A stretch of DNA of 64,000 nt. It comes from Microbacterium sp. ProA8. Lineage in GTDB: Bacteria; Actinomycetota; Actinomycetes; Actinomycetales; Microbacteriaceae. The notes beneath the pieces are model-generated. The model was not told the origin of the DNA. It did no database searches and saw only the letters and a program-made list of their open reading frames with translations. The stretch lies in assembly GCF_039905635.1 (NCBI RefSeq), contig NZ_CP157000.1:2294001-2358000 (forward strand). Direction: 5' to 3'. Both the position numbers and the translations under genes were made by a program. Shown here piece by piece: positions 1 to 64,000 of the stretch; position 1 is the first letter of the stretch, and each line of letters starts with the position of its first letter.

Positions 1-362
1 TGCGCTTCGGCGTGCCCAGCACGGTGCGCATGTTCCGCTCGCTCACGCAGTATCCGTCTCTCCAGCGGCTGCTCGAGATGCGCATTCCGACGCTCGTCGT
101 GCTGGGGCAGCGCGACCCGCTGCTGCCGCACGCGCACCGCGTCGACGAGATCGCCAGCCAGACCGACAGCCATGTGCTCGTCGTGATGCTGGAGGGCGCC
201 GCGCACGCGATCAACTTCAGCCATCCGGGACAGCTGGCGCACGTCATCCGTCTGTTCATGGACGATCTGCCGATCGAGAACGACCCGGCCTGGCCGGGGC
301 ACGTGCGGCTCTACGAGGTGCACCGCGGCAAGCATCATCCGCCGGCACGGCCGGGCGAGTGA
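1..362 (+). CDS. alpha/beta hydrolase, C-terminal part (5' end outside window)
   Basis: The reading frame is open from the first bases, so the gene begins to the left of the window and only about the last 120 residues are seen. The segment LGQRDPLLP followed by GAAHAINFSHP matches the strand-Asp-loop and catalytic-His region of alpha/beta-hydrolase fold enzymes. Substrate cannot be told because the nucleophile elbow is missing. The tail after the His (HRGKHHPPARPGE) is basic and low in complexity. It is followed by the convergent gamma-carbonic-anhydrase-like gene. Confidence 0.75.
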   Translation, partial: RFGVPSTVRMFRSLTQYPSLQRLLEMRIPTLVVLGQRDPLLPHAHRVDEIASQTDSHVLVVMLEGAAHAINFSHPGQLAHVIRLFMDDLPIENDPAWPGHVRLYEVHRGKHHPPARPGE

Positions 363-398
363 CGCCCGCACCCGCGCACCGCGCGTAAGCGCCCTGCG

Positions 399-938
399 TC
401 AGACGAGGGGGCGGGCCTCGATGTGCTCCTGCACGTGCGCGAGGTAGTGCTCGGCGTTGCGCAGCAGTCCGGCGCGCTCGTCATCGGTCAGCTTGCGCCG
501 CACCTTGCCGGGCACGCCGGCGACGAGGGAGCCGTCCGGGATGTCGGATCCCTCGAGCACGACCGCCCCGCCGGCGATGAGGCATCCCGCGCCGATCCTG
601 GCGCCGTTGAGCACCACCGCGCCCATGCCGATGAGCGACCCGTCGCCGATCGTGCAGCCGTGGACGACGGCGTTGTGCCCGACCGACACGTTCTCTCCGA
701 TCACGACCGGACTGCCGGCATCGACGTGCACCGACACGTTGTCCTGCAGGTTGCTGTTGGCCCCCACGGTGATCGTGTCGCCGTCGGCGCGGAGCACCGC
801 GTTGTACCAGACGCTCGCACCCGGACCGAGGGTGACTTCCCCGACGATGCGCGCGCCGGCGGCGACGAACGACGTGGGGTGGAGGTCGGGCGTCCTGCCC
901 GCGGCGGCGAGGACGGAGGCTTCGGCTGCGATCGTCAT
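399..938 (-). CDS. gamma-carbonic anhydrase family protein (left-handed beta-helix)
   Basis: The 179-residue protein is built of hexapeptide repeats ([LIV]-G-x-x-x-x) from about residue 25 to 145, as in YrdA/CaiE/PaaY-type gamma-carbonic anhydrases. Candidate metal-binding histidines are seen in SVHVD and in GHNAVVHGC, the usual three-His arrangement. Length fits the family. The start ATG overlaps the stop of the acyltransferase gene upstream by four bases (ATGA), so the two are probably co-transcribed. Enzyme activity is not certain, since many bacterial family members have no measured hydratase activity. Confidence 0.85.
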   Translation of the reverse strand: MTIAAEASVLAAAGRTPDLHPTSFVAAGARIVGEVTLGPGASVWYNAVLRADGDTITVGANSNLQDNVSVHVDAGSPVVIGENVSVGHNAVVHGCTIGDGSLIGMGAVVLNGARIGAGCLIAGGAVVLEGSDIPDGSLVAGVPGKVRRKLTDDERAGLLRNAEHYLAHVQEHIEARPLV

Positions 939-3082
939 GACCCGACCCTATTCGCGAGCGCCGCCTCGATGGCCTCGGTGTACCAGGGTGCGAGGCTGTC
1001 GGCGAAGGTGACGGTGAGGTGGTCCTGGTCGCGATAGATGTTCGCTCCGCCCACGACTGGTGCGCACGTGTCCTCCTCGCAGAACACGTCGGTGAAGTCG
1101 AGCAGCGTCACGGCGTCGAGACCGGATGCCGCGTCCCGCAGCGGATCGTCCTCCACGAGCACATCGGAGCGGGCGCCTTCGCACTCCGACGCGTCGCGCG
1201 TACGCAGGCACTTGTTGGGGTCGGTTTCCCAGACCGGGTTGTCGACCACGGTGATGACGGGGATGCCGCGATCGGTCACCGTGCTCCATGCTTCCCGGTA
1301 GCCGGCGACGGCGGCGTCATGGGCCGAGTCGTATCCGGCCGAGGAGTACGGGGTGGTCGCGATCGCCGCGGTGAACACGGCATCGAGGTCGGCATCGTCG
1401 ATCGCGTTCTGGACGCGGTCGCGCCACTCGGTGCACGCCGCGCCGAAGGCGCCGGGCGTCGAGAGCGGTGTCGTGTTCCAGGGGCAGGCGCCCTTGAACC
1501 AGGTCACGAGCTGCCAGCCGTTCTCGTCGGCCATGCGCTGGAACGTCGACAGCAGCTGATATGCGTGGCTGTCCCCCACGAGCGCGACCCTCGGGGCCTC
1601 GGGGTCGTCCGAGCCGAACGTGCACGACACCGGTCGGGCGTCGGTGAGCTGCACGAAGCACTGCGGGTATTCGGGACGGTCGATGCCGGCGAAGCCCGGC
1701 GCCGGCAGGATCTGGTCCCCGAAGTCTGCGTCGGCGCAGGAAGCATCGAGAACGGATGCCGCGCCGAAGCACTCCGGCGGGTTCTGCTGCAGCGTCGCGA
1801 TGTCGCGGGTGCCCTGGTTGTACAGCGGCGCGTTGACGAGCCACGCGGTGCCGGCGACGAGGGCGACGACGATCATCGCCGCGAGCGACGACCACAGTGT
1901 GACGCGCGCGGGCCGCGAGGTGAGCACCTTCCAGCCCCGTGCGGGGTCTTCGACGAAGCGCTTGGTGAGCCACGCGAGCACGAAGCACAGCAGGAGCAGG
2001 GCGACGCGGTGGTAGATCGTGAGACCCCAGAAGGGCACCGACGGCGCGATGACGATCAGCGGCCAGTGCCAGAGGTACAGCGAGTACGAGATGTCGCCGA
2101 CGAACTGCGCGGGACGGACCGCGAGGAGGCGGGTCGGGTACCACCAGCGGTCCGTGTTGGACGCGGCGATCACTGCGGCCGCGCCCAGCGTGGGCAGTGC
2201 CGCCATGTACCCGGGGAACGGGGTCTGCCCGTCGAAGGTGAAGGCCGCGTACAGCAGCATCAGGATGCCCGCCCAGCCGAGCACGAAGCTGCCGATCGCG
2301 TTGCGCACGCGCAGCAGCGGCACGAGCGCGACCAGCGCCCCGACGCCGAACTGCCACATCCGCCCGAAGGTGACGAAGTAGGCCGGTGCCGGGTTCGTGA
2401 TGGTGAAGACCACGCAGAACACGAACGACACCGCGGTCACGACGCCGAGTGCGGCGATGACGGTGCGGCGGCGCTCGCCCCGGAACCACTTCACGCCGAT
2501 CCACGCCGCCAGCAGCATGATGAGCGGCCACATCACGTAGAACTGCTCTTCGAGCGACAGCGACCAGTAGTGCTGGACCGTGGTCGGCGAGCCGGCGTGG
2601 TTCAGGTAATCCGCCGAGTTGAGCGCCAGATACCAGTTCTCGACGTAGAACGTCGACGCGAGGATCTCGCGCACCTCGTTCGGCAGCGCCGAGGTCGGCA
2701 TGAGGTACGGCGACATCACCACGATCGCGCAGAAGAGCAGGACCAGGAGGGATGCCGGAAGCAGGCGCCGTGCGCGCCGGGCCCAGAACTGCCCGAGCTT
2801 CACCGTGCCGGTGGCCGTGAGCTCGCGCATCAGATGCGCCGTGATGAGGAAGCCCGAGATCACGAAGAAGATGTCGACGCCGATGTAGCCGCCGGTGAGG
2901 CGGCCGGGCCAGAAGTGGTACAGCACGACGAAGAGCACGGCGATGGCGCGCAGCCCCTGCACGTGCGGGATGAACCGGGACGGCTCCGCGTGTTCGGGCG
3001 AGCGGTCGCGGGGCTCGCGGGTCACGGTCTTGGCGGGAGCGCTCAGATGCTGCGGTCCGAGGTCGTGATCGGCGGAAGGCAC
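935..3082 (-). CDS. OafA/YrhL-type membrane acyltransferase with C-terminal SGNH domain
   Basis: The 715-residue protein has an integral membrane acyltransferase-3 domain (about residues 35 to 400, starting near the conserved VQGLRAIAV...YHF) with about ten hydrophobic segments. An extracytoplasmic SGNH hydrolase-like domain follows, with GDSHAYQL near residue 500 as the nucleophile block and DQDHLT near residue 687 as the Asp-His block. This fused architecture is typical of O-acetyltransferases that modify cell-wall or surface polysaccharides (OafA, OatA class). The acceptor sugar cannot be read from sequence. It is divergent from dps, with about 170 bases between the starts. Confidence 0.88.
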   Translation of the reverse strand: MPSADHDLGPQHLSAPAKTVTREPRDRSPEHAEPSRFIPHVQGLRAIAVLFVVLYHFWPGRLTGGYIGVDIFFVISGFLITAHLMRELTATGTVKLGQFWARRARRLLPASLLVLLFCAIVVMSPYLMPTSALPNEVREILASTFYVENWYLALNSADYLNHAGSPTTVQHYWSLSLEEQFYVMWPLIMLLAAWIGVKWFRGERRRTVIAALGVVTAVSFVFCVVFTITNPAPAYFVTFGRMWQFGVGALVALVPLLRVRNAIGSFVLGWAGILMLLYAAFTFDGQTPFPGYMAALPTLGAAAVIAASNTDRWWYPTRLLAVRPAQFVGDISYSLYLWHWPLIVIAPSVPFWGLTIYHRVALLLLCFVLAWLTKRFVEDPARGWKVLTSRPARVTLWSSLAAMIVVALVAGTAWLVNAPLYNQGTRDIATLQQNPPECFGAASVLDASCADADFGDQILPAPGFAGIDRPEYPQCFVQLTDARPVSCTFGSDDPEAPRVALVGDSHAYQLLSTFQRMADENGWQLVTWFKGACPWNTTPLSTPGAFGAACTEWRDRVQNAIDDADLDAVFTAAIATTPYSSAGYDSAHDAAVAGYREAWSTVTDRGIPVITVVDNPVWETDPNKCLRTRDASECEGARSDVLVEDDPLRDAASGLDAVTLLDFTDVFCEEDTCAPVVGGANIYRDQDHLTVTFADSLAPWYTEAIEAALANRVGS

Positions 3083-3250
3083 GAATCGACGTTAGCCGCT
3101 GTCGCGCGTCCGGCCCGCACCCGCAGCGCGGATTCGCCGGTTTAGCCCAGCCTTGTCTTGCTTGCGGAATGACTCCCGCTGAGTAGCGTTGCAGTCACTG
3201 GAGGGCGAACGCCGAGTTGAGCGACCCTCCGCACGATGGAGGCGACAGAT

Positions 3251-3733
3251 ATGACGAACACCCAGACCACCCCCGCAACCGCAGCGAACCCCGACGTCGC
3301 CGCCGCGACGGCGCAGTTCCTCACCCCCGTCGTCCTGGGCCTGCAGGCCCTGGCCGTGAACGGAAAGCAGGCGCACTGGAACGTGCGCGGCGCGAACTTC
3401 ATCGCGATCCACGAGCTCCTCGACTCCGTCGTCGCCCACGCGCAGGACGGCGCCGACCAGGCCGCGGAGCGCATCGTCGCCCTGGGCCTGCCCGTGGACG
3501 CCCGCGTCAGCACGGTGGCGCAGAAGACCGCGACGACCGTGCCCGCCGGCTTCACGCAGTGGGACGCGCTCATCCGCAACGTGATCACCGACATGGACAC
3601 CGTCATCGCGGACGTCCAGGCGGCGATCGACGGGCTGGACGAGTTCGACCTGACGAGCCAGGACATCGCGATCGGCATCAAGGAGTCCCTCGAGAAGGAC
3701 CGCTGGTTCCTCTTCGCGCACCTCGCCGAGTGA
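3251..3733 (+). CDS. dps: Dps family DNA-binding ferritin-like protein
   Basis: The product is 160 residues if started at the ATG at 3251, preferred over the in-frame ATG at 3236 because GGAGG lies just upstream at a normal distance. The segment KQAHWNVRG plus a downstream acidic helix (HELLDSVVAHAQD) is the Dps ferroxidase signature with His, Asp and Glu ligands at the dimer interface. Dps stores iron, consumes peroxide and compacts DNA in stress or stationary phase. It stands alone between a divergent acyltransferase and a repeat-containing hairpin. Regulation is not visible beyond the divergent promoter region. Confidence 0.92.
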   Translation: MTNTQTTPATAANPDVAAATAQFLTPVVLGLQALAVNGKQAHWNVRGANFIAIHELLDSVVAHAQDGADQAAERIVALGLPVDARVSTVAQKTATTVPAGFTQWDALIRNVITDMDTVIADVQAAIDGLDEFDLTSQDIAIGIKESLEKDRWFLFAHLAE

Positions 3734-3740
3734 GCATCTT

Positions 3741-3866
3741 CGCTCGTTGAGCGAGCGAGGAACGCGGTCGTTGAGCGAGCTTGCGAGTCGAAACGCAGAG
3801 ACGAAACGCCCTGGAATTCTCATCGAAGTCCGGGGCGTTTCGTCTCGCTTCGCTCGCTCAACGACC
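3741..3866. repeat. GTTGAGCGAGC-type repeats forming a bidirectional terminator-like hairpin
   Basis: Two direct copies of CGTTGAGCGAGC occur at 3744 to 3755 and 3769 to 3780, and an inverted copy (GCTCGCTCAACG) lies at 3853 to 3864. Inside these, GAGACGAAACGCCC pairs with GGGGCGTTTCGTCTC (about 3798 to 3846), making a long stem. It sits between convergent dps and the response regulator gene, so it probably ends transcription from both sides. The outer motif looks like a dispersed intergenic palindrome. Confidence 0.7.
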
Positions 3867-3871
3867 GGTGA

Positions 3872-4564
3872 TCACGGATGCTGCAGGAAGGCGAGGACGG
3901 CGTGCACCCGGCGATGCTCGGTGCCCGACTCCTCGAGTCCGAGCTTCGCGAAGATCGCACTGATGTTCTTCTCGACCGCACCGACGCCGATGAACAGCTG
4001 TTGCGCGATGTTCGCGTTGCTGCGTCCTTCAGCCATGAGCGTGAGCACGTCGCGCTCACGCGGCGTGAGCGTCGCCAGCGGATCGGGCCGTGCCGACAGC
4101 AGGCCCTGCACGACGAGCGGATCGAGCACCGTGCCGCGTTCGCGGACGCGGCGGACGGCATCCGTGAACTCATCGAGTGACGTCACGCGGTCCTTCAGGA
4201 GGTAGCCGACGCCTCCCTCCCCGCCGGCGAGGAGCTCGCGGGCGTAGACGCCCTCGACGTACTGGCTGAGGACCAGGATGCCCACCTGCGGCAGCGCCGC
4301 CCGCACGGCGAGCGCCGCGCGGATGCCCTCGTCGCGGAAGCCCGGGGGCAGCCGGACGTCGAGGATGGCGACGTCCGCACGCGCTTCACGCACGCGCTCG
4401 ACAACATCCTGCGCATCGCCCCATGCCCCCGCGGTCGTGTAACCGGCCTCGCCGAACAGGCGGACGAGACCTTCGCGGAGCAGGACGGAGTCCTCGAAGA
4501 GGACGACCCGCAGCGGTGCGGTGTCGGAGGATGCGGCCATCCCCTCAGGATAGGCATCGGTCAC
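3872..4564 (-). CDS. NarL/LuxR-type response regulator
   Basis: The receiver domain carries VLFEDSVLLREG (acidic pocket) and VAILDVRLP (phospho-acceptor Asp near residue 60), with the conserved Lys in GYLLKDR. The C-terminal LuxR helix-turn-helix is TPRERDVLTLMAEGRSN and following. The GTG at 4564 overlaps the kinase stop by four bases (GTGA). An ATG at 4540 preceded too closely by GAGGGG is the alternative, giving 222 rather than 230 residues. It is the cognate regulator of the adjacent kinase. Position next to the multicopper oxidase suggests, but does not prove, a metal or envelope-stress signal. Confidence 0.9.
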   Translation of the reverse strand: MTDAYPEGMAASSDTAPLRVVLFEDSVLLREGLVRLFGEAGYTTAGAWGDAQDVVERVREARADVAILDVRLPPGFRDEGIRAALAVRAALPQVGILVLSQYVEGVYARELLAGGEGGVGYLLKDRVTSLDEFTDAVRRVRERGTVLDPLVVQGLLSARPDPLATLTPRERDVLTLMAEGRSNANIAQQLFIGVGAVEKNISAIFAKLGLEESGTEHRRVHAVLAFLQHP

Positions 4565-5967
4565 GGCGCGACCGCCAGCGGGATGTGCGCACCGACCGAG
4601 GTCGGGCCGCCGACGGGGCTCGTGACCACGAGCAGTCCGCGCAGGCCCGCGAGGCGCTCGCGGAGCCCCTCGAGGCCGTGGCCCGACGTGATGACCGCGC
4701 CGCCGCGGCCGTTGTCGACGACCCACACGTCGAGGTGCGTGGGCGCCCCCGTGGCGTTACGGCGGAGCGAGGCGCGCACCGTCGCGGCGGTCGCACCGGA
4801 GTGCTTGACGGCGTTGGTCATCAGCTCGGCGACGACGAAGTACACCGTGCGCGCGACTTCGGGGCTCACGGCGTGGTCGATCGCCGGATCGATCTCTGCC
4901 TGCACCCACAGTGGGGACGTGGTGACCAGGGCGTCGAGCGCGGCGGACAGGCCGCGGTCTTGCAGCAGCGGTGGCGCGACGCCGCTGGACAGCGCACGCA
5001 GCTCGTCGAGCGCCGCCTTGGCATGACCGCGTGCTTCGCGCGCCAGCTCGGCGGCGGCATCCGCGTCTCCTGACTCGGCTCGACGCTCCAGCGCCGCGAG
5101 ATCCATCTGCAGCCGCACCAGGCGCTGCTGCGGACCGTCGTGGATGTCGCGCTCGAGGCGACGCAGGGCGACGTCCTCGGCGTGCACGGCGGCACCCCGG
5201 GCGGCCGCCTCGGCGCGCACCTCGGCGGCGAGCTCATCCGAGTTCCAGCGGCCGAGCATGCCGCGGGCGATGGCGTGGTGGCCCCGCGCCAGCCCGCCGA
5301 GCACCCACGGCATCGTGGCCGTGAAGAGGATGCCGGCGATGAGGTAGAGCGTGACCTCGACGGCCCAGCTCGACCAGCCGCCGAACAGCCACGGCACGTA
5401 GTCGGCGACGTACTGACCCCATTCGCCGCCGGAGCCGTCGTCGTTCCAGCCCCGGGGCAGGAACAGCCCCCAGAACCAGTAGGTGAGGCCGCCGAGGCCG
5501 ATGCTCAGCCACACCGTCGTCAGCGCGAACGAGATGGTGCTGACGATCGGGTTCACGATCATCCCGTGCACGAGATAGAGCCAGTAGTGCCCGTTGCGGA
5601 TGGGACGCGTGAGCGTCATCCAGAAGCCCGTGCTGTCGGTGGTGTCGCGGTTCCACTCCGGCTCCGGGATCTCCGGGAGGCCGGTCAGCAGCAGCAGGAA
5701 CCTGTCCGCGACGCCGAAGCCACGGGCGATCAGCAGCGTCAGCACCCCCAGCGGCAGACCGATCAGGATGACGAGCAGGCCGACGCTCGTCCAGAACAAC
5801 GGCGCCAGCACGCTGATCGAAAGCATCGCCAGGACGAAGACCGCGAGGAGGTAGACGGCGCTGCCCGGCGTGCGGATCCAGGCTCGCCCGTAGGACGCCC
5901 AGAACCCGGTGACGGGTCTGGACGCGTCCGGCTGCAGCGGGGCTGGCTCAGTGGTCGTGACGGTCAT
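4561..5967 (-). CDS. sensor histidine kinase (HisKA_3, NarX/DegS class)
   Basis: The N-terminal half (about residues 25 to 240) holds several membrane segments of the putative-sensor type. The dimerisation/phosphoacceptor block ERDIHDGPQQRLVRL contains the predicted phospho-His near residue 277. The ATPase domain has NAVKHSGA (N box) and GHGLEGLRERL (G box) near residues 385 and 429. The start overlaps the end of the multicopper oxidase gene by 20 bases and the stop overlaps the regulator start. The three genes therefore look like one leftward operon. Confidence 0.9.
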   Translation of the reverse strand: MTVTTTEPAPLQPDASRPVTGFWASYGRAWIRTPGSAVYLLAVFVLAMLSISVLAPLFWTSVGLLVILIGLPLGVLTLLIARGFGVADRFLLLLTGLPEIPEPEWNRDTTDSTGFWMTLTRPIRNGHYWLYLVHGMIVNPIVSTISFALTTVWLSIGLGGLTYWFWGLFLPRGWNDDGSGGEWGQYVADYVPWLFGGWSSWAVEVTLYLIAGILFTATMPWVLGGLARGHHAIARGMLGRWNSDELAAEVRAEAAARGAAVHAEDVALRRLERDIHDGPQQRLVRLQMDLAALERRAESGDADAAAELAREARGHAKAALDELRALSSGVAPPLLQDRGLSAALDALVTTSPLWVQAEIDPAIDHAVSPEVARTVYFVVAELMTNAVKHSGATAATVRASLRRNATGAPTHLDVWVVDNGRGGAVITSGHGLEGLRERLAGLRGLLVVTSPVGGPTSVGAHIPLAVAP

Positions 5968-7576
5968 CGGTGTCTCCCTCAGGACGCTTCAGGTCGGGCT
6001 GCTGGCCCGGCTCGACGACCAGGAACTGTCCCATCATGCCCTGGTCCTCGTGCCACAGAAGGTGGCAGTGATACATGTACGGGGTGGTCGGATCGGCGTA
6101 GTCGTCGAACCGCACCAGAAGCCGGTATTCGCGGTCGTGCTCGAGCGCGATGGTGTCCTTGAACCCGGCCAGACGGGCGGGCGGCGGGGCGCCGTCGACG
6201 CTGAGGATCCGGAACTGCGTGTCGTGGACGTGGAACGAGTGCGGCAGCGGATTGTTGTTCCGCACGGTCCAGACCTCGCTGGTGTCGACCGTCGCGACGA
6301 CATCCGCCCGGTCGAGGTCCATCTCGCGGTCGTTGATGTCGTGGCCCGACATGACGAACTCGCGCTCTGCCGCTGCGCTGTTCGCATCAGCCGTCGGCAG
6401 GCTCGCGAGTCGCGACGGCACCTCCGGTGAGTCCGCGAGGGATGCGGCGGCCCGCAGCTCCATCACGTCGAAGCCGGCCGAGCCCGCGTTGAGCGCCGGG
6501 TCGGGCGCCTCAGACCGCAGCACGACGCGCTCCCCCGGCTTCATGGAAACCACGATCTCGGCGCGCTCCCCCGGCGACAGCGGGATGTCCGTCGCCGTGA
6601 CCGGCGCTTCGAGCAGGCCGCCGTCGGTGCCGATGAGGGAGAACTCGCGGCCGTCGGCGAAGGCGAAGTCGTACATCCGCGCACTCGAGCCGTTCAGGAG
6701 CCGCAGGCGCACCCGCTCGGTCGTGACATCGAGGTACGGCGCGACGGTGCCGTTCACCAGGATGGTGTCGCCGAGCACGCCGTCGAACTGCATGCCCAGT
6801 CCGCCCGCGAACGACCCGTCGGCACTGAACGAGCGGTCCTGCACGATCACCGGGAGATCGTCGACGCCGTACTCGCGGGGCAGGGCGAGCGCGGCCTCCG
6901 CATCGTCGCGCACCAGGAACATCCCGGCGAGACCCGCGTCGACCTGTTCCTGCGTGCGGCCGTGCAGGTGCGGGTGGTACCAGAGCGTCGCGGCCGGCTG
7001 GTCGATCGTCCACGCGGGCTGCCACATGCCGCCCGCGGCGATCGGCGAGTAGGGACCGCCGTCCATGGCTGCGGGCAGGTGCATGCCGTGCCAGTGCACG
7101 GTCGTGGGTTCCGCGAGGCCGTTGGTCACGTCGACCCGCACCTGCTCGCCCTTCTCGGCGACGAGCGTGGGCCCGAGGTAGGCGCCGTCGTAGCCGAGCG
7201 TCGGCGTCTCCCCTTGGGGAACCATCGACGACCGGCCCTCCTGTGCGGTGAGCTCGAAGACCCGCACGCCGTTCTCGACGCGGGAGGGCGCCAGCGGCGG
7301 TATCGCGAGCGGGGCACCGAAGTCGATGGTCCCGGCGGCGGGAGGCGTCTTGCGCACCGCGTTGGTCGCGAACCAGATTCCTCCGGCGGCGATGAGCAGG
7401 GCGATGACCGCGAGCGGGATCGCGATGAGCGTGATGATGAGGCGCCGACGTCGCCTGCGGCGTGGCGTCGCGCTCGGCGGCGCCATCGACGGCGGAGCGG
7501 GCGGCTGCGGGGCGCGCGGTGTGGACGAGGTGAAGGTCATGCCTCCAGCCTCGCGACGACGCCGTCGCCGCGGCAT
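5948..7576 (-). CDS. membrane-anchored multicopper oxidase
   Basis: All four copper-binding blocks are present: HWHGMHLP (near residue 156), WYHPHLHG (near 198), HSFHVHD (near 444) and HCHLLWHEDQGMM (near 502), including the Cys-His-His-Met set of a type 1 site. A run of arginines followed by a hydrophobic segment (IITLIAIPLAVIALLIAAGG) makes an N-terminal anchor. Such enzymes (CueO/CotA class) oxidise Cu(I), phenols or metals outside the membrane using O2. The ATG at 7576 has GGGAGG at good spacing. An internal ATG at 7540 has GGAGG only one base away. It is followed directly by a two-component system. Confidence 0.9.
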   Translation of the reverse strand: MPRRRRRREAGGMTFTSSTPRAPQPPAPPSMAPPSATPRRRRRRRLIITLIAIPLAVIALLIAAGGIWFATNAVRKTPPAAGTIDFGAPLAIPPLAPSRVENGVRVFELTAQEGRSSMVPQGETPTLGYDGAYLGPTLVAEKGEQVRVDVTNGLAEPTTVHWHGMHLPAAMDGGPYSPIAAGGMWQPAWTIDQPAATLWYHPHLHGRTQEQVDAGLAGMFLVRDDAEAALALPREYGVDDLPVIVQDRSFSADGSFAGGLGMQFDGVLGDTILVNGTVAPYLDVTTERVRLRLLNGSSARMYDFAFADGREFSLIGTDGGLLEAPVTATDIPLSPGERAEIVVSMKPGERVVLRSEAPDPALNAGSAGFDVMELRAAASLADSPEVPSRLASLPTADANSAAAEREFVMSGHDINDREMDLDRADVVATVDTSEVWTVRNNNPLPHSFHVHDTQFRILSVDGAPPPARLAGFKDTIALEHDREYRLLVRFDDYADPTTPYMYHCHLLWHEDQGMMGQFLVVEPGQQPDLKRPEGDTDDRHDH

Positions 7577-7629
7577 CCGACCCCCTCCCGAACCCGTACG
7601 GGGGAAGACCCCCGCCGGCAGGGAGGGCT

Positions 7630-9135
7630 TTACGCCAGATACGTCAGGCGCCCGCCGAGCAGCGTGGCGTCGACGCGCATGCCGCGGAGCTCTGTCTCGT
7701 CGGCGGTGAGCGGGTCGCGCCCGCAGACGGCCAGGTCGGCGAGGTCGCCCGGCTGGACACGCGCGGGCACGGCAGAGCCGCCGCGGGTGGATGCCGCGAG
7801 AGCAGTGGCGGCATCCACGCGCTGCTGGGGCTGCCAGGCGTCGCGGCCGTCGCGCGTGCGGAACACCGCCGACGCCATCCCCGCCCACGGATCGAGCGGT
7901 GTCACCGGCGCGTCCGACCCGAACAGGAGATTCGCGCCGCTGTCGGCCAGGGCGCGCAGCGGGTAGGGCTGCGCGGTCTGGCCGGCCCAGACCCTGTCGG
8001 TCAGGTCCCGGTCGTCGAGCGCGTGCTCGGGCTGCACGCTCGCGGCGACGCCCAGGCGCGCGAACCTCGGGATGTCGGCGTGGGCGACCAGCTGCGCGTG
8101 CTCGATGGAGCCCCAGGCGCCGGTCGCGGCGAAGGCATCGAGCGCATGCGAGTTCGCGACGTCGCCGATCGCGTGGATGGCCGAGCCGATGCCGGCCGCG
8201 GTCGCACGTGTCATCAGGTCGACCAGCGTCGCAAGATCGACCGTGAGCAGCCCGTGGTTGTGCGGGTCGCCCGGATACGCGTGCGAGGTCGCCGCCGTGC
8301 GGGTTCCCAGCGAGCCGTCGGTGATGACCTTGAGCCCGCCCACGCGCGCGAGATCGGACCCGGCGCCGCGGGCGACATCGCCGGTCTGGAGGCCCTCGGC
8401 GATCGCCCGGTCGAGGAACTCGGGGTAGATCCCGAAGACGCTCCGCAGGGCGTCGAAGCCGCCGGCGAGGCGGCGTGCCCAGGCGTCCTCGTTCCACGCC
8501 ATGTCGAGGTCGACGAGTCCCACGACGCCGCGGGCAGCGGCATCCTGCGCCATACGACCGACGAGCGGATCCGACACCGACGCGTCGACGGCGTTGAGCC
8601 GCCGCGAGATCTCGAAGGCGGGTTCCTCACGAAGGATGCCGGCGCCGTCGGGCGTGAAGCCCTCGCGTCGGAGGGCGGCGCTGTTGAGCCACACGCTGTG
8701 CACGTCGGCATTGATGAGGTAGGTCGGCACCTCGCCGGTCGCGGCGTCGAGGACCACGAGATCCGGCGCGTCCGTCCAGAACGCGTCGCGGAAGCCGGCG
8801 CCGACCCGGCGGCCGTCCGGCAGCGCCTCGGCTTCGCCCATGAGGGCGGCCGCCTCGGCCGCGGACGTCGCACCGCCGAGCGCGACGCGCTGGGCGGACA
8901 GCGCCCATTGGACGGTGTGCACGTGGTGGTCCCAGAGGCCGGGGATGACCCACCCGCCGCCGGCATCGAGCACGAGGCCCTGCCGCGGGAGCCCACCGGC
9001 AGGCGCGATGTCGACGACCAGTCCCTCCGCGAGATGGACGTCCACCGGTTCTGAGCCGAAGGGGTCGCTGCGGTCGGAACCGGTCAGCCGCGCGTTCGCG
9101 ATGACGTCGGGGACGTCGCCGCGAGCGAGCGTCAC
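7630..9135 (-). CDS. YtcJ-type amidohydrolase
   Basis: The 501-residue protein has the metal-dependent hydrolase signature GLWDHHVHT after a short beta domain, then HAIGDVANSHALDAF, SIEHAQL and LLFGSDAPVTPL, all typical of the YtcJ/amidohydrolase-3 branch. The substrate is unknown for most members. The GTG start overlaps the stop of the PaiB-like gene (GTGA). The gap to the oxidase gene is about 50 bases, so read-through into the oxidase operon is possible. Confidence 0.87.
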   Translation of the reverse strand: MTLARGDVPDVIANARLTGSDRSDPFGSEPVDVHLAEGLVVDIAPAGGLPRQGLVLDAGGGWVIPGLWDHHVHTVQWALSAQRVALGGATSAAEAAALMGEAEALPDGRRVGAGFRDAFWTDAPDLVVLDAATGEVPTYLINADVHSVWLNSAALRREGFTPDGAGILREEPAFEISRRLNAVDASVSDPLVGRMAQDAAARGVVGLVDLDMAWNEDAWARRLAGGFDALRSVFGIYPEFLDRAIAEGLQTGDVARGAGSDLARVGGLKVITDGSLGTRTAATSHAYPGDPHNHGLLTVDLATLVDLMTRATAAGIGSAIHAIGDVANSHALDAFAATGAWGSIEHAQLVAHADIPRFARLGVAASVQPEHALDDRDLTDRVWAGQTAQPYPLRALADSGANLLFGSDAPVTPLDPWAGMASAVFRTRDGRDAWQPQQRVDAATALAASTRGGSAVPARVQPGDLADLAVCGRDPLTADETELRGMRVDATLLGGRLTYLA

Positions 9136-9773
9136 CGTGCGGCCTTCCGGGTCTCGAAGTCGCGGCGCATCTCTGCGGGTAGCCGTGGATCGGCGTATGG
9201 GCTCGCACCCGCCTCGAGCTCGACGATGACGGTCTCGACGATCTCATCAGCCTTGTTCTGGCTGAGCTTGCGCTTGCCGACGACCCGGCTCGGCGTGAGG
9301 CGGAACCCCGCCGTGCCCTTCTCCAGCCGGCGCACGAAGTCGGGGTCGTTGGGAGGCGCCCACATCAGCCGCGGCTCGGGCATCCCGCTCTCGAAGCGGG
9401 CGACGAGACGCTCGAGAACGTCCAGGTTCTCCTCCGGCGTCAGCAGTTCGGGGACGCCGCTGAGGTGCGCCGAGACGAAGTTCCAGGTGGGCACGCTCTG
9501 CGTGTCGCCGTACCAGCCGGGCGAGATGTACCCGTGGGGCCCCTGCACGACCACGAGGAGCTCGCGCTCGCCCAGGCCGTGGATGAGATCGTCGGGCTTG
9601 CCGACGTGGCCCACGACGGTCAGGTCGTCCCGGTCGGGGTCCAGCATCACGGCGTAGTGCGACGCGACGAGCCCGGCGTCGGTGGCGCTCACCAGCGTGA
9701 CCCAGGGATTCTGCTCGATGAGCCGGCGGATCTCGCCGACATCCGACATCGCGAAGCTCGGGTTCTGGCGCAT
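9132..9773 (-). CDS. PaiB-like FMN-binding negative regulator
   Basis: The 213-residue protein is a split-barrel flavin-binding domain with the family marks LVASHYAVML, GPHGYISPGWY and VGKRKLSQNK. Family members resemble Bacillus PaiB, linked to control of degradative enzymes and sporulation genes, but no DNA-binding motif is evident. It is translationally coupled with the amidohydrolase downstream. The role could equally be flavin-dependent chemistry. Confidence 0.85.
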   Translation of the reverse strand: MRQNPSFAMSDVGEIRRLIEQNPWVTLVSATDAGLVASHYAVMLDPDRDDLTVVGHVGKPDDLIHGLGERELLVVVQGPHGYISPGWYGDTQSVPTWNFVSAHLSGVPELLTPEENLDVLERLVARFESGMPEPRLMWAPPNDPDFVRRLEKGTAGFRLTPSRVVGKRKLSQNKADEIVETVIVELEAGASPYADPRLPAEMRRDFETRKAAR

Positions 9774-9814
9774 GGACTCAGCCTATTCGCGCCGCGGAGC
9801 CTCTCGTCGCGGCG

Positions 9815-10813
9815 TCAGGCCTGGCAGGAGGGGCACCAGTAGAGCTTGCGGGTGGCGACCTCCTCGACCACGATCGCGGTGCCGCACACGCGACAGGGCA
9901 GCCCGGCGCGGTGGTAGACCCAGTGCCGGTCGTCCCTGCTCGCCATCGCCTTGCGGTAGGCGTCGGGGTCCAGGTCGTCCATCGTCATCATCTGACCGGT
10001 CTCCACGCCGATCGCGATGAGCCGCACCCAGTCGCGCCAGATCCCGCGGACCACGTCCTCGGGCACGTCGCGTCCCGGCGTGTGGGGATTCTGGCGTGCG
10101 CGGAACAGCAGTTCGGCGCGGTACACGTTGCCGATGCCGCTGACGACGTTCTGGTCCATGAGCAGCAGGCCGATGGACGTGGGCTTGCGGCGCACCACCG
10201 ACGCGAACCGCTCCTCCCCCTCCGTGACGTCATCGACCAGAGGGTCGGGGCCGAGCTTCGCGATGGTCGCGGCGACCTCGTCGGGCGTCTGCAGCTGGCA
10301 GGCGGTCGGGCCCCGCAGATCGGCGCAGGTGACGTCCGTGAGCAGCCGCAGGCGCACCTGCCCGACCACGGGAGGCGGCCATTCCTCTCCTTCGTCGGCG
10401 AGACCGGTGGTCTGCTCCGACATCCGCACGTGCACGCGAGCACGTCGCGGGGCGCCGATCGAAGTCAGCGAGTTCTCGCCCGCGCTGTCGAGGATCGGCT
10501 CGCCGAGGTCGGTTCCGCGCTGATTGGTCTGACCCATTCGGCCATTGGCCGAGGCGATCGTCGGGTCGACGACGATCTCTCCGGCGAAGTCCCACGCCCC
10601 GTACATGCCGAGATGCACGCGCAGCCAGAGATCGTCGTCGAACTCCAGGAACATCTGCTTGCCGACGGCGCGCACCCTCGTGGCGGTGCGGCCGCTGATG
10701 ACCGCCGCACCCTCCACGAACCTGCCCTGCGGACTCGACGCGGTGACGGCGCGGCCGACGAAGTTGCGGTCGAACTGGCGGGCGATGCGATGGACGGAAT
10801 GGCCCTCGGGCAT
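9815..10813 (-). CDS. Fpg/Nei family DNA glycosylase
   Basis: The protein begins MPEGHSVHRIA. After Met removal this leaves the catalytic Pro2-Glu3 pair of Fpg/Nei base-excision glycosylases. A C-terminal zinc finger with CRVCG and CPSC is seen over the last 30 residues, and LLMDQNVVSGIGNVYR is the helix-two-turn-helix block. The length (332) and PEGHS start resemble the actinobacterial Nei group more than classical MutM. An insert between about residues 95 and 150 lengthens it. The start lies four bases after the RpiB-like stop, so the genes are coupled. Confidence 0.9.
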   Translation of the reverse strand: MPEGHSVHRIARQFDRNFVGRAVTASSPQGRFVEGAAVISGRTATRVRAVGKQMFLEFDDDLWLRVHLGMYGAWDFAGEIVVDPTIASANGRMGQTNQRGTDLGEPILDSAGENSLTSIGAPRRARVHVRMSEQTTGLADEGEEWPPPVVGQVRLRLLTDVTCADLRGPTACQLQTPDEVAATIAKLGPDPLVDDVTEGEERFASVVRRKPTSIGLLLMDQNVVSGIGNVYRAELLFRARQNPHTPGRDVPEDVVRGIWRDWVRLIAIGVETGQMMTMDDLDPDAYRKAMASRDDRHWVYHRAGLPCRVCGTAIVVEEVATRKLYWCPSCQA

Positions 10814-10817
10814 CGCG

Positions 10818-11360
10818 TCAGCCGGCTTCGGGGTCGAACGAACTGTCGTCGGCGGCCAGGACGTCGGGCTGTCGGGTCGCGCGCGGGTCGGGCTGCAGCG
10901 CGCCGTCCTCCTCGTACGCGGCGAGCTGTGCGATGCGTCGCGCGTGGCGCTCCTCGCCCGAGAACGGGGTCGCGATGAAGCGGTCGATGAACGTCGTCGC
11001 CTCGTCGAAGGTGTGCTGGCGGGCACCGATCGCGATCACGTTCGCGTCGTTGTGCTCGCGTGCGAGTTCCGCCGTCGCGATGCTCCACGCCAGGGCCGCG
11101 CGGACCCCGCGCACCTTGTTGGCAGCGATCTGCTCGCCGTTGCCCGAACCGCCGAAGACGACGCCGAGCGTCTCGATGCCGGCGGCTTGGTCGCGGACGA
11201 CCGCCTGCGCGGCGCGGATGCAGAACGCCGGGTAGTCGTCGAGCGGGTCGTAGTCGAGCGGCCCGTGGTCGACGACCTCGTGACCCGCCGCGGCGAGATG
11301 GTGCTGCAGCTGCGTCGAGAACTCGAGGCCGGCGTGGTCGGTCGCGATGTGGATGCGCAT
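10818..11360 (-). CDS. rpiB: ribose-5-phosphate isomerase B (RpiB/LacAB family)
   Basis: The N-terminus MRIHIATDHAGLEF and the block GVVFGGSGNGEQIAANK are the phosphate-binding and catalytic regions of RpiB. It interconverts ribose-5-phosphate and ribulose-5-phosphate in the pentose-phosphate pathway. In place of the E. coli catalytic Cys, the GSGNG motif is that of the actinobacterial (mycobacterial) type that uses Glu. The product is 180 residues with a C-terminal extension of about 25 residues rich in Asp and Ala. It lies directly upstream of the glycosylase gene. Confidence 0.88.
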   Translation of the reverse strand: MRIHIATDHAGLEFSTQLQHHLAAAGHEVVDHGPLDYDPLDDYPAFCIRAAQAVVRDQAAGIETLGVVFGGSGNGEQIAANKVRGVRAALAWSIATAELAREHNDANVIAIGARQHTFDEATTFIDRFIATPFSGEERHARRIAQLAAYEEDGALQPDPRATRQPDVLAADDSSFDPEAG

Positions 11361-11444
11361 GGGCTCAATCCTAGGCAGGGCGAGAGGGGACGAGGACGGA
11401 TGCCGCGGCTCCGCGCGCGGCCGACGGGACGTGTCGTCCGCGGC

Positions 11445-12644
11445 TCAGGGCGCGACGCCGGCCGCAGCCGGCTTGAACCCCGCGCGCACGTTCTCGCAGC
11501 ACGCCGGGCGGCAGACGTCGAACCACGGTCCGAGGTCCGTCGCGTGCGGGCGCTCGCTTGCCGGCGTGCCGTTCAGCCGCTCCTGGACGAGATCGATGAG
11601 CCCCGAGACGAACACCGGGTCGACACCGGGGGTCGGCGTGCGCACGGCGCGGATGCCCGCCTCGGCCGCGGCATCCATCGCCTCGGTGTCGAGGTCCCAC
11701 AGGACCTCCATGTGATCGCTCATGAAGCCGAGGGGCACGATCGCCACCGCCTGCACGCCGGCAGCCGGAAGCTCGGCGATCACGTCGTTGACGTCGGGCT
11801 CGAGCCACGGCTGGCTCGGCGGGCCCGAGCGCGACTGGTACACGAGATCCCACGCGACGCGGTCGGCGCCAGGCACCTCGGCCGCGACCGCGGCCATGAC
11901 GACCTCGGCGACGGCGAGGTGCTGGGCCGCGTAGGCGCCCCCCTCGCCCAGATCGCGGTGCTGCTCGTCGCCTTCGCGCGGGCCGGAGCGCTCGGCATCC
12001 GCCGTCGGGATGCTGTGCGTCGAGAACAGCACCCGCACGGCCTCCGCAGCGATGCCGTCGGCCCGGAATCCGCTCACCGCATCGCGCACGCCGTCGACGA
12101 AGGGCTGCACGAAGCCGGGGTGATCGAAGAACTGCCGCACCTTGTCGATGGTGACGGTGCCGTCGAGCCCGGTCTCGGTGAGCACCCGCGCGAAGTCCTC
12201 GCGGTACTGCCGGCAGCTCGAGAACGACGAGTAGGCGCTCGTCGCCAGACCGAGCAGCCTGGTGTCGCCGGCGGCTGCGGCATCCGTCACCGCCTCGTCG
12301 AGGTACGGCGCCCAGTTGCGGTTGCCCCAGTACACCGGAAGGTCGATGCCGCGGGTGGCGAGCTCCGCCTCCAGCGCGGCCTTCAGGGCGCGGTTCTGCG
12401 CGTTGATGGGGCTCACCCCGCCGAAGTGGCGGTAGTGGTGGGCGACCTCTTCGAGGCGCTCGTCGGGGATGCCGCGCCCCCGCGTGACGTTGCGGAGAAA
12501 CGGGATGACATCGTCCTGCCCCTCAGGACCGCCGAACCCGGCGAGCAGGAGGCCGTCGTAGGCGACGGCCTGCTCCACATAGGGAGCGCCGGATGCTGCG
12601 GCCGGTGAGGCGAACGGGACGACGTGCTGCTCGGGAGAAGTCAC
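11445..12644 (-). CDS. cpfC: coproporphyrin III ferrochelatase
   Basis: The start of the conserved fold is YDGLLLAGFGGPEG, followed by HYRHFGGVSPIN, ATSAYSSFSSCRQY and VLFSTHSIP, the hallmarks of ferrochelatase. A Cys in SSCRQY and a C-terminal cluster CRPACC match the cysteines that ligate a [2Fe-2S] cluster in actinobacterial enzymes. In these bacteria the enzyme inserts iron into coproporphyrin III. The GTG at 12644 is chosen because it precedes the first conserved block closely, but its GGAGG lies very near. It is divergent from pepN. Confidence 0.88.
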   Translation of the reverse strand: MTSPEQHVVPFASPAAASGAPYVEQAVAYDGLLLAGFGGPEGQDDVIPFLRNVTRGRGIPDERLEEVAHHYRHFGGVSPINAQNRALKAALEAELATRGIDLPVYWGNRNWAPYLDEAVTDAAAAGDTRLLGLATSAYSSFSSCRQYREDFARVLTETGLDGTVTIDKVRQFFDHPGFVQPFVDGVRDAVSGFRADGIAAEAVRVLFSTHSIPTADAERSGPREGDEQHRDLGEGGAYAAQHLAVAEVVMAAVAAEVPGADRVAWDLVYQSRSGPPSQPWLEPDVNDVIAELPAAGVQAVAIVPLGFMSDHMEVLWDLDTEAMDAAAEAGIRAVRTPTPGVDPVFVSGLIDLVQERLNGTPASERPHATDLGPWFDVCRPACCENVRAGFKPAAAGVAP

Positions 12645-12827
12645 CCCTCCATCCTGACACCCGGCGCGCGGGATTCCGTCACCCGATCGGTGCTTTCCCC
12701 GATCGCTGGCATAGGCTGGGACGGTTGTCATCGGTGCCAGCAGCGCTGATGGCGGCCGCCGGATCGAGCGTCCGCGCAACGGGCTTATCGAGATCATCCG
12801 TCATCCTCACCCATGGGAGCCACAGCA

Positions 12828-15374
12828 GTGCCTGGAGAGAACCTCACCCGCATCGAGGCGCAGGAGCGCCGCGCGATCGTCGAGACGCAGTCCTACGAGA
12901 TCGCGCTGGACCTGACGAAGGGCGCCGAGGTCTTCGGATCACGCACCGTCGTCCGCTTCACCGCCACGCCGGGTGCCGCGACGTTCATCGACCTGATCGC
13001 CCGCGGGGTGCGCGAGATCACCCTCAACGGCCGGTCCGTCGACCCGGCGGCCGCCTTCTCGGACTCGCGCATCGCCCTCGACGGTCTCGCCGCCGACAAC
13101 GAGCTCGTCATCGACGCCGACTGCCTCTACACCAACACCGGCGAGGGCCTGCACCGCTTCGTCGACCCCGTCGATGACGAGGTCTACCTCTACTCGCAGT
13201 TCGAGGTGCCCGACTCCCGTCGCGTCTTCGCCGTCTTCGAGCAGCCCGACCTCAAGGCGACGTTCGCCTTCACGGTCACCGCGCCGGAGCCCTGGAAGGT
13301 CGTCTCCAACTCCCCCACCCCCGAGCCGAAGAAGCACGGCGACGGCACCGCGACGTGGCGCTTCGAGCCCACTCCCCGCATCTCGTCGTACATCACGGCG
13401 CTCATCGCCGGCCCGTACGAGGCGACGTTCTCGGAGCTCACGAGCTCGTCGGGCCGCGTCATCCCCCTCGGTGTGTACGGCCGCAAGAGCCTCTGGCAGT
13501 ACCTCGACTCCGACTACATCTTCGACAAGACGCGTCAGGGCTTCGCGTACTTCGAGGAGAAGTTCGACTACGCCTACCCGTTCGCGAAGTACGACCAGCT
13601 CTTCGTGCCCGAGTTCAACGCGGGCGCGATGGAGAACGCCGGCGCGGTGACGTTCACCGAGACGTACGTGTTCCGCTCGAAGGTGACGGATGCCGTCAAG
13701 GAGCGTCGCGTCGTCACGATCCTGCACGAACTCGCCCACATGTGGTTCGGCGACCTCGTCACCATGAAGTGGTGGAACGACCTCTGGCTCAACGAGTCGT
13801 TCGCCGAGTGGGCGTCGACGATCGCCACCGCCGAGGCCACCGAGTGGACCGAGGCGTGGACGACCTTCAACGCGATGGAGAAGACCTGGGCGTACCGCCA
13901 GGACCAGCTCCCCTCCACCCACCCCGTCGTCGCGCAGATCAACGACCTGGAAGACGTGCAGGTCAACTTCGACGGCATCACGTACGCCAAGGGCGGCTCG
14001 GTGCTCAAGCAGCTCGCCGCGTGGGTCGGCATCGACGAGTTCTTCGCCGGCGTGGGCGCCTACTTCAAGAAGCACGAGTGGTCGAACACCGAGCTGTCGG
14101 ACCTGCTGTCCGAGCTCGAGATCACCAGTGGGCGTGAGCTGTCGACGTGGTCGAAGAAGTGGCTCGAGACGGCGGGCGTCAACACGCTGTCGCCCGAGAT
14201 CGTGACGGATGTCGACGGCACCATCACACGCTTCGCGATCGTGCAGACCGCCCCGGCCGACTACCCGACCATCCGCCCGCACCGCCTCGGCGTCGGGTTC
14301 TACGACCTCGACGGCGACGCGCTGGTGCGCGTGCACCACGTCGAGCTCGACGTCGACGGCGACCTCACCGAGGTGCCCGAGCTCAAGGGCCGCAAGCGCC
14401 CCGCGCTCGTGCTCCTCAACGACGAGGACCTCGCCTACGCCAAGATCCGTCTCGACGACAAGTCGCTGCAGACCGCGATCGACCACCTCGGCAAGATCAC
14501 CGACCCGCTCGCGCGGTCGCTGGTGTGGGGTGCCGCGTGGGACCAGACACGGGATGCCGAGGCATCCGCCTCCGACTACGTCGACCTGGTGCTGCGCAAC
14601 ATCGGTGCCGAGACCGAGTCGACCACGGTCCGCACGACGCTCGCCCAGCTGCAGCTCGCGGCGAACTCGTACGTCGCGCCCGAGAAGCGCGACACCACCC
14701 GTGCGCATGTAGCCGACGCGCTGTGGCAGCTCGCCGAGGCCGCCGAGGCCGGCAGCGACAGCCAGCTGCAGTTCGTCACCGCCTTCGCCTCCGCCGCCGC
14801 CACGCCGGGGCAGTGGGAAAAGGTCCGTCGGGTGCGCGACGGTGAGGTGACGTTCGCCGACCTCGCGATCGACACCGACCTGTCGTGGCAGCTGCTCGTG
14901 TCCCTCGCCGCCGGCGGCGTCGTGACCGCCGCCGACATCGACGCGGCCCTCGCCGACGACAACACCGCCAAGGGCGGCGAGTTCGCCGCCCAGGCGAAGG
15001 CCGCGCTCCCGACGGCTGAGGCGAAGGCCGCCGCGTGGTCGTCGCTCGTCGACAGCGACGACCAGCCGAACACGATCGTGCGCGCCGCCGCCGCCGGGTT
15101 CGTGCACCCCGCCGGCCGCGAGCTGCTCGATGGTTTCGTCGGGCGCTACTTCGACGCGCTGCTGCCGCTCTGGAACTCGCGCACCTACCAGATCGCGCAG
15201 TACCTGATCGTCGGCCTCTACCCCGCGCCGCTCGCGAACGTCGCGCTGCGCGACGCCACGCGCGCCTGGCTCGAGGCGAACGGCGACGCCGCCCCGGCGC
15301 TCCGGCGCCTCGTCGCCGAGAACCTCGCGGGCGTCGAGCGGGCGCTCTCGGTGCAGGACCGCGACGCCCAGTAG
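12828..15374 (+). CDS. pepN: aminopeptidase N (M1 metallopeptidase)
   Basis: The exopeptidase motif GAMEN (near residue 267) and the zinc motif HELAH with a downstream Glu in LNESFAE (near residues 298 to 322) are intact. The GTG at 12828 gives a start of PGENLTR, the usual beginning of actinobacterial PepN, and has GGGAG upstream; the ATG at 12813 would add five residues. Length (848) is normal, with a C-terminal ERAP1-like helical domain from about residue 530. It is a cytosolic general aminopeptidase, followed by a strong terminator hairpin. Confidence 0.93.
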   Translation: MPGENLTRIEAQERRAIVETQSYEIALDLTKGAEVFGSRTVVRFTATPGAATFIDLIARGVREITLNGRSVDPAAAFSDSRIALDGLAADNELVIDADCLYTNTGEGLHRFVDPVDDEVYLYSQFEVPDSRRVFAVFEQPDLKATFAFTVTAPEPWKVVSNSPTPEPKKHGDGTATWRFEPTPRISSYITALIAGPYEATFSELTSSSGRVIPLGVYGRKSLWQYLDSDYIFDKTRQGFAYFEEKFDYAYPFAKYDQLFVPEFNAGAMENAGAVTFTETYVFRSKVTDAVKERRVVTILHELAHMWFGDLVTMKWWNDLWLNESFAEWASTIATAEATEWTEAWTTFNAMEKTWAYRQDQLPSTHPVVAQINDLEDVQVNFDGITYAKGGSVLKQLAAWVGIDEFFAGVGAYFKKHEWSNTELSDLLSELEITSGRELSTWSKKWLETAGVNTLSPEIVTDVDGTITRFAIVQTAPADYPTIRPHRLGVGFYDLDGDALVRVHHVELDVDGDLTEVPELKGRKRPALVLLNDEDLAYAKIRLDDKSLQTAIDHLGKITDPLARSLVWGAAWDQTRDAEASASDYVDLVLRNIGAETESTTVRTTLAQLQLAANSYVAPEKRDTTRAHVADALWQLAEAAEAGSDSQLQFVTAFASAAATPGQWEKVRRVRDGEVTFADLAIDTDLSWQLLVSLAAGGVVTAADIDAALADDNTAKGGEFAAQAKAALPTAEAKAAAWSSLVDSDDQPNTIVRAAAAGFVHPAGRELLDGFVGRYFDALLPLWNSRTYQIAQYLIVGLYPAPLANVALRDATRAWLEANGDAAPALRRLVAENLAGVERALSVQDRDAQ

Positions 15375-15416
15375 CGCACCACGGGCGTGGTACCCAGGTA
15401 CCAGTCGCCACCCTCC

Positions 15417-15456
15417 AAGACCCTCCCTGCGGCCGACGCGGCCCGGGGAGGGTCTT
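15417..15456 (+). terminator. terminator hairpin after pepN
   Basis: AAGACCCTCCC pairs with GGGAGGGTCTT around a GC-rich loop, directly after pepN and 17 bases before the ABC ATPase start. A short repeat GGTACC-CA-GGTACC just upstream (about 15390 to 15402) could be an operator for the ABC genes, but this is only a pattern. Confidence 0.7.
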
Positions 15457-15472
15457 GCGTAGCGTCGAAGTC

Positions 15473-16381
15473 ATGATCGTCGCAGAGAGTCTGAGCAAGA
15501 GCTTCGGAGCCAAGCACGCCGTCCAGGACGTCAGCTTCACCGTCCAACCGGGCCGGGTGACCGGGTTCCTCGGTCCCAACGGGGCCGGCAAGTCGACCAC
15601 GATGAGGATGATCGTCGGGCTCGACCGGCCCACCAGCGGTCGGGTCACCGTCGACGGCCGTGACTACCGTCGCCTGCAGTCCCCGCTGACGGAGGTCGGC
15701 GTGCTGCTCGACGCGAAGGCCGTCCACACCGGCCGCAGCGCCCAGAACCATCTCCGGGCGATGGCCGCGACCCACGGCATCCCTCGCCGGCGCGTCGACG
15801 AGGTGATCGAGATCACCGGGCTCAGCTCCGTCGCGCGCAAGCGCGCGGGCGGTTTCTCGCTCGGCATGGGTCAGCGCCTCGGCATCGCCGCGGCGCTGCT
15901 CGGAGACCCGAAGACGCTCATCCTCGACGAGCCGGTCAACGGCCTGGACCCCGAGGGCGTCCTCTGGGTGCGCCGCTTCGTCAGGCACGCGGCATCAGAG
16001 GGCAAGACCGTGCTGCTGTCCAGCCACCTCATGAGTGAGATGGCGCTCACGGCCGACCACATCATCGTCCTCGGTCGCGGGCGGGTGCTCGCCGATGCGT
16101 CGGTCGACGAGCTCGTGCGGCAGTGGACGCGCGCCACGGTGCGCATCCGCACCCCGCGGGCGGTGGACCTCGCCCGGCTCGTCGCCCGAGACGGCGTGAC
16201 CGTCACCCATCTGGCCGAGGGCGTGATGGATGTCGAGGGCGCCGCCGCTCATGACATCGGCGATCTCGCCCTCGCGCACGGCATCGCCCTGCACGAGCTG
16301 ACCCCCGCATCCGGCACCCTCGAGGACGCCTACCTCCGGCTGACCGGTGACGACGTCGAATACAAGACGAAGGACATCTGA
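15473..16381 (+). CDS. ABC transporter ATP-binding protein (drug/bacitracin exporter type)
   Basis: Walker A GPNGAGKST (near residue 34), a signature FSLGMGQRL, Walker B LILDEPVNGLD and the switch His in LLSSHLMSEM are all present. The C-terminal 80 residues resemble the regulatory extension of the CcmA/DrrA class. The stop shares one base with the permease start (TGATG). With the permease, kinase and regulator that follow it forms a four-gene unit of the kind often involved in response to envelope-active drugs. The substrate is unknown. Confidence 0.92.
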   Translation: MIVAESLSKSFGAKHAVQDVSFTVQPGRVTGFLGPNGAGKSTTMRMIVGLDRPTSGRVTVDGRDYRRLQSPLTEVGVLLDAKAVHTGRSAQNHLRAMAATHGIPRRRVDEVIEITGLSSVARKRAGGFSLGMGQRLGIAAALLGDPKTLILDEPVNGLDPEGVLWVRRFVRHAASEGKTVLLSSHLMSEMALTADHIIVLGRGRVLADASVDELVRQWTRATVRIRTPRAVDLARLVARDGVTVTHLAEGVMDVEGAAAHDIGDLALAHGIALHELTPASGTLEDAYLRLTGDDVEYKTKDI

Positions 16382-17241
16382 TGACCACCGCACTCGCCCC
16401 CGCTCCTTCCACCGCCACGCAAGCCGCTGTCGACGGCTCGCCCTACCGGCTCTCGTTCGCGCGTCTCGTCGCCTCCGAGTGGATCAAGTTCACGAGCCTC
16501 CGCTCCACCTGGTGGTCGATCGGACTCGTGGCCGTCGTCTCCATCGGCCTCAGCCTCCTCATGGCGTTCTCGTTCGCGGCTTTCGCCGGAGACATGCCGC
16601 CGATGTCGGTCGAAGAGGCGAACCGGCAGGCGGTGCAGGTCGTCGTGTTCAGCACCGTGCTGACGCAGCTGCTCGCCGTCGTCCTCGGCACGATCACCGT
16701 GACGGGCGAGTACTCGACCGGCATGATCCGTTCGACGCTCACCGCTGCACCGGGGCGCACGGCAGCGCTGTTCGCCAAGGCCCTCGTCGTCGCCGCCACG
16801 ATGTTCGTCACGAGCGCCATCGTGTTCGCGGTCGCCGCGGTCGCATCGGGTGCCGTGCTGCCCACGGGCGCTCTCGACGTCAGCGAACCCGACAGCTCAC
16901 TCATGCCGCTGCTGGGAGCGACCGTCTATCTCGCCCTCATCGCCGTCATCGGCGTGGGGATCGGGTTCATCGTCCGCAACGGTCCGGGCGCGCTGGCCGC
17001 CGGCATCGGACTCGTGTTCGTCGCCCCGATCCTCGTGCTCTTCTTCCCCCGGCTCGACTCCTTCCAGTGGATCCACGACGCTGCCAGCTACCTGCCCTCG
17101 AACGCCGGCCAGTCGCTGTTCATGGGGTCGCCCATGACCGGGGAGGTCCTGGAGCCCGTGCCGGCACTCATCACGCTCGCCGTGTGGACGGTGGCCGCCA
17201 TCGCCGGAGGCATCGCGGTGCTGAAAACACGCGACGCGTAG
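16381..17241 (+). CDS. ABC-2 type transporter permease
   Basis: The 286-residue protein has an N-terminal amphipathic stretch (RLVASEWIKFTSLRSTWW) followed by about six hydrophobic segments, including WWSIGLVAVVSIGLSLLM and LALIAVIGVGIGFIV. The phrase GEYSTGMIRSTL between the second and third segments is a hallmark of ABC-2 permeases of the bacitracin/lantibiotic type. It pairs with the ATPase just upstream. Confidence 0.88.
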   Translation: MTTALAPAPSTATQAAVDGSPYRLSFARLVASEWIKFTSLRSTWWSIGLVAVVSIGLSLLMAFSFAAFAGDMPPMSVEEANRQAVQVVVFSTVLTQLLAVVLGTITVTGEYSTGMIRSTLTAAPGRTAALFAKALVVAATMFVTSAIVFAVAAVASGAVLPTGALDVSEPDSSLMPLLGATVYLALIAVIGVGIGFIVRNGPGALAAGIGLVFVAPILVLFFPRLDSFQWIHDAASYLPSNAGQSLFMGSPMTGEVLEPVPALITLAVWTVAAIAGGIAVLKTRDA

Positions 17242-17250
17242 AGTCGAGCG

Positions 17251-18600
17251 GTGCTCGAACGCCCAGACATCGTCCTCGGCCGGGAGTCCCTCCCGGCCGA
17301 GGACGAGCTGCGTCTGCCGAAGCCGCCTGGGGTGTTCCGGCGGTTCTGGGCGCGGCATCCGCTCGGCACCGACATCCTGATCGCCGTCGTCGCGCTCCTC
17401 ATCTCGGTGCCGGCCGTCGTAGCCCGCTCATCGCTGCCGGAACCGATCGACCCGTGGACGACCGGGAGCGGGATCGCGCTCGCGCTCCTCGGCTGCGTCG
17501 CACTGGTGTGGCGGCGACGCTGGCCGCTGACGGTCTTCGCGATCACCCTGCTTCCGGTCCTGGTGATGGACGCCGCGCTCGCCGCGGCGCTGAGCGGCCC
17601 CGTGTCGCTCATCGCGATGTACTCCGTCGCCGTCTACCGCGGCGTGCGCGCCTGCTGGATCGCGTTCGGCTGCGCTGCCGCATTGATCGCGCTGCACAGC
17701 CTGGCGCTCGTGCTCGCGCAGCCGTCACAGGCCGGCCCGCAGATCAACGTCGATGTGACGACGGTGGTGATGCTTCTGCTCGGTGCGCTCGTCGGCATCA
17801 ACGTCGGCAATCGCCGCCGCTATCTCAGTGCCCTCATCGACCGGTCCCGTCAGCTGCTCGTGGAGCGGGACCAGCAGGCCGCGCTCGCCGCCGCATCCGA
17901 GCGTGCACGCATCGCCCGGGAGATGCACGACATCGTGTCGCATTCGCTGACCGTCATCGTGGCCCTCGCCGAAGGCGCGAACGCCACGGCGGATCCGGCG
18001 CGCTCGCGAGAGGCGAGCCGGGCGGTGGCGGCGACCGCCCGCGAGGCGCTCGCCGAGATGCGGATGATGCTCGGGGTGCTGCGCGCCGCGGACTCCGCGA
18101 ACGAGGCGCCGCTCGGCCCGCTCCTCGAGGCATCGCTCCACGACGTCATCGAGGCGGCCCGTGCGGCCGGCTTCCCCGCCACACTGTCGGTCTCCGGTGA
18201 GCCCGACGTGCCCGCCGCCCACCGGCTCGCGATCCTGCGGATCGTGCAGGAGGCCATCACCAACGCCATCCGGTACTCGCGGAACGGGAGCTTCATCCGG
18301 GTGATCACCGAGTATTCGCCGACCGGTGTCCGCATCGTGGTGGAGAACGACGGAGCCCAGCCCCAAGCGGAGTCGACGGGCGCGGGCTGGGGCCTGCGCG
18401 GGCTCCAGGAGCGGGCGGCCACCCTCGGCGGCGCAGTGGTCGCCGGGCCTGCCGCGCCCGGCGTCTGGCGCCTCACCGCCGAGCTGCCCACCGGATCGCA
18501 TGAGGACGGCGCCGACCACGACGGCGCGGCCGATGAACGAGCAGATCGGGACGGCGCGGCCGATGAACGAGCAGACCGGGACGGACTCCACCGTGACTGA
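17251..18600 (+). CDS. sensor histidine kinase (HisKA_3 class)
   Basis: The GTG start lies nine bases after the permease stop. The N-terminal region (about residues 45 to 185) has four to six membrane segments. The phosphoacceptor block ARIAREMHDIVSHSLTV places the His near residue 225, and the ATPase domain has EAITNAIRYS and GWGLRGLQER. The C-terminus ends in an acidic/charged tail encoded by a tandem 30-bp repeat (see separate entry). Its partner is the response regulator whose start overlaps the kinase stop. Confidence 0.9.
   Translation: MLERPDIVLGRESLPAEDELRLPKPPGVFRRFWARHPLGTDILIAVVALLISVPAVVARSSLPEPIDPWTTGSGIALALLGCVALVWRRRWPLTVFAITLLPVLVMDAALAAALSGPVSLIAMYSVAVYRGVRACWIAFGCAAALIALHSLALVLAQPSQAGPQINVDVTTVVMLLLGALVGINVGNRRRYLSALIDRSRQLLVERDQQAALAAASERARIAREMHDIVSHSLTVIVALAEGANATADPARSREASRAVAATAREALAEMRMMLGVLRAADSANEAPLGPLLEASLHDVIEAARAAGFPATLSVSGEPDVPAAHRLAILRIVQEAITNAIRYSRNGSFIRVITEYSPTGVRIVVENDGAQPQAESTGAGWGLRGLQERAATLGGAVVAGPAAPGVWRLTAELPTGSHEDGADHDGAADERADRDGAADERADRDGLHRD
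18521..18580 (+). repeat. two tandem 30-bp repeats encoding the kinase tail
   Basis: Two adjacent 30-base units, 18521 to 18550 and 18551 to 18580, differ at one base and encode DGAADERADR twice at the very end of the kinase. In another frame they also contain in-frame ATGs of the downstream regulator, which makes its start ambiguous. Confidence 0.85.
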
Positions 18601-19291
18601 GCCGACCATGACTGAGCCGAAGTCCGCCGAGCCGATCCGCGTGCTGCTCGTCGATGATCAGCAGCTGATCCGCCTCGGATTCCGGCTCGTGCTCGAGGCC
18701 GAGCCGGATCTCGTCGTCGTCGGCGACGCCGCGGACGGCATCGAGGCCGTGGCGGCGGTGGACACCGCGCGTCCCGACGTGGTGCTGATGGACGTGCGGA
18801 TGCCGCGGATGGACGGCCTGGAAGCCACGCGGCGCATCGTGGCGCAGCATCCGCACGTCCGCATCGTCGTGCTGACCACCTTCGACCTGGACGAGTACGC
18901 GTTCGCGGCGCTCCGCGCGGGAGCGAGTGGGTTCCTCCTCAAGGACGCACACCCGCACCAGCTCACCGGCGCGATCCGGGCCGCGCACGGCGGTGACGCC
19001 GTGCTGGCGCCGCGCGTCACGCGCCGGATGCTCGAGATGTTCGGCGACCGCCTGCCTTCGGAGGTTGCAGCGGATGAGCGCCTGAACGACCTCACCGAGC
19101 GTGAGCGCGAAGTCTTCATCGCACTGGCGCGTGGGCTCACCAACGCCGAGATCGGCGCCGAGCTGTTCGTCAGCGAGTCCACGGTGAAGACCCACGTGGG
19201 GCGCGTGCTCGCCAAGCTGGGTGCACGCGATCGCGTCCACGCCGTGATCCTCGCCCATCGGCTGGGTGTCGTGCCGCGTGATCCGGACTGA
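18593..19291 (+). CDS. NarL/LuxR-type response regulator
   Basis: Receiver marks are RVLLVDDQQLIRLG, PDVVLMDVRMP (phospho-Asp) and GFLLKDA; the LuxR helix-turn-helix is TEREREVFIALARGLTN to VKTHVGRVLAKLG. The GTG at 18593 overlaps the kinase stop by eight bases; ATG at 18608 is an equally plausible start. It is the partner of the kinase and probably controls the ABC exporter genes upstream, as is common in this arrangement. Confidence 0.9.
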   Translation: MTEPTMTEPKSAEPIRVLLVDDQQLIRLGFRLVLEAEPDLVVVGDAADGIEAVAAVDTARPDVVLMDVRMPRMDGLEATRRIVAQHPHVRIVVLTTFDLDEYAFAALRAGASGFLLKDAHPHQLTGAIRAAHGGDAVLAPRVTRRMLEMFGDRLPSEVAADERLNDLTEREREVFIALARGLTNAEIGAELFVSESTVKTHVGRVLAKLGARDRVHAVILAHRLGVVPRDPD

Positions 19292-19390
19292 CGGGCTGAT
19301 GCCGCGAAGCCGCACGCCCCGCCGTGTCTCGCCGGCCGCGGCACCCACCACTCGGCCGATGCTCGGGCGTCCCTCATTAGGATCGACACG

Positions 19391-20503
19391 ATGATCCCCT
19401 TCGACACGACCACGCCGCCCCCCGAAGAGTCCGTCGATATCACCGCGCCGGAATTCTGGCAGGGCGTCGGCTCGTTCTTCGCCGCCGCGGGATGGAACCT
19501 GCTGACGGTCTTCAGCATCATCGTGGGCGCGCTGGTGGTCACGTGGATCCTGCGCCTCGTCATCCACCGCGTGGTGAACCGCATCGTCAACGGCGCGAAG
19601 AACAAGGCGAACGTCGACGACACGCAGGCGCTGGAGCGGTCGCCCCTCGCGTCGGTGCGGCTCGTGCAGCGCACGCGCACGCTGGGCTCGATCCTCGGCA
19701 ACATCGTCAACGTCTCGATCGTCATCATCGCGCTCCTGCTCATCCTGAACGTCCTCGCTCCCACCGCTCTCGGGTCGCTGACGCTCCTCACCGCCGCCAT
19801 CGGCGCCGGTCTCGGCTTCGGCGCGCAGAACATCGTGAAGGACGTGCTCAACGGCATCTTCATCGTCGCCGAAGACCAGGTCGGGATCGGCGACGTCGTC
19901 GACCTCGGCCTCGCCACGGGCATCGTCGAGTACGTGAGCGTGCGCGTGACGCACGTCCGCGACGTGAACGGCACCCTCTGGTACGTCCGCAACGGCGAGA
20001 TCACCCGCATCGGCAATCTCTCGCAGGGCTGGTCGCGCGTGATCCTCGATCTGTCGGTGGCCGCCGACTCCGACATCGCCGAGGTCGAGAAGGCGATGCT
20101 CGACACCGCCAAGGAGCTGGCGAAAGACCCCAAGTGGCGCACGCGCATCCTCGAACAGCCCGAGGTCTGGGGCCTCGAGTCGATCTCGGGCGACGCGCTC
20201 GTCATCCGTCTCGTCATGAAGACGCGCGCCAACGCGAAGGACGACGTCGCCCGCGAGCTGCGCGTCCGCCTGAAGCACACGATCGACGACATGGGCATCA
20301 CCCTCCCCGCGCTCACCGCCGTCATGCCGACAGGGCTCGAGGGCGCTCAGCGCGTCCGAGGCGCCAACCCCCCGAAGACGAAGCCCACGCCCGTCGCGTC
20401 CACCACCGAACGCCCCGTCTGGAAGCCCAAGCGCACCAGCAAGAAGCCCTCGTCGCCGGCGACCGGCGATGAGCCGGGCACGACTCCCGGAGGAACGCCA
20501 TGA
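19391..20503 (+). CDS. MscS-family mechanosensitive channel
   Basis: The 370-residue protein has membrane segments near residues 30 to 50 and 105 to 130, then the pore-helix and beta-domain signature GAGLGFGAQNIVKDVLNG and GIGDVVDLG. The C-terminal tail from about residue 310 is rich in Pro, Lys and Thr and probably disordered. Such channels open on hypo-osmotic shock to release solutes. Its stop overlaps the start of the truncated haemoglobin gene (ATGA). Confidence 0.9.
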   Translation: MIPFDTTTPPPEESVDITAPEFWQGVGSFFAAAGWNLLTVFSIIVGALVVTWILRLVIHRVVNRIVNGAKNKANVDDTQALERSPLASVRLVQRTRTLGSILGNIVNVSIVIIALLLILNVLAPTALGSLTLLTAAIGAGLGFGAQNIVKDVLNGIFIVAEDQVGIGDVVDLGLATGIVEYVSVRVTHVRDVNGTLWYVRNGEITRIGNLSQGWSRVILDLSVAADSDIAEVEKAMLDTAKELAKDPKWRTRILEQPEVWGLESISGDALVIRLVMKTRANAKDDVARELRVRLKHTIDDMGITLPALTAVMPTGLEGAQRVRGANPPKTKPTPVASTTERPVWKPKRTSKKPSSPATGDEPGTTPGGTP

Positions 20504-21042
20504 CCGTCCCCAGCACCCCGCCACCCCCCGCTGACGCGGCTCACCGAGATTCCGGCCGCGTGGATCCGCCCGCGGCGCCGCTGAGCTTCTACGACGAGAT
20601 CGGCGGGCACGAGACGTTCGTGCGGCTCGTCGACGCCTTCTACCGAGGCGTCGCTGACGACGAGGTGCTGCGGCCGATGTATCCCGAGGAGGATCTCGGC
20701 CCGGCCAAGGAGCGCCTCACCCTCTTCCTCGAGCAGTACTGGGGCGGACCGACGACGTACGGCCAGGAGCGCGGCCACCCGCGCCTGCGGATGCGTCACG
20801 CGGGCTTCCACGTCGACCCGGATGCACGCGACCGCTGGCTCGCCCACATGCGCGTCGCCGTCGACGAGCTGCACCTGCCACCGCTTCACGAGGTGACACT
20901 CTGGGACTACCTGCAGCGCGCCGCGTTCGCGATGGTGAACACCTTCGAGCCCTCGGGAATCGGCCCCGCCGCGGGTCCCCGCGGCGCCGGCGGTCTTCCC
21001 ATGACAGCTGCACCACCCTCGTCGCCCGGCCCGACCGCCTGA
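20500..21042 (+). CDS. glbO: group II truncated haemoglobin (GlbO-like)
   Basis: The core FYDEIGGHETFVRLVDAFY, FLEQYWGGP and RHAGFHVD, with the proximal His in the last block and a Trp in TLWDYLQR, match group II truncated haemoglobins. These bind O2 or NO and are thought to act in redox or NO protection. The protein is longer than usual (180 residues) because of Pro/Ala-rich extensions at both ends. Coupling to an MscS channel gene is seen in related actinobacteria as I recall, but has no known functional meaning. Confidence 0.88.
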   Translation: MTVPSTPPPPADAAHRDSGRVDPPAAPLSFYDEIGGHETFVRLVDAFYRGVADDEVLRPMYPEEDLGPAKERLTLFLEQYWGGPTTYGQERGHPRLRMRHAGFHVDPDARDRWLAHMRVAVDELHLPPLHEVTLWDYLQRAAFAMVNTFEPSGIGPAAGPRGAGGLPMTAAPPSSPGPTA

Positions 21043-21084
21043 CCACCCGCTCTCCCCACCCCGACCGCCGACGAAGGAGTCGAC

Positions 21085-22749
21085 ATGCCCCTCGCCACCC
21101 ACCAGACCGACGTCCTCGTCATCGGATGGGGCCTCGCCGGTCTCGTCGCCACGGCGGAGGCCGTGGCCGCCGGTAAACGGGTCACGGTCGTCGACCAGGA
21201 GCCGCGGTCGAATCTCGGGGGTCAGGCGTGGTGGTCGTTCGGTGGCCTCTTCTTCATCGATTCGCCTGAGCAGCGGCGGCTCGGCATTCACGACTCACTC
21301 GAGCTGGCGCGTCAGGACTGGCTGGGCAACGCCGGATTCGACCGCGACGAGGACCTCTGGCCCCGGCGCTGGGCCGAGGCGTACCTGCAGTTCGCACACG
21401 AGGAGAAGCGTGCGTGGCTGCGCGAGAAGGGTGTCGGCTTCTTCCCGATCGTGGGATGGGCCGAGCGCGGGGGCTACTCGGCCACGGGACCGGGGAACTC
21501 CGTGCCGCGGTTCCATGTCACCTGGGGCACCGGGCCGGGCGTCGTCGCCCCCTTCCAGGCGGCTGTCGAGGCGGGTGAGGCCGACGGGCGCGTGACGATC
21601 CTGCCGCGCCACCGCGTCACGTCGCTGACCGTCGAGAACGGCGCCGTCACCGGTGCAGAAGGCGACGTGCTCGCGCCCTCCGGAGCCGCCCGGGGTGTCG
21701 CGAGCTCTCGCGAGGTCGTCGACGCGTTCGCGATCGCCGCGGGCGCGACGATCGTGTCGTCCGGCGGCATCGGCGGCAATCATGACCTCGTCCGACGCTG
21801 GTGGCCGGAGCGGCTCGGCACGCCACCGGAGACCATGGTCACGGGAGTCCCTGCCTACGTCGACGGCTCGCTGCAGCCGGTCAGCGAGGCGGCGGGCGCC
21901 CGCCTCATCAACGGCGATCGCATGTGGCACTACGTCGAGGGCATCCAGAACTGGGATCCGGTGTGGCCGGATCACGGCATCCGGATCCTCCCCGGCCCGT
22001 CGTCGGTCTGGCTCGATGCGACCGGCAACCGCCTGCCGGTGCCCCTCTTCCCCGGCTTCGACACGCTCGGAACGCTGGCGCACCTGCGCGCCACCGGGTA
22101 CGACCACTCCTGGTTCGTGCTGTCACAGCAGATCATCGAGAAGGAGTTCACCCTCTCGGGCAGCGAGCAGAACCCCGATCTGACCGGCAAGGACGTGCGT
22201 CTGCTCGCCAAGTCGCGCCTGGGCAAGGGCGCTTCCGGACCGGTGCAGGCCTTCATGGACCACGGCGCCGACTTCGTCGTCCGCAACACCCTCGACGAGC
22301 TGATCGCGGGGATGCAGGCGCTTCCCGGCGGCGATGCGCTCGACGGCGATCGCGTGCGGTTCGAGGTCGAAGCGCGCGACCGCGAGATGGACAACGACTT
22401 CACCAAGGACGCCCAGATCGCCATGCTGCGATCGGCGCGCGCCTTCCGCGGCGATCGACTCATCCGCACCGCGACGCCGCACCGGATCCTCGACCCGAAG
22501 TCCGGACCGCTCATCGCGGTGAAGCTGCACGTGCTGACGCGCAAGTCCTTGGGCGGCATCGAGACCGACCTCTCCGCCCGCGCGCTCGGCGCCGGGGGCG
22601 AGCCCGTCCCCGGGCTGTATGCCGCAGGTGAGGCGAGCGGGTTCGGCGGCGGCGGTGTGCACGGCTATCGCGCGCTGGAGGGGACGTTCCTCGGCGGATG
22701 CCTCTTCTCGGGGCGTGTGGCCGGGCGCGCGGCGGCCGCCGCGGTGTGA
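21085..22749 (+). CDS. KstD-like FAD-binding dehydrogenase
   Basis: The N-terminus TDVLVIGWGLAGLVATAEA is an FAD dinucleotide-binding fold, with GGQAWWSFGGLF close by and a C-terminal FAD contact AAGEASGFGGGGVHGYRALEG. The 554-residue length fits the FAD-binding dehydrogenase group related to 3-ketosteroid delta-1-dehydrogenases and fumarate-reductase flavoproteins. No steroid-degradation neighbours are present, so the substrate is left open. A GGAG site lies upstream of the ATG. Confidence 0.85.
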   Translation: MPLATHQTDVLVIGWGLAGLVATAEAVAAGKRVTVVDQEPRSNLGGQAWWSFGGLFFIDSPEQRRLGIHDSLELARQDWLGNAGFDRDEDLWPRRWAEAYLQFAHEEKRAWLREKGVGFFPIVGWAERGGYSATGPGNSVPRFHVTWGTGPGVVAPFQAAVEAGEADGRVTILPRHRVTSLTVENGAVTGAEGDVLAPSGAARGVASSREVVDAFAIAAGATIVSSGGIGGNHDLVRRWWPERLGTPPETMVTGVPAYVDGSLQPVSEAAGARLINGDRMWHYVEGIQNWDPVWPDHGIRILPGPSSVWLDATGNRLPVPLFPGFDTLGTLAHLRATGYDHSWFVLSQQIIEKEFTLSGSEQNPDLTGKDVRLLAKSRLGKGASGPVQAFMDHGADFVVRNTLDELIAGMQALPGGDALDGDRVRFEVEARDREMDNDFTKDAQIAMLRSARAFRGDRLIRTATPHRILDPKSGPLIAVKLHVLTRKSLGGIETDLSARALGAGGEPVPGLYAAGEASGFGGGGVHGYRALEGTFLGGCLFSGRVAGRAAAAAV

Positions 22750-22785
22750 CCTCGACCCCGGAGCGGGTCGCCGATCACGACGGCG

Positions 22786-23463
22786 TCAGGCCGCTGAGGA
22801 ACCCGTCCGGCGCACCGGCGTGAGCCCGGTCGCCACCGGCCCCCGGACGAGCACGTGCCCGCGAGTGAGGCTCACACGGGTCCACGGCCCGCTTCCGAAC
22901 ACGCGGGCGGTCTCACCGCCGCTGATGAACCCGAGGCTGAGCGCCGCGAAGGCGACGCCGAGCGGCAGACCGCCGAGGTCGTCGTCCGGTGCGCCCCACA
23001 CCGCGGCGCGCACGGTGCGCACGACGTCTTCACCGGCATCCGTCGGCACCGCGTCCGCGACGCGCGCGATGCCGCCCTGCGCCTTCGCCGCCAGGGTCGA
23101 CGCATCGATGCCGGGCCGGGCGTCCCATCCGGCGCGCGGCGGGGTGATGCCGGCCCAGGCCGGCGACAGCGCGGTCTCGGGCAGCGAGAGCGCGCGTGGG
23201 TCGTCAGGAGCGGCGGCGAGAGCGGATGCCTCGACCACCAGATCGCACACCAGTTCGGGGTCGGCCGCGAGTGTGCGCAGAGCCAGCACGGTGGGCGTCG
23301 GATCGCCGAAGCCGCGCGGGGCGAGAGGGGCCGCCGTCATGGCCAGCACGCCGGCGGAAGCCTGCAGCCGCACCCCCTCCACGGTGAAGCGCGCGGCGCG
23401 TCCGGCGAAGGTGAGGGCGTCGGCGGCGGAATCGGGATCGGCGAGCAACAGGCGCGGGGACAT
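22786..23463 (-). CDS. conserved hypothetical protein
   Basis: The 225-residue product has no motif I can assign. It is rich in Ala, Val and Thr, has no signal peptide or membrane segment, and contains a Trp-containing centre (PAWAGITPPRAGWDAR) and a C-terminal GFISGGETARVFGSGPWTRVSL. The overall composition and neighbours suggest an actinobacterial conserved cytosolic protein. It is divergent from the acyl-CoA thioesterase gene and convergent with the flavoprotein gene. Confidence 0.7.
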   Translation of the reverse strand: MSPRLLLADPDSAADALTFAGRAARFTVEGVRLQASAGVLAMTAAPLAPRGFGDPTPTVLALRTLAADPELVCDLVVEASALAAAPDDPRALSLPETALSPAWAGITPPRAGWDARPGIDASTLAAKAQGGIARVADAVPTDAGEDVVRTVRAAVWGAPDDDLGGLPLGVAFAALSLGFISGGETARVFGSGPWTRVSLTRGHVLVRGPVATGLTPVRRTGSSAA

Positions 23464-23521
23464 GGCCCTCTAAGCTACCAAGCGGACCTGCGGGCGGCCG
23501 CCGCCCCGGAGAGGAGCACCC

Positions 23522-24436
23522 GTGGATGCCGAGCCGAACGCCGAGGCGGCGCCCGAGACCGATCCGGTCGCGTCGATGCTGTCGGTGATCGATCTCAGCG
23601 CCTCGGATGCGCGCACCACCGAAGACATCTTCACCGGGGCCTCGCAGTCCATGCCGCTCGGCCGGGTCTACGGCGGCCAGGTGCTGGCGCAGTCGATCGT
23701 CGCCGCGTCGCGCACGATCCCGGACGAGCGGATCGTGCACTCGATGCACGGCTACTTCCTCCGACCGGGCGACTCCACCAAGGGCATCACCTTCTCGGTC
23801 GACCGCATCCACGACGGGCGGTCCTTCTCGACCCGGCGCACGCAGGCCTACCAGGAGGGTGTGCCGATCTTCTCGATGATCGCCTCCTTCCAGGACGAGG
23901 ACCCTGGTCTCGACCACCAGGAGCCGATGCCCGAAGGGCTGCCCGGTCCGGACGAGCTTCCCGACATCGAGTCGCAGCTGCGCGGCCTGCATCCGATGTC
24001 GAAGCGGCTGTTCACCGATCGGCCGGTCGACCTGCGTCATATCCCCTCGCCGATCTACGTCACGGCGGGAGCCGAGCAGGTTCCGCGTCAGGCGGTGTGG
24101 ATGCGGATCCGACGGCCGATCCCCGACACCCCCGCGGTGCACCGCGCCGTCCTCGCCTACCTGAGCGACCTGACGATCCAGGAGTCGATCCTGCGGGCGC
24201 ACGGCGTCTCGTGGGCCACGCCCGGGCTCAAGGTGGCCAGTCTGGATCATGCCATGTGGTGGCACCGCTTCGGCCGGGTGGACGAGTGGATGCTGTACGT
24301 CCAGGAGTCGCCGAGCGCCCGAGGCGGCCGGGGACTCGCGACCGGGCGCATCTACGCCGCGGACGGCACCCTCCTCGCGAGCGTCGCGCAGGAGATCATG
24401 GTGCGGGTGCCCGACGCCCCGGAGCGCCGGGACTGA
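23522..24436 (+). CDS. tesB: acyl-CoA thioesterase II (TesB family)
   Basis: The tandem hot-dog architecture is visible: GRVYGGQVLAQSIVAA and HSMHGYFLRPGD in the first half, and LDHAMWWHRFGRVDEWMLY plus SPSARGGRGLATGRIY in the second. The Asp-Gln-Thr/Ser active-site set is consistent with TesB. It hydrolyses medium- and long-chain acyl-CoAs. The GTG start has GGAGAGGAG upstream. It converges on a second thioesterase gene with only three bases between stops. Confidence 0.92.
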   Translation: MDAEPNAEAAPETDPVASMLSVIDLSASDARTTEDIFTGASQSMPLGRVYGGQVLAQSIVAASRTIPDERIVHSMHGYFLRPGDSTKGITFSVDRIHDGRSFSTRRTQAYQEGVPIFSMIASFQDEDPGLDHQEPMPEGLPGPDELPDIESQLRGLHPMSKRLFTDRPVDLRHIPSPIYVTAGAEQVPRQAVWMRIRRPIPDTPAVHRAVLAYLSDLTIQESILRAHGVSWATPGLKVASLDHAMWWHRFGRVDEWMLYVQESPSARGGRGLATGRIYAADGTLLASVAQEIMVRVPDAPERRD

Positions 24437-24439
24437 CGG

Positions 24440-24964
24440 TCAGCGGCGCTTCGCGTACACGATGGGCTCGCCGACGAACGGCGCCCACGCCTCCCGCTCG
24501 GCCGCTCCCCATCGCGTCGGCCGGCCGCTGGCGGTGTCCACCAGGACGACGACGGCCGAGGCGCGGGCGTACAGGACCTGCGCCTGCTCCCCCGCGGGGC
24601 TGAACACCTCGTAGCAGACCTCCACGCTCGAGCCGCCGATGCGGCCGACCCACAGCTGCACGTCCAGCGGCCGCTGCCCGTAGGGCACCGGGCGCAGGTA
24701 CTCGATCTCCTGCCGTGCGACGAGCGTCGCCCGCGAGCCGCCGCCCTCGAGGACCGACATGTCGAAGACCGCGGTGGCCGCGGCATCCGTCCCGTCTTCC
24801 GGTCGCCAGAAGGCGCGCAGGCGCGCCTCTTCGAGCAGCTTGAGCATCGAGGTGTTGTTGACGTGCCCGAGAGCGTCGAGATCGCCCCACCGCAGGTGGA
24901 TCGGGACGTGCAGGCGGCGGCCGCTCGCGGCGGGTGCGGCCGTCGTGTCGCCGGTGTCAGTCAC
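24440..24964 (-). CDS. 4HBT-type acyl-CoA thioesterase (YbgC/FadM-like)
   Basis: The hot-dog thioesterase signature RWGDLDALGHVNNTS with the catalytic Asp is near the N-terminus of a 174-residue protein. The substrate range is not readable. The GTG start overlaps the EttA stop by eight bases, so it is translated with EttA. Confidence 0.88.
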   Translation of the reverse strand: MTDTGDTTAAPAASGRRLHVPIHLRWGDLDALGHVNNTSMLKLLEEARLRAFWRPEDGTDAAATAVFDMSVLEGGGSRATLVARQEIEYLRPVPYGQRPLDVQLWVGRIGGSSVEVCYEVFSPAGEQAQVLYARASAVVVLVDTASGRPTRWGAAEREAWAPFVGEPIVYAKRR

Positions 24965-26636
24965 GCGTGAGCTTGCGGTAGGCGGTGCGGTGCGGGCGGG
25001 CCGCGTCGGCGCCGAGACGCTCGATCTTGTTGGCCTCGTAGGCCTCGAAGTTCCCCTCGAACCAGTACCACTTGTCGGGGTCCTCGTCGGTGCCCTCGTA
25101 GGCGAGGATGTGGGTCGCGATGCGGTCGAGGAACCATCGGTCGTGCGTGATGACCACCGCGCAGCCCGGGAACTCGAGCAGGGCGTTCTCGAGGGACTGC
25201 AGCGTCTCCACGTCCAGGTCGTTGGTCGGCTCGTCGAGGAGCAGCAGGTTTCCGCCCTCCTTGAGGGTCAGCGCGAGGTTGAGGCGGTTGCGCTCACCGC
25301 CGGACAGCACGCCCGCCTTCTTCTGCTGGTCGGGTCCCTTGAAGCCGAACTTGGACACGTAGGCGCGCGAGGGGATCTCGGTCTTGCCGACCGTGATGAT
25401 GTCGAGCCCGTCCGACACGACCTCCCAGAGCGTCTTGTTCGGGTCGATGTTCGAGCGCGACTGGTCGACGTAGCTGATCTTGACGGTCTCGCCGATCTTG
25501 AGATCTCCGCCATCGAGCGGCTCGAGGCCGACGATCGTCTTGAAGAGCGTCGTCTTTCCGACGCCGTTCGGGCCGATGACGCCCACGATGCCGTTCGGCG
25601 GCAGGCTGAAGCTCAGGCCGTCGATGAGCGAGCGGCCGTCGAAGCCCTTCTGGAGCTTCTTCGCCTCGATGACGATGCTGCCCAGGCGCGGCCCCGGCGG
25701 GATCGTGATCTCCTCGAAGTCGAGCTTGCGGGTGCGGTCGGCCTCGGCCGCCATCTCCTCGTAGCGGGCCAGGCGCGACTTGGACTTGGCCTGGCGACCC
25801 TTCGCGTTCGAGCGCACCCAGTCCAGTTCCTCGGCGAGACGCTTGGCGAGCTTCGCGTCCTTCTTGCCCTGGATCGCGAGACGCTCGCCCTTCTTCTCGA
25901 GGTAGGTCGAGTAGTTGCCCTCGTACCCGATCAGACGGCCGCGGTCGACTTCGGCGATCCACTCGGCGACGTTGTCGAGGAAGTACCGGTCGTGGGTGAT
26001 CGCGATCACGGCGCCGGGGTACTTCTGCAGATGCTGCTCGAGCCAGAGCACGCTCTCGGCGTCGAGGTGGTTCGTGGGCTCGTCGAGCAGCAGCAGGTCG
26101 GGCTTCTGCAGCAGCAGCTTCGTGAGCGCGACACGGCGCTTCTCACCGCCGGAGAGCGGGCCGATCTCGGCGTCACCCGGCGGGGTGCGCAGCGCATCCA
26201 TGGCCTGCTCGAGCTGGGAGTCGAGGTCCCACGCGTCGGCGGCGTCGATCTCCTCCTGCAGCACGCCCATCTCGGCGAGGAGTGCGTCGAAGTCCGCGTC
26301 GGGATCGGCCATGAGGCCGGAGATCTCGTTGAAGCGATCGACCTTCGCCTTGATCGCGATGCCGTCCTGGATGTTCTCCAGCACGGTCTTGGTCTCGTCG
26401 AGCTCGGGCTCCTGCATCAGGATGCCGACGCTGAATCCGGGGCTCAGCTTCGCCTCACCGTTGGACGGCGCGTCGAGGCCGGCCATGATCTTCAGGATCG
26501 TCGACTTGCCGGCGCCGTTCGGGCCGACCATGCCGATCTTGGCGCCCGGAAGGAACGCCATCGTCACGTCATCCAGGATCAGCTTGTCGCCGACGGCCTT
26601 GCGGGCTCGGACCATGGAGTAGATGTACTCAGCCAT
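24957..26636 (-). CDS. ettA: energy-dependent translational throttle protein EttA (ABC-F)
   Basis: Two ABC modules are in one 559-residue chain without membrane segments: Walker A GPNGAGKST and GPNGVGKTT, signatures LSGGEKRRV and LSGGERNRL, and Walker B LLLLDEPTNHLD and LLLLDEPTNDLD. The linker between them and the short C-terminus match EttA rather than antibiotic-resistance ABC-F proteins. EttA binds the ribosomal E site and gates the first elongation steps according to the ATP/ADP ratio. Confidence 0.93.
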   Translation of the reverse strand: MAEYIYSMVRARKAVGDKLILDDVTMAFLPGAKIGMVGPNGAGKSTILKIMAGLDAPSNGEAKLSPGFSVGILMQEPELDETKTVLENIQDGIAIKAKVDRFNEISGLMADPDADFDALLAEMGVLQEEIDAADAWDLDSQLEQAMDALRTPPGDAEIGPLSGGEKRRVALTKLLLQKPDLLLLDEPTNHLDAESVLWLEQHLQKYPGAVIAITHDRYFLDNVAEWIAEVDRGRLIGYEGNYSTYLEKKGERLAIQGKKDAKLAKRLAEELDWVRSNAKGRQAKSKSRLARYEEMAAEADRTRKLDFEEITIPPGPRLGSIVIEAKKLQKGFDGRSLIDGLSFSLPPNGIVGVIGPNGVGKTTLFKTIVGLEPLDGGDLKIGETVKISYVDQSRSNIDPNKTLWEVVSDGLDIITVGKTEIPSRAYVSKFGFKGPDQQKKAGVLSGGERNRLNLALTLKEGGNLLLLDEPTNDLDVETLQSLENALLEFPGCAVVITHDRWFLDRIATHILAYEGTDEDPDKWYWFEGNFEAYEANKIERLGADAARPHRTAYRKLTRD

Positions 26637-26756
26637 GCGGGTTTCTGCTCTCCTCGGACTTCGGACGTCAGCGTCTCAGCCTACCGGCCCCGTGGCGGAC
26701 GGACTCCACGGTGCGACCCGGCGGCCGCGGCACCTGGACGGTCGGACGGCAGCGGC

Positions 26757-27281
26757 TCACCAGTCGATCGGTCGCGTCTCGCCGACGAGGCAGGTGCCCT
26801 CGGCCAGTACCGGCATCACGACAGTGACGGGATTCCCGGTCGCCGGGCCGACCTGGCCGATGAGGCACTCGTCGCCCCAGCGCACGGCGAACTGGATGCT
26901 CTCGGCCGGGTTGCCGACCGTCGTCTGATCGTTCGTCACCTGCATCGCGGCCTTGTCGAACCCGGCAGCCGTCAGGGCGTCCACATACGCACGGCCGGCC
27001 GCTCGCCCGGATGACTCCCACACAGCGGCGGTCACCGACGTGAACAGGGGCAGGTTGTCCGCCGCCGTGCCATCGGGCACGAGGACCGGCTCGGATGCCG
27101 GCGTCGGGGCAGCGCCCGACGGCTCGGGCGTCGACGTGATCGTCGGTGACGGCGTCGCGGCAGGGGTGGTCTCGGGGGTGCATGCCGTCAGCGCGCCGGC
27201 GAGCACGATCGCCGCGAGCGCCCGTAGGGCACGACGCTGCCCGGCTTCGGAGCGAGCGCGGGGCGGGAGGTCTCGGGCCAC
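26757..27281 (-). CDS. putative lipoprotein (DUF6993-like)
   Basis: A basic N-terminus, a hydrophobic stretch and the lipobox LTAC near residue 34 predict a lipid-anchored secreted protein. A Thr/Pro/Ser-rich linker follows (residues 36 to 70). The folded part has two cysteines (DECLIGQ and GTCLVGE) that could form a disulfide. Function is unknown; the domain resembles an actinobacterial family of unknown function. Confidence 0.78.
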   Translation of the reverse strand: MARDLPPRARSEAGQRRALRALAAIVLAGALTACTPETTPAATPSPTITSTPEPSGAAPTPASEPVLVPDGTAADNLPLFTSVTAAVWESSGRAAGRAYVDALTAAGFDKAAMQVTNDQTTVGNPAESIQFAVRWGDECLIGQVGPATGNPVTVVMPVLAEGTCLVGETRPIDW

Positions 27282-27322
27282 GGGGGAAGTTTAGGGCCGC
27301 CGGCCCCGCGCAGGCTGAACGC

Positions 27323-27877
27323 TCAGAACGGCGTCTCGCCGCCGTCCGTCGATGAGGATGCTCCGGAGCCTGCGCCGACGAGGAGCGGCTCGGGGTGCCC
27401 CTCGGTGCTTCCGCCCTCGGTGCCCGACGGAGAAGCATCGACGCCGGGAGCCGCCCATGCGTCGTCGCGTGATCCCTGTGCGGCGTGGTCCGCACCATCG
27501 GCCACCGCGCCGGGCGAGTCCTTCATGAACGTGGTCGTCCCCCACAGGAGGTCGTGCCCGATCGCCTCGGCGTCGATCTCGATCGCGGTCCCCCGACGGG
27601 TGCCGTTGTCCCATTCGCGCAGACGCAGGCGACCGGTCAGGATGACGCGATCGCCCTTCTGCAGCGAGCGGTACGCGTGATCGGCCAGCGTGCGGAAGGC
27701 CGACACCGTGTACCAGTTCGTGCCCGCGTCGGACCATGCCCCCGCCTCGCGGTCGTAGCGCCGCTGGCCGCTCGCGACGCGGAACGTGGTGATCGCCACG
27801 CCGCTCGACGTCCGCTTCAACTCCGGAGGTGTGGCCACGTTGCCCGTGATCGTGATCGTGTCGCCTCTGTCGCTCAT
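27323..27877 (-). CDS. ssb: single-stranded DNA-binding protein (second type)
   Basis: An OB-fold domain is recognisable (TITITGNVATPPELKR, WYTVSAFRTLADHAYRSLQKGDRVILTGRL) followed by a long acidic, Gly/Ser-rich tail ending in ETPF, the protein-binding tip of SSBs. It is not next to rpsF or rpsR, so it is probably the paralogous SSB of actinobacteria rather than the essential copy. An in-frame ATG at 27889 is a possible earlier start. It is divergent from the next small gene across about 230 bases. Confidence 0.87.
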   Translation of the reverse strand: MSDRGDTITITGNVATPPELKRTSSGVAITTFRVASGQRRYDREAGAWSDAGTNWYTVSAFRTLADHAYRSLQKGDRVILTGRLRLREWDNGTRRGTAIEIDAEAIGHDLLWGTTTFMKDSPGAVADGADHAAQGSRDDAWAAPGVDASPSGTEGGSTEGHPEPLLVGAGSGASSSTDGGETPF

Positions 27878-28107
27878 GTCGTGTCCCATCTGTCGTCCCG
27901 GGGACCTTCCCCGGTGGTACCGCCGGCGCCCCGTGCCCGAGGACGCCGGCAGTGGGTTCAGCCTGGCGCGAGGACGCGATGCCCGGTTCGAATCGCCGGC
28001 GATCTGGGGACAGTTCGCGCGAACCGGCACCTGGGGAGGAATCGCCGTAACCCGCACACGGAAACGATGTCGGAGCCCGTAGTTATGTTCGAATGGAAGG
28101 AGGAACC

Positions 28108-28371
28108 ATGACCACCGTCATCGAAGCTCGATCGTCCGACACGCCGACACTCACCTCGCACCCGCGCGTGCGCCTCGTCGCCGCCGCACCTTCGCTCTGG
28201 CGCGTGCTGGACTCCGCCGGCATCGTCATCGGCCATCTGCAGCAGGTGGCTCATGCCCGCGGCACCCGCTTCCGGGCACGCCGCTTCCACAGGCCGTCTC
28301 AGGCATTCCGCGACATCGGCGAGTTCTGGAGCGCCGACGAGGCGGTCGAATGCCTGAGGTTCGCACGCTGA
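28108..28371 (+). CDS. small conserved hypothetical protein
   Basis: The 87-residue product starts MTTVIEARS at an ATG with a strong GGAGGA site; an in-frame ATG at 28093 is less likely. It is basic in the centre (RGTRFRARRFHRP) and has an aromatic segment LWRVLDSAGIVIGHLQQVA. No function is recognised. The 230-base region upstream shared with ssb contains GTTCGCGCGAAC and a GTTCGAA half site. Confidence 0.7.
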   Translation: MTTVIEARSSDTPTLTSHPRVRLVAAAPSLWRVLDSAGIVIGHLQQVAHARGTRFRARRFHRPSQAFRDIGEFWSADEAVECLRFAR

Positions 28372-28391
28372 GCCGAGCCGCGCCCGGCCGA

Positions 28392-29825
28392 TCAGATGAC
28401 GGAGCCGACCCGCTCCACGAGCGCAGACGGCGCACCCGCCTGCACCGACGCCCAGACTTCGCCGAGCACGCTCGCGGCGCGCACCATCTCTTCCGGCGGC
28501 GCGGTGAACGGCACTCGCAGGTGGCGTTCGTGTCCGCCCTCCACCGAGAACCGCGGCCCGGCGCTCAGCAGGAGCCCGTGTGATCGCGCCTCCATGACGA
28601 GGGCGGAGCTGAGGGGCGAGCCCAGCTCGATCCACAACGAGACTCCCCCGTGCACGACCGGGATGTCCCACGACGGCACCACCGACCGCAGCGTGTCCAC
28701 CAGCGCGTCGCGTCCCGCGCGCAGCAGTTGCGAGCGCTGCAGCACGATCTCGTCGAAGTGGGCGAGAAGGCGGGTGGCGATGGCCTGCTCGAACTCCGGT
28801 GTTCCGAGGTCGTGTGCGGGCCGGGCCGCCACCAGTCGGCCGATCAGTTCGCCGTCGGCGCGCACCCAGCCGAGGCGCAGCCCTCCCCACACGGTCTTGC
28901 CCAGCGAGCCGATCCGCACCACTGTCCCGGGTTCCGCTGACTCGAACCCCGGCGCGAGCCCGCCGCGGTCGATGTCGAGATCCGCTGTCGTCTCGTCCAG
29001 CACCAGCACCGAGCCTGAGCGCTCCCCCGCAGCGAGCAGAGCCTGCCGTTCGTGCGCCGTCATGCTGCGTCCGGTCGGATTCTGGAAGTCGGGCATGAGG
29101 TACGCCATCACGGGCAGTGTGCGCGCGAAAGCCTGCTCGGCGCGGTCGACGTCCCACCCGTCATCCGTCGTCACGGGGACGCCGACGAGCCGCGCGCCGG
29201 CGCGGCGCAGCGCGTCGGCAGCGTGCGGGTAGGTGGGCGTCTCCACGAGGACGCGGTCACCGCGACCGATCAGCACCGACGACACGAGATGGATCGCGCT
29301 CTGCGCACCGGTCGTCACGAGCACCTCGTCCGGATGCGTCGGAACGCCCCGTTCGGTGTACCGGCGCGCGATGGCCTCGCGAAGCTCGATGCGCCCGAGA
29401 ACGTCGTAGCCCACCCGGGAGACCAGCGCCGATGCGTTCGCGGCCGTCTCGGACATGATCCCGGCGAGGCCCGGCCAGGCGGGCGGACTGGCCTGCTGAA
29501 GATCGATCATGCCGTCCATCGCCTCGAACCGGCCGGGGTCCCGGCGCCGGAGGGGCAGCGTGACGCTGCCGGATCCGCGGAGGCTCGCGATGTGGGCGGT
29601 CTCTCGGAGGCTGCGGTAGGCCGCCGCGACGGTGCTGCGACTCACCTGCAGGGCGCCGGCCAGCTCTCTCTCGGCGGGCAGTGTCGTCCGCGGTGCGAGC
29701 CGGTTGTCCAGACACAGCAGACGGATGCCGTCGGCCAGAGCCTCGTACGCGGGCTCTCTCGTGCGCCATCCACCCAGCGATTGCGCCAGCGCGCGGGCCG
29801 ACATCCGCGAATCCATGGGAGCCAT
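28392..29825 (-). CDS. MocR/YczR-type transcriptional regulator
   Basis: The N-terminal winged helix of the GntR type (AYEALADGIRLL to ELAGALQVSRSTVAAAYRSL) is fused to a fold-type I aminotransferase-like domain. The PLP-binding block RIGSLGKTVWGGLR holds the expected Lys, and QNPTGRSMT and VLDETTADLDID are also family marks. The ATG at 29825 gives 477 residues; ATGs at 29816 and 29804 are alternatives. It is divergent from a YczE-type membrane gene, the classic genomic pair, and the ATTGG dyads between them are the probable operator. Confidence 0.88.
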   Translation of the reverse strand: MAPMDSRMSARALAQSLGGWRTREPAYEALADGIRLLCLDNRLAPRTTLPAERELAGALQVSRSTVAAAYRSLRETAHIASLRGSGSVTLPLRRRDPGRFEAMDGMIDLQQASPPAWPGLAGIMSETAANASALVSRVGYDVLGRIELREAIARRYTERGVPTHPDEVLVTTGAQSAIHLVSSVLIGRGDRVLVETPTYPHAADALRRAGARLVGVPVTTDDGWDVDRAEQAFARTLPVMAYLMPDFQNPTGRSMTAHERQALLAAGERSGSVLVLDETTADLDIDRGGLAPGFESAEPGTVVRIGSLGKTVWGGLRLGWVRADGELIGRLVAARPAHDLGTPEFEQAIATRLLAHFDEIVLQRSQLLRAGRDALVDTLRSVVPSWDIPVVHGGVSLWIELGSPLSSALVMEARSHGLLLSAGPRFSVEGGHERHLRVPFTAPPEEMVRAASVLGEVWASVQAGAPSALVERVGSVI

Positions 29826-29834
29826 GGTAGTCGT

Positions 29835-29870
29835 ATTGGACTGCAGGCGACGTGCCAATCATGAGATTGG
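29835..29870. promoter_or_regulatory. ATTGG/CCAAT operator between mocR-type gene and yczE
   Basis: Three copies of one pentamer occur in 36 bases: ATTGG at 29835, CCAAT at 29855 and ATTGG at 29866. The last two form an inverted repeat with a 6-base centre, and the first and second form one with a 15-base centre. The position between the divergent starts fits autoregulation and activation of yczE by the MocR protein. Confidence 0.7.
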
Positions 29871-29878
29871 ATGGAGGC

Positions 29879-30484
29879 ATGCCACGCCGGATCACCCAAC
29901 TGCTCGTCGGTCTCTTCCTCTACGGAGCCGGCTGCGCCCTGACAGTCGAAGCGGGGCTCGGCGTCGACCCGTGGACCGTCTTCGCCGAAGGGCTCTCTGT
30001 GCGAACCGGGATCGGCATCGGCTGGATCACCAACATCGTCGGCTTCTTCGTGCTGCTGCTGTGGATCCCGCTGCGCCAGAAGCCGGGTGTCGGCACCATC
30101 GCGAACATCCTCCTCGTCGGTACGAGCATGCAGCTCGCGCTCGGCGTCGTCCCGCCGGTGACGGGGTTCGTGCTGCAGCTGGCGACGCTGCTGGGCGGCA
30201 TCCTGCTCGTCGCGCTCGCATCCGGTCTCTATATCGGGGCGCGCTTCGGTCCCGGTCCTCGTGACGGCCTGATGACCGGCCTGAACGCACGACTGGGCTG
30301 GCCGATCTGGCTCTGCCGTGCGCTGGTCGAGCTGTCGGTGCTGCTGGTGGGGTGGCTGCTCGGCGGTACGGTCGGCATCGGAACGGTGCTCTTCGCGGTG
30401 CTGATCGGGCCGCTCGTGCACGTCGCGCTGCCGCTCTTCGACACCCGCCAGAAAACGCCGGCCGTCTCTCAACGGCCGGCGTGA
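29879..30484 (+). CDS. yczE: YczE-like integral membrane protein
   Basis: The 201-residue protein has five hydrophobic segments and the family blocks LLVGLFLYGAGCALTVEAGL, GVDPWTVFAEGL and GARFGPGPRDGLMTGL. The ATG at 29879 is chosen since it precedes the conserved start; ATG at 29861 lies in the operator. Its biochemical role is not established. The last codons form one arm of a terminator hairpin. Confidence 0.86.
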   Translation: MPRRITQLLVGLFLYGAGCALTVEAGLGVDPWTVFAEGLSVRTGIGIGWITNIVGFFVLLLWIPLRQKPGVGTIANILLVGTSMQLALGVVPPVTGFVLQLATLLGGILLVALASGLYIGARFGPGPRDGLMTGLNARLGWPIWLCRALVELSVLLVGWLLGGTVGIGTVLFAVLIGPLVHVALPLFDTRQKTPAVSQRPA

Positions 30485-30517
30485 AGCGCCCGCACGGGGG
30501 GACGAGCCCCTCCCGTG
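30455..30517 (+). terminator. double hairpin terminator after yczE
   Basis: A perfect 11-bp stem ACGCCGGCCGT/ACGGCCGGCGT (30455 to 30482) overlaps the yczE stop. A second hairpin CACGGG...CCCGTG (30493 to 30517) follows. They separate yczE from the convergent small gene. Confidence 0.8.
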
Positions 30518-30524
30518 AGGTCGC

Positions 30525-30737
30525 TCAGTGTTCGCGGAACTGGGGCCAGTCGCTTCCGGGCGCCATCCGCGAGTGCAGCGCGCTCTTGGCGATCTCCATC
30601 GTGGGGTACGTCCCTGCGACGTGATCTGCCCCCGCCATCGTGACGGTGTAGCCGTCATCGTCCTTGCGGATGCTGCCGGCGACGCCTGATTCGCCGTAGG
30701 CGACCCAGAGCGCGTGGTGCGTCTGTGCGGTGCTCAT
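30525..30737 (-). CDS. small conserved hypothetical protein
   Basis: The 70-residue protein begins MSTAQTHHALWVAYGE with AAAGGAG upstream of the ATG. It has an alternating pattern (GYTVTMAGADHVAGTYPTMEIAK) consistent with a small beta-rich fold. I recognise a conserved actinobacterial small protein but no function. Confidence 0.75.
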   Translation of the reverse strand: MSTAQTHHALWVAYGESGVAGSIRKDDDGYTVTMAGADHVAGTYPTMEIAKSALHSRMAPGSDWPQFREH

Positions 30738-30842
30738 GGTGAACTCCTTTCGATGCCTCCGATGCCGACGCTACGCCGCGCCCGCGGCAAGCGCCAGCGT
30801 CCGCGACCGCGTGGCGCGACCCGGTAGTGTGGAATCACCCTT

Positions 30843-30915
30843 CCCTCCGTAGCTCAGGGGACAGAGCGAGCGGTTTCTACCCGCAAGGTCGGGGGTTCGA
30901 ATCCTCCCGGAGGGG
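30843..30915 (+). tRNA. tRNA-Arg(TCT)
   Basis: The cloverleaf is complete: acceptor CCCTCCG/CGGAGGG, D arm GCTC...GAGC, anticodon loop TTTCTAC with TCT, T loop TTCGAAT and discriminator G. It reads AGA codons. No CCA is encoded. It lies just upstream of oligoribonuclease. Confidence 0.92.
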
Positions 30916-30983
30916 CTTACGGGACCGGCGTGGGAGCTGGAACCCTGGTTCAGGCCCATGGGATGTCTGGACTAGCGACAAGG

Positions 30984-31619
30984 ATGGAGCACATGGTGGG
31001 TGCATCCGAGAACGATCGTCTGGTGTGGATCGACTGCGAGATGACGGGCCTCGATCTGGGCGTCGACGAGTTGGTGGAGATCGCCGTCGTGGTGACCGAT
31101 TTCGAGCTGCGCGCGCTCGACCCCGGTTTCGACGTCGTGATCAAGCCTGACGACTCGGCGATGGCGAACATGAACGAGTTCGTGACCAACATGCATCGCT
31201 CGTCCGGCCTCCTGGACGAGATCCCGCACGGCGTGAGCCTGGCGGATGCCGAGTTCCAGGTTCTCGAGTACATCCAGCGCTTCGTTCCCCTCGAAGGCAA
31301 GGCGCCCCTCGCAGGCAACACCATCGGCACCGACCGGATGTTCCTCGCGAAGTACATGCCGCGCGTGGATCGCTGGCTGCACTACCGGAACGTCGACGTG
31401 TCGAGCATCAAGGAGCTCGCACGTCGCTGGTACCCCCGCGCGTACATCCACGCGCCGGCGAAGGACGGCGGCCACCGCGCCCTCGCGGACATCGTCGAGT
31501 CGATTCGCGAGCTCGCCTACTACCGCCAGGCGGTGTTCGTCCCCGAGCCCGGTCCGACGAGCGACGGCGCGCGCGCCGCAGCGGCTGCCGTCGTGTCGTC
31601 GTTTGCCCCAGAGGTGTGA
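30984..31619 (+). CDS. orn: oligoribonuclease
   Basis: The DEDD exonuclease blocks are WIDCEMTGLD near the N-terminus, NMHRSSGL, and DGGHRALADI near residue 165. Orn degrades 2 to 5-nt RNAs and pGpG to mononucleotides and is conserved in actinobacteria. ATG at 30993 (three codons later, with GGAG upstream) is an equally good start. It stands between tRNA-Arg and tRNA-His, a common actinobacterial order. Confidence 0.93.
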   Translation: MEHMVGASENDRLVWIDCEMTGLDLGVDELVEIAVVVTDFELRALDPGFDVVIKPDDSAMANMNEFVTNMHRSSGLLDEIPHGVSLADAEFQVLEYIQRFVPLEGKAPLAGNTIGTDRMFLAKYMPRVDRWLHYRNVDVSSIKELARRWYPRAYIHAPAKDGGHRALADIVESIRELAYYRQAVFVPEPGPTSDGARAAAAAVVSSFAPEV

Positions 31620-31656
31620 GAGAATCGTTGGGTTGCCCGCTCAGGCGGGAGACATG

Positions 31657-31732
31657 GTGGGTATAGCTCAGTTGGTAGAGCGCTGGCTTGTGGTGCCGGA
31701 TGTCGCGGGTTCGAGTCCCGTTACTCACCCCA
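31657..31732 (+). tRNA. tRNA-His(GTG), likely prophage integration target
   Basis: Acceptor GTGGGTA pairs with TACTCAC (one G-T), the anticodon loop is TTGTGGT with GTG, the T loop is TTCGAGT, and CCA is encoded. A G at 31656 can serve as the His-specific G-1 facing C73. An integrase gene begins about 540 bases downstream, so the 3' half is the best candidate for the attachment core. Confidence 0.93.
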
Positions 31733-31735
31733 GTA
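31700..31735 (+). other. putative attL in the 3' part of tRNA-His
   Basis: Tyrosine-integrase prophages usually use the T arm and 3' end of a tRNA gene, and this tRNA directly borders phage genes. The matching attR copy should lie beyond the right edge; no second copy was seen here. The exact core is not defined. Confidence 0.45.
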
Positions 31736-31738
31736 AAA

Positions 31739-31770
31739 CCCCCGAGATTCCGCGGATCTCGGGGGTTTTT
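31739..31770 (+). terminator. intrinsic terminator after tRNA-His
   Basis: CCCCCGAGAT and ATCTCGGGGG form a 10-bp stem with a 7-base loop followed by TTTTT. It would end the orn/tRNA transcript. Confidence 0.9.
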
Positions 31771-31837
31771 CCGTTCCATGCCTACATCCAGCACTGCATT
31801 CCTGTTAATCTGTAGGTGAGTACCACCCACAAAAAGA

Positions 31838-31867
31838 GCCCCGCACCTGCTAGCGACAGGCCGGGGC
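31838..31867 (+). other. leader hairpin before the first prophage gene
   Basis: GCCCCG and CGGGGC, with inner CCTG/CAGG, form a stem-loop between the attachment region and the ribosome site AAGGAG of the 31895 gene. It could be a protective or regulatory leader for the integrase transcript. Confidence 0.5.
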
Positions 31868-31894
31868 AATGGACGAACTACCAAGGAGTTCGAC

Positions 31895-32284
31895 ATGTAC
31901 CAGCCTACCGATGTCGGCAAGCGGGAACCGCACGACGAGAAGACGCCCGAAGAGGTAATCACGCTGATGATCCGTGAGCAGGGCCTGGATGATGGCGGGT
32001 CCAGCCCACACTCCTGGCGATGTGAGCACGCGGACCGCTACCCGGACTACTGCACATGCGTGAACGACATGCGCGACGCCATCCTCGACGCGCTCGTCTA
32101 CAAGGCGTACTTCGAGGAAGCCGAGAGTGCGCTGCGCTGGCTTGACCCGGAAGGGGAAGTCCAGCGACGAGTGTTGAACGCCTCCCCCCATGCAGGCGAC
32201 CACGTGTGGGTGGACTACTTCATGGTCCACAAGATCCACGGGCCCGTCATCTGCGCGCTGTGCGGGGCGCTGCAAGATGCCTAA
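31895..32284 (+). CDS. phage hypothetical protein with Cys/His pairs, upstream of integrase
   Basis: The 129-residue protein starts after AAGGAG. It carries HSWRCEHADRYPDYCTC and a C-terminal CALCGA, which look like metal-ligand clusters, within an otherwise acidic helical protein. Its last 8 bases overlap the integrase start, so it is translated just before integrase and could be a partner or control protein of recombination. No family is recognised. Confidence 0.75.
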   Translation: MYQPTDVGKREPHDEKTPEEVITLMIREQGLDDGGSSPHSWRCEHADRYPDYCTCVNDMRDAILDALVYKAYFEEAESALRWLDPEGEVQRRVLNASPHAGDHVWVDYFMVHKIHGPVICALCGALQDA

Positions 32285-33470
32285 GCCGTCGCCGCGCAGG
32301 AACAGTGACGGCACCGTGTCGTGGCGGGTGCAGTTCCGCATCGACGGCAGGGTGAAACAGGAGACCTTCGAGAACGAGAAGGCTGCCGCGGAGTTCGCCC
32401 GACTGGTGACCACAGCGGGAGGGAAGGCTGCCAGGGATGTGCTCACACGACGCGCTGAGGGCACATCTGCGGCGGTAACACTCCGCACCTGGACCGCCCG
32501 CTACCTCGACCCTGCCAGCGGCCTCCTGACGGGCGTGGAACCCGGCACTAGGAAAGGATACGAACGGGCTGCGAACAACAGCTTCCTCCGCATCCTCGGA
32601 GACTTCCCCGTAGACGCCATCCAACGCGCCGACGTCGGACGGTGGCTCGCATGGCAGGAAGCGCAACCCTCACGACGTGGCGGTGGGCGGGCTGTGGCGG
32701 CGAAGACGATCCGCAACTATCACGGCATCCTCTCCTCAGTCCTCGCATCCGCAGTGTCAGAGAAGATCCGTGAAGACAACCCCGCATACAAGACCCGGCT
32801 ATCGAAAGGCCAAAAGCGGGAGGGTGTGTTCCTGTCGCCCGAGGAGTTCACCACACTCCTCTACTTCACCCAGGACTACTACCAAGGGTTCGTGTTGTTC
32901 CTCGCATCCACCGGATGCCGTTGGGGTGAAGCAACCGCGCTCACGTGGGGTGACGTAAACGCTCGAGTGACCCCTGCTGTGGTCCGTATCGACAAGGCGT
33001 GGAAGAAGTCTGAGACGAACACCCCCGTCCTGAAGCACCCGAAGTCGTCGAAGGCACGCAGGACGATCAGTATCCAGCCTGACGCGGTTGCGGCGATGGG
33101 TGACAAGGGCGCAACCAACGAGCTCGTGTTCGCAACCCGTGTCCTCCACCGTCGCATCAGCAACCAGATGTTCCGTGACCGGGTATGGAACCCTGCCGTA
33201 GAGAAAGCGATGGACGTGGATCTGTGTGAGGCTGCGGGGCTTGTGCCGTTGACGCGCCGGCCAACCCCACACGACTTGCGCCACTCTCACGCCTCCTGGC
33301 TCATCGCAGCAGGGACACCACTCCCCTACGTCCAGTCACGCCTCGGGCATGAGTCCATCCAGACGACCGTGAACGTGTACGGGCACCTCGTCCCCGAAGC
33401 ACACATACAGATGGCCGACGTCATCGGCGGCACCCTCGCCAACGTCCGGACCCTCAAGCAACTCACCTGA
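32277..33470 (+). CDS. int: tyrosine recombinase (phage integrase)
   Basis: The 397-residue protein has an N-terminal arm-type domain (SWRVQFRIDGRVKQETF), a SAM-like core-binding domain (residues 65 to 165) and a catalytic domain. Catalytic residues are R in TGCRWGEA, HxxR in PHDLRHSHASW, H in LGHESIQTTVNVYGH and the Tyr in that last block. It catalyses site-specific integration and excision, presumably at tRNA-His. The start is the ATG at 32277, overlapping the upstream gene. Confidence 0.95.
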   Translation: MPKPSPRRNSDGTVSWRVQFRIDGRVKQETFENEKAAAEFARLVTTAGGKAARDVLTRRAEGTSAAVTLRTWTARYLDPASGLLTGVEPGTRKGYERAANNSFLRILGDFPVDAIQRADVGRWLAWQEAQPSRRGGGRAVAAKTIRNYHGILSSVLASAVSEKIREDNPAYKTRLSKGQKREGVFLSPEEFTTLLYFTQDYYQGFVLFLASTGCRWGEATALTWGDVNARVTPAVVRIDKAWKKSETNTPVLKHPKSSKARRTISIQPDAVAAMGDKGATNELVFATRVLHRRISNQMFRDRVWNPAVEKAMDVDLCEAAGLVPLTRRPTPHDLRHSHASWLIAAGTPLPYVQSRLGHESIQTTVNVYGHLVPEAHIQMADVIGGTLANVRTLKQLT

Positions 33471-33528
33471 CGTCAAAGCAGTCTGGTATGCAGTCGCGGT
33501 TACCTGGGCCTACTTCCCTCTACCGGTT

Positions 33529-33544
33529 CCCGTGATTTCACGGG
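33529..33544 (+). terminator. hairpin after integrase
   Basis: CCCGTGA-TT-TCACGGG forms a 7-bp stem. The flanks TACTTCCC and GGGAAGTA extend the symmetry. Two CACAGGT direct repeats follow and could be arm-type integrase sites. The rest of the 165-base gap holds no gene. Confidence 0.55.
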
Positions 33545-33634
33545 GAAGTAGCCACAGGTTGTCACAGGTAAGCCCTGAAAACAGCCACTAAACCGCCACC
33601 AGCCGATACCAAGGTGCGCGGGTAGTCTCACTTC

Positions 33635-33922
33635 ATGGCGGACTGGCACCCTATCGAAGCGGCCGTTGAGGGTCCGACTGGTGTGTGGCGGATGGTTGAT
33701 CCGGACGGCAACGAATACGGGCGTATCGAACTGCGTCGGGTGATGAACGGCACCGAGCTGCGTTACAAGGTGATGCGGCACGGTGCCGTGATCGGGTGGG
33801 CTGTCACGTTGCGGGATGCCTGCTACCGGGTACACATGGCGTTCCTCGCCAGCCATGGTCCCGGTGGTGGTGCCATCGCGGACTGGGGTGAGAAGACCGG
33901 GAATCAAAGATCCAAGCGGTGA
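33635..33922 (+). CDS. phage hypothetical protein
   Basis: The 95-residue protein begins MADWHPIEAAVEGPTGVW. It has a beta-rich middle (DGNEYGRIELRRVMNGTELRYKVMRHG) and a hydrophobic turn GWAVTLRDACYRVH. No family recognised. Its stop overlaps the start of the next small gene (TGATG), so the two form a rightward operon opposite to the lysis genes. Confidence 0.72.
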   Translation: MADWHPIEAAVEGPTGVWRMVDPDGNEYGRIELRRVMNGTELRYKVMRHGAVIGWAVTLRDACYRVHMAFLASHGPGGGAIADWGEKTGNQRSKR

Positions 33923-34110
33923 TGTATCAGGGGAGCGTTTACCGTCCTCCCAGGGGTATGGACACGCGCCACCACACTGTCACCCCCGCCGCCGAAGTCT
34001 TCCCCACAGGCATCCCCTACCATGCGGACGACGACACCCCATGCGACTCCCCCGGGCCATGCTCACACCTGCGACTCGTGTACTGGCGGACCCTCCCGTT
34101 CCAGTACTGA
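33922..34110 (+). CDS. DDDTxCxSPxxC mini-protein A
   Basis: The 62-residue product contains VFPTGIPYHADDDTPCDS followed by PGPC and a VYW triplet. It matches the product of the leftward gene at 36006 to 36158 over about 30 residues, with the same spacing of DDDT, both Cys and VYW. The GTG at 33919 is an alternative start. Two close cysteines may bind a metal or form a disulfide. It is followed by a strong bidirectional terminator. Confidence 0.7.
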   Translation: MYQGSVYRPPRGMDTRHHTVTPAAEVFPTGIPYHADDDTPCDSPGPCSHLRLVYWRTLPFQY

Positions 34111-34121
34111 CAACACGAAAA

Positions 34122-34161
34122 CGCCCCCGAACCTGACACCGAAGTGCCAGGCCCGGGGGCG
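34122..34161. terminator. bidirectional terminator between converging prophage operons
   Basis: CGCCCCCG pairs with CGGGGGCG and, after a two-base bulge on each side, CCTG with CAGG and CAC with GTG around a GAAA-containing loop. On the minus strand it is followed by TTTTCG. It ends both the rightward mini-operon and the leftward lysis operon. Confidence 0.85.
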
Positions 34162-34168
34162 TGAGTGT

Positions 34169-34240
34169 TTAGAACCAGCGGAACAGGAATCTGAGCGTCA
34201 GGGTGATCGAGTTGCCCTTGAAGGGCGTGTACCGGATCAA
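34169..34240 (-). CDS. candidate 23-residue protein at the end of the lysis operon
   Basis: A TTG codon overlapping the holin stop (TTGA) opens a frame of 23 codons ending in TAA just before the terminator. The peptide is basic and aromatic, with IRYTPFKGNS then a Leu/Phe/Thr/Arg-rich end (LTLRFLFRWF), as expected for a membrane-active or membrane-bound mini-protein. No separate ribosome site is seen; it would rely on coupling. Confidence 0.45.
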   Translation of the reverse strand: MIRYTPFKGNSITLTLRFLFRWF

Positions 34241-34476
34241 CCGGCGCTGCTGTTCGTGTTCGCGACCGCGAGAGTGCCGACCGGGACGCCGAGGTACGCG
34301 AGGACCGCGACGATGCCGACGAGGATGTCGGGCTGTCCGAGCTCGAGCGACGCGAACCAGACCTGTGCGGCGCCGGCCACGATGATGGCGACCACGTAGG
34401 TGCCGTAGATGATGGCGCGTGCCCGGGCGTTCTTCACGATCACGCCGAGGTTCGACGCGTTGGGGATGTCAGACAT
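34237..34476 (-). CDS. putative holin (two membrane segments)
   Basis: The 79-residue protein has two hydrophobic helices (IIYGTYVVAIIVAGAAQVWF and ILVGIVAVLAYLGVPVGTLA) with a charged N-terminus, typical of small phage holins, which permeabilise the membrane to release endolysin. It lies two genes downstream of the endolysin gene. Assignment is by size, topology and position. Confidence 0.75.
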   Translation of the reverse strand: MSDIPNASNLGVIVKNARARAIIYGTYVVAIIVAGAAQVWFASLELGQPDILVGIVAVLAYLGVPVGTLAVANTNSSAG

Positions 34477-34484
34477 GGGTTCTC

Positions 34485-34796
34485 CTAGCGAAGCAAGTTG
34501 GGGAGTAGGGCGATGGCTGCGAGGACGAGCGCGGCGAACCCTGCGAGGCCGCTACCGATCTGGTACCAGGGGGTTCGTGAGGGGATGCGCTGGGCCACCA
34601 TCTCGGTCTGCGACAGTGCGCGGTCTGCGGTCGACTGGGCTTTCTCGATGCCTGCCCGAAACGAGTTGTTGAGGTCGGCTTGCGTGCTTGTGTTCGACTC
34701 CACCGACGACTGCAACGAACCCACCTGACCGGTCAACTGTCCGAGGAGGAAGTTGGTTTGGTCCTGTGGGCGCATGGGGGGTGCGTCTTCGGTCAC
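34485..34796 (-). CDS. lysis-cassette membrane protein with coiled coil
   Basis: The 103-residue protein has an N-terminal Gln/Ser-rich helix (residues 12 to 65, QVGSLQSSVESN and following) likely to form a coiled coil and one C-terminal membrane segment (GSGLAGFAALVLAAIALLP). It may be a second holin or holin regulator. Its start overlaps the endolysin stop (ATGA). Confidence 0.7.
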   Translation of the reverse strand: MTEDAPPMRPQDQTNFLLGQLTGQVGSLQSSVESNTSTQADLNNSFRAGIEKAQSTADRALSQTEMVAQRIPSRTPWYQIGSGLAGFAALVLAAIALLPNLLR

Positions 34797-35755
34797 GAGA
34801 GGGGCCGCTTCTTGAACTCGTCGCGGACGGCGCCGGGGATCGCGCCGAAGTCGTCCGCGAGCTGCGCTTCCACGCGCGCAAGCTGCTCAGGGCTGAGAAG
34901 CGCGTCGAGCTTCGCGTCGTGCGAGCGGAGCACAACCTCTTGCGTCGGCCGCGACGTCCCGTAGTCCAGCGTCGGGTTCGACGTGAGCTGGCCCGACACC
35001 CAGAGTCCATCCGCGGGAAGCGCGGCGATCTCGGCCGGCGTGATGCCACCGACGCCACCGAGAACAGCGTCGAGGTTCTGGTCGGTGACGGGCACGATCT
35101 TCACGGCGGCGGGGTTCGCAGCTGCGAGGATGTTGAGCACGTTCGAGTTGCCGATGTGCTTCACGACACCCGGCGAGACGGCGTAGTCGCCGCGGGCCGT
35201 GTTGCGAATGTACAGAGTCACGTCGGGCTCCTCCTCAATGATTGGTTGGGGCGAGGCGCCCACGAACGGGGTGAAGACGCCGCTGAACGCGGGCACCGGC
35301 CCCCACGGGTCAAGGTCGATCACGTGCCACGGTTCGTCGGGGTAGCCGCGGGAACGCATAATCATTCCCGGGGTGAGTCCGACCGCGCGGACGTCGGCGA
35401 ACCATGCCGCCTGGTTCCACCCGTAGACCTGACCCCAGTTGTGGTAGTCGATCGCGAGTGTTTGCCGGCCTTCCCAGAACCCGCCATGCGAGGACGTTCC
35501 GGGGCGGGCAGCACCGATCCCCCACACCTTCTGTGCGATGACCTGCGCCCAGTACGGGCGGTAGCAGGAGAACCCTTCAGTGGGTGTGAGCCACACGTTC
35601 GGGTTTCGTTTGCGGGCGAGTGCGACGAGGGCGAGGTGTCGGGCGTATGTGGCTGCGGGGAGTCCCCAGTACCAGTCGCCGTCGATCTTGCTCCACCCGC
35701 GTTTGAAGATGACGAGCAGGTTTTCTGGGATGTACCCGTTGGTGTAGGTCGGCAT
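34793..35755 (-). CDS. endolysin, M15 (D-Ala-D-Ala carboxypeptidase-like) peptidase
   Basis: The first 170 residues carry the M15 zinc-peptidase set: SSHGGFWEGRQTLAIDYH (His and Asp ligands) and DEPWHVI (catalytic Glu and His ligand). A second region (residues about 180 to 250, VTLYIRNTARGDYAVSPGVVKH) probably binds the wall or host, and the C-terminus is helical and charged. It cleaves peptidoglycan cross-bridges at lysis. Its gene heads the leftward lysis cassette, just after an intrinsic terminator. Confidence 0.88.
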   Translation of the reverse strand: MPTYTNGYIPENLLVIFKRGWSKIDGDWYWGLPAATYARHLALVALARKRNPNVWLTPTEGFSCYRPYWAQVIAQKVWGIGAARPGTSSHGGFWEGRQTLAIDYHNWGQVYGWNQAAWFADVRAVGLTPGMIMRSRGYPDEPWHVIDLDPWGPVPAFSGVFTPFVGASPQPIIEEEPDVTLYIRNTARGDYAVSPGVVKHIGNSNVLNILAAANPAAVKIVPVTDQNLDAVLGGVGGITPAEIAALPADGLWVSGQLTSNPTLDYGTSRPTQEVVLRSHDAKLDALLSPEQLARVEAQLADDFGAIPGAVRDEFKKRPLS

Positions 35756-35777
35756 CGGCTACCTCCGGGCAACAGAA

Positions 35778-35800
35778 AAGCCCCCGACATGCGGGGGCTT
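35778..35800 (-). terminator. intrinsic terminator between HTH mini-operon and endolysin
   Basis: Read leftward, AAGCCCCCG and CGGGGGCTT form a 9-bp stem with a 5-base loop followed by TTTTC. It should stop transcripts from the mini-operon, and possibly from the tail genes, before the lysis genes. Confidence 0.85.
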
Positions 35801-35814
35801 GAAGGGGCGGCGGG

Positions 35815-36009
35815 TTACTTGCCGTCGATGATCTTACGGATGGTGTTCGGTGCCAGGCCGGTGAACGCGGCGAGCTCACGGATCGACGCATCGTCGTTCG
35901 CGGCTGCCGTAATCGCATCCCGGTACGCCCGGTCAGCACGTTCCTTAGCCGCCTCAGCACGCCTAATCGCGGCCTGATGCTTCGCGGGAACGGTGCCCCT
36001 GACTGTCAC
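35815..36009 (-). CDS. small helix-turn-helix DNA-binding protein
   Basis: The 64-residue protein starts at a GTG overlapping the stop of the preceding gene (GTGA). A basic helix (KHQAAIRRAEAAKERADRAY) leads to a C-terminal helix-turn-helix SIRELAAFTGLAPNTIRKII. It is too small to hold an extra ligand or protease domain. With the upstream mini-gene it forms a unit with its own promoter, dyads and terminator, so it may repress its own transcription. Confidence 0.8.
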   Translation of the reverse strand: MTVRGTVPAKHQAAIRRAEAAKERADRAYRDAITAAANDDASIRELAAFTGLAPNTIRKIIDGK

Positions 36010-36158
36010 TCGCCCAGTGTAGGGAACTCGTGCAGTGGGGCACCGCCCACCCAGTAGACGGTGCGACCGCACACGTCGGGTGACGTGCATTCGGTGTCGT
36101 CGTCGAGGTGGAGTGCGCCGACCGGGTAGACCCGGGTGGTTGTGGTGGTCATTGTCAT
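36006..36158 (-). CDS. DDDTxCxSPxxC mini-protein B
   Basis: The 50-residue product reads MTMTTTTT then VYPVGALHLDDDTECTSP, DVC and VYW, and is a paralogue of the rightward gene at 33922. The ATG at 36158 follows GAAGGGC. It is the first gene of a two-gene unit with the HTH protein. Function unknown; the paired Cys and acidic DDD suggest a metal-bound turn. Confidence 0.75.
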   Translation of the reverse strand: MTMTTTTTRVYPVGALHLDDDTECTSPDVCGRTVYWVGGAPLHEFPTLGE

Positions 36159-36168
36159 GCCCTTCACT

Positions 36169-36219
36169 GTGTCACTGATTGATACAGTGTGCAAGAGGGA
36201 CCGTATCAACCAGTGATAC
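36169..36219 (-). promoter_or_regulatory. two 17-bp dyad operators over a leftward promoter
   Basis: Read leftward, GTATCACTGGTTGATAC (36219 to 36203) and GTATCAATCAGTGACAC (36185 to 36169) share the form GTATCA-N5-TGAyAC, with centres 34 bases apart. A possible -35 TTGATA lies in the first and a weak -10 TGTATC, 17 bases later, borders the second. They lie between the tail-fibre stop and the mini-operon start. Confidence 0.7.
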
Positions 36220-36228
36220 ACACAGCGA

Positions 36229-38319
36229 TCAACTCGCCTTGCGGAAGATGACCGCAACCAGACCAATGTCGCCGGTGTTTGTGTCGGCGCCGTCAGCACC
36301 AACACGGAAGACCCGGATGACGAGCGGGTTGGTCGGGCGCGAAACCCCCGCCAACGCGGTCGTCTCCTGCAAGATGCCGATCGTTCCCGACGCAGCGGCC
36401 GTGGTCACATTCGTGGCAGCAGCGCCGGAGCTCGGCAACTGTCCGACGATCAGGTTCGATGGAATAACTTGCCACCGGGTTGTGCCGGTGTTGGTTGTGG
36501 TCGGAGCCCACGCCAGGACGATGTCGAATGTGGTCCAGTCTGAGGGCAGCAACGGCGCCTGTCCCATGATCCCCTCAGTGCTAAGGGGGTCGAAAAGCCA
36601 CACCGGCGGGTATCCGACACCCGTCAGCCCCGCCAGTGAGGGGCTACCCGTCACCGCCATGAATTCGCTCGGCGTGATGCTGATCTGCGTCCAGCCGCTC
36701 GAGCTCGCAGGCGCCTCGACAGGAACCACGTCACCCAGAGGTGTGACACCCTTACCGTCGCCCAGGTAACTGAAGGAGACGGTGGAGGCGGTCGACCCGG
36801 ACTCCGTCGAACGGACAACGGCAACCAGACCGGCAGCAAGTTCCACCGGCTGAACGTATGTCGACTGCCCGCCACCCGGAGGCGTTGCCCCAAGCTGGCT
36901 TGCCGCAGTCCACGTCGCCCCGTTATCCCAGGATGTGATGAACGCGTGCGCGAGGTCGGAGGTGCGGCGCATGAACAGCACCATGCCGCCCGAACGGAGT
37001 GTCAGCCACGCGGGACGACCCGTTGCGGCGATCACCGATGCCGGCACAGTCCACGTCGCACCACCATCTGTGGAGACAACCTTGTAGATCGTCAGCGTCC
37101 CAGTGTCGGAACGCAGCATGGCCAGCAGGCCACCCGCAGGCGTCAGACCAAGGTACGGCTCCTGGTAGTGGCGTGACGCGGTAGGGCCGTTTCCAATCGT
37201 GACCTCACCGCTCCACGACATGCCCCCGTCTGTTGAGACCATCACTCGAGCGGACTGGAAGGTGGCCCCCGTGTTCTGCCCATAACCGGCCACGACCAGG
37301 TTCCCGTTCGCAAGTTCAACGATCGGACCACTGCACGCGGTCCAGTCGGTGAACGTGAACGGGACGGCACTCAGCGCGCCGAAGGTCTCACCCTGGTCGG
37401 TTGAGAAGGCGACGAAAACTCCGTCTGCGGTGGTGCCGTCGTGCTTGAAGACCGTCATCGCGATCCGGCCATCACTGAGTACGGTCAGTGTGGGGTCGCG
37501 GACGTCGAGCGAGTCAGACGCGACAACATAAGACGCGCCCCACGTCACACCGAAGTCCACCGACCGTGACGCACGAATCACACCGTCGCCCACGGATGGC
37601 GTGTGCGACGGACCCTGACGCCACACGGCGAGCAGCGAACCGTCACCACACAGCGCAAGGCCCGGGAAAGCGGAGTGGTCGTCATCGCTGACCGTGGTGG
37701 ACACAGTGCCAGCCGTCACATTCCCCGAACGGGGCGAACCCGGCAACGGAGCTGCGAGATAGGTGATTGCGGCGGACCCCCCGATAATGTCCAGCTTCTC
37801 CGTGATTCCAGCCGCCACACGTGCATCCGCGGCAGCGTTGAAGTCGGTGACATTCGACGCTGTGTGCGTGTGCCCGACGTCGGACTTCCCAGCCAGTGCA
37901 GTCGTCACGGCGGTGTCGTCAGCCTTCGCGTCCAGCGCCGCCGTAAGCCCCGTAACGTCAGACTGGGCGTGAGAGTGCCCCGTGTCCGACTTACCGGCCA
38001 GAGCGGTCGCCAGGTCAGTCTGGTCGGTGAGCGTCCCCGTGATCGAACCCCACGCGCCACCACCGCCCACACCATCCTCGCCGGGCTGACCCTCCGGGAT
38101 AGTGAAGTTCAGAACCGCAGCAGACGCCGTACCGACGTTCTCAACCTCAACATCAGTACCCGGCGCGCCTGTGGTCACAGTGCCAACCGTGATCGTCCCA
38201 GCCGGCCCCTGCGCGCCATCATCGCCCGGCTCACCCGGTGCGCCCGGAGTGCCAGGCTGGCCGAGCGGCACATCCACGGACGTATCGACGTGAATAACAA
38301 CCTCGACAGACTCAGGCAC
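36229..38319 (-). CDS. tail tip/receptor-binding protein with collagen-like and sialidase-like repeats
   Basis: The 696-residue protein begins with an acidic strand and a collagen-like stretch (GTPGAPGEPGDDGAQGPAG, residues 18 to 37). Next come trimeric helical repeats (DTGHSHAQSDVTGLTAALDA type, to about residue 175), then a domain of about 320 residues with five Asp-box motifs: SVDFGVTW, STDQGETF, STDGGMSW, STDGGATW and SWDNGATW. The Asp boxes mark a six-bladed sialidase/exo-alpha-glycosidase propeller. It is likely the receptor-binding or glycan-binding fibre. Whether it has catalytic residues was not settled. Confidence 0.85.
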   Translation of the reverse strand: MPESVEVVIHVDTSVDVPLGQPGTPGAPGEPGDDGAQGPAGTITVGTVTTGAPGTDVEVENVGTASAAVLNFTIPEGQPGEDGVGGGGAWGSITGTLTDQTDLATALAGKSDTGHSHAQSDVTGLTAALDAKADDTAVTTALAGKSDVGHTHTASNVTDFNAAADARVAAGITEKLDIIGGSAAITYLAAPLPGSPRSGNVTAGTVSTTVSDDDHSAFPGLALCGDGSLLAVWRQGPSHTPSVGDGVIRASRSVDFGVTWGASYVVASDSLDVRDPTLTVLSDGRIAMTVFKHDGTTADGVFVAFSTDQGETFGALSAVPFTFTDWTACSGPIVELANGNLVVAGYGQNTGATFQSARVMVSTDGGMSWSGEVTIGNGPTASRHYQEPYLGLTPAGGLLAMLRSDTGTLTIYKVVSTDGGATWTVPASVIAATGRPAWLTLRSGGMVLFMRRTSDLAHAFITSWDNGATWTAASQLGATPPGGGQSTYVQPVELAAGLVAVVRSTESGSTASTVSFSYLGDGKGVTPLGDVVPVEAPASSSGWTQISITPSEFMAVTGSPSLAGLTGVGYPPVWLFDPLSTEGIMGQAPLLPSDWTTFDIVLAWAPTTTNTGTTRWQVIPSNLIVGQLPSSGAAATNVTTAAASGTIGILQETTALAGVSRPTNPLVIRVFRVGADGADTNTGDIGLVAVIFRKAS

Positions 38320-38662
38320 GGGTCACGTCCTTGCGGTAGTGCGTGCGCGCCTGAACAAAAGTCCGCACCTCCGGGTCCGCCGCCTGGATGTCAACCCACC
38401 CGTTCGCGTTCCCCATGAACACCGTGTCCACCGGGGGTGCGGCAATAGTCAGCACGCCAGTCACTCCGCCCGAGACCACCTGAAGGTCGTAAGCCACCTC
38501 GTCATCGAAACTCGAGCGCCACTGAGCCGTCCAGTCGCTCCACGCCGACAGGTCGAACGGATCGCCCGCATCGTCCTTGACGTTGAAAGACTGCGTCCAG
38601 TTATCACCCCGAACGATGACGATCCACTCGTTCTCATCTTCCGGGTCATAGATCGCAACCAT
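38312..38662 (-). CDS. small tail/baseplate protein
   Basis: The 116-residue protein starts MVAIYDPEDENEWIVIVRGD and is rich in Trp, Asp and beta strands, with no Cys. It overlaps the fibre gene by eight bases. Position between hub and fibre genes suggests an adaptor for the fibre, similar to small immunoglobulin-like baseplate upper proteins. Confidence 0.75.
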   Translation of the reverse strand: MVAIYDPEDENEWIVIVRGDNWTQSFNVKDDAGDPFDLSAWSDWTAQWRSSFDDEVAYDLQVVSGGVTGVLTIAAPPVDTVFMGNANGWVDIQAADPEVRTFVQARTHYRKDVTRA

Positions 38663-38663
38663 G

Positions 38664-39464
38664 TCAGCCCCTCATCAAGTTCTCGAGCACGGTGAGCCGT
38701 GCCTGCAACTGTGCGTTCTGCACGACCAGCAACCCCAGGTAGTCGATCCCTGCCGGTCGCCCCTCCGCATCGAACGTCACAAAACGTTCCGCATCAGTCC
38801 CCACCAGATCGTCAGCGATATAACCCAGCCGCCGACGACCGTCACCGTCGATGTACTCCCACTCGGTGAGGTCGGGGAAAATGTCACGCAGGCTCGGCGC
38901 GGGGATGATGTTCCGCTTCAAATGCCGAGCGGACGGGTTCGAGAACGTCCCAGGCACAACAACCGTGTCCGACGCGGTACCCAACATCATCTGATTCGCC
39001 GCCGTCGTCTGCGCACCCGTCCCAATCGCCGTACCACGCGAATGAGACGCAACAGCCTGATCGCCAAGAGCCGTCGTCTGATCGTGGCTGGCGATCGTAT
39101 TCCTGCCGACCGCCGCTGATTGTGCCCCCGATGCGAGAGCGTTCAAACCCGCAGCGAACGCCCGAATGCCCGACGCGACAGCATCAATCCCCGTCGCGAA
39201 AGAGTTCTGATTCGACGCCTCACAGAACGGACCCAGCGCAGTAGCAAAGTCATCCGTTGCGAGCGCGAACGGCCCCAACGCGACACTGTCCTGCCCCGTC
39301 GCGGACCCGCTCGTTCCAAGCTGAATGGAGCGGAGACCAGCACCCGCATGGGAACTATCCCCACCACCAAACCCGACACCATCCGCACCCGACTGCGTCT
39401 CCAGAAACCGGACACGACGCATCAGGTCGGACATCTCACTACCCGGATTGTCGATAGCAACCAT
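38664..39464 (-). CDS. tail fibre with YadA-like repeats and C-terminal S74 chaperone domain
   Basis: Residues about 45 to 165 are a run of 14-residue YadA/Hep-Hag head-type repeats (QDSVALGPFALATDDFATAL, SAAVGRNTIAS, TTALGDQAVAS), which form a trimeric beta-roll. The C-terminus has the S74 intramolecular chaperone pattern: SARHLKRNI, then EYIDGDGRRRLGYIADDL and a terminal coiled coil (LLVVQNAQLQARLTVLE). Such domains fold the trimer and often cut themselves off at the conserved Ser. It is unusually short for such a fibre (266). Confidence 0.82.
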   Translation of the reverse strand: MVAIDNPGSEMSDLMRRVRFLETQSGADGVGFGGGDSSHAGAGLRSIQLGTSGSATGQDSVALGPFALATDDFATALGPFCEASNQNSFATGIDAVASGIRAFAAGLNALASGAQSAAVGRNTIASHDQTTALGDQAVASHSRGTAIGTGAQTTAANQMMLGTASDTVVVPGTFSNPSARHLKRNIIPAPSLRDIFPDLTEWEYIDGDGRRRLGYIADDLVGTDAERFVTFDAEGRPAGIDYLGLLVVQNAQLQARLTVLENLMRG

Positions 39465-40564
39465 CAGACAAACTCCTCCTCGATAGTGAGCGTCAGAGTG
39501 TCGCCAACCCCACCCGCCAACCCGATCAACCGGAAATCCGTAGGCCCATCAGGTAGGAACGGGTCATCCGAATCGGTAACCGTGATCGTCGAACCCAGCA
39601 CGAGATCCGTAGGCGAAACCTCCGTCGCCAGCACGGTGATCTCCGGTTGAACAGTCGCGTACTTGTACTTCTGGACCCGCGCAAACGCAAGATCGCCAGC
39701 AGCACCAGGCGTCGCCGCCATCTTCACCGGATACGTCGTATCCCGAGCTGGAATCACATAAGGCAACGCGTTCGCCGTACCACCCACGGCCATCGTCAAC
39801 CCGTAACCCTGGCCGATACCGAACACACCCGTAACCTGCTTCAACCCGTCCTCATGGGACTTGTACGATGCCACAGGCGAATCCGCAGCAGTCAAATCAA
39901 AGTTGAACGTGCCACCAGTCAACGCACCCGCTCGCGTCACCCACTCGAGCGTGTCAGTGCCAGACCATTGCGGAACAAACTCCACATCCGGCCCACCATC
40001 CAACCCCTGAAGGTCATCAAGAATGTCCGCCACCCGCTGAAAGTTGTAGTTCTCATACACCGCAGAGAACGACCCAGACTCCACCAGCGACGGCAACACG
40101 ATCGGCAACGGGTAGATGGCATACGGGGAACCGATCGGCCCCTTCAAACCCGCGTCAAGTACGAGACCCACCGCGGACACCAGCGACTTACTCGTGATCG
40201 TCAGATTCCCCGGAACCAGAGACACATCCGAGTACCCCGCCACACCAAACGGGTACCGGTAAGAAAACCACGACCGGATGTCCGTGTGCTGCACCGTCAA
40301 CATCTGCGTGTCACGGTCATACGGGCGACCTGTCACAACACCCGCATACACGGGCACGTCATCCCAGCACTGCACCAGCACCCGGTTCCACGTCTCCGTG
40401 AGCGCACGCCACGTCGCCCGCGTGTGAAGACGATCCCCCAACGAGAACACATGAGACCCCGACTGGGTGACATTGAGCCGACGCGACCACGAACCCCCGG
40501 CCGGCTCAACCTCAAGCTGCTTCTCCCCGGTGAGCGTGTCACAGAACCAGTACGACCACGTCAC
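39464..40564 (-). CDS. tail hub / minor tail protein
   Basis: The 366-residue protein follows the distal tail gene and has the layout of siphovirus baseplate-hub proteins: an N-terminal beta domain (TGEKQLEVEPAGGSWSRRL), GVVTGRPYDRDTQMLTVQHTD, and a C-terminal DLVLGSTITVTDSDDPFLP part. Start overlaps the distal tail stop by four bases. Confidence 0.8.
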   Translation of the reverse strand: MTWSYWFCDTLTGEKQLEVEPAGGSWSRRLNVTQSGSHVFSLGDRLHTRATWRALTETWNRVLVQCWDDVPVYAGVVTGRPYDRDTQMLTVQHTDIRSWFSYRYPFGVAGYSDVSLVPGNLTITSKSLVSAVGLVLDAGLKGPIGSPYAIYPLPIVLPSLVESGSFSAVYENYNFQRVADILDDLQGLDGGPDVEFVPQWSGTDTLEWVTRAGALTGGTFNFDLTAADSPVASYKSHEDGLKQVTGVFGIGQGYGLTMAVGGTANALPYVIPARDTTYPVKMAATPGAAGDLAFARVQKYKYATVQPEITVLATEVSPTDLVLGSTITVTDSDDPFLPDGPTDFRLIGLAGGVGDTLTLTIEEEFV

Positions 40565-40998
40565 GGAACAACCACCTTCTCCGGATCAGGCGCCCACAAC
40601 TGGATCTGATACTCAGCAACCGACCCATACACAACGATCCGCAACTGCGGTTCCCCATACCGGGAGACAACAGCGGTCTTCGCACCCTTCGGAGTCGTCA
40701 CCGTCAGGGTGTCCGAACCCCCATCCGCCAGAAGCCCATCCAACGCGTCCAACGCATCCTCGAACGCCACCGGGTCGTCATCCACCAGAACCTTCCCGGT
40801 GATCTCCACAAGCCGCCCAGACAAGTACCCGGGAGTGGCGAACTGACCGGGCTGGTTGGGGCGGTCAACATACTCACGTCGCATCGACGTGCCACCCACA
40901 AACCAGCCCTTCAGCCCATCCGCCGCAATCGTGTACGTCGCCGGACCCTCATGCCCAACAAACGTCAACCCACCGAGCGTCGCCTCAATGTTCGCCAT
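40561..40998 (-). CDS. distal tail protein (Dit-like)
   Basis: The 145-residue protein starts MANIEATLGGLTFVGH at an ATG that shares one base with the tape-measure stop (TGATG). The block RREYVDRPNQPGQF then YLSGRLVEITGKVL is typical of siphovirus distal tail proteins that link tube to hub. A longer in-frame reading to 41136 lies within tape-measure codons and is rejected. Confidence 0.82.
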   Translation of the reverse strand: MANIEATLGGLTFVGHEGPATYTIAADGLKGWFVGGTSMRREYVDRPNQPGQFATPGYLSGRLVEITGKVLVDDDPVAFEDALDALDGLLADGGSDTLTVTTPKGAKTAVVSRYGEPQLRIVVYGSVAEYQIQLWAPDPEKVVVP

Positions 40999-43733
40999 CA
41001 GGCACTCCTCCGGAGCTCGAACTCGAGGGTGTGAGCTGCAGCCCGCCCAATCAGAATCGGGTCCACATTCGGCGGCGGGGCAATGTTCTGCGTGACGTTG
41101 ACACTCGCCCCACCACCGCCACCACCGGACGCCCACCGGGGCATCGGCGCGGCGTACTGAGGCTGAACCTCACCACCGTCCGCATACCCACGGATACGCC
41201 CACCACTGTTGATGTAGTGCAGCAGCGCCTTGTTCCGCTGAGCCGCCTCCGTGTTGACAACGAACTCACCCGTAGCCGCATGGATCAGCACGTTGTCCTT
41301 ACGTGACGGACGACCGGGGATCTCTCCACCATCCGCGAACCCACCCGCGGTACCGTCACCAGCCGCACCCTCACGAGTCGCCCGGTACACGATCGAACCC
41401 TTGAGCGTCCCGTAACGGGTCATAAAGTCGTCGATCGTTGTAGCCGCCGTCGCCGTGTCGGCGATTACCTTCATTTCCTTCTCATCGGGCAACGCGAACA
41501 CCAAGTCGGCAAGCGCCTGAACCTCTTCCGCGTTGTACCCGGCCTCTGTGGCGGAGTCGATGAAGGCTTGTCGCTGCTTCGCGAGAGTGTCGAGGTAGAT
41601 GGCAGTCGCCGCGTCAGCACCCAGGGTGGCCGAGTCAACCTCGAACTGTGCCAGGGCGGCGTCCTGCGCCTTACTCGCCACATCCGCGAGCATCGCCGCG
41701 TTCGCCGACCCGGCCTCAGTCGTCTGATCCAACGTCAGAACGAAACCGTCCAGCGTCCCAACGAAACCCTCCAGGGTGCCGTTAGCATCCAGGAACGCCT
41801 TCTTCTGCAAGTCGATGAACGCTTCCTTCTGGCGGTCCACCTCATCGCTGATACCCGCAAGCGCCGACTGGTACGCGGCGTTCGTGCTGACCGCGTCCTG
41901 ACCGATCCCGTTCGCCTCATTGATCGTGTCGATGAGCTCGCGCAGGTTCGACTGAAGCTCCTCAGCCTTGTCCGCAGCATCCTTATACGCAGTCGCCGCA
42001 TCCGTGGTCTTATCCGCCGACACATCCGCCGCAGCAGCCTGGTCCTCAAGGTTCTTGTCGGCACGCTCGAGCCCGTCAGACAGCGCGTTGACCGTGTTCA
42101 CGGAGTTCGCGATCGACGGGTCAAACGGGTTCCCGTTGGCGTAGTCGTAGAGCTTCTGCCGCAGATCCTCGACAGCGTCGCCGCCCTCAAGAATCGCGTC
42201 AGTCAGTTCTTTCTGGGAGATGCCGGCGTTCTTGGCGCCGTCGAAAGCGCCCTGCTCGGCAAGCTTCTTCGCAACCAGTTCCCGCGTGTAGTCAGTGACA
42301 GCGCCAGTCGTCTTGTCCAGGGACTCCTCGAACTCCGCCGCCGTCGCGGTCGCCTCGCCCTGCCTCTGCGCCCAAATCGCGAACGCAGTGCCGGCGAGAG
42401 CCAGCGCACCAGTCGCCAGACCGATACCCCGAGCAGCAGACGCACCCGAAATGTTCAGGGTCGACAGGGCCAGCTTGAACTGTGCGATCTTCGGAACCGC
42501 GAGCAGAGCCGCGCCACCCACAAGACCAACAGCGGCAACAATCCCCGTGATCTGGGTGGCAACACCGAGAACAGGCTCAGGGATGCTGCCGATCGCGTCG
42601 ACAATCCCGGTCGCACCCTGCGTGACCCCACGGAGAAGATCGTTGACACCAGACCCCGACTTGATGAGGGCGGTGTCGATCGCGCCGCCCAGCTTCTCCA
42701 CGTCACCGGTCAGGTTGTTCAACCGGTCAGCGGCAACCTTCGCCGCATACCCCGAATCGTTCGTCTGGTCGATGTACTTCCGGATGCCGTCAGCACCCTC
42801 GTCATACAGGACATTCGCAACACGCAGAGCGTCGTTGCCGAAAATCTGAGCAAGAGCAGCGTTACGGGTCTCGTCCGTCAGCGAACCAAGGTTCTCGTCC
42901 AACTGGCCGGCGATCTCATCGAACGCGAGCATCTGCCCGTTGGTGTCATAGAAGGAGAGGTTGTACTCCTCCATGATCTTGCGGGCCTTGTCAGTGGGCG
43001 CCTGAATCGCGATGAGCGCCGCCTTCAGCGACGTACCTGCATCTGACCCGAGAAGGCCTGCGTCAGCGAAAGCCGCCAGCGTGCCCGTGGTGTCCTCGAT
43101 GGACTGGCCCGCGCCGTTCGCGACAAGACCAACCTGACCGAGCGCGGCCGACAGATCCTCAACGTCACCGACAGCCTTACCCGCACCAGCCGCCAGAAGA
43201 TCCGCGACATGAGGGATGTCTTCACCCTCAAGGTTGAACTGCTTCAACGCGATCGCAGCGATACCCGCAGCCTCAGCAACCTCAAGCTGACCCGCCGCAG
43301 CAAGGTCCAGCGCACCCGCCAAACCACCACCGAGGATCTGCTCAGTCGTGAGACCGGCCTTGCCCAGTTCCTCGATCGCGTTCGCCGCCTCAGTGGCAGA
43401 GAACACTGTCGAAGCGCCAGCCTCGAGCGCGGCCTCACGGAGCTTGCTCATGTTCTCGGCAGACTCCTGCGTCGCCGCCTGCACGTTCGACATCGCCTGA
43501 TCGAACTCAGCGAACTTCGCCACAGCGAGACCGAACGCCACCGCCGCAACAGCACCGATCGCAGCAACACCGGCGCCGACCTCAGTCATCGCCTGATGCT
43601 GCTTCTCAAGCTTCGCCGCAGCCTTAGCAGCCTCGTCGCCAACCTTCTCGGTCGCGTCCTGAGCCCGCTTCATGTCCGTGATGTAGCCATTCACGGCCGC
43701 AATGAGCGTGACCTTCGTCTGGCGGTCGGCCAA
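40998..43733 (-). CDS. tail tape measure protein (TP901 type)
   Basis: The 911-residue protein is largely helical with the TP901 core near residues 70 to 290 (MSNVQAATQESAENMSKLRE, GASTVFSATEAANAIEELGK). Hydrophobic segments at residues about 390 to 460 and long Ala-rich coiled coil follow. It sets tail length and enters the host envelope at injection. The gene is directly downstream of the tail chaperone genes except for the inserted lipoprotein gene on the other strand. Confidence 0.93.
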   Translation of the reverse strand: MADRQTKVTLIAAVNGYITDMKRAQDATEKVGDEAAKAAAKLEKQHQAMTEVGAGVAAIGAVAAVAFGLAVAKFAEFDQAMSNVQAATQESAENMSKLREAALEAGASTVFSATEAANAIEELGKAGLTTEQILGGGLAGALDLAAAGQLEVAEAAGIAAIALKQFNLEGEDIPHVADLLAAGAGKAVGDVEDLSAALGQVGLVANGAGQSIEDTTGTLAAFADAGLLGSDAGTSLKAALIAIQAPTDKARKIMEEYNLSFYDTNGQMLAFDEIAGQLDENLGSLTDETRNAALAQIFGNDALRVANVLYDEGADGIRKYIDQTNDSGYAAKVAADRLNNLTGDVEKLGGAIDTALIKSGSGVNDLLRGVTQGATGIVDAIGSIPEPVLGVATQITGIVAAVGLVGGAALLAVPKIAQFKLALSTLNISGASAARGIGLATGALALAGTAFAIWAQRQGEATATAAEFEESLDKTTGAVTDYTRELVAKKLAEQGAFDGAKNAGISQKELTDAILEGGDAVEDLRQKLYDYANGNPFDPSIANSVNTVNALSDGLERADKNLEDQAAAADVSADKTTDAATAYKDAADKAEELQSNLRELIDTINEANGIGQDAVSTNAAYQSALAGISDEVDRQKEAFIDLQKKAFLDANGTLEGFVGTLDGFVLTLDQTTEAGSANAAMLADVASKAQDAALAQFEVDSATLGADAATAIYLDTLAKQRQAFIDSATEAGYNAEEVQALADLVFALPDEKEMKVIADTATAATTIDDFMTRYGTLKGSIVYRATREGAAGDGTAGGFADGGEIPGRPSRKDNVLIHAATGEFVVNTEAAQRNKALLHYINSGGRIRGYADGGEVQPQYAAPMPRWASGGGGGGASVNVTQNIAPPPNVDPILIGRAAAHTLEFELRRSA

Positions 43734-43777
43734 GATGCACCTCCGCTAGATAGGTCTTGAGTTGTAGAGTCAGCGCC

Positions 43778-44080
43778 ATGAAGCGCGTCCTCGCCGTGTT
43801 GTTACCTGTGCTGCTACTTACGGGCTGTGCGGCGCCCAGCGTCGATGACGCATACGTGGCCGCGGCACGTGAGGTGCCGGCGCTAGCCGACGCCGGCGCC
43901 GCAGACCTGACGAAACTGGGCCGTCAGGTCTGCGACATCCTCGAGGACCGGGGATTCGAGGCGGGGCTGACCGAGTTCATCCGCATCGCCAAAGAGACCG
44001 GGATGACAGCCGCCGAAGCGGGTCGTGTCGCCGGCGCCGCATCCGTCGCGTATTGCGACGAGTACGCAGACGAGTTCTAG
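43778..44080 (+). CDS. moron: putative lipoprotein (DUF732-like)
   Basis: The product (100 residues) starts MKRVLAVLLPVLLLTGCAAP, a clear lipoprotein signal with lipobox LTGC, and the mature part has two further cysteines (QVCDILED and VAYCDEYADEF) in a helical acidic domain like the DUF732 group. It is the only rightward gene within the late operon, wedged between tape measure and chaperones. That suggests expression in the lysogen, for example as superinfection exclusion; this role is inferred. Confidence 0.8.
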   Translation: MKRVLAVLLPVLLLTGCAAPSVDDAYVAAAREVPALADAGAADLTKLGRQVCDILEDRGFEAGLTEFIRIAKETGMTAAEAGRVAGAASVAYCDEYADEF

Positions 44081-44541
44081 TACTCGAACTTGTCGGCGGT
44101 GAAGTACACGCCGTTCAGGTTCGCGCCCTCACCCATCGCCTTGCGGTGCGCGTCAAGCGCGTCAAGGCGTTCCTTCTCAGCCCAGTTCGTGAACGGACCA
44201 TTAGCGACGTAACGCATACCGGAGTACTTCATCGGGTCGGCCGCGTCGGACGTCGCCTCGGGCATCCACTCGCCGTTAGGTCCGGTCAGGTTGCGGACCA
44301 TCTGTTCCGCGATGACAAGGTCAAGCTGGTCTTCGTCCCACTCAGGTTCGACCGCTGATGAGATCATGCGTCCGTCGTCGTCGTACTCGTAGAACGTTCG
44401 TGGCTCCCACCCCCAGAGTCGCCGTGGGGCGATCCCGGAGCGCGCGGCGAAAGCTACTTGCTGACGGAGCGCGACGCTGCCCCGGAGCCTTTTACCAGTG
44501 CGTTGAGTCGTTCCTGCGGTTCGTACTCGTTCAGCGACCAC
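44077..44541 (-). CDS. tail assembly chaperone, frameshifted C-terminal part
   Basis: This frame overlaps the end of the upstream chaperone gene and lacks a good start of its own. The protein after the shift (residues following RLRGSVALRQQ) is helical and acidic with EWDEDQLDLVIAEQM. It is the expected T part of a G-GT tail chaperone pair, made by a -1 shift at the A-run near 44490, and its stop lies just beyond the lipoprotein gene stop. Confidence 0.8.
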   Translation of the reverse strand: MVAERVRTAGTTQRTGKRLRGSVALRQQVAFAARSGIAPRRLWGWEPRTFYEYDDDGRMISSAVEPEWDEDQLDLVIAEQMVRNLTGPNGEWMPEATSDAADPMKYSGMRYVANGPFTNWAEKERLDALDAHRKAMGEGANLNGVYFTADKFEY

Positions 44542-45026
44542 ACGGCGTCACGAATCTTGCCGATATCGCTACCGGACAGGACGTCGAACAGGTCTCCCCA
44601 CTCGTCGTCGCTGATGTCGACGGGTTCGCCGTCCTCCAGCCGTGCGCCGTAGGACACGTTTGACGTGTCACGGTAGCGGGCTGCGGCTTCACAGGCGGCG
44701 TCGTAGTTGTACCCGTAGTGACGGTCAATGGGTACGTCGGGCCGCACCGGGCACTTCGACGTCAGGTTCGACCAGTCCCGCCCGGGAAGGCGCGTGAGAC
44801 GGATGGTGAGGAGGGAATCGGCGGACTGTTCCTCGAGCTCGTCAAGCTGGCACTGGATCTCGTCTGCCGGCGACGCAACACCCATGCGAGTGTCGGTCAG
44901 ATCGACGGCCGCAAGTTCCTTCTCCAGCCGCTCCCGCTCAGCAGACACAGCGCCGTCGAGGACAACAACCACATCCTTGGTAGGCCGTGCAGCACGAGCC
45001 GCGGCCAACTGTTCCTTGAAGTTCAT
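44454..45026 (-). CDS. tail assembly chaperone, G part
   Basis: The 190-residue protein starts MNFKEQLAAARAARPTKD at an ATG (an in-frame GTG at 45035 is possible). It is a mixed helical protein ending ALVKGSGAASRSVSK. Its place between tail tube and tape measure and the overlapping second frame identify it as the upstream chaperone that binds tape measure protein during tail assembly. Confidence 0.82.
   Translation of the reverse strand: MNFKEQLAAARAARPTKDVVVVLDGAVSAERERLEKELAAVDLTDTRMGVASPADEIQCQLDELEEQSADSLLTIRLTRLPGRDWSNLTSKCPVRPDVPIDRHYGYNYDAACEAAARYRDTSNVSYGARLEDGEPVDISDDEWGDLFDVLSGSDIGKIRDAVWSLNEYEPQERLNALVKGSGAASRSVSK
44486..44499 (-). other. probable -1 ribosomal frameshift site
   Basis: Read leftward the overlap contains CTGGTAAAAGGCT. 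In the upstream frame this is CTG GTA AAA GGC; slipping one base back on AAA gives AGG CTC in the downstream frame. The A AAA G slip is a known type of -1 site. The fusion would be about 320 residues. Confidence 0.65.
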
Positions 45027-45061
45027 TCTGTTCACCGTTTACTTCACCGTGGAGGGTAGAA

Positions 45062-45098
45062 CCTGACCCTGGGGCACGGTGAGAACCCCAGGGTCAGG
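45062..45098 (-). terminator. hairpin after tail tube gene
   Basis: CCTGACCCTGGGG and CCCCAGGGTCAGG form a perfect 13-bp stem with an 11-base loop just after the tail tube stop. It may reduce read-through into the chaperone genes so that tube protein is made in excess. Confidence 0.8.
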
Positions 45099-45105
45099 AG
45101 ATGGA

Positions 45106-45630
45106 TCACGCCGCGATAACGCCGTGAACGATCGGGCCGGTGATCGACGCACGCTGCTTGATGAGCGCCTTACCATCCGGGGTGACGGGGAAGATCTGCG
45201 TACCCAGGGTCACCGGGATCGTGTAGACCTTCTGCGCCGCCGTCGCCACCGTCGTGTTGGTCACATTGCGGCGAACCACGAAATAACCCGAGATCGACGT
45301 GGCCGAACCAACCGGCTTCAGCACCACAGCCGCCGAAGAAGCCTCAGTGGCGTCCACGTACTCGAGCATGCCGAGCGTGTCAGTACGGATACCGAGGGCT
45401 TCCAGGTCGACCGTGAGACCAAGACGGGAGTCCGTGTCAATCACCTGGTCGGCGTCGAGAGCGAAACCACCCGGCGTGAACGAATGCGTCACCCGGAACG
45501 TGGTTGCGGCGTCGAACACCGAAACCTTGCTGGGTGCGGTGAGGGAGGCCATCGCACCACCAACCCACCAGATGACCAGGTTTCCCTTGACATCAATCGC
45601 GGCGGGAACAACGTCAGCTACATCAGCCAT
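45106..45630 (-). CDS. major tail tube protein
   Basis: The 174-residue beta-rich protein (MADVADVVPAAIDVKGNLVI, GGFALDADQVIDTDSRLGLT) lies between tail-terminator and chaperone genes, the fixed place of the tail tube gene. Cysteines are absent. A stem-loop follows the gene and a short one (CCCCG/CGGGG, 45648 to 45662) precedes it. Confidence 0.85.
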   Translation of the reverse strand: MADVADVVPAAIDVKGNLVIWWVGGAMASLTAPSKVSVFDAATTFRVTHSFTPGGFALDADQVIDTDSRLGLTVDLEALGIRTDTLGMLEYVDATEASSAAVVLKPVGSATSISGYFVVRRNVTNTTVATAAQKVYTIPVTLGTQIFPVTPDGKALIKQRASITGPIVHGVIAA

Positions 45631-45703
45631 GTTCAGTCCTTTCTTCTCCCCGACAACCGGGGTTCTTCCTTGGGTTGCCCTCCAGGGAGTAAGGAGGGAG
45701 TTC

Positions 45704-46081
45704 TTACGAGTGGGTCAGGTCGAACTGGTCGACGAGATACCACAGGGGTGGATTCGCTTCCTTGTCCAGCCGGGGCGGCAGAGACACGGGATGTGTGAGC
45801 CGGCCAACACCGGGGATGACGTAATCCGTCAGCAGCCCGACAACACGACGCCCAACCCACTTCGCCTGCTCAACCGTCGTCGCGACACTGTGAATCGTGT
45901 ACGTCGTGTCGTTGACGTTCGACGGGCCACCCAGCCGATCCGACGTATCTGCACCGAGCGGTGCAAACACGGACGCGTAACGGGCGGGAGGGTTCGTCAC
46001 CGTGCCCTCATAGATCGCGTTCGCGAGCTGCGAGTCAGAGCGGAGCCGGGCGAGAACTGCGGCGTCACCCGCGGCGCTCAC
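45704..46081 (-). CDS. tail terminator/completion protein
   Basis: The 125-residue protein starts MSAAGDAAVLARLRSDSQLANAIYEG and has the compact alpha/beta layout of tail terminators that cap the tube at the head-proximal end. Start overlaps the stop of the HK97 gp10-like gene by four bases. Confidence 0.75.
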   Translation of the reverse strand: MSAAGDAAVLARLRSDSQLANAIYEGTVTNPPARYASVFAPLGADTSDRLGGPSNVNDTTYTIHSVATTVEQAKWVGRRVVGLLTDYVIPGVGRLTHPVSLPPRLDKEANPPLWYLVDQFDLTHS

Positions 46082-46467
46082 AGGATGTCCCCCGCGGCGA
46101 TCTCGAGGCCCTTGATGAAGTCGGCCTCGTTCTTCTGCAACGCCGCGTGACCGTAGCCGGTGGGAGACGCTGAAGGGGTGCCGTATTCGAGATAACCGAC
46201 CAGACCACCGACCCAGTGACTTCCCTTACCGCGATATGTGGGGCCGATCTCAACCGCCACGCCTTCTGGGTTGTCCGTGAACTCGTAACTAACGGTGGAC
46301 GCGCCGCGGGGGATCATCTCGGATTGCTGAAGGGGCTTACGCCAGTCGTCCTTCACGTGGCGAGCCGTAACCTCAAGCGCCTTGCGGACGTTCGCGTGTG
46401 TCTTCGCCGGCACCTCACCGAGATCCGCGGCCAGCTTCGACAACTCCGAGAAATCAAAGGTCGTCAC
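46078..46467 (-). CDS. HK97 gp10-like head-tail protein
   Basis: The 129-residue protein has the family pattern: FDFSELSKLAADLGEVPAKT, VTARHVKDDWRKP, then VEIGPTYRGKGSHW and YLEYGTP near the middle. It takes part in head-tail completion. Four-base overlaps link it with both neighbours. Confidence 0.85.
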   Translation of the reverse strand: MTTFDFSELSKLAADLGEVPAKTHANVRKALEVTARHVKDDWRKPLQQSEMIPRGASTVSYEFTDNPEGVAVEIGPTYRGKGSHWVGGLVGYLEYGTPSASPTGYGHAALQKNEADFIKGLEIAAGDIL

Positions 46468-46850
46468 GTCTGCACCTCCACCGGGAAACGTCGCGCGGTC
46501 GCATCGGTCTGGAAGAACACGCCCTCGATGTTCAGCCGCAGCCCCACACTCGCCGGATCATTCACAGAAGCCGTGATCTCGACCGAGTCGTTCACTTGCA
46601 CACCGCCCGACGTCGCGACAGGAAGGTCCAGGCGGGGCGTCTGCGCTGCAAGGTTCTGCCCCTGCGCGTCCACCGACCCGACGACCGTTGAGGTGAGCTT
46701 CAGCCGTGCCGGACCGTTATAGATCGTGGTCGTCGACGGCGTGTAAGTGCCCGTCTCCTCATCGAAGACAGGCTCCGATTCGCGGGTGATGACGACCGTG
46801 TCCGTCATGCGCGCTTCGGCGAAGTTCCGCCCCAGCCCGAGGATGCTCAC
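46464..46850 (-). CDS. head-tail stopper/connector (DUF6093-like)
   Basis: The 128-residue beta-rich protein (MTDTVVITRESEPVFDEETG, YNGPARLKL) matches small head-closure proteins between adaptor and gp10-like genes. An internal ATG gives MTDTVVIT and could also start translation. Confidence 0.78.
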   Translation of the reverse strand: MSILGLGRNFAEARMTDTVVITRESEPVFDEETGTYTPSTTTIYNGPARLKLTSTVVGSVDAQGQNLAAQTPRLDLPVATSGGVQVNDSVEITASVNDPASVGLRLNIEGVFFQTDATARRFPVEVQT

Positions 46851-47407
46851 CGAGTCTCCACCACCGTCACATCACCACGGCCGAACTGGCGGCGGATGAG
46901 GGCCTGCTGCGGCTCCGGAAGCACCATCCCCGACCCGGTGCCACCGTCCGCAAACGCGGCCCGGAAATCATCGAGCGCAACCGACGACAGCCCACCAAAC
47001 GTGAGCCCCGTCCCCGTCTCAACCGCAAGGATCGCCTGCGACACGAGAACAGCGGAGAACGACACCAGCACAGGCGGCGCCGTAGCAACACCCCACGTGA
47101 ACGTCACATCCACCGGGTCATCACAATCCACCGTCAAGTACCCGGGACGGTACGTGTAATCAACCGCCACCGCATCACGTTCGACCGCGTCCACGGACAC
47201 GACCGGATACTGAGGCAGATCAACCCGCCCAGCATCCGGCCATGCCGTGAACGTCGAAGTCGTCGTCGGGTAAACGTCCTGCCCGATAACCGACCGAAGG
47301 TACGCGGAAGCGTCCACCAACAGTGTGGTGACCCACTCATCCTCCGCACTCGTAAAAGTACGGTTCAGACGAGCGGCGACAGCGTCAGAGTTGGTGAACG
47401 CAACCAC
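46847..47407 (-). CDS. head-tail adaptor (connector) protein
   Basis: The 186-residue protein directly follows the capsid gene. An N-terminal helical part (SDAVAARLNRTFTSAEDEW, VDASAYLRSVIGQDVYP), and a beta hairpin (GRVDLPQYPVVSVDAVERD) are typical of gp6/gp15-like adaptors that ring the portal. Confidence 0.82.
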   Translation of the reverse strand: MVAFTNSDAVAARLNRTFTSAEDEWVTTLLVDASAYLRSVIGQDVYPTTTSTFTAWPDAGRVDLPQYPVVSVDAVERDAVAVDYTYRPGYLTVDCDDPVDVTFTWGVATAPPVLVSFSAVLVSQAILAVETGTGLTFGGLSSVALDDFRAAFADGGTGSGMVLPEPQQALIRRQFGRGDVTVVETR

Positions 47408-47423
47408 GATTTACCCCCTAGGG

Positions 47424-48239
47424 TCAGGCCGAGACGTAGTGCTGGATCGCCGTAGCGCGGAGAGCCTTGGCGCCGTACACGTGCAGACCGTCGATCTGGT
47501 CACCGAAGGCGTCCAGTGCGACGTTCGCGCGCTGCTTGACGATCTGCTCAACGAACGCGAACGCGCGACCCCAGTAGCCGATGAAGACCGGCTTGGAGGT
47601 GTTCGCGATCGCGGCCGAAGGGGTCTCCACGACGGTGAAGCCGCGGTACTCGCCGATGACACCGTTACGGAGCGTCTGGTCAGAACCCGACTCGTTCGCC
47701 TTGAACAGCGAGGTCGAGGGGTTCATCAGGAACGCCGCAGCCTCGGGGTTGACGGCCAGGTAACGCTGAGCGGAGGGAACCTTCGCCTTGACCAGCGCGG
47801 TACGGATCGCGACGACAGCCGAGTCGGCCAGCGCCGCAGTCGTGACCGCAGTGGTACCAGCCGAAGTGCCACCGGACAGCATGGTCGTGAGAACGTAGTC
47901 CTCAGCGACGTCAGCGAGACCCGCAGCCGCGTCAGTCTGGAACTGGTCGAACGAACCAGCAGCCTGCACCCGGTCCACGTCATCGACGAGGTACGCGTAG
48001 TACTTCTTCTGGTCGATCGTCAGCGTCTGGCTCGAGTCAGTGAGCGCCTGACGGGTGATCGAACCCGAGTAGGTGCCGATCGTCGGCTGAGTGAAGCCAG
48101 TGATCTTCACCGCCTCACCACCGTTGACGATGTCACCCTCGTAGTCCCGGTTCAGGGTCGGGATGACGAACGTGTTCTGGTGCAGGTTCTCGAGGAGGCT
48201 TGCATGCCAGATAGTGGGGCGATAGTTAGTGATAGCCAT
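47424..48239 (-). CDS. major capsid protein (P22 coat-like group)
   Basis: The 271-residue protein begins MAITNYRPTIWHASLLENLH and has VIPTLNRDYEGDIVNGGEAV and LTIDQKKYYAYLVDDVDRVQ, the pattern of the P22-gp5-like branch of HK97-fold capsids in actinophages. There is no protease gene in the head module and a separate scaffold gene is present. The protein is probably used full length. Confidence 0.88.
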   Translation of the reverse strand: MAITNYRPTIWHASLLENLHQNTFVIPTLNRDYEGDIVNGGEAVKITGFTQPTIGTYSGSITRQALTDSSQTLTIDQKKYYAYLVDDVDRVQAAGSFDQFQTDAAAGLADVAEDYVLTTMLSGGTSAGTTAVTTAALADSAVVAIRTALVKAKVPSAQRYLAVNPEAAAFLMNPSTSLFKANESGSDQTLRNGVIGEYRGFTVVETPSAAIANTSKPVFIGYWGRAFAFVEQIVKQRANVALDAFGDQIDGLHVYGAKALRATAIQHYVSA

Positions 48240-48251
48240 GAGCTACCCCTT

Positions 48252-48845
48252 TCAGGATTTGCCGAGGAGCTTGTCCAGCCGGCCTTCACGCCGTGCCTTG
48301 TTGATCTCCGCGGGAGACATTTGTTCAAGGTCGTAATCAGTGAGCTGCTTAGGTGCCGCGGCGCGGCCCTTCGCCCCCTGATCGGCCGAACCGAACCCGG
48401 GCGCCGTGACGGCGAGCTCCGGATAGTCGGTCAGCAGGGTGTCGATCGCTGAAGCGAGAGCATCCGCATCAACCTCGCCGTCGTCGTCGACCTCAATCGC
48501 TGAGGCGTCGATCAACTTCACGGCAAGGGCGGGGTTCTTCACCCGATTAGCAGCAGCAGCGCGAATCTCCGCCCGCACAATGCGGTCGTTCGCCTTCGTG
48601 GTCGCTTCAGCAGCGGCCTCCCGGCGTGCCAGCTCAAGGGCCTGCTCATCAGGTGCCTTGTTGGCGAGTTCACGTTCCTGCTCGAGCTCACGGAGACGCT
48701 TCGACGCTTCCTTGTGCGCCTTACGCTCCGCAGCCAGAGCCTTCTTCAGACCCAAATTGGGGTCTTCTTCCTGCTCCTGCTCCTCAGACTCGACTTCTTC
48801 GATCTGGTCCGTTTCGGTCGTCTCGACCTCTTCGGTTTCAGACAT
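48252..48845 (-). CDS. capsid scaffolding protein
   Basis: The 197-residue protein has a very acidic N-terminus (EEVESEEQEQEEDPN), a central charged coiled coil (KKALAAERKAHKEASKRLRE) and a basic C-terminal tail (NKARREGRLDKLLGKS) that would contact the capsid. This is the standard make-up of phage scaffolds. Confidence 0.88.
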   Translation of the reverse strand: MSETEEVETTETDQIEEVESEEQEQEEDPNLGLKKALAAERKAHKEASKRLRELEQERELANKAPDEQALELARREAAAEATTKANDRIVRAEIRAAAANRVKNPALAVKLIDASAIEVDDDGEVDADALASAIDTLLTDYPELAVTAPGFGSADQGAKGRAAAPKQLTDYDLEQMSPAEINKARREGRLDKLLGKS

Positions 48846-48874
48846 GTGGAATCACTCCTAGTTGGGATAGAAAA

Positions 48875-48891
48875 GGCCCCATCACGGGGCC
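48875..48891 (-). terminator. intrinsic terminator upstream of scaffold
   Basis: Read leftward, GGCCCC-GTGAT-GGGGCC is followed by TTTTC. A second small stem (CACCCC/GGGGTG, 48899 to 48914) precedes it. It would partly separate portal/MuF transcription from capsid genes. Confidence 0.8.
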
Positions 48892-48936
48892 AGATGCCAC
48901 CCCAAACGGGGTGATTCGCCGCATCGCGCGGGAAAC

Positions 48937-49842
48937 TCAGAGGGACGGGTTCAGCCGTCCGGTTTGGTAGTTGACGTAGCCCTCGGCCTGGAGCATCCGG
49001 ATCGCGTTCGCACGGGTACCGGCCGTCCGGTAAATGTCATCGACCGTCATCCGCGACGGAGTGCCGAACCGACGCTTACCTTTCGCGGTACCAAGCCCGC
49101 GCTGGTCGATGTTCACCACGCGGGACACGTCAGCACCGTCACGTATTGCCCTGGCGCCGGTCTTCGTGAAGATCCGGTCCTGTTCCGCCTTCGACAGCGC
49201 CCCGAAATACTCGGCCGGGTCGGTAGTGAAGTCCTCACCGACTGACTCAGAGGCCGGAATGTGGATGCAGTCGCACCGCGGATGCCGCAGGAACCCCTTG
49301 TTCCACGCGAACCACTTACCCGCGAGGATCGCGCACCGTGCACACGACGGCGGGTTCAGCATCCGCGCGTAACCACCCAGGCTCGGGCGCTGAATGATGT
49401 CGGCGTGGTACACCTGCCGGCGCGTGTCCGCGAGGACGGTAAGCACCGTCCCGGTCAGCCACGTGCCACCCTGCGCCAGCGCTTCGGGAACGGTCGCACC
49501 ACCCGCGATAGCCGACTTCGACAGCACAACGGCCTCGTCAAGCAGGGAACTCACGGGGCGACCGTCAGGGGCATCCCGGGTGAAGCGCGCCGGAACCAGC
49601 GCACCCACCCCAGGAGCCGCCTGACCGGTCTCTGACAGCACAGAATCCGTGTAGGGCACCGCGACACGTACCGACGCGTCTCGACCCGTCTGAACGACGC
49701 TCAACACAATCGGCGAAACCCGCACCCACTCGGCCGAGAACTCCGTCCCAAGCCGACGCCACAGCTTTGCGACGCTAGAGGCTGTCGTCCCCGCTATCGT
49801 CTGCTGCTTCCGGTACTGATCCGCCGACGCTTGAGGAATCAT
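48937..49842 (-). CDS. minor head protein (MuF/capsid-maturation-like)
   Basis: The 301-residue protein has the late Cys/His block PPSCARCAILAGKWFAWNKG, then RHPRCDCIHIPA, the conserved metal-like cluster of phage MuF-type minor head proteins. The ATG at 49842 has GAGGGG upstream and lies 68 bases inside the portal gene, a long overlap. It is probably a few-copy protein ejected or located near the portal. Confidence 0.85.
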   Translation of the reverse strand: MIPQASADQYRKQQTIAGTTASSVAKLWRRLGTEFSAEWVRVSPIVLSVVQTGRDASVRVAVPYTDSVLSETGQAAPGVGALVPARFTRDAPDGRPVSSLLDEAVVLSKSAIAGGATVPEALAQGGTWLTGTVLTVLADTRRQVYHADIIQRPSLGGYARMLNPPSCARCAILAGKWFAWNKGFLRHPRCDCIHIPASESVGEDFTTDPAEYFGALSKAEQDRIFTKTGARAIRDGADVSRVVNIDQRGLGTAKGKRRFGTPSRMTVDDIYRTAGTRANAIRMLQAEGYVNYQTGRLNPSL

Positions 49843-51256
49843 CGAGTCCCCTCATCGCCGCCACAATCTGCGGGTCATTCAGTTCCGCCTCACGCATCTT
49901 CAAGATGCGGCGAATGTCAGCCGGCGAATGCCCCGACTGCTCCAGCAGATACTCGAACGGGTACCCCATCTGACGCTTCTTCACCAGAGCGTCCGCGAGC
50001 TGCGCTTCCGACCGAATCTCACGCGACTGCCACACGATCTGTGCCAGGCGTGACTGCTCCGCGAGCTTCTTGTCACCCTCCACCAGAGCCACGAGACGCA
50101 GCAGTTCCCGCAACTGCGGGTCCGTGAACGTGATGAACTCGTCCGACTTGTTGACAAGGCCGATCTCGGACGCCTTCAGACCCTCGGCGTTCACGTTCGA
50201 CATGCCCGTCTTCGTCACCAGGTACGTCGGCGGGGTCTGCGTCTGAGCGAAGATATGCCCAACCGCAATCTCGATGGTGTCCGTGAAAATGTCGAGGGAA
50301 GCGGCCTTCCAGGAGTCGATCTTCGCGTTATCGCCCGTGATGCTAATGAGGCGCTTCTCGCGAAGATCCTTCATCTCCACCGGACGCTTGCCGATGACAT
50401 TCCCCTCGGAATCAAGGATCGGAATCATCGGGGGCTCGGCGGCGAGCATGACGCGCGCATCCATCGAGGCGTAGTCGGCTGCGAGCATCAGATAGGCCCA
50501 CATCAGGTTCACAAAATCCTGCATGGGCATGACGCCCTGGATCTCGGACCGCGGGTCGCCCTTCAGCGTCGGCCGGTTAGCGATCTCCACCACCGGGACG
50601 ACACCCAGAGGGTTCGCGATGACCCACTTCTCACCCTCGGACTCACGAGGAACCCACCCGCCGTCCTCAGCGCGCCCGGTACGCGACTGAAGCGCCTGAG
50701 ACTGCCGGTCCTGCTTGGGGTTCGGACGCTTTCGCTGCCACTTGAACAGCTCAGCCGGCGTGTAGAGAGTCGCGAACTCAAGGTCTTCATCCACCCACGT
50801 CTTCAACGCAGCAGAACGCAGACGAGGGTTCTCCCAGTCGTACTCAATCTCCACGTTCGACGGGTGCTCGAACGTAACCAGAGGCTTACCCTCAGCATCC
50901 GCCCACACGATCGCGAACGTTCGCTTAGCCGTCAGCGACGCAACCACACCCTGCGAGAACTGCGAATCGAACTCGTTCATCTGCAACGAGTCCCACAGCT
51001 TCGACGCAGCCCGCTTCGGGAGATTCGCAACCCCGATGGGCTTGAGCCGCTGAGCCTCCGCGTTGACGACCGTCGCACACCAGTTGTCCGAGAACCCTGC
51101 GTACCGCGCCGCGTTCTGCTTCCGCCACTCGGCAGTCGCAAACGACAGGGGGTGCTCGCCGTTGTAATACGACTCCGCCTTGTCGATGTCCGCACGCCGG
51201 TTGTTGAGACGGGTGTAGATGCGCTGCGTGAGCTTCCGGGCCGCTTCCACGTCCAT
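49775..51256 (-). CDS. portal protein (SPP1 Gp6-like)
   Basis: The 493-residue protein starts MDVEAARKLTQRIYTRLNNR and has AESYYNGEHPLSF, WCATVVNAEAQRLKPIGV and the long C-terminal stem/clip helices seen in dodecameric portals. Gene lies 14 bases after the terminase large subunit. The acidic C-terminus (DDSSSVGGSVPEAADDSGDD) is probably disordered. Confidence 0.9.
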   Translation of the reverse strand: MDVEAARKLTQRIYTRLNNRRADIDKAESYYNGEHPLSFATAEWRKQNAARYAGFSDNWCATVVNAEAQRLKPIGVANLPKRAASKLWDSLQMNEFDSQFSQGVVASLTAKRTFAIVWADAEGKPLVTFEHPSNVEIEYDWENPRLRSAALKTWVDEDLEFATLYTPAELFKWQRKRPNPKQDRQSQALQSRTGRAEDGGWVPRESEGEKWVIANPLGVVPVVEIANRPTLKGDPRSEIQGVMPMQDFVNLMWAYLMLAADYASMDARVMLAAEPPMIPILDSEGNVIGKRPVEMKDLREKRLISITGDNAKIDSWKAASLDIFTDTIEIAVGHIFAQTQTPPTYLVTKTGMSNVNAEGLKASEIGLVNKSDEFITFTDPQLRELLRLVALVEGDKKLAEQSRLAQIVWQSREIRSEAQLADALVKKRQMGYPFEYLLEQSGHSPADIRRILKMREAELNDPQIVAAMRGLDDSSSVGGSVPEAADDSGDDSL

Positions 51257-51270
51257 GCGACCCCCTGGGG

Positions 51271-52920
51271 CTAGGTATAAATGAAGTTGTCCGGACGCCC
51301 AGTTAGAGCTCCGTCAGCGATTGCATCCATGCGCGCCTCATGTGCGAGCACAGACGTCATGGCAAGGTCGATCTTTTGCGGGTCGGTCGGTTTTCCGATG
51401 AAGTACCGGTTGATACCCGTTGCCGGGTCCACCCCACGCGCGCGGAGGATCGCGTTACGCAGGTGCGCCTCAACGTCCACGTCCCCGTCGTGCCGGAAGT
51501 CCGACTCGGTGTTGTAGACGTCGGTGCGGAACCGCTCGAGCGCCGCGTGCATCGGGTTCAGGCGGTTCGTGGCCCACTTGATGAACACCTTGTCGCCATG
51601 CTCAGCGGCCAGGTTGTCCGCCTCGGACTCCCAGAACGCAGGGTCCAGGTACGCGCGGACAATCTCGAACTCGGATGCGATCTGCGACCATGCAGCCATG
51701 ACCTCAGCGCGCGGGATACGCCCATCCCAGTCCTGCGGGCGCCAATGCGTCCGCCGGCGAGCATCCCCATACGTCGGGGTGAACTGGTAGCCGTCCAGAG
51801 TCTCAAGACGGATGCCAGTGTGGTCGTCGTTGTTCGACCCGTCGAACCCCGCACACACCTTCGTCCGCGGTGTGACCGTAATGGGCTCCACCTTCCGGTC
51901 AGCCCATTTCGTCATGTCGAACCACGAACCAGAACCAGCAACAATCCGGTTCCCAAAGAACCGCTCCGCCTCAGCCGGATTCACCTCGCCCAGCGCAGAC
52001 GCCTCAGCCTCAATCGACCGCTGATCCACCCACGGCGAACCGCCATAGTTGAACGCGAAAATCAGCGCCCGATCCTTCTTCAAATCCCAGCGAAGAGTGG
52101 CCGGCGGCGGGAAATAGTGCTTGAGGACGTCCTTACGCTTCGACTCATGCGTGTCCTGCGCCTGAGAAGCCTCAGCAGGGTCATACGGGTTCGTCGTCTC
52201 CGACACCCGACCACCCATACCCGCAGCACCACGCCGCAAAGTGCGCATGAACTTCTTCATCTTGTTCGAGTCAGTCCACAGACCCGTCTCATCACACTTC
52301 CCCGCCGAAATACGGGCACCAAGCTTGCCGTCAGCCTTCGACGTCACAATCTCAACCCGCGAATCACGGTTCCCGTTCGGATGACGAATGAACGCCTCAC
52401 CAGTACGGATCATGTTCGACAACGGACCCGAATCGATCATCGGGATAAGCGCACCCCAGGTGTTCTCCACCTGATCCTCAACGACAGCCGCAAGCTGGAT
52501 TCGCGGGGTAGGCCAGTGACGGCCCTTCGGCTCCCCTACCTCGTAGAAGTACACGCCACCACACGGGCAACCATGATCGGCGCACGCGTAGTAGTCGCCC
52601 TCAGCCGCCCACCCGTCGAACAGAGCCGGCCCAACGAACTCGAGGCACGTCTCCGCGGCCACACCAGGCGACTTGCCGACCTTCTGCGCGGCCATCCACT
52701 GCCCCGTGCGGTACCGGAACGCGACGTTGCGCTCACCGGGCTTAGCGGTCGGACGGACCTCATACCAATTCGCCAACCACACCCGATGGTCAAGGGTCGG
52801 CTGAAACGGATCCCCGGCCGTGTCACCCTCCGGGACAACACAGTGGTTCTCAATCCACCACATACCGAGGTAGCCAAGCGAACGTGTACGAGGCGGGATC
52901 TTGTAGTCAGGCCCCTTCAA
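51271..52920 (-). CDS. terL: terminase large subunit
   Basis: The 549-residue protein has a Walker-A-like AAQKVGKSP (near residue 85), Walker-B-like GKCDETGLW, and the RNase H-like nuclease start CAGFDGSNNDDHTG with an acidic residue later in RAYLDPAFWESE. It pumps DNA into the capsid and cuts it. A CADHGCPCGG block near residue 120 looks like a Zn knuckle, unusual but seen in some actinophages. It overlaps the small subunit gene by 14 bases. Confidence 0.92.
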   Translation of the reverse strand: MKGPDYKIPPRTRSLGYLGMWWIENHCVVPEGDTAGDPFQPTLDHRVWLANWYEVRPTAKPGERNVAFRYRTGQWMAAQKVGKSPGVAAETCLEFVGPALFDGWAAEGDYYACADHGCPCGGVYFYEVGEPKGRHWPTPRIQLAAVVEDQVENTWGALIPMIDSGPLSNMIRTGEAFIRHPNGNRDSRVEIVTSKADGKLGARISAGKCDETGLWTDSNKMKKFMRTLRRGAAGMGGRVSETTNPYDPAEASQAQDTHESKRKDVLKHYFPPPATLRWDLKKDRALIFAFNYGGSPWVDQRSIEAEASALGEVNPAEAERFFGNRIVAGSGSWFDMTKWADRKVEPITVTPRTKVCAGFDGSNNDDHTGIRLETLDGYQFTPTYGDARRRTHWRPQDWDGRIPRAEVMAAWSQIASEFEIVRAYLDPAFWESEADNLAAEHGDKVFIKWATNRLNPMHAALERFRTDVYNTESDFRHDGDVDVEAHLRNAILRARGVDPATGINRYFIGKPTDPQKIDLAMTSVLAHEARMDAIADGALTGRPDNFIYT

Positions 52921-53359
52921 CGGAGACAGCCTTCAGCCAGTCACCGGAGGACGTCTGCCGGGCAGCGGGAACAGGAACCGGAGCTGCGGCGGAACCGTCA
53001 GAGATCCGCCAGCCATTCGACCGCATCCCCGGCACGTTCAAACCGAGCTCAGCCTCCATCCGAAGAACCGCCGTCTTCAGACCAGCCGACGCCTTCTCCG
53101 CAACAGACTCGAGATACGCGCGCACATACGCCGCGACCTGAAACTTCAGGCCCAGAGCATCCCACGCAGCACCCTGCGGCTTCCGCCACAACTCATCCCA
53201 CAGCTCAACCTCCACCGACAACGCGTCAGGCAGAGGGAACGCAGGGATCGTGCCGGCGAAACCAGCAGCAGGAAGGTCAACCCACTCCCGGTCAAGAGAC
53301 CGATACGAGTTCGGGTCAGGTGCAGGGCCACTACGGGCACGGGCTCCACCAGAAGGCAT
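52907..53359 (-). CDS. terS: terminase small subunit
   Basis: The 150-residue protein begins MPSGGARARSGPAPDPNSYR and has WVDLPAAGFAGTIPAFPLPD, ELWDELWRKPQGAAWD and a C-terminal helix, the pattern of actinophage terminase small subunits that recognise the packaging site. It lies between the HNH gene and TerL. Confidence 0.87.
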   Translation of the reverse strand: MPSGGARARSGPAPDPNSYRSLDREWVDLPAAGFAGTIPAFPLPDALSVEVELWDELWRKPQGAAWDALGLKFQVAAYVRAYLESVAEKASAGLKTAVLRMEAELGLNVPGMRSNGWRISDGSAAAPVPVPAARQTSSGDWLKAVSVEGA

Positions 53360-53539
53360 GACATCACATCCTCAGCATCACGCTGCGCGGCATCACGCCA
53401 CATCGGAACAGTCGAACATTGGTACGGTGCAGAACGTTTTGAACCCGTCTGAGGTTTTTTTCACCTCCCCGGCGGTACTTTGGCCGGTTCTGATGAAGGG
53501 TCTCCCCCCACCCCTTGACGTGGTCGATCGAACATCTGT
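53360..53539. other. 180-base gap upstream of terminase, candidate packaging-site region
   Basis: No gene is seen. Read leftward it holds the G-rich run GGGGTGGGGGGAGACCC (about 53500 to 53516) and a small hairpin GAGGT-A7-type loop-ACCTC (about 53451 to 53467). HNH and small terminase flank it, which in cos phages is where the cohesive end lies. The site itself is not proven. Confidence 0.4.
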
Positions 53540-53890
53540 TCAGGTGTGCCATCCACCTGGCTGATGCTGTGCTGTCTCACTGTCGTGATGTGGCTTACAC
53601 AAGCCGCGTCCATGTGTTGGGTCGTTGGGGTTCATGCCACGCTCGAGTAGTTCTTTGCGTGACAGTGGGTAGTGGTCAGCAACAGTGGAGAAGTTGATGC
53701 ACCCGGGGATGACGCAGATGGGGTCACGCGTGAGTACCGCAGCCCTGAAGGCTTGGTGTCCACGGGTGTTGTAACCCCGGTCCCGTGCTGTACCCCTGGC
53801 CCTGTCTGCTGCACGCCTGTGCCGTGCGCAACGTGACCCCTCAGTGGAGGGGTAGATCGTGGGGCATCCAGGTCGTGAGCACACACGCAT
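53540..53890 (-). CDS. HNH endonuclease (terminase-associated)
   Basis: The 116-residue protein has a small Cys cluster (CSRPGCPTIYPSTEGSRCARH), then CVIPGCINFSTVADHYPLSR and GRGLCKPHHDSETAQ, an HNH fold with ADH and HH in the catalytic and metal positions. HNH proteins next to terminase help cut cos DNA. The ATG follows GAGGTACACC. Confidence 0.9.
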   Translation of the reverse strand: MRVCSRPGCPTIYPSTEGSRCARHRRAADRARGTARDRGYNTRGHQAFRAAVLTRDPICVIPGCINFSTVADHYPLSRKELLERGMNPNDPTHGRGLCKPHHDSETAQHQPGGWHT

Positions 53891-53926
53891 GGTGTACCTC
53901 GGAGGTTCAGGTCGAAGGGAATTGTG

Positions 53927-54000
53927 CGGTACTGACCGGACTTGAACCGGCGACCTCTGCCGTGACAGGGCAGCGCTCTAACCAACTGAGCTACAGAACC
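53927..54000 (-). tRNA. phage tRNA-Asp(GTC)
   Basis: The minus-strand cloverleaf has acceptor GGTTCTG/CAGTACC with one T-T mismatch (position 4:69), D arm GCTC...GAGC, anticodon loop CTGTCAC with GTC, T stem GCCGG/CCGGT and discriminator G. No CCA is encoded. It is a phage tRNA between HNH and the early gene block. Confidence 0.85.
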
Positions 54001-54147
54001 AGGTGCGCAGTGAGAGGGAGGCGGGAGCGTGCCGTCGCGTCGCGTCGCACCGGCCGCCATCACTGCGTCTTCTGCGAGGGTTGCAACTCCCGGGATTTAT
54101 GGCTGAGCGTCGGCGAACCGGCTTGCACAACCCAGGCACTCGCATTG

Positions 54148-54250
54148 TGGAGCTGCGCGGAATCGAACCGCGTGTATCCGACCACCGAAGACCTAACAAG
54201 GCGCCGAGTGGATACGGCATCTTCGGGTGTCGGGCCTTCCTGTCAGCCCC
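54148..54250 (-). ncRNA. tRNA-like element with tmRNA/tRNA-Ala-type ends (103 nt)
   Basis: Read leftward it begins GGGGCTGA and ends with a perfect T arm (CGCGG-TTCGATT-CCGCG), CAGCTCC and A73. The acceptor pairs fully with a G3-T70 wobble, the alanyl-tRNA synthetase identity pair, as in tRNA-Ala and tmRNA. No normal D or anticodon arm is present. Instead, GTATCC/GGATAC (nt 36 to 41 with 72 to 77) and CCGAAGA/TCTTCGG (25 to 31 with 60 to 66) could pair, one or the other or as a pseudoknot. It is far too short for a full tmRNA. Confidence 0.55.
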
Positions 54251-54302
54251 GTGGTGTGGTTTGCGTCGTCACCGCGACGAGATAGACGAGAACCCCCTCA
54301 GA

Positions 54303-54476
54303 TCAGTCGTCCTTCTGTTGCAGCCACGCGTTGAAGCGGCGGGCCATATCCGGGGTTGGCATGATGCGCTCGCGATAGCGGTTTGCAAGATAGTGGCGCT
54401 CAGCGTCCGTCAGCCCATCGTTGCCCACCGGATCGCCCGGCTTGTAGATCCCATCCGGCATGCCGAGATCCGTCAT
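54303..54476 (-). CDS. small phage protein (57 aa)
   Basis: The frame reads MTDLGMPDGIYKPGDPVGND, then a charged helix (TDAERHYLANRYRERIM) and ends WLQQKDD. It is the last gene before the tRNA region in the leftward run and ends two bases from the next gene. No family recognised. High-quality codon use and tight packing support it. Confidence 0.72.
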   Translation of the reverse strand: MTDLGMPDGIYKPGDPVGNDGLTDAERHYLANRYRERIMPTPDMARRFNAWLQQKDD

Positions 54477-54478
54477 CG

Positions 54479-54652
54479 CTAGTCGCCCTTGTCCGTCACG
54501 TGCTGAAGCATCCGCTCGAGGGCTTGCGCTTCCTTGCGTGCGAAGTACGCCGCCTGTGATGCGAGGATGCGGTACGTCTCCGCTTGCTCGAGGTCTCCAC
54601 GGTCTGCGGCCGCTTCGGCTTTGTCTTGCAGCCGTGAGACGCGATCGTTCAC
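54479..54652 (-). CDS. small helical phage protein (57 aa)
   Basis: A GTG start overlaps the stop of the upstream mini-gene (GTGA) and has GGGAG upstream. The product (VNDRVSRLQDKAEAAADRGD and on) is a single long charged helix pair, likely a coiled coil. Longer in-frame reading to 54826 would run antisense to codons of two other small genes and is rejected. Confidence 0.72.
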   Translation of the reverse strand: MNDRVSRLQDKAEAAADRGDLEQAETYRILASQAAYFARKEAQALERMLQHVTDKGD

Positions 54653-54786
54653 CTGGCGTACTCCCACCAATACTTGCCCTGTCCGCCGATGCCCTTGTGG
54701 GGTCCAGCGTGACCGTGGGGCAGGTAGCAGTCGAGTGAGTCGTAATCGAGGACGAGTGTGACCGTGCAGGTTTCCGTTTCCGCCAC
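54649..54786 (-). CDS. small phage protein (45 aa)
   Basis: Starts at GTG with GAGGG upstream; reads AETETCTVTLVLDYDSLDCY, then PHGHAGPHKGIGGQGKYWWE. It contains two Cys and three His in close order, plus a Trp pair. Overlaps the next gene start by four bases. Function unknown. Confidence 0.7.
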   Translation of the reverse strand: MAETETCTVTLVLDYDSLDCYLPHGHAGPHKGIGGQGKYWWEYAR

Positions 54787-54788
54787 TG

Positions 54789-54926
54789 TTAGCCCTCACC
54801 CTCAACATGCGCCTCTTGAGCCTCACCGCTTACAGGGTCGGCTTGTTCTGCGACCAGCCGGCCAATGCGGGAGTCGATGTACTCAGCCCGAAGGTTGCAG
54901 CACTCGTCCGACTCACACCGGCACAT
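54789..54926 (-). CDS. small Cys-rich phage protein (45 aa)
   Basis: Starts MCRCESDECCNLRAEYIDSR and ends in an acidic tail (AQEAHVEGEG). Four of the first ten residues are Cys, a likely zinc site. The ATG shares one base with the stop of the DUF7455-like gene upstream (TGATG). Confidence 0.72.
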   Translation of the reverse strand: MCRCESDECCNLRAEYIDSRIGRLVAEQADPVSGEAQEAHVEGEG

Positions 54927-55108
54927 CAGGACTCCTCAGCGATGAGGTACCGGAAATCGAACACCCGGTCAGCAACCTCATGAAGGCGCTTCCAATACTT
55001 CGTGCCGTGATGTCCGCAGTACCCGAGCTCGTGGTCACCGATCTCGACGAATACGTACGCTTGCGCGCCGCACTCCTTGCCGTCACACCGTCTGGTCGCG
55101 TCAAGCAT
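54926..55108 (-). CDS. DUF7455-like zinc-binding protein
   Basis: The 60-residue product begins MLDATRRCDGKECGAQAYVF and has ELGYCGHHGTKYWKRL. The CDxxxCGAQA...CxHHG pattern is that of a small actinobacterial/actinophage zinc protein family of unknown role. A GTG seven codons... further up (VKAGVVM) is a possible earlier start. It follows a perfect 16-bp hairpin. Confidence 0.8.
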   Translation of the reverse strand: MLDATRRCDGKECGAQAYVFVEIGDHELGYCGHHGTKYWKRLHEVADRVFDFRYLIAEES

Positions 55109-55135
55109 GACGACACCCGCTTTCACGCGGTTAGT

Positions 55136-55172
55136 GCAGTCCCACCAGACACCTACTGTCTGGTGGGACTGC
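55136..55172 (-). other. perfect 16-bp stem-loop
   Basis: GCAGTCCCACCAGACA and its exact complement TGTCTGGTGGGACTGC are separated by 5 bases. It lies between the phosphoesterase gene and the DUF7455-like gene and has no T-run, so it may be an RNA-processing or attenuation element rather than a standard terminator. Confidence 0.85.
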
Positions 55173-55269
55173 TGAAGTTCCCGACCTGTCGCCCTCGTCC
55201 GCACAGTGCACTTATCAGGCTCGCTAGCCCGTTCAATCGTTCGTTGCGGGATTGACAGGTGGAAGTTGG

Positions 55270-56418
55270 TTACGGTTCGACGAACTCGAGCGCGTACACG
55301 CCTGAGTCCTTGACCGTGAAGGTGGTTATCGACGGTTTCGAGTGCTCGCCGGTCTTGTTCTCGAACCATGCCGAGCCGGCATCGAACATCGAACACGACA
55401 CGATCGCCCGACCACGTGATTCCCGGTAACCGGGCTGGTGGAAGTGACCGTGGCACACGATCCGCGCGTCAGCCATCGGAGACCGTGTAGACGCCGCCTG
55501 ATTCGCAACCCACTGCGGGATGCGGTCATACGTGCCTGCATGGTGTCCGTGAGTGAACGCAACCACGGTGTTGTCGACTGTGACGTACGTGATGACGTCA
55601 TACTTCGTCGGCGGGTAGTGGAATGTCAGGTTGAACCGGTTCGGGGCGAGGAGGTTGAAGGACTCCTCGACGGTCTTGGCGATCCCGATGCCGTGGTCTG
55701 CGTAGCCGACCTTCCCCATCGCGTTACGCACCTCGCCGTGGTTCGACGGGACCGCGGCCACATGCGTTTCGCCCGCGTAGGGGGCAAGGGTCAGGATCGC
55801 CTCAGTGAGACGACGCTGCCACGCCTGCAACTGTTCCGGAAACTCCATCGTGTTCGTTGCGATCTGGTTGGGCGCCGACGAAGTGATGCCCTCAACAGGG
55901 TCACCGTTGTCCGCGATAACCAGAACACTCGGGCGCTGCTGCTTGACCTTCCAAGCCACCTTCGCAAGAGCCTGCTTGTACCGGTTGTCGAGGTCGCCGG
56001 GTCCGGTCGAGTCCGGTCCGTCCTTGCCGAGCTGACCGTCTGCGAGACACACCACCATCGGGAGGCCGGGGGTCTTAGCAGGCTTGATCGGCTTCGCCGG
56101 CCGGATCAGTGACGCGAGCCAAGCAGCCCCGGGCGACTCCTCGTCGGGCGTGATCCGCTCGAACTGGAAGAAGAACGAGTAGGTGTCTTCGCGGTCATGA
56201 TGGGTCTTCGTCCACTGTGACGTCTTGCCCACGATCCTGAACGCGTCGGGATCGATGCCCGCGAGTTGGAGGAGGGTCCGTTCGTCGGACACCCTGCCGC
56301 GGACTGCGCCCGTTGCAGCTTCGCCCTTACCGGTCTCGTAGTCGAGCTCGGAATGCTTCTGGTACTTGGTGGGCGGTGTCGGCAGCGGTGCGTCGTTGAG
56401 GCGGTCCGTGAGGCTCAT
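55270..56418 (-). CDS. calcineurin-like metallophosphoesterase (SbcD/Mre11-like)
   Basis: The 382-residue product holds the metallophosphoesterase motifs in order: CLADGQLGKD, DNGDPVEG, VPSNHGE, FTHGHHAGTYD and CHGHFHQPGY. The first motif is degenerate (Asp-Gly-Gln for Asp-x-His). Phage members are often called nucleases, but activity is unproven. Start ATG overlaps the stop of the gene upstream by four bases. Confidence 0.85.
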   Translation of the reverse strand: MSLTDRLNDAPLPTPPTKYQKHSELDYETGKGEAATGAVRGRVSDERTLLQLAGIDPDAFRIVGKTSQWTKTHHDREDTYSFFFQFERITPDEESPGAAWLASLIRPAKPIKPAKTPGLPMVVCLADGQLGKDGPDSTGPGDLDNRYKQALAKVAWKVKQQRPSVLVIADNGDPVEGITSSAPNQIATNTMEFPEQLQAWQRRLTEAILTLAPYAGETHVAAVPSNHGEVRNAMGKVGYADHGIGIAKTVEESFNLLAPNRFNLTFHYPPTKYDVITYVTVDNTVVAFTHGHHAGTYDRIPQWVANQAASTRSPMADARIVCHGHFHQPGYRESRGRAIVSCSMFDAGSAWFENKTGEHSKPSITTFTVKDSGVYALEFVEP

Positions 56419-56648
56419 GCGAGACCCCGCTTCACACGCCACGCACGGAACGCCGTGTCCGACATGTCCGGGGCACCCTCGGAAACCAGTTCCTTCAACA
56501 GGGCCACATGACCCCACTCAGGGTTCGATGCGGCGTTCAGGATGACTGCCTGCTCACCCTCGGGGCGAGACTCCAACCACACATCCATGACGGATCGGCC
56601 GGGGCGGTACTTCGCTGGCGGTGCAGCGAGACGATCGATGAGTCCCAT
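56415..56648 (-). CDS. small phage protein (77 aa)
   Basis: ATG at 56648 follows GGGAGCGACC. The product reads MGLIDRLAAPPAKYRPGRSV, then SRPEGEQAVILNAASNPEWG and a C-terminal basic helix (DTAFRAWRVKRGLA). The layout suggests a small HTH-like DNA-binding fold similar to a resistance or terminase-like regulator. It heads the phosphoesterase operon after a long leader. Confidence 0.75.
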   Translation of the reverse strand: MGLIDRLAAPPAKYRPGRSVMDVWLESRPEGEQAVILNAASNPEWGHVALLKELVSEGAPDMSDTAFRAWRVKRGLA

Positions 56649-56911
56649 GGTCGCTCCCAATGGGTTGGGTGCACACTCCCCCGGAAAGCGCGGGGCGCGT
56701 ACACAGGGAAAGTGAAAGGCGCCGACCTCAGCACCGCGTTGGCGGTCTGGCTCCGGCTGTGACGGTCACCGCGCTTAGCGAAGGCGCGTGTTACGACCGT
56801 GTTTGGGTATGGTGGCCGGCTCCTGGGCGCGGCCTTCCTCAACCGAACTACGGGGTCGCCGCTGCCGGGAGGAATGCGAAAGGCCGCTTTCCGGGCATGC
56901 GGAAGCGACCT
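56649..56911 (-). other. untranslated leader, about 260 bases
   Basis: No convincing gene is seen between the promoter at 56912 and the start at 56648. Read leftward it contains a stem GGTCGCTTCC/GGAAAGCGGCC near 56882 to 56910 and GC-rich segments. A frame of 101 codons here (56537 to 56842) overlaps the next gene antisense-frame and lacks coding character. Confidence 0.6.
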
Positions 56912-56947
56912 ACGTCAGATTATACACACACGAACGTTCGTGCGCAA
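56912..56947 (-). promoter_or_regulatory. strong leftward promoter with a palindrome in the spacer
   Basis: Read leftward: TTGCGC (56947 to 56942), a 17-base spacer, and TATAAT (56924 to 56919). The spacer holds CACGAACGTTCGTG, a perfect 14-bp palindrome (56942 to 56929), an ideal repressor site. It lies in the gap between the genes at 56953 and 56648. Confidence 0.8.
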
Positions 56948-56952
56948 TACCT

Positions 56953-57228
56953 CTACTCGATCGATTCGGGGGAGAACACGAGGCCGGGGTTGAGTGCGGC
57001 ATCGAATTGCAAGCGTCGCTCGTCATGCAGGCAGTCTCGACAGATGCGCATGACCCACGGCGCGCGACCGCCGTTCGCATCCGAGCCAGGCCACGCGATC
57101 GCGCGATAGTACGGCGTCCCGGCCAACATGCCTCGGCATCCGTCGTTCCGGACCTCGCATCGGTGGAACTTGCGGGCGACGACCGCCCATCCCACGTTGT
57201 CGTACTTGTCGTCAGGCAGACGGATCAC
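56953..57228 (-). CDS. phage hypothetical protein with Cys pairs
   Basis: The 91-residue protein starts MIRLPDDKYDNVGWAVVARK and has HRCEVRNDGCRGML and ICRDCLHDERR, two pairs of Cys that may bind zinc. Start overlaps the stop of the DUF7341-like gene (ATGA). No function recognised. Confidence 0.77.
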   Translation of the reverse strand: MIRLPDDKYDNVGWAVVARKFHRCEVRNDGCRGMLAGTPYYRAIAWPGSDANGGRAPWVMRICRDCLHDERRLQFDAALNPGLVFSPESIE

Positions 57229-57869
57229 GGCGTGCTCCCATCCGTGTGGTTAGGCATCTGTTCGAGTTCGTAGGCGAGTTCTCGTGCTCCCCACCTCTTG
57301 TCGCAGGCGCGGCAATGAGCCGTGGACTCGTCGATCAACGACCGGTCAGGGTTCCTAGGTGATTCGACGACAAGGGGGCGTGGGTATCGTTCCCCATCCC
57401 TCCACCACTCCACAGCACCACAGGTTGGGCAGGGGTCGGGGAGGTCTTTCTGTCGGGGTGGTTCAATCTCCCTACGGATGGATGCTTCCCAGCCGGCGAG
57501 CAGACGCACCCGCGCCGTGACGTTCTGTGGTTCCCGTTCCGTCTGCGTCCATGCCACATACCAGGCCCGCAACGTCCGCCCCGGATCACCCTTGTACACG
57601 GTTGCTTTCGCCCCATGCGCCCAATCCGTGATCTGCGAACTGATCCGCATGAACAGTTGGAGGGCGCCGGAGTTGATCGGTACCCGCTGATTCGGGAGGC
57701 TTTTGGACCCTTCCCGGGACAGGGAGAAACGGATCTCGTTCTCCAACCGGTCCAGAAGGGGCGTGTCGAACACGACACACGTGAACCGGGAATCCTGAAT
57801 CGTGTGATGCAGGACCCCCGGCTTCGTCAGACTGTCAACAGCGTCGAGGAGTTCGGTGAGTTCGGTCAT
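57225..57869 (-). CDS. phage protein with C-terminal zinc ribbon (DUF7341-like)
   Basis: The 214-residue protein is helical at the N-terminus (TELTELLDAVDSLTKPGVL). A zinc-ribbon-like C-terminal part has PCPTCGAVEWW and HCRACDKRWG about 40 residues apart. Such proteins are widespread in actinophages without known role. Confidence 0.8.
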   Translation of the reverse strand: MTELTELLDAVDSLTKPGVLHHTIQDSRFTCVVFDTPLLDRLENEIRFSLSREGSKSLPNQRVPINSGALQLFMRISSQITDWAHGAKATVYKGDPGRTLRAWYVAWTQTEREPQNVTARVRLLAGWEASIRREIEPPRQKDLPDPCPTCGAVEWWRDGERYPRPLVVESPRNPDRSLIDESTAHCRACDKRWGARELAYELEQMPNHTDGSTP

Positions 57870-57875
57870 AGTGGG

Positions 57876-58001
57876 TCAGTAGTCCTTCCGTCTCGACTCC
57901 TGCGCCTCATACCAAGCCCAGTACTCTTCAGCGTCCGGGTTGTAGTCGTCGTCTTCGGGGTCGTCGGACCCGTGCGGCGGGTAGCCGGTCATGAACGTCA
58001 T
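57876..58001 (-). CDS. small acidic phage protein (41 aa)
   Basis: Reads MTFMTGYPPHGSDDPEDDDY and continues with EEYWAWYEAQESRRKDY. It is packed between neighbours with 3- and 6-base gaps. Very acidic with many Trp/Tyr, perhaps a nucleic-acid mimic or protein-binding peptide. Function unknown. Confidence 0.68.
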   Translation of the reverse strand: MTFMTGYPPHGSDDPEDDDYNPDAEEYWAWYEAQESRRKDY

Positions 58002-58004
58002 GCG

Positions 58005-58283
58005 TCAATCCCTTTCGGCTTGGTACGCGGCTTGGCAGCCTTGGCAGTGATCGAACCCGTCGTGGTCCCAAAGGTCCGCCCGCTGGAACTGGTCGAGTAT
58101 CTGCTGCGGGGTTAGGCCGTCCTCACTGCGCCACCCGGAGCCGTCGTCATGGACGATGGTGACGACGCAACCAGGCTGCGCCGCCTCCACAAGCGCCTTA
58201 AACGCGACAGGATCGGTAGTGGGTGTGACGAGCGGGCCGACGATTGTTGATGCGTGAGACAGCACCACACCGAGTTCGGTCAT
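58005..58283 (-). CDS. small phage protein with CxxC (92 aa)
   Basis: Starts MTELGVVLSHASTIVGPLVT at an ATG overlapping the stop of the gene upstream by four bases. It ends in DHCQGCQAAYQAERD, a CxxC with an adjacent His. No family recognised. Confidence 0.74.
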   Translation of the reverse strand: MTELGVVLSHASTIVGPLVTPTTDPVAFKALVEAAQPGCVVTIVHDDGSGWRSEDGLTPQQILDQFQRADLWDHDGFDHCQGCQAAYQAERD

Positions 58284-58450
58284 AGTGGTTTCCCGTGGCC
58301 CTTCAACCCACAAGACGGCAGAATCGCCCCGTCAACATCCCGTGCAGTCCCCACCATCGGGTTGTCACACCAGAACGCACACGTCCACGACGACCGGGCC
58401 TCCTCACGAACACCGTCCGGGATCGGATCACGCTTCGGCTTCTTACTCAT
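58280..58450 (-). CDS. small phage protein (56 aa)
   Basis: Reads MSKKPKRDPIPDGVREEARS, then SWTCAFWCDNPMVGTARDVD. A CxxxC and a third Cys are present. Start overlaps the methyltransferase stop and its stop overlaps the next start (both ATGA), so it is firmly embedded in the operon. Confidence 0.74.
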   Translation of the reverse strand: MSKKPKRDPIPDGVREEARSSWTCAFWCDNPMVGTARDVDGAILPSCGLKGHGKPL

Positions 58451-59466
58451 GCGGCTGCTCCTAACAAGGTCAAGGCCAGTGCGGCCTGTTGCGGTACGAC
58501 GCCGTTACCGAGCGCCTTCAACTGCTGAGCGCGCGTCAACCCAACGTCCGTGACGTGGCCCTCGGGGAGGCCCATCATCCACTCCACGAACCGGGCAGAG
58601 AGTCGGTGAGCTCCGTTTCGTCCATCGGGAGCGGTTGGGGAAGGGGCCAACCTTCCGATGACGTGTTCCCACCGTCGAATCGCGGGTTCGTAGTCGCGCC
58701 AAACCGAGTCCGAACCGTCAGGTCCGTCAATGTGACGTTCGACGTGTTCGATCCCCCCGACGCTCCCGAGTCCATCGCCGTAGGCGTCGGCAGAAGGTGC
58801 TCCACCTCGTCGGCCAACGTCGGCCCGTGACCTCCCGTTTTCCGCTTGTCCGGGTGCTGAGATCCCCCGTTGATCGCGGGCTGAGCGGTCGGTGTCTTCA
58901 ACAGAACCTCGCCCTGCGGCCGGTTCTCGTTCGACCGCTCCGCCCCCAGCGCGTACATCGTTTCTGTCCCCGATGCTCCACGGCTGGCCCGCGGGGTAGG
59001 CAGCGATGAAGATACGCTCCCTGCGGTGTGGAGCGCCGGCTGCGGAAGCTGGAAGGCAAACCCACCTTGTGTCATACCCGAGCTCGGCCAGGTCTCCGAG
59101 AACTCTGTCGATTCCCAGAGTGAGATGACCCCGGACGTTCTCCAGGACGACGAGGCGGGGTCGTAGCTGGCGAATGGCGTCTTTGATGTAGGGCCAGAGG
59201 TGTCGTTCATCGTCGGCTCCTTTCCTCTTCCCTGCGATGGAGAACGGCTGGCACGGGTAACCCGCGGTGAGTACTTCAATGGGCGGGAGCGTCGACCAGT
59301 CGAGGGTGGTCAGATCCCCGTAGTTCGGGATGGTCGGCCAGTGGTGCTCGAGGATCTTGGACGGCGCCGTGTCGTACTCGACATGCCACGCCACTTCCCC
59401 GCCGAGAACTTCCATAACGCCGAGGTCGAGACCGCCATAGCCGGAGCAGAGCGAACCGATCTTCAT
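58447..59466 (-). CDS. DNA (cytosine-5) methyltransferase
   Basis: The 339-residue protein has C5-methyltransferase motif I (GSLCSGYGGLDLGV), IV with catalytic Cys (GYPCQPFSIAGKRKG), VI (VVLENVRG), VIII (APHRRERIF) and X (LKALGNGVVPQQA). It methylates a specific site in DNA, most likely to protect phage DNA. No cognate endonuclease is adjacent. The variable recognition region (residues about 155 to 290) is the part that is also read in another frame as a second protein. ATG at 59466 shares a base with the stop upstream. Confidence 0.92.
   Translation of the reverse strand: MKIGSLCSGYGGLDLGVMEVLGGEVAWHVEYDTAPSKILEHHWPTIPNYGDLTTLDWSTLPPIEVLTAGYPCQPFSIAGKRKGADDERHLWPYIKDAIRQLRPRLVVLENVRGHLTLGIDRVLGDLAELGYDTRWVCLPASAAGAPHRRERIFIAAYPAGQPWSIGDRNDVRAGGGAVEREPAAGRGSVEDTDRSARDQRGISAPGQAENGRSRADVGRRGGAPSADAYGDGLGSVGGIEHVERHIDGPDGSDSVWRDYEPAIRRWEHVIGRLAPSPTAPDGRNGAHRLSARFVEWMMGLPEGHVTDVGLTRAQQLKALGNGVVPQQAALALTLLGAAA
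58575..59210 (-). CDS. nested overlapping gene inside the methyltransferase gene
   Basis: A frame of 211 codons lies wholly inside the methyltransferase gene, shifted relative to it. Its ATG is preceded by AAAGGAG at ideal spacing. The product is Pro/Ser/Thr-rich with ASYDPASSSWRTSG, EFSETWPSSGMTQGG and repeated LPTP (SSSLPTPRASRGASG, HLLPTPTAMDSG). These resemble segments found with phage C5 methyltransferases, so the frame is probably real. It could be a partner of the enzyme; that is inference. Confidence 0.62.
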   Translation of the reverse strand: MNDTSGPTSKTPFASYDPASSSWRTSGVISLWESTEFSETWPSSGMTQGGFAFQLPQPALHTAGSVSSSLPTPRASRGASGTETMYALGAERSNENRPQGEVLLKTPTAQPAINGGSQHPDKRKTGGHGPTLADEVEHLLPTPTAMDSGASGGSNTSNVTLTDLTVRTRFGATTNPRFDGGNTSSEGWPLPQPLPMDETELTDSLPGSWSG

Positions 59467-59648
59467 CAGATCAACCGCTCCCCGCTGGGTCCGAGCCCAT
59501 TGCCCCAGTAGGCGCCGGGGCCGGGCCGGAGCGGAGCCGGGTGTGCCTGATCCCATGCGACGTTGTACCCGAGGTCGTTGACGCACCCACGGCACACCTC
59601 AATTTCGCCCTCCACCACGATTAGTTCGTGAGGTCCGGGGTCTCTCAT
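59466..59648 (-). CDS. small phage protein (60 aa)
   Basis: Reads MRDPGPHELIVVEGEIEVCR with VCRGC then a Pro/Gly-rich end (LRPGPGAYWGNGLGPSGE). One-base overlap with the methyltransferase start and a four-base overlap with its upstream neighbour support it. Function unknown. Confidence 0.72.
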   Translation of the reverse strand: MRDPGPHELIVVEGEIEVCRGCVNDLGYNVAWDQAHPAPLRPGPGAYWGNGLGPSGERLI

Positions 59649-59806
59649 GCGGTTCTCCTTGCGTTGGGGCAGTCGGGTCGTCCCCCCGTGAACGGGTTCC
59701 GACAGTTACCGCACACATGCGGTGGGGGTTCGGGTGCAGGGTTGAGAACAGCCGTCAACCACTCCCGCTCCTTACGGGACACCCGGTCATGCGCAAACCG
59801 GTCCAT
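59645..59806 (-). CDS. small Cys-rich phage protein (53 aa)
   Basis: Starts MDRFAHDRVSRKEREWLTAV and ends with HVCGNCRNPFTGG then DCPNARRTA. Three Cys and a His make a small zinc-knuckle-like end. The start lies two bases after the SSB-like stop; a longer in-frame reading inside the SSB-like gene is rejected. Confidence 0.7.
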   Translation of the reverse strand: MDRFAHDRVSRKEREWLTAVLNPAPEPPPHVCGNCRNPFTGGRPDCPNARRTA

Positions 59807-59808
59807 GG

Positions 59809-60186
59809 CTAAAAGGGCAGGTTCGGGTCTTCGGTGGCCCATGCGTCCACAGGCTCGGCAGCAGGAGCGGTACGCGCGCTCCCGGCGAGCTCCACCGCGT
59901 CGGCCCACACAACGAGGTCGTAATACGTCTTCGCCCCGTCCGCAGACTTCTTCGACTCGGTGACTTCCCGACCCTCAAAGGTGATCCGGTCGCCCTTGTT
60001 GAACCGCTCCAGGGAGATGCCCGAGTTGCGGGACACCTTGAGCGTGCGGAAGGTGCGGCCAACGGTTTCCCAACGGTCCTGGTCGTTCTTCCGGGAATGG
60101 GGTTCGGATGTCTTGAGTCCCCATGCGCCGTTGTTGCCGATGAGCACTTCTTCAACGAACGCGCTGTCTACGGTGAGCTTTGCCAT
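59809..60186 (-). CDS. phage single-stranded DNA-binding protein
   Basis: The 125-residue protein has an OB-fold pattern (WETVGRTFRTLKVSRNSGIS, FNKGDRITFEGREVTESKKS) and an acidic C-terminal tail ending EDPNLPF, the Pro-Phe tip by which SSBs bind replication proteins. It likely coats ssDNA in phage replication. TAATG overlap with the nuclease gene upstream. Confidence 0.82.
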   Translation of the reverse strand: MAKLTVDSAFVEEVLIGNNGAWGLKTSEPHSRKNDQDRWETVGRTFRTLKVSRNSGISLERFNKGDRITFEGREVTESKKSADGAKTYYDLVVWADAVELAGSARTAPAAEPVDAWATEDPNLPF

Positions 60187-60599
60187 TAGTCGTCTTCCTC
60201 TTCGTCGTGTGCGACTGGGCAGTCGCAATGGTGTTTGGGTGTGCCGCCGAGGAGGATGGTGAAGTCCTCGAGGCGGAGTATCACGTACTGGTCTCCCATG
60301 GACCCGCGCCCGTATCCGCGGCGTTTCGCGACAACAACACCCATGGCTGCGTCGGCGTGCCCTGCTTCGATTTGGGCTTCTGTGATCCATCCGGCGAGGT
60401 CGATGCGGTTGTGGTTCTTCGCTTCGACACAGATGGGGCCGGCGTGACTGTTGAGTCCGGCGATGTCGCCTTCGTCGCGTGCGCCTTTGCGGGCGCGGCG
60501 TTCGATGGTGCGGGTTCCGAATGCTTCCCGCCAGTAGTCGACGAGCCAGGTTTCGAAGCTGGTTCCGGCTTGACGGGCGGTGCGATGTGATCTGGTCAT
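60186..60599 (-). CDS. VRR-NUC/Holliday-junction-resolvase-like nuclease
   Basis: The 137-residue protein has an Arg-rich start (RARKGARDEGDIAGL) and the E-x-K block ICVEAKNH, with Asp in DEGDIAG, as in RecB-like/PD-(D/E)xK nucleases of the resolvase type. It would cut branched DNA or help packaging. A C-terminal HHCDCP and acidic tail are unusual additions. Confidence 0.8.
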   Translation of the reverse strand: MTRSHRTARQAGTSFETWLVDYWREAFGTRTIERRARKGARDEGDIAGLNSHAGPICVEAKNHNRIDLAGWITEAQIEAGHADAAMGVVVAKRRGYGRGSMGDQYVILRLEDFTILLGGTPKHHCDCPVAHDEEEDD

Positions 60600-60934
60600 G
60601 CGGCGGCCTTTCGTCGGCGTTCGGTAGCGGTCTGCCCACCACGGATCGACCAGCGATCCCAGGACGGTGCGTCAGCAAGGCACATGGCGCGTACCGGGCA
60701 GGACGCGCAAATCTCCTTCGCTGCACGTGTCGGACGCCACTCGTCTTCCTCGGTCGGGAAGAACAACTCCGGGTCGGTGGTCGCACAGGCTGCGTCGTCC
60801 ATCCACCCCCGGGAGACGGTGTCTTGTCCGCGCTGGGTTTTGCAGTCCATGCAGTATTTGGTGCGGATGCCGTCGTTCTTCACTTCACGTTTCAGGCCGC
60901 ACCGTGGGCATGCTGCGTGGGGGTTTCCGCTCAT
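60596..60934 (-). CDS. WhiB-family Fe-S transcription factor with extra N-terminal zinc ribbon
   Basis: The 112-residue protein has the WhiB core: CATTDPELFFPTE, then EICASCPVRAMCLADA giving the four Cys for a [4Fe-4S] cluster, a Gly-rich turn SIRGGQT and a basic tail (TERRRKAAA). Before it lies ACPRCGLKREV and KYCMDC, a typical zinc ribbon. WhiB proteins of phages can block host WhiB function and superinfection. The ATG at 60934 overlaps the regulator stop. Confidence 0.9.
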   Translation of the reverse strand: MSGNPHAACPRCGLKREVKNDGIRTKYCMDCKTQRGQDTVSRGWMDDAACATTDPELFFPTEEDEWRPTRAAKEICASCPVRAMCLADAPSWDRWSIRGGQTATERRRKAAA

Positions 60935-61206
60935 GTGGTTCTCCGGTATCTGGGGTTTGCTTTGAGGCCGTGTGAGCGGCGGATTTGGGCGATGGTGCCG
61001 ACTGTGGGCCAGACGAGCTCGGTGGCGATGTCGGCGTCGCACATGCCGGCGATGACACGGGAGCGGACGGCTTCTCGGAAGTCGCGGCCGTGGCGTTGGC
61101 GTAGGAGTTCGTCGCGGAGGACTTGTCCGGGTGTGATGCCGCGGCGTTCCGCCGTTTCCTGGATGCGCCACACGTCTTTCGGGTCCAAATCCACCTGAAT
61201 CTTCAC
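60931..61206 (-). CDS. RHH plus HTH DNA-binding regulator
   Basis: The 91-residue product (GTG at 61206 after GGAG) starts with a ribbon-helix-helix pattern, KIQVDLDPKDVWRIQETAER, and continues with a helix-turn-helix-like part (MCDADIATELVWPTVGTIAQ, IRRSHGLKANPRYRR). Two DNA-binding folds in so short a protein suggest a transcription factor or a DNA-organising protein. A hairpin precedes it. Confidence 0.75.
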   Translation of the reverse strand: MKIQVDLDPKDVWRIQETAERRGITPGQVLRDELLRQRHGRDFREAVRSRVIAGMCDADIATELVWPTVGTIAQIRRSHGLKANPRYRRTT

Positions 61207-61225
61207 GGGTCTCCTGGTATGCAGT

Positions 61226-61254
61226 GAGGGCCACACCATTACGGTGTGACCCTC
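61226..61254 (-). other. leader stem-loop of the RHH/HTH gene
   Basis: GAGGG-CC-ACACC and GGTGT-GA-CCCTC pair over 12 positions, with one weak centre, around ATTAC. It sits about 20 bases upstream of the ribosome site. It may be an autoregulatory target or terminator for the mini-genes. Confidence 0.65.
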
Positions 61255-61317
61255 GGGGTATGAGAAACGGCCCCCTACCCGAAGGAAAGAGGACCGTGGA
61301 GTGGGTACGGCTGAGTG

Positions 61318-61422
61318 CTATTCGGCCGGTTTGGTGCACCTAGCGCAGTCGCAGTGTTCTCGGCACACGAAATGGTCGAACGCGATGACGGGACAGCCTG
61401 GGATGGCGCAGAGGATCGTCAC
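61318..61422 (-). CDS. Cys-rich mini-protein (34 aa)
   Basis: GTG start overlaps the stop of the gene upstream. The peptide reads TILCAIPGCPVIAFDHFVCR then EHCDCARC, six Cys and two His in 34 residues, enough for one or two zinc sites. Function unknown. Confidence 0.65.
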   Translation of the reverse strand: MTILCAIPGCPVIAFDHFVCREHCDCARCTKPAE

Positions 61423-61559
61423 GTCTGGCTCCGTTCGTTGTGGTCGCAGTCGGTGCAGGTACACGACACCCGCCGACAGCCTGTGTGTTCGGGTGTGGAT
61501 GGGTGGGCGCAGTACCCGGACATGGTCATAGGGACACGGTGAGAGGCGGCGGCGGTCAT
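61419..61559 (-). CDS. Cys-rich mini-protein (46 aa)
   Basis: Reads MTAAASHRVPMTMSGYCAHP, then GCRRVSCTCTDCDHNERSQT with five Cys and two His near the C-terminus. ATGA overlap upstream and GTGA overlap downstream. A start at the internal ATG (61529) would give 36 residues. Confidence 0.65.
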   Translation of the reverse strand: MTAAASHRVPMTMSGYCAHPSTPEHTGCRRVSCTCTDCDHNERSQT

Positions 61560-61636
61560 CGCCCCGAGCCTCGAACAATCGCGTCACGGATTGCGTAGCC
61601 GAGCACGATCGCAGAGAGCACGAGAATGACCTCCAT
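61556..61636 (-). CDS. mini membrane peptide (26 aa)
   Basis: AAAGG lies upstream of the ATG. The peptide MEVILVLSAIVLGYAIRDAI and a basic end (VRGSGR) make one short membrane helix. One-base and four-base overlaps with neighbours support it. Confidence 0.6.
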   Translation of the reverse strand: MEVILVLSAIVLGYAIRDAIVRGSGR

Positions 61637-61872
61637 CACTGCACCTTTCGGTAGTACCTGTTGAAGTTGGTTTCATTGATCCACCGAACTGGGACACGAC
61701 CACCCGGTCCCGGTTGCGCGTCGACACGCGCCCACCCCAAATAGTTCGGGGTGTTCCTGCGGGGTCTCGCGTCCACAATCCGCACCGGGGTATCGAACCG
61801 GACCCATGTGCCCGCGTACTGTTCCAGCAGGTGTCCGCGGGCCGTGAGCACCGCATCAGACATGCGCCTCAC
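61636..61872 (-). CDS. phage hypothetical protein (78 aa)
   Basis: GTG at 61872 overlaps the stop of the gene upstream; ATG at 61863 is the alternative. The product has ARGHLLEQYAGTWVRFDTPV and VRWINETNFNRYYRKVQ, a small beta-rich basic protein. No family recognised. Confidence 0.74.
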   Translation of the reverse strand: MRRMSDAVLTARGHLLEQYAGTWVRFDTPVRIVDARPRRNTPNYLGWARVDAQPGPGGRVPVRWINETNFNRYYRKVQ

Positions 61873-62207
61873 GACTCCACCTCCTTCAACTCTTTCAGCC
61901 GGCGCACTTCAGCCCAGTACGCCTTGATCCCCGTCTCGGAGAACACATGCTTCTCGGGTTCCAGTTGCCGGCGAATCCTCGCTTCACGCTCCCGCGCCTC
62001 CAACACGCGACGCGCGTTACGAATCACATGCACCGGCATCAACCAGTCCGACGACTCCCGGTAGTGCAGGGTCGCGGCCTCCACAGCCACATCCAGGTCC
62101 ACCCGTTCAAGATCCTTCGCCCACACCGCAGCAACCGCCTGATCCACGGTCCTACCGTCACGGGCTGATGCCAGCGTCAATAGCTGGAACGCTTCCCTGA
62201 GATCCAT
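61869..62207 (-). CDS. phage hypothetical, possible replication accessory protein
   Basis: The 112-residue helical protein starts MDLREAFQLLTLASARDGRT and has AVAAVWAKDLERVDLDVAVE and a charged C-terminal coil. It overlaps the replisome-organiser-like gene by 50 bases. Position after such a gene often holds a helicase loader, but no ATP-binding site is present, so this is only a guess. Confidence 0.72.
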   Translation of the reverse strand: MDLREAFQLLTLASARDGRTVDQAVAAVWAKDLERVDLDVAVEAATLHYRESSDWLMPVHVIRNARRVLEAREREARIRRQLEPEKHVFSETGIKAYWAEVRRLKELKEVES

Positions 62208-62928
62208 TACCGAACAACCTCCTGTACTCGGCCGCATTCACAGCGGCTTTCGACTGCTTCGGTCCGTGACGCTGCTGGTCACGTTCCGCGAACCCCTGCT
62301 GCTTCCGCATGCCGTTGTGCCAAACCGATTCCCAGTCCTTCATCGCCTTCCCGACTCCACGCCAGTAGTCGATGAACTCGGGGAGCACCTTGTCGATGTC
62401 GACGAGGGGGACGTTCTCTGCCGCCCACTGCCTCATGCGATCGGTGATGGTGAAGTTGGCGGGGATGGGGTGAGCGCGCTTGCGCGGACTATCTCCTTCG
62501 TTAGAAGGAGATATCTCTATCCCTGTCTCTATCTCTGTTGGCGTGTGTTGGCTCGTGCTCAACACCTGTTCAACATGTGTTCGACGTTTGTCGGCACTTG
62601 CCCGCCCTGCACGGCTCCGTTTCTCGGTCAGCGCGTCCCGGTCAGCCTTCGTGAACTGATGCTCCGCGTAGTCCCGCAGCACGTACTCGTCACCGTCGCG
62701 GAACATGAGCGGTCGGGTGGGGTGTGAGGCGCACAGCTCGTCCAACGCGGCGGTCGGCCACATGAACTCGGCGTCGGCAACCTCTATGCGCCCGTCTGAT
62801 TCCCTGACCCTCGAGTACCCGTTCGCTTCGATGAACGTTCGGAACGCGGAGTCGGACAGTCGCGACACTTTCTGGTGTGTGGCGAAGTCGATGGGGAACG
62901 TCATGTACAGGCGTGAATCACGTGGCAT
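62158..62928 (-). CDS. replisome organiser/DnaD-like replication initiation protein
   Basis: The 256-residue protein has an N-terminal winged-helix-type domain (FPIDFATHQKVSRLSDSAFR, TKADRDALTEKRSRAGRAS) and a C-terminal block HPIPANFTITDRMRQWAAEN, FIDYWRGVGKAMKDWESVWH common in phage replication proteins. A low-complexity linker (STSQHTPTEIETGIEISPSN) joins them. It probably binds the phage origin and recruits host helicase. Confidence 0.8.
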   Translation of the reverse strand: MPRDSRLYMTFPIDFATHQKVSRLSDSAFRTFIEANGYSRVRESDGRIEVADAEFMWPTAALDELCASHPTRPLMFRDGDEYVLRDYAEHQFTKADRDALTEKRSRAGRASADKRRTHVEQVLSTSQHTPTEIETGIEISPSNEGDSPRKRAHPIPANFTITDRMRQWAAENVPLVDIDKVLPEFIDYWRGVGKAMKDWESVWHNGMRKQQGFAERDQQRHGPKQSKAAVNAAEYRRLFGNGSQGSVPAIDAGISP

Positions 62929-63153
62929 TCAATCCCCTCTCTCGGGGTTGCTGACGGGGTAGTGGTTGAGCGCGAACCGCACCGCGGCAAGGTCAACCGA
63001 ACACACCTCGTTGATCTCTTCGACGGTCCACCCGTGCTGAATCCACAACGCGCGGATCGCGACATCTCTCTGCGGCCGCGACGGGCCTGCCGCGTAGCCA
63101 ATGAGCGTTTCTACCCACGGGTCGTCGCGGCCGGGATATGACTCTGACGACAT
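62929..63153 (-). CDS. phage hypothetical protein (74 aa)
   Basis: Reads MSSESYPGRDDPWVETLIGY, then RDVAIRALWIQHGWTVEEIN and LAAVRFALNHYPVSNPERGD. The second half looks like a small helical HTH-type fold, perhaps a DNA-binding accessory. The stop lies next to the start of the replication gene. Confidence 0.73.
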   Translation of the reverse strand: MSSESYPGRDDPWVETLIGYAAGPSRPQRDVAIRALWIQHGWTVEEINEVCSVDLAAVRFALNHYPVSNPERGD

Positions 63154-63165
63154 AACTGGCCTCCC

Positions 63166-63516
63166 TCAGAAATCGGGTTCAGGTTTGACGTCGACCACTC
63201 GCCCGTCGTCGACAAGCCACATCAGGGTTCCCCGGTACAGGACCGGGCGGTGTTTCGGGTTCTCCCAGGAGTTGCAGGACCATCCGAGCTCGCCACCCTC
63301 AGCGGAATGCGCGACACCGTGGCATCCCTCTTTGGCGTTGTTCCCGAACCCGCACAGGTGCAACAGATTGGAAACCTCGTGCCCTCCTCCGCGAGAACGA
63401 AAACGACGATGATGAACCTCGGTTGCGCGTGCTTTCCCGCAGCCCTCGCATACGGAGCCGGATCTCTCTTCGACGATGCGGCGGTTGCCGGGAGGGATAG
63501 GTTTCGCGCGACTCAT
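63166..63516 (-). CDS. HNH endonuclease
   Basis: The 116-residue protein has CEGCGKARATEVHHRRFRSR, NLLHLCG and GCHGVAHSAEGGELGW, the Cys-ligated HNH pattern with paired His. It is a second HNH gene besides that at 53540. Role may be mobility or DNA processing. ATG at 63516 overlaps the stop upstream. Confidence 0.88.
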   Translation of the reverse strand: MSRAKPIPPGNRRIVEERSGSVCEGCGKARATEVHHRRFRSRGGGHEVSNLLHLCGFGNNAKEGCHGVAHSAEGGELGWSCNSWENPKHRPVLYRGTLMWLVDDGRVVDVKPEPDF

Positions 63517-63788
63517 AGCGGGATGAACTTGACGAGGGTGAACGAGTGGGTCTGACGGCACCCGGGGACGCAGACAAGCTTCTGATGCGGCAGCGTGGAC
63601 GCCACCCATGCCGCGCACATCATCCGGGATGCCCCGCAGGGTGCGACGACAAGGAACGCTGCGGGCTCGTCAACCACGTGGCCGGATGTCCCGGTTCCGT
63701 GGGCTCGCGCTTCACACCTCGGTTCGAAGTCGAGGTCGTCGAGGACGGTCGTGTCTTCGTCTACTCGGGGTGCGTCGAGGACGTTCAC
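63513..63788 (-). CDS. phage hypothetical protein (91 aa)
   Basis: GTG at 63788 overlaps the stop of the gene upstream (GTGA). Product has DEDTTVLDDLDFEPRCEARA, an Ala-rich middle (APCGASRMMCAAWVASTL) and KLVCVPGCRQTH. Several Cys/His could bind zinc. Longer in-frame reading to 63878 would overlap the next gene and is rejected. Confidence 0.68.
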   Translation of the reverse strand: MNVLDAPRVDEDTTVLDDLDFEPRCEARAHGTGTSGHVVDEPAAFLVVAPCGASRMMCAAWVASTLPHQKLVCVPGCRQTHSFTLVKFIPL

Positions 63789-63961
63789 GGCAGGTCTCGC
63801 ATGACGTTCGCGGCACCGTTGGAGATCCGCGCCCACAGGAGCGCCTTCCGCATCGCGTCGGTCCAGTTCGGGAACCAATCAGTGGTCTCCGACGCCCTGT
63901 ACCTGACGCCCCAAGGGTCTGTGAGGCGTGTCTTGGAGTGGAAAACTCTGGGCTTGGACAT
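63785..63961 (-). CDS. small phage protein (58 aa)
   Basis: ATG at 63961 has GAAGGAG upstream. Reads MSKPRVFHSKTRLTDPWGVR, then ETTDWFPNWTDAMRKALLWA and ends MRDLP. Basic at the start with several Trp. The last 39 bases of the window upstream hold a TGA that may end another leftward gene but cannot be assigned. Confidence 0.7.
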   Translation of the reverse strand: MSKPRVFHSKTRLTDPWGVRYRASETTDWFPNWTDAMRKALLWARISNGAANVMRDLP

Positions 63962-64000
63962 CACGACTCCTTCGGGGGCTCAGCTGCGGCCCAGTGGTCT

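Follow-up and report, generated by a model that had tools for sequence, protein, structure and literature searches.

A probable two-chain cytosine-C5 methyltransferase encoded in two frames of one stretch of DNA

Within the window (the whole stretch of 64,000 nucleotides that was analysed, to which all unqualified positions refer), a gene for a cytosine-C5 methyltransferase contains a second long open reading frame. Does this nested frame encode a protein, and if it does, what would that protein contribute to the enzyme? The methyltransferase ORF, here called N (frame 0, the catalytic chain), occupies 58447–59466 on the minus strand and encodes 339 amino acids. The nested ORF, here called L (the +1 frame, the proposed target-recognition subunit), lies wholly inside N at 58575–59210 on the minus strand, begins with an ATG at 59210 and encodes 211 amino acids. 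An earlier note on this DNA had described a 211-codon ORF inside a C5 methyltransferase gene, repeated segments in its product, a nearly ideal ribosome site before its ATG and a likeness of both frames to phage methyltransferases, and each of these points was borne out. L contains two LPTP units, one LKTP unit, YDPASSSW and TWPSSGMTQGG. The internal Shine-Dalgarno sequence AAAGGAG (59217–59223, minus strand) ends 6 bases upstream of the ATG of L and lies within the codons for the N segment KRKGADDE. N matches phrog_363 (3.1e-73), and L matches phrog_1008 (6.4e-25). No Pfam or NCBIfam family matched L, and an Rfam scan of 57000–61000 gave no match. Genes of phage type are found nearby (55000–63000): an exonuclease-like gene (55270–56517, phrog_284), a RusA-like resolvase (60186–60599), a WhiB-like gene (60596–61339) and a replication-initiation-like gene (62158–62928). 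These neighbours are consistent with a prophage in what is presumably an actinobacterial host.

N has a cytosine-C5 catalytic domain: it matches PF00145 (1.4e-38), TIGR00675 (108 bits, cut-off 100.65) and HhaI (3.7e-18), and it contains PCQPFS and ENVRG. What we take to be motifs I, IV (PCQ), VI (ENV) and VIII, named by eye and from recall, are followed by the shadow of the module array of L and then by a C-terminus like motifs IX and X. The C-terminal region (58450–58692, minus strand) has a IX-like segment, RLSARFVEWMMGLPEGHVTD, and an X-like segment, QLKALGNGVVPQQA. N is taken to have motifs IX and X: it matches phrog_363 over residues 1–333 and phrog_1008 over residues 252–337 (4.1e-37). 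The interval of ca. 100 residues between VIII and IX is the shadow of the L frame and evolves almost freely, and the Pfam alignment of N ends at profile position 168 of 324. The phrog_1008 profile joins modules like those of L to a methyltransferase C-terminus, and residues 252–337 of N match its far end. Since L and the C-terminus of N match the same profile, L modules are fused elsewhere, in one frame, to the C-terminus of a methyltransferase.

L consists of a head, an array of modules and a tail, all on the minus strand. The head (residues 1–69, 59004–59210) overlaps motifs VI–VIII of N. Module 1, an LPTP module (58902–59003, LPTPRASRGASGTETMYALGAERS...EVL), and module 2 (58794–58901, LKTPTAQPAINGGSQHPDKRKTGGHGPTLADEVEHL) belong to module families found among L homologues, and module 2 has near-invariant columns in A1. 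Module 3 (58707–58793, LPTPTAMDSGASGGSNTSNVTLTDLTVRT) is similar to an LPTPTAMDS...VTL module of low-GC phages. The tail (58578–58706) overlaps the start of the C-terminal region of N. Modules are ca. 30 amino acids long, with LPTP at one end and, judged by eye, a TL- or PL-like pair towards the opposite end, and their order and number differ between relatives. Some L proteins have an insert of ca. 90 residues between modules that looks by eye like a helix-turn-helix (..KELSNLIDVKLSTVEHWFR.. in locus L072; likewise L015); L075 and L076 have the same coordinates as L072 and look like copies of it. A profile of 48 L proteins found no match among solved structures (PDB), even at E=10.

Homologues of L are widespread. 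1593 of 2613 candidate proteins matched at E<=1e-3 (120 of these are listed, and 24 of the 120 were read). L matched 193 of 50,697 phage records, and 76 viral loci were obtained. More distant L proteins, used as queries, matched 58, 113 and 10 phage records (overlapping sets) and 4 and 12 of 72,556 plasmids. Among the hosts of matching records are Mycobacterium, Streptomyces, Arthrobacter, Gordonia, Propionibacterium, Paenibacillus, Lacticaseibacillus, Bacteroides, Synechococcus, Microcystis, Acinetobacter, Salmonella and Pseudomonas; the frame assignments come from the loci fetched rather than from every matching record. Phage relatives with L in the +1 frame of a C5 methyltransferase gene range from 33 to 71% GC. 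Within the phylum of the window, 6 of the 296 genomes searched have a match, the window's own genome included, so the gene is sporadic there. Some GenBank records annotate both frames as overlapping genes, among them Paenibacillus phage Bloom (56/57) and ArV1 (067a/067b). In the phiBT1 record (NC_004664) only the N ORF is annotated (gp9.1, described there as 'DNA methylase may be inactive'); the +1 ORF that overlaps it, with modules, IX and X, carries no annotation.

The start of the nested frame was examined in 83 representatives of 144 loci. Two designs were found, both built from synonymous codons of N. Where the PCQ motif of N is followed by Asp-(Asp/Glu)-Arg, 33 of 33 loci use GAT for the leading Asp, creating an ATG; in 10 of the 33, the first module detected was not in +1. 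GAT was chosen in 9/9 loci at 50% GC or more, against 9/69 upstream Asp/Asn codons, and in 24/24 at lower GC, against 100/198. Three loci have EDSR instead, which cannot form that ATG, and are without it. AAGG-like words are frequent upstream of the ATG; 13 of 28 ATG sites are without any listed Shine-Dalgarno word. Where N has ENVRGxxS, the Arg is AGA or AGG in 21/28 loci (13/178 upstream) and the Ser is AGT in 23/28 (5/179 upstream). Together these choices create an AGAGG- or AGGGG-like site, 7–8 bases and then a GTG. Fisher values for the two biases are 2.5e-14 and 4e-21, with ancestry ignored. Five more ENVRG loci, left out of these counts as their first detected module is not in +1, all have AGR and AGT. 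The rare AGR and AGT codons of the internal start in L067, L089, L114, L123 and L139, whose first detected module lies outside +1, suggest a +1 chain that was recently lost or went undetected. To judge from codon choice, the internal start is shaped by selection.

The relatives distribute the same parts between frames in several ways. L067, L089, L117 and L123 are single-chain enzymes whose LPTP modules are read in frame, after motif VIII and before motif IX, and residues 212–338 of L123 match phrog_1008. Shauna1 too has in-frame LPTP modules in this interval, with two further modules in +1. This phage (L080) has a second annotated DNA methyltransferase gene (gp72, 4623–5360 of that locus) close downstream of gp67. 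The N ORF of phiBT1, Vash and ArV1 terminates, and modules, IX and X are carried by a +1 ORF. In L131 and L132, once the catalytic ORF has ended, the +1 ORF continues through modules, IX and X; the frame pattern of L133 and L134 is the same. In low-GC and proteobacterial relatives, by eye, L has a IX-like LNPxFVEWMMGFPxxWT and N has an X-like segment. When all frames of eight hand-picked loci (L152–L154, L157–L161) were read by eye, N had motifs I–VIII and an X-like end in 8/8, and a +1 L had modules like LPTP, WPTP or WATP, only weakly so in L158, and a IX-like end in the same 8/8. L155 agrees with that layout though its start is cut off, and L156 has modules, IX and X all in +1. The window belongs to a subclass in which IX and X are both in N.

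The proteobacterial-type set comprised 25 loci (22 from the search and three named phages). In these loci the +1 frame of N has 0–4 stops, usually one, compared to 8–28 in +2. In 20 of the 25 a +1 ATG or GTG lies 4 bases after the start assumed for N, and nearly all of N is therefore overlapped. L extends 103–607 bases beyond N in L163, L164, L171, L173 and L182. Modules were found in frame +2 in L008, L105, L108, L110, L111, L114 and L136, with the C-terminal region also in +2 in L110, L111 and L136; the model proposed below does not explain these, and they may reflect decay, sequencing error or a third arrangement. Modules were detected with a set taken from the 120 listed homologues of L, so very divergent ones are missed, and the WATP and WPTP modules of Paenibacillus type were recognised by eye only.

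The modules of L are like those between VIII and IX of single-chain enzymes, and the IX-like segment in L and the X-like segment in N point to a division of a C5 methyltransferase into catalysis and recognition. The locus is thus quite probably a two-chain cytosine-C5 methyltransferase encoded in two frames of one stretch of DNA. Frame 0 would give a catalytic chain with motifs I–VIII, then a linker, tolerated and no more than a shadow of the other frame, and then X (in the window also IX). The +1 frame, entered at the internal ribosome site, would give a target-recognition chain in which a head is followed by the LPTP array, each module being a candidate for a swappable unit of target recognition. 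By our reading, the residues that recognise the target would lie in the nested frame and not in N. We infer that L is translated in the cell and that the two chains, made separately from one mRNA, then assemble; the specificity and role that we propose are the methylation of several short sites by the assembled enzyme, which would shield phage DNA from restriction.

It is improbable that ribosomes instead pass from frame 0 to +1 by programmed frameshifting and make one long chain for both catalysis and recognition. A single shift would join all motifs in phiBT1, Vash, ArV1, L131 and L132, as well as in L133 and L134 if their frame pattern is followed, and in the accessible part of their paper the authors of PRFect count methyltransferases, with this family not named there, among genes 'known to contain a frameshift' (PMC10885494). 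However, the window and the low-GC class would need two shifts, frame 0 is kept open through the array (see below), which a shift would not require, and codon choice builds start sites.

The chance is similarly small that L is translated but works independently of the methyltransferase, for example as a DNA-binding decoy, a regulator or an anti-restriction protein. Many mycobacteriophage loci have modules in both frames, and a +1 chain is thus not needed there to supply a target-recognition domain, so that L could be an extra. PF00145 aligns to catalytic chains over profile positions 4–180 (L154), 1–227 (L152) and, in the low-GC chain L016, 1–322 of 324; this near end-to-end alignment counts against a motif split, and the absence of motif IX from L016 is a judgement by eye alone. 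On the other hand, the modules resemble the VIII–IX region of single-chain enzymes, a IX-like segment stands at the end of L in low-GC and proteobacterial relatives, and L is naturally fused to motifs IX–X in some loci, though in one such fusion (L128) the end of PF00145 (249–323 of 324) was matched at a sub-threshold E=0.052.

Substitution was compared as the mismatch at N codon positions 1/2/3, where position 1 is the third position of L and position 3 its second. Among 834 pairs, in which loci are reused many times, the rates were.134/.097/.383 upstream of the overlap,.180/.108/.292 over the head,.352/.114/.108 over the array and.164/.102/.317 over the tail. Substitutions in the array are concentrated at the third position of L, so the array evolves as an L gene. 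In a second set of mostly new loci (the window and up to 11 others are common to the first), +1 modules gave.354/.099/.092 and frame-0 modules.134/.093/.373; modules are conserved in whichever frame reads them as LPTP. When each locus was used once (47 disjoint pairs), position 1 was faster in 37 of the 40 scorable +1 comparisons, position 3 in two, with one tie; for frame-0 modules, position 1 was faster in 0 and position 3 in 13. The variable region of the proteobacterial set gave.367/.140/.093 (36 pairs). The window's own array gave.188/.052/.021 and.305/.117/.074 against its nearest relatives, L001 and L002, which is the pattern expected with the nested frame as the conserved one.

The head over motifs VI–VIII and, in the window, the tail of L over the C-terminal region of N have intermediate rates, and two-sided constraint is seen in both. 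Compared to L002, the window head gave.132/.000/.147 and the part upstream of the overlap.116/.071/.412; the window tail gave.106/.000/.152 and.170/.022/.217 in pairwise comparisons. A similar head pattern (.263/.147/.276) in 12 pairs with the first module outside +1 counts against a special role for the head.

A further possibility is that insertions and deletions move modules between frames, with off-frame modules held as a silent reserve of specificities. The module frames 11000, 100, 1110000, 0000 and 111 among related phages invite this idea, and as history it can still be true. Yet at the protein level +1 modules are constrained just as frame-0 modules are, and they follow a start site that is under selection. 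They therefore give the impression of being in use rather than stored, and a silent reserve is very improbable.

Openness of the nested frame was assessed by synonymous-codon permutation of N. In the window, the nested frame was open in 2.1% of shuffles (P 0.021). P was below 0.05 in 48 of 59 representatives (median 0.001) and at least 0.05 in 11; these P values, like the others given here, take no account of common ancestry among the loci. The overlap permuted was delimited by the nested ORF's own stops, and stops were therefore also counted in a region defined without L. In 58 of the 59 representatives (L001, which has no anchor motif, was left out; 13,331 codons) this region has 34 stops in +1 and 886 in +2, and it is fully open in 45/58 in +1 and 0/58 in +2. 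The 42 low-GC relatives (9,506 codons) have 5 stops in +1 and 786 in +2, and the nested frame is still open at 33–45% GC. The two closest relatives, L001 and L002, are free of stops in the nested frame, and homologues of its product exist beyond methyltransferase shadows, as modules in frame 0 of single-chain enzymes and in separate ORFs fused to IX–X; the earlier note had named the opposite of both as grounds for giving up the nested gene. An untranslated shadow, open only through the composition of the methyltransferase protein and high GC, is barely credible: long spurious frames do arise in high-GC genomes, the mapped +1 modules all lie within methyltransferase loci, and the window's P is only 0.021 with 11 of 59 representatives at or above 0.05, but the shuffles, the stop counts down to the low-GC relatives, the substitutions at the nested third position, the disjoint pairs, the codon bias at the internal start and the finding of such modules in other frames all speak against it, and it was rejected. 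The nested ORF is real.

Frame 0 was examined in the same way. Position 1 of N within the array changes at.35–.40, about the speed of position 3 upstream of the overlap; N residues in the array are nearly free, and openness is what selection keeps. Synonymous-codon permutation of L in 56 representatives gave 288.5 expected frame-0 stops, with 0 seen and P<0.05 in 52 of 56. N was traced to its own stop, so openness up to that stop is presupposed; N continues beyond the end of L in nearly all representatives (exceptions are L008 and, at a contig edge, L069), so the openness is not an artefact of how the ORF was cut. A dead frame-0 shadow in the array was rejected on this reverse shuffle. Both frames are kept open, and both products, N and L, are therefore likely to be translated, as far as sequence evolution can indicate. 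The earlier note had proposed that, if both frames are translated, the recognition region is dual-coding and strongly constrained by it. The first part stands, as selection maintains both frames and the nested one has a start and a family of its own; the second does not, as N residues in the array are near-free. Mutual constraint along the whole overlap was rejected, the two-sided pattern being confined to the head and, in the window, the tail of L.

It is fairly likely, though somewhat less so than the two-chain reading of the locus itself, that a widespread class of phage and plasmid cytosine methyltransferases keeps its recognition subunit in +1 as a mosaic of interchangeable modules that could also be read in frame 0. 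The specificities would be separately evolvable, and the annotated 'variable region' would be a shadow. As part of this wider reading, the recognition subunit of some proteobacterial phages would be in +1 from the start of the gene onward. If this is true, the annotation of many phage methyltransferase genes is misleading: what is labelled the variable region does not do the recognising, and the domain that does is recorded as a second 'DNA methyltransferase' or a 'hypothetical protein', or goes unannotated. It would also be clear why predicting targets from such methyltransferases on their own might not succeed. The nested genes, on the same strand as the genes that contain them, would form a large family open to comparison, with labour clearly divided between catalysis and recognition, in which the origin and cost of gene overlap are measurable. 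Their short recognition modules, which vary in order and number, would amount to a natural list of parts.

Two-chain C5 enzymes are already known, as is the overlapping annotation of both genes in some records. PHROG describes both phrog_1008 (L) and phrog_363 (N) as 'DNA methyltransferase', but the overlap, the division of labour and the module array are absent from the family descriptions shown. No paper describing a dual-frame module array was recognised among those listed by a literature search whose coverage mostly excluded subscription journals. As in a two-polypeptide C5 enzyme, the window has two overlapping frames, both under selection. In one such enzyme, M.EcoHK31I, the small chain is encoded within the gene of the large chain, in another frame. 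According to the accessible part of the source, M.EcoHK31I (YGGCCR) has motifs I–VIII and X in its large chain, where the target-recognition domain is also predicted, and IX in its small chain (PMC3404938). Compared by this described motif layout rather than by sequence, the low-GC and proteobacterial relatives show, by eye, a similar motif split, but here the target-recognition domain is apparently in the nested chain, as an array of several modules. The window differs further in that IX is on the large chain and not on the small one, and it was not assigned to this type.

M.AquI (CYCGRG) has, in the same accessible text, a large chain with I–VIII and part of the variable region and a small chain with the rest and IX–X, and fragments of split C5 enzymes are described there as complementing in trans (PMC3404938). 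The layout of phiBT1, Vash and ArV1 is like that of M.AquI as so described, whereas in the window the catalytic chain itself reaches IX–X, the nested chain is without both, and the nested gene is wholly inside the other. The multispecific Bacillus phage methyltransferases are single chains. Tandem target-recognition units are described, in the accessible part of the source, for the Bacillus phage C5 enzymes SPR, phi3T, rho11 and H2 (PMC8936443). These enzymes, as described there, resemble the window in having tandem units in a phage C5 enzyme. Single-chain relatives of the window do carry such units in frame; in the window, in contrast, the array is in the other frame and not within a single chain, and the order and number of its units vary between relatives.
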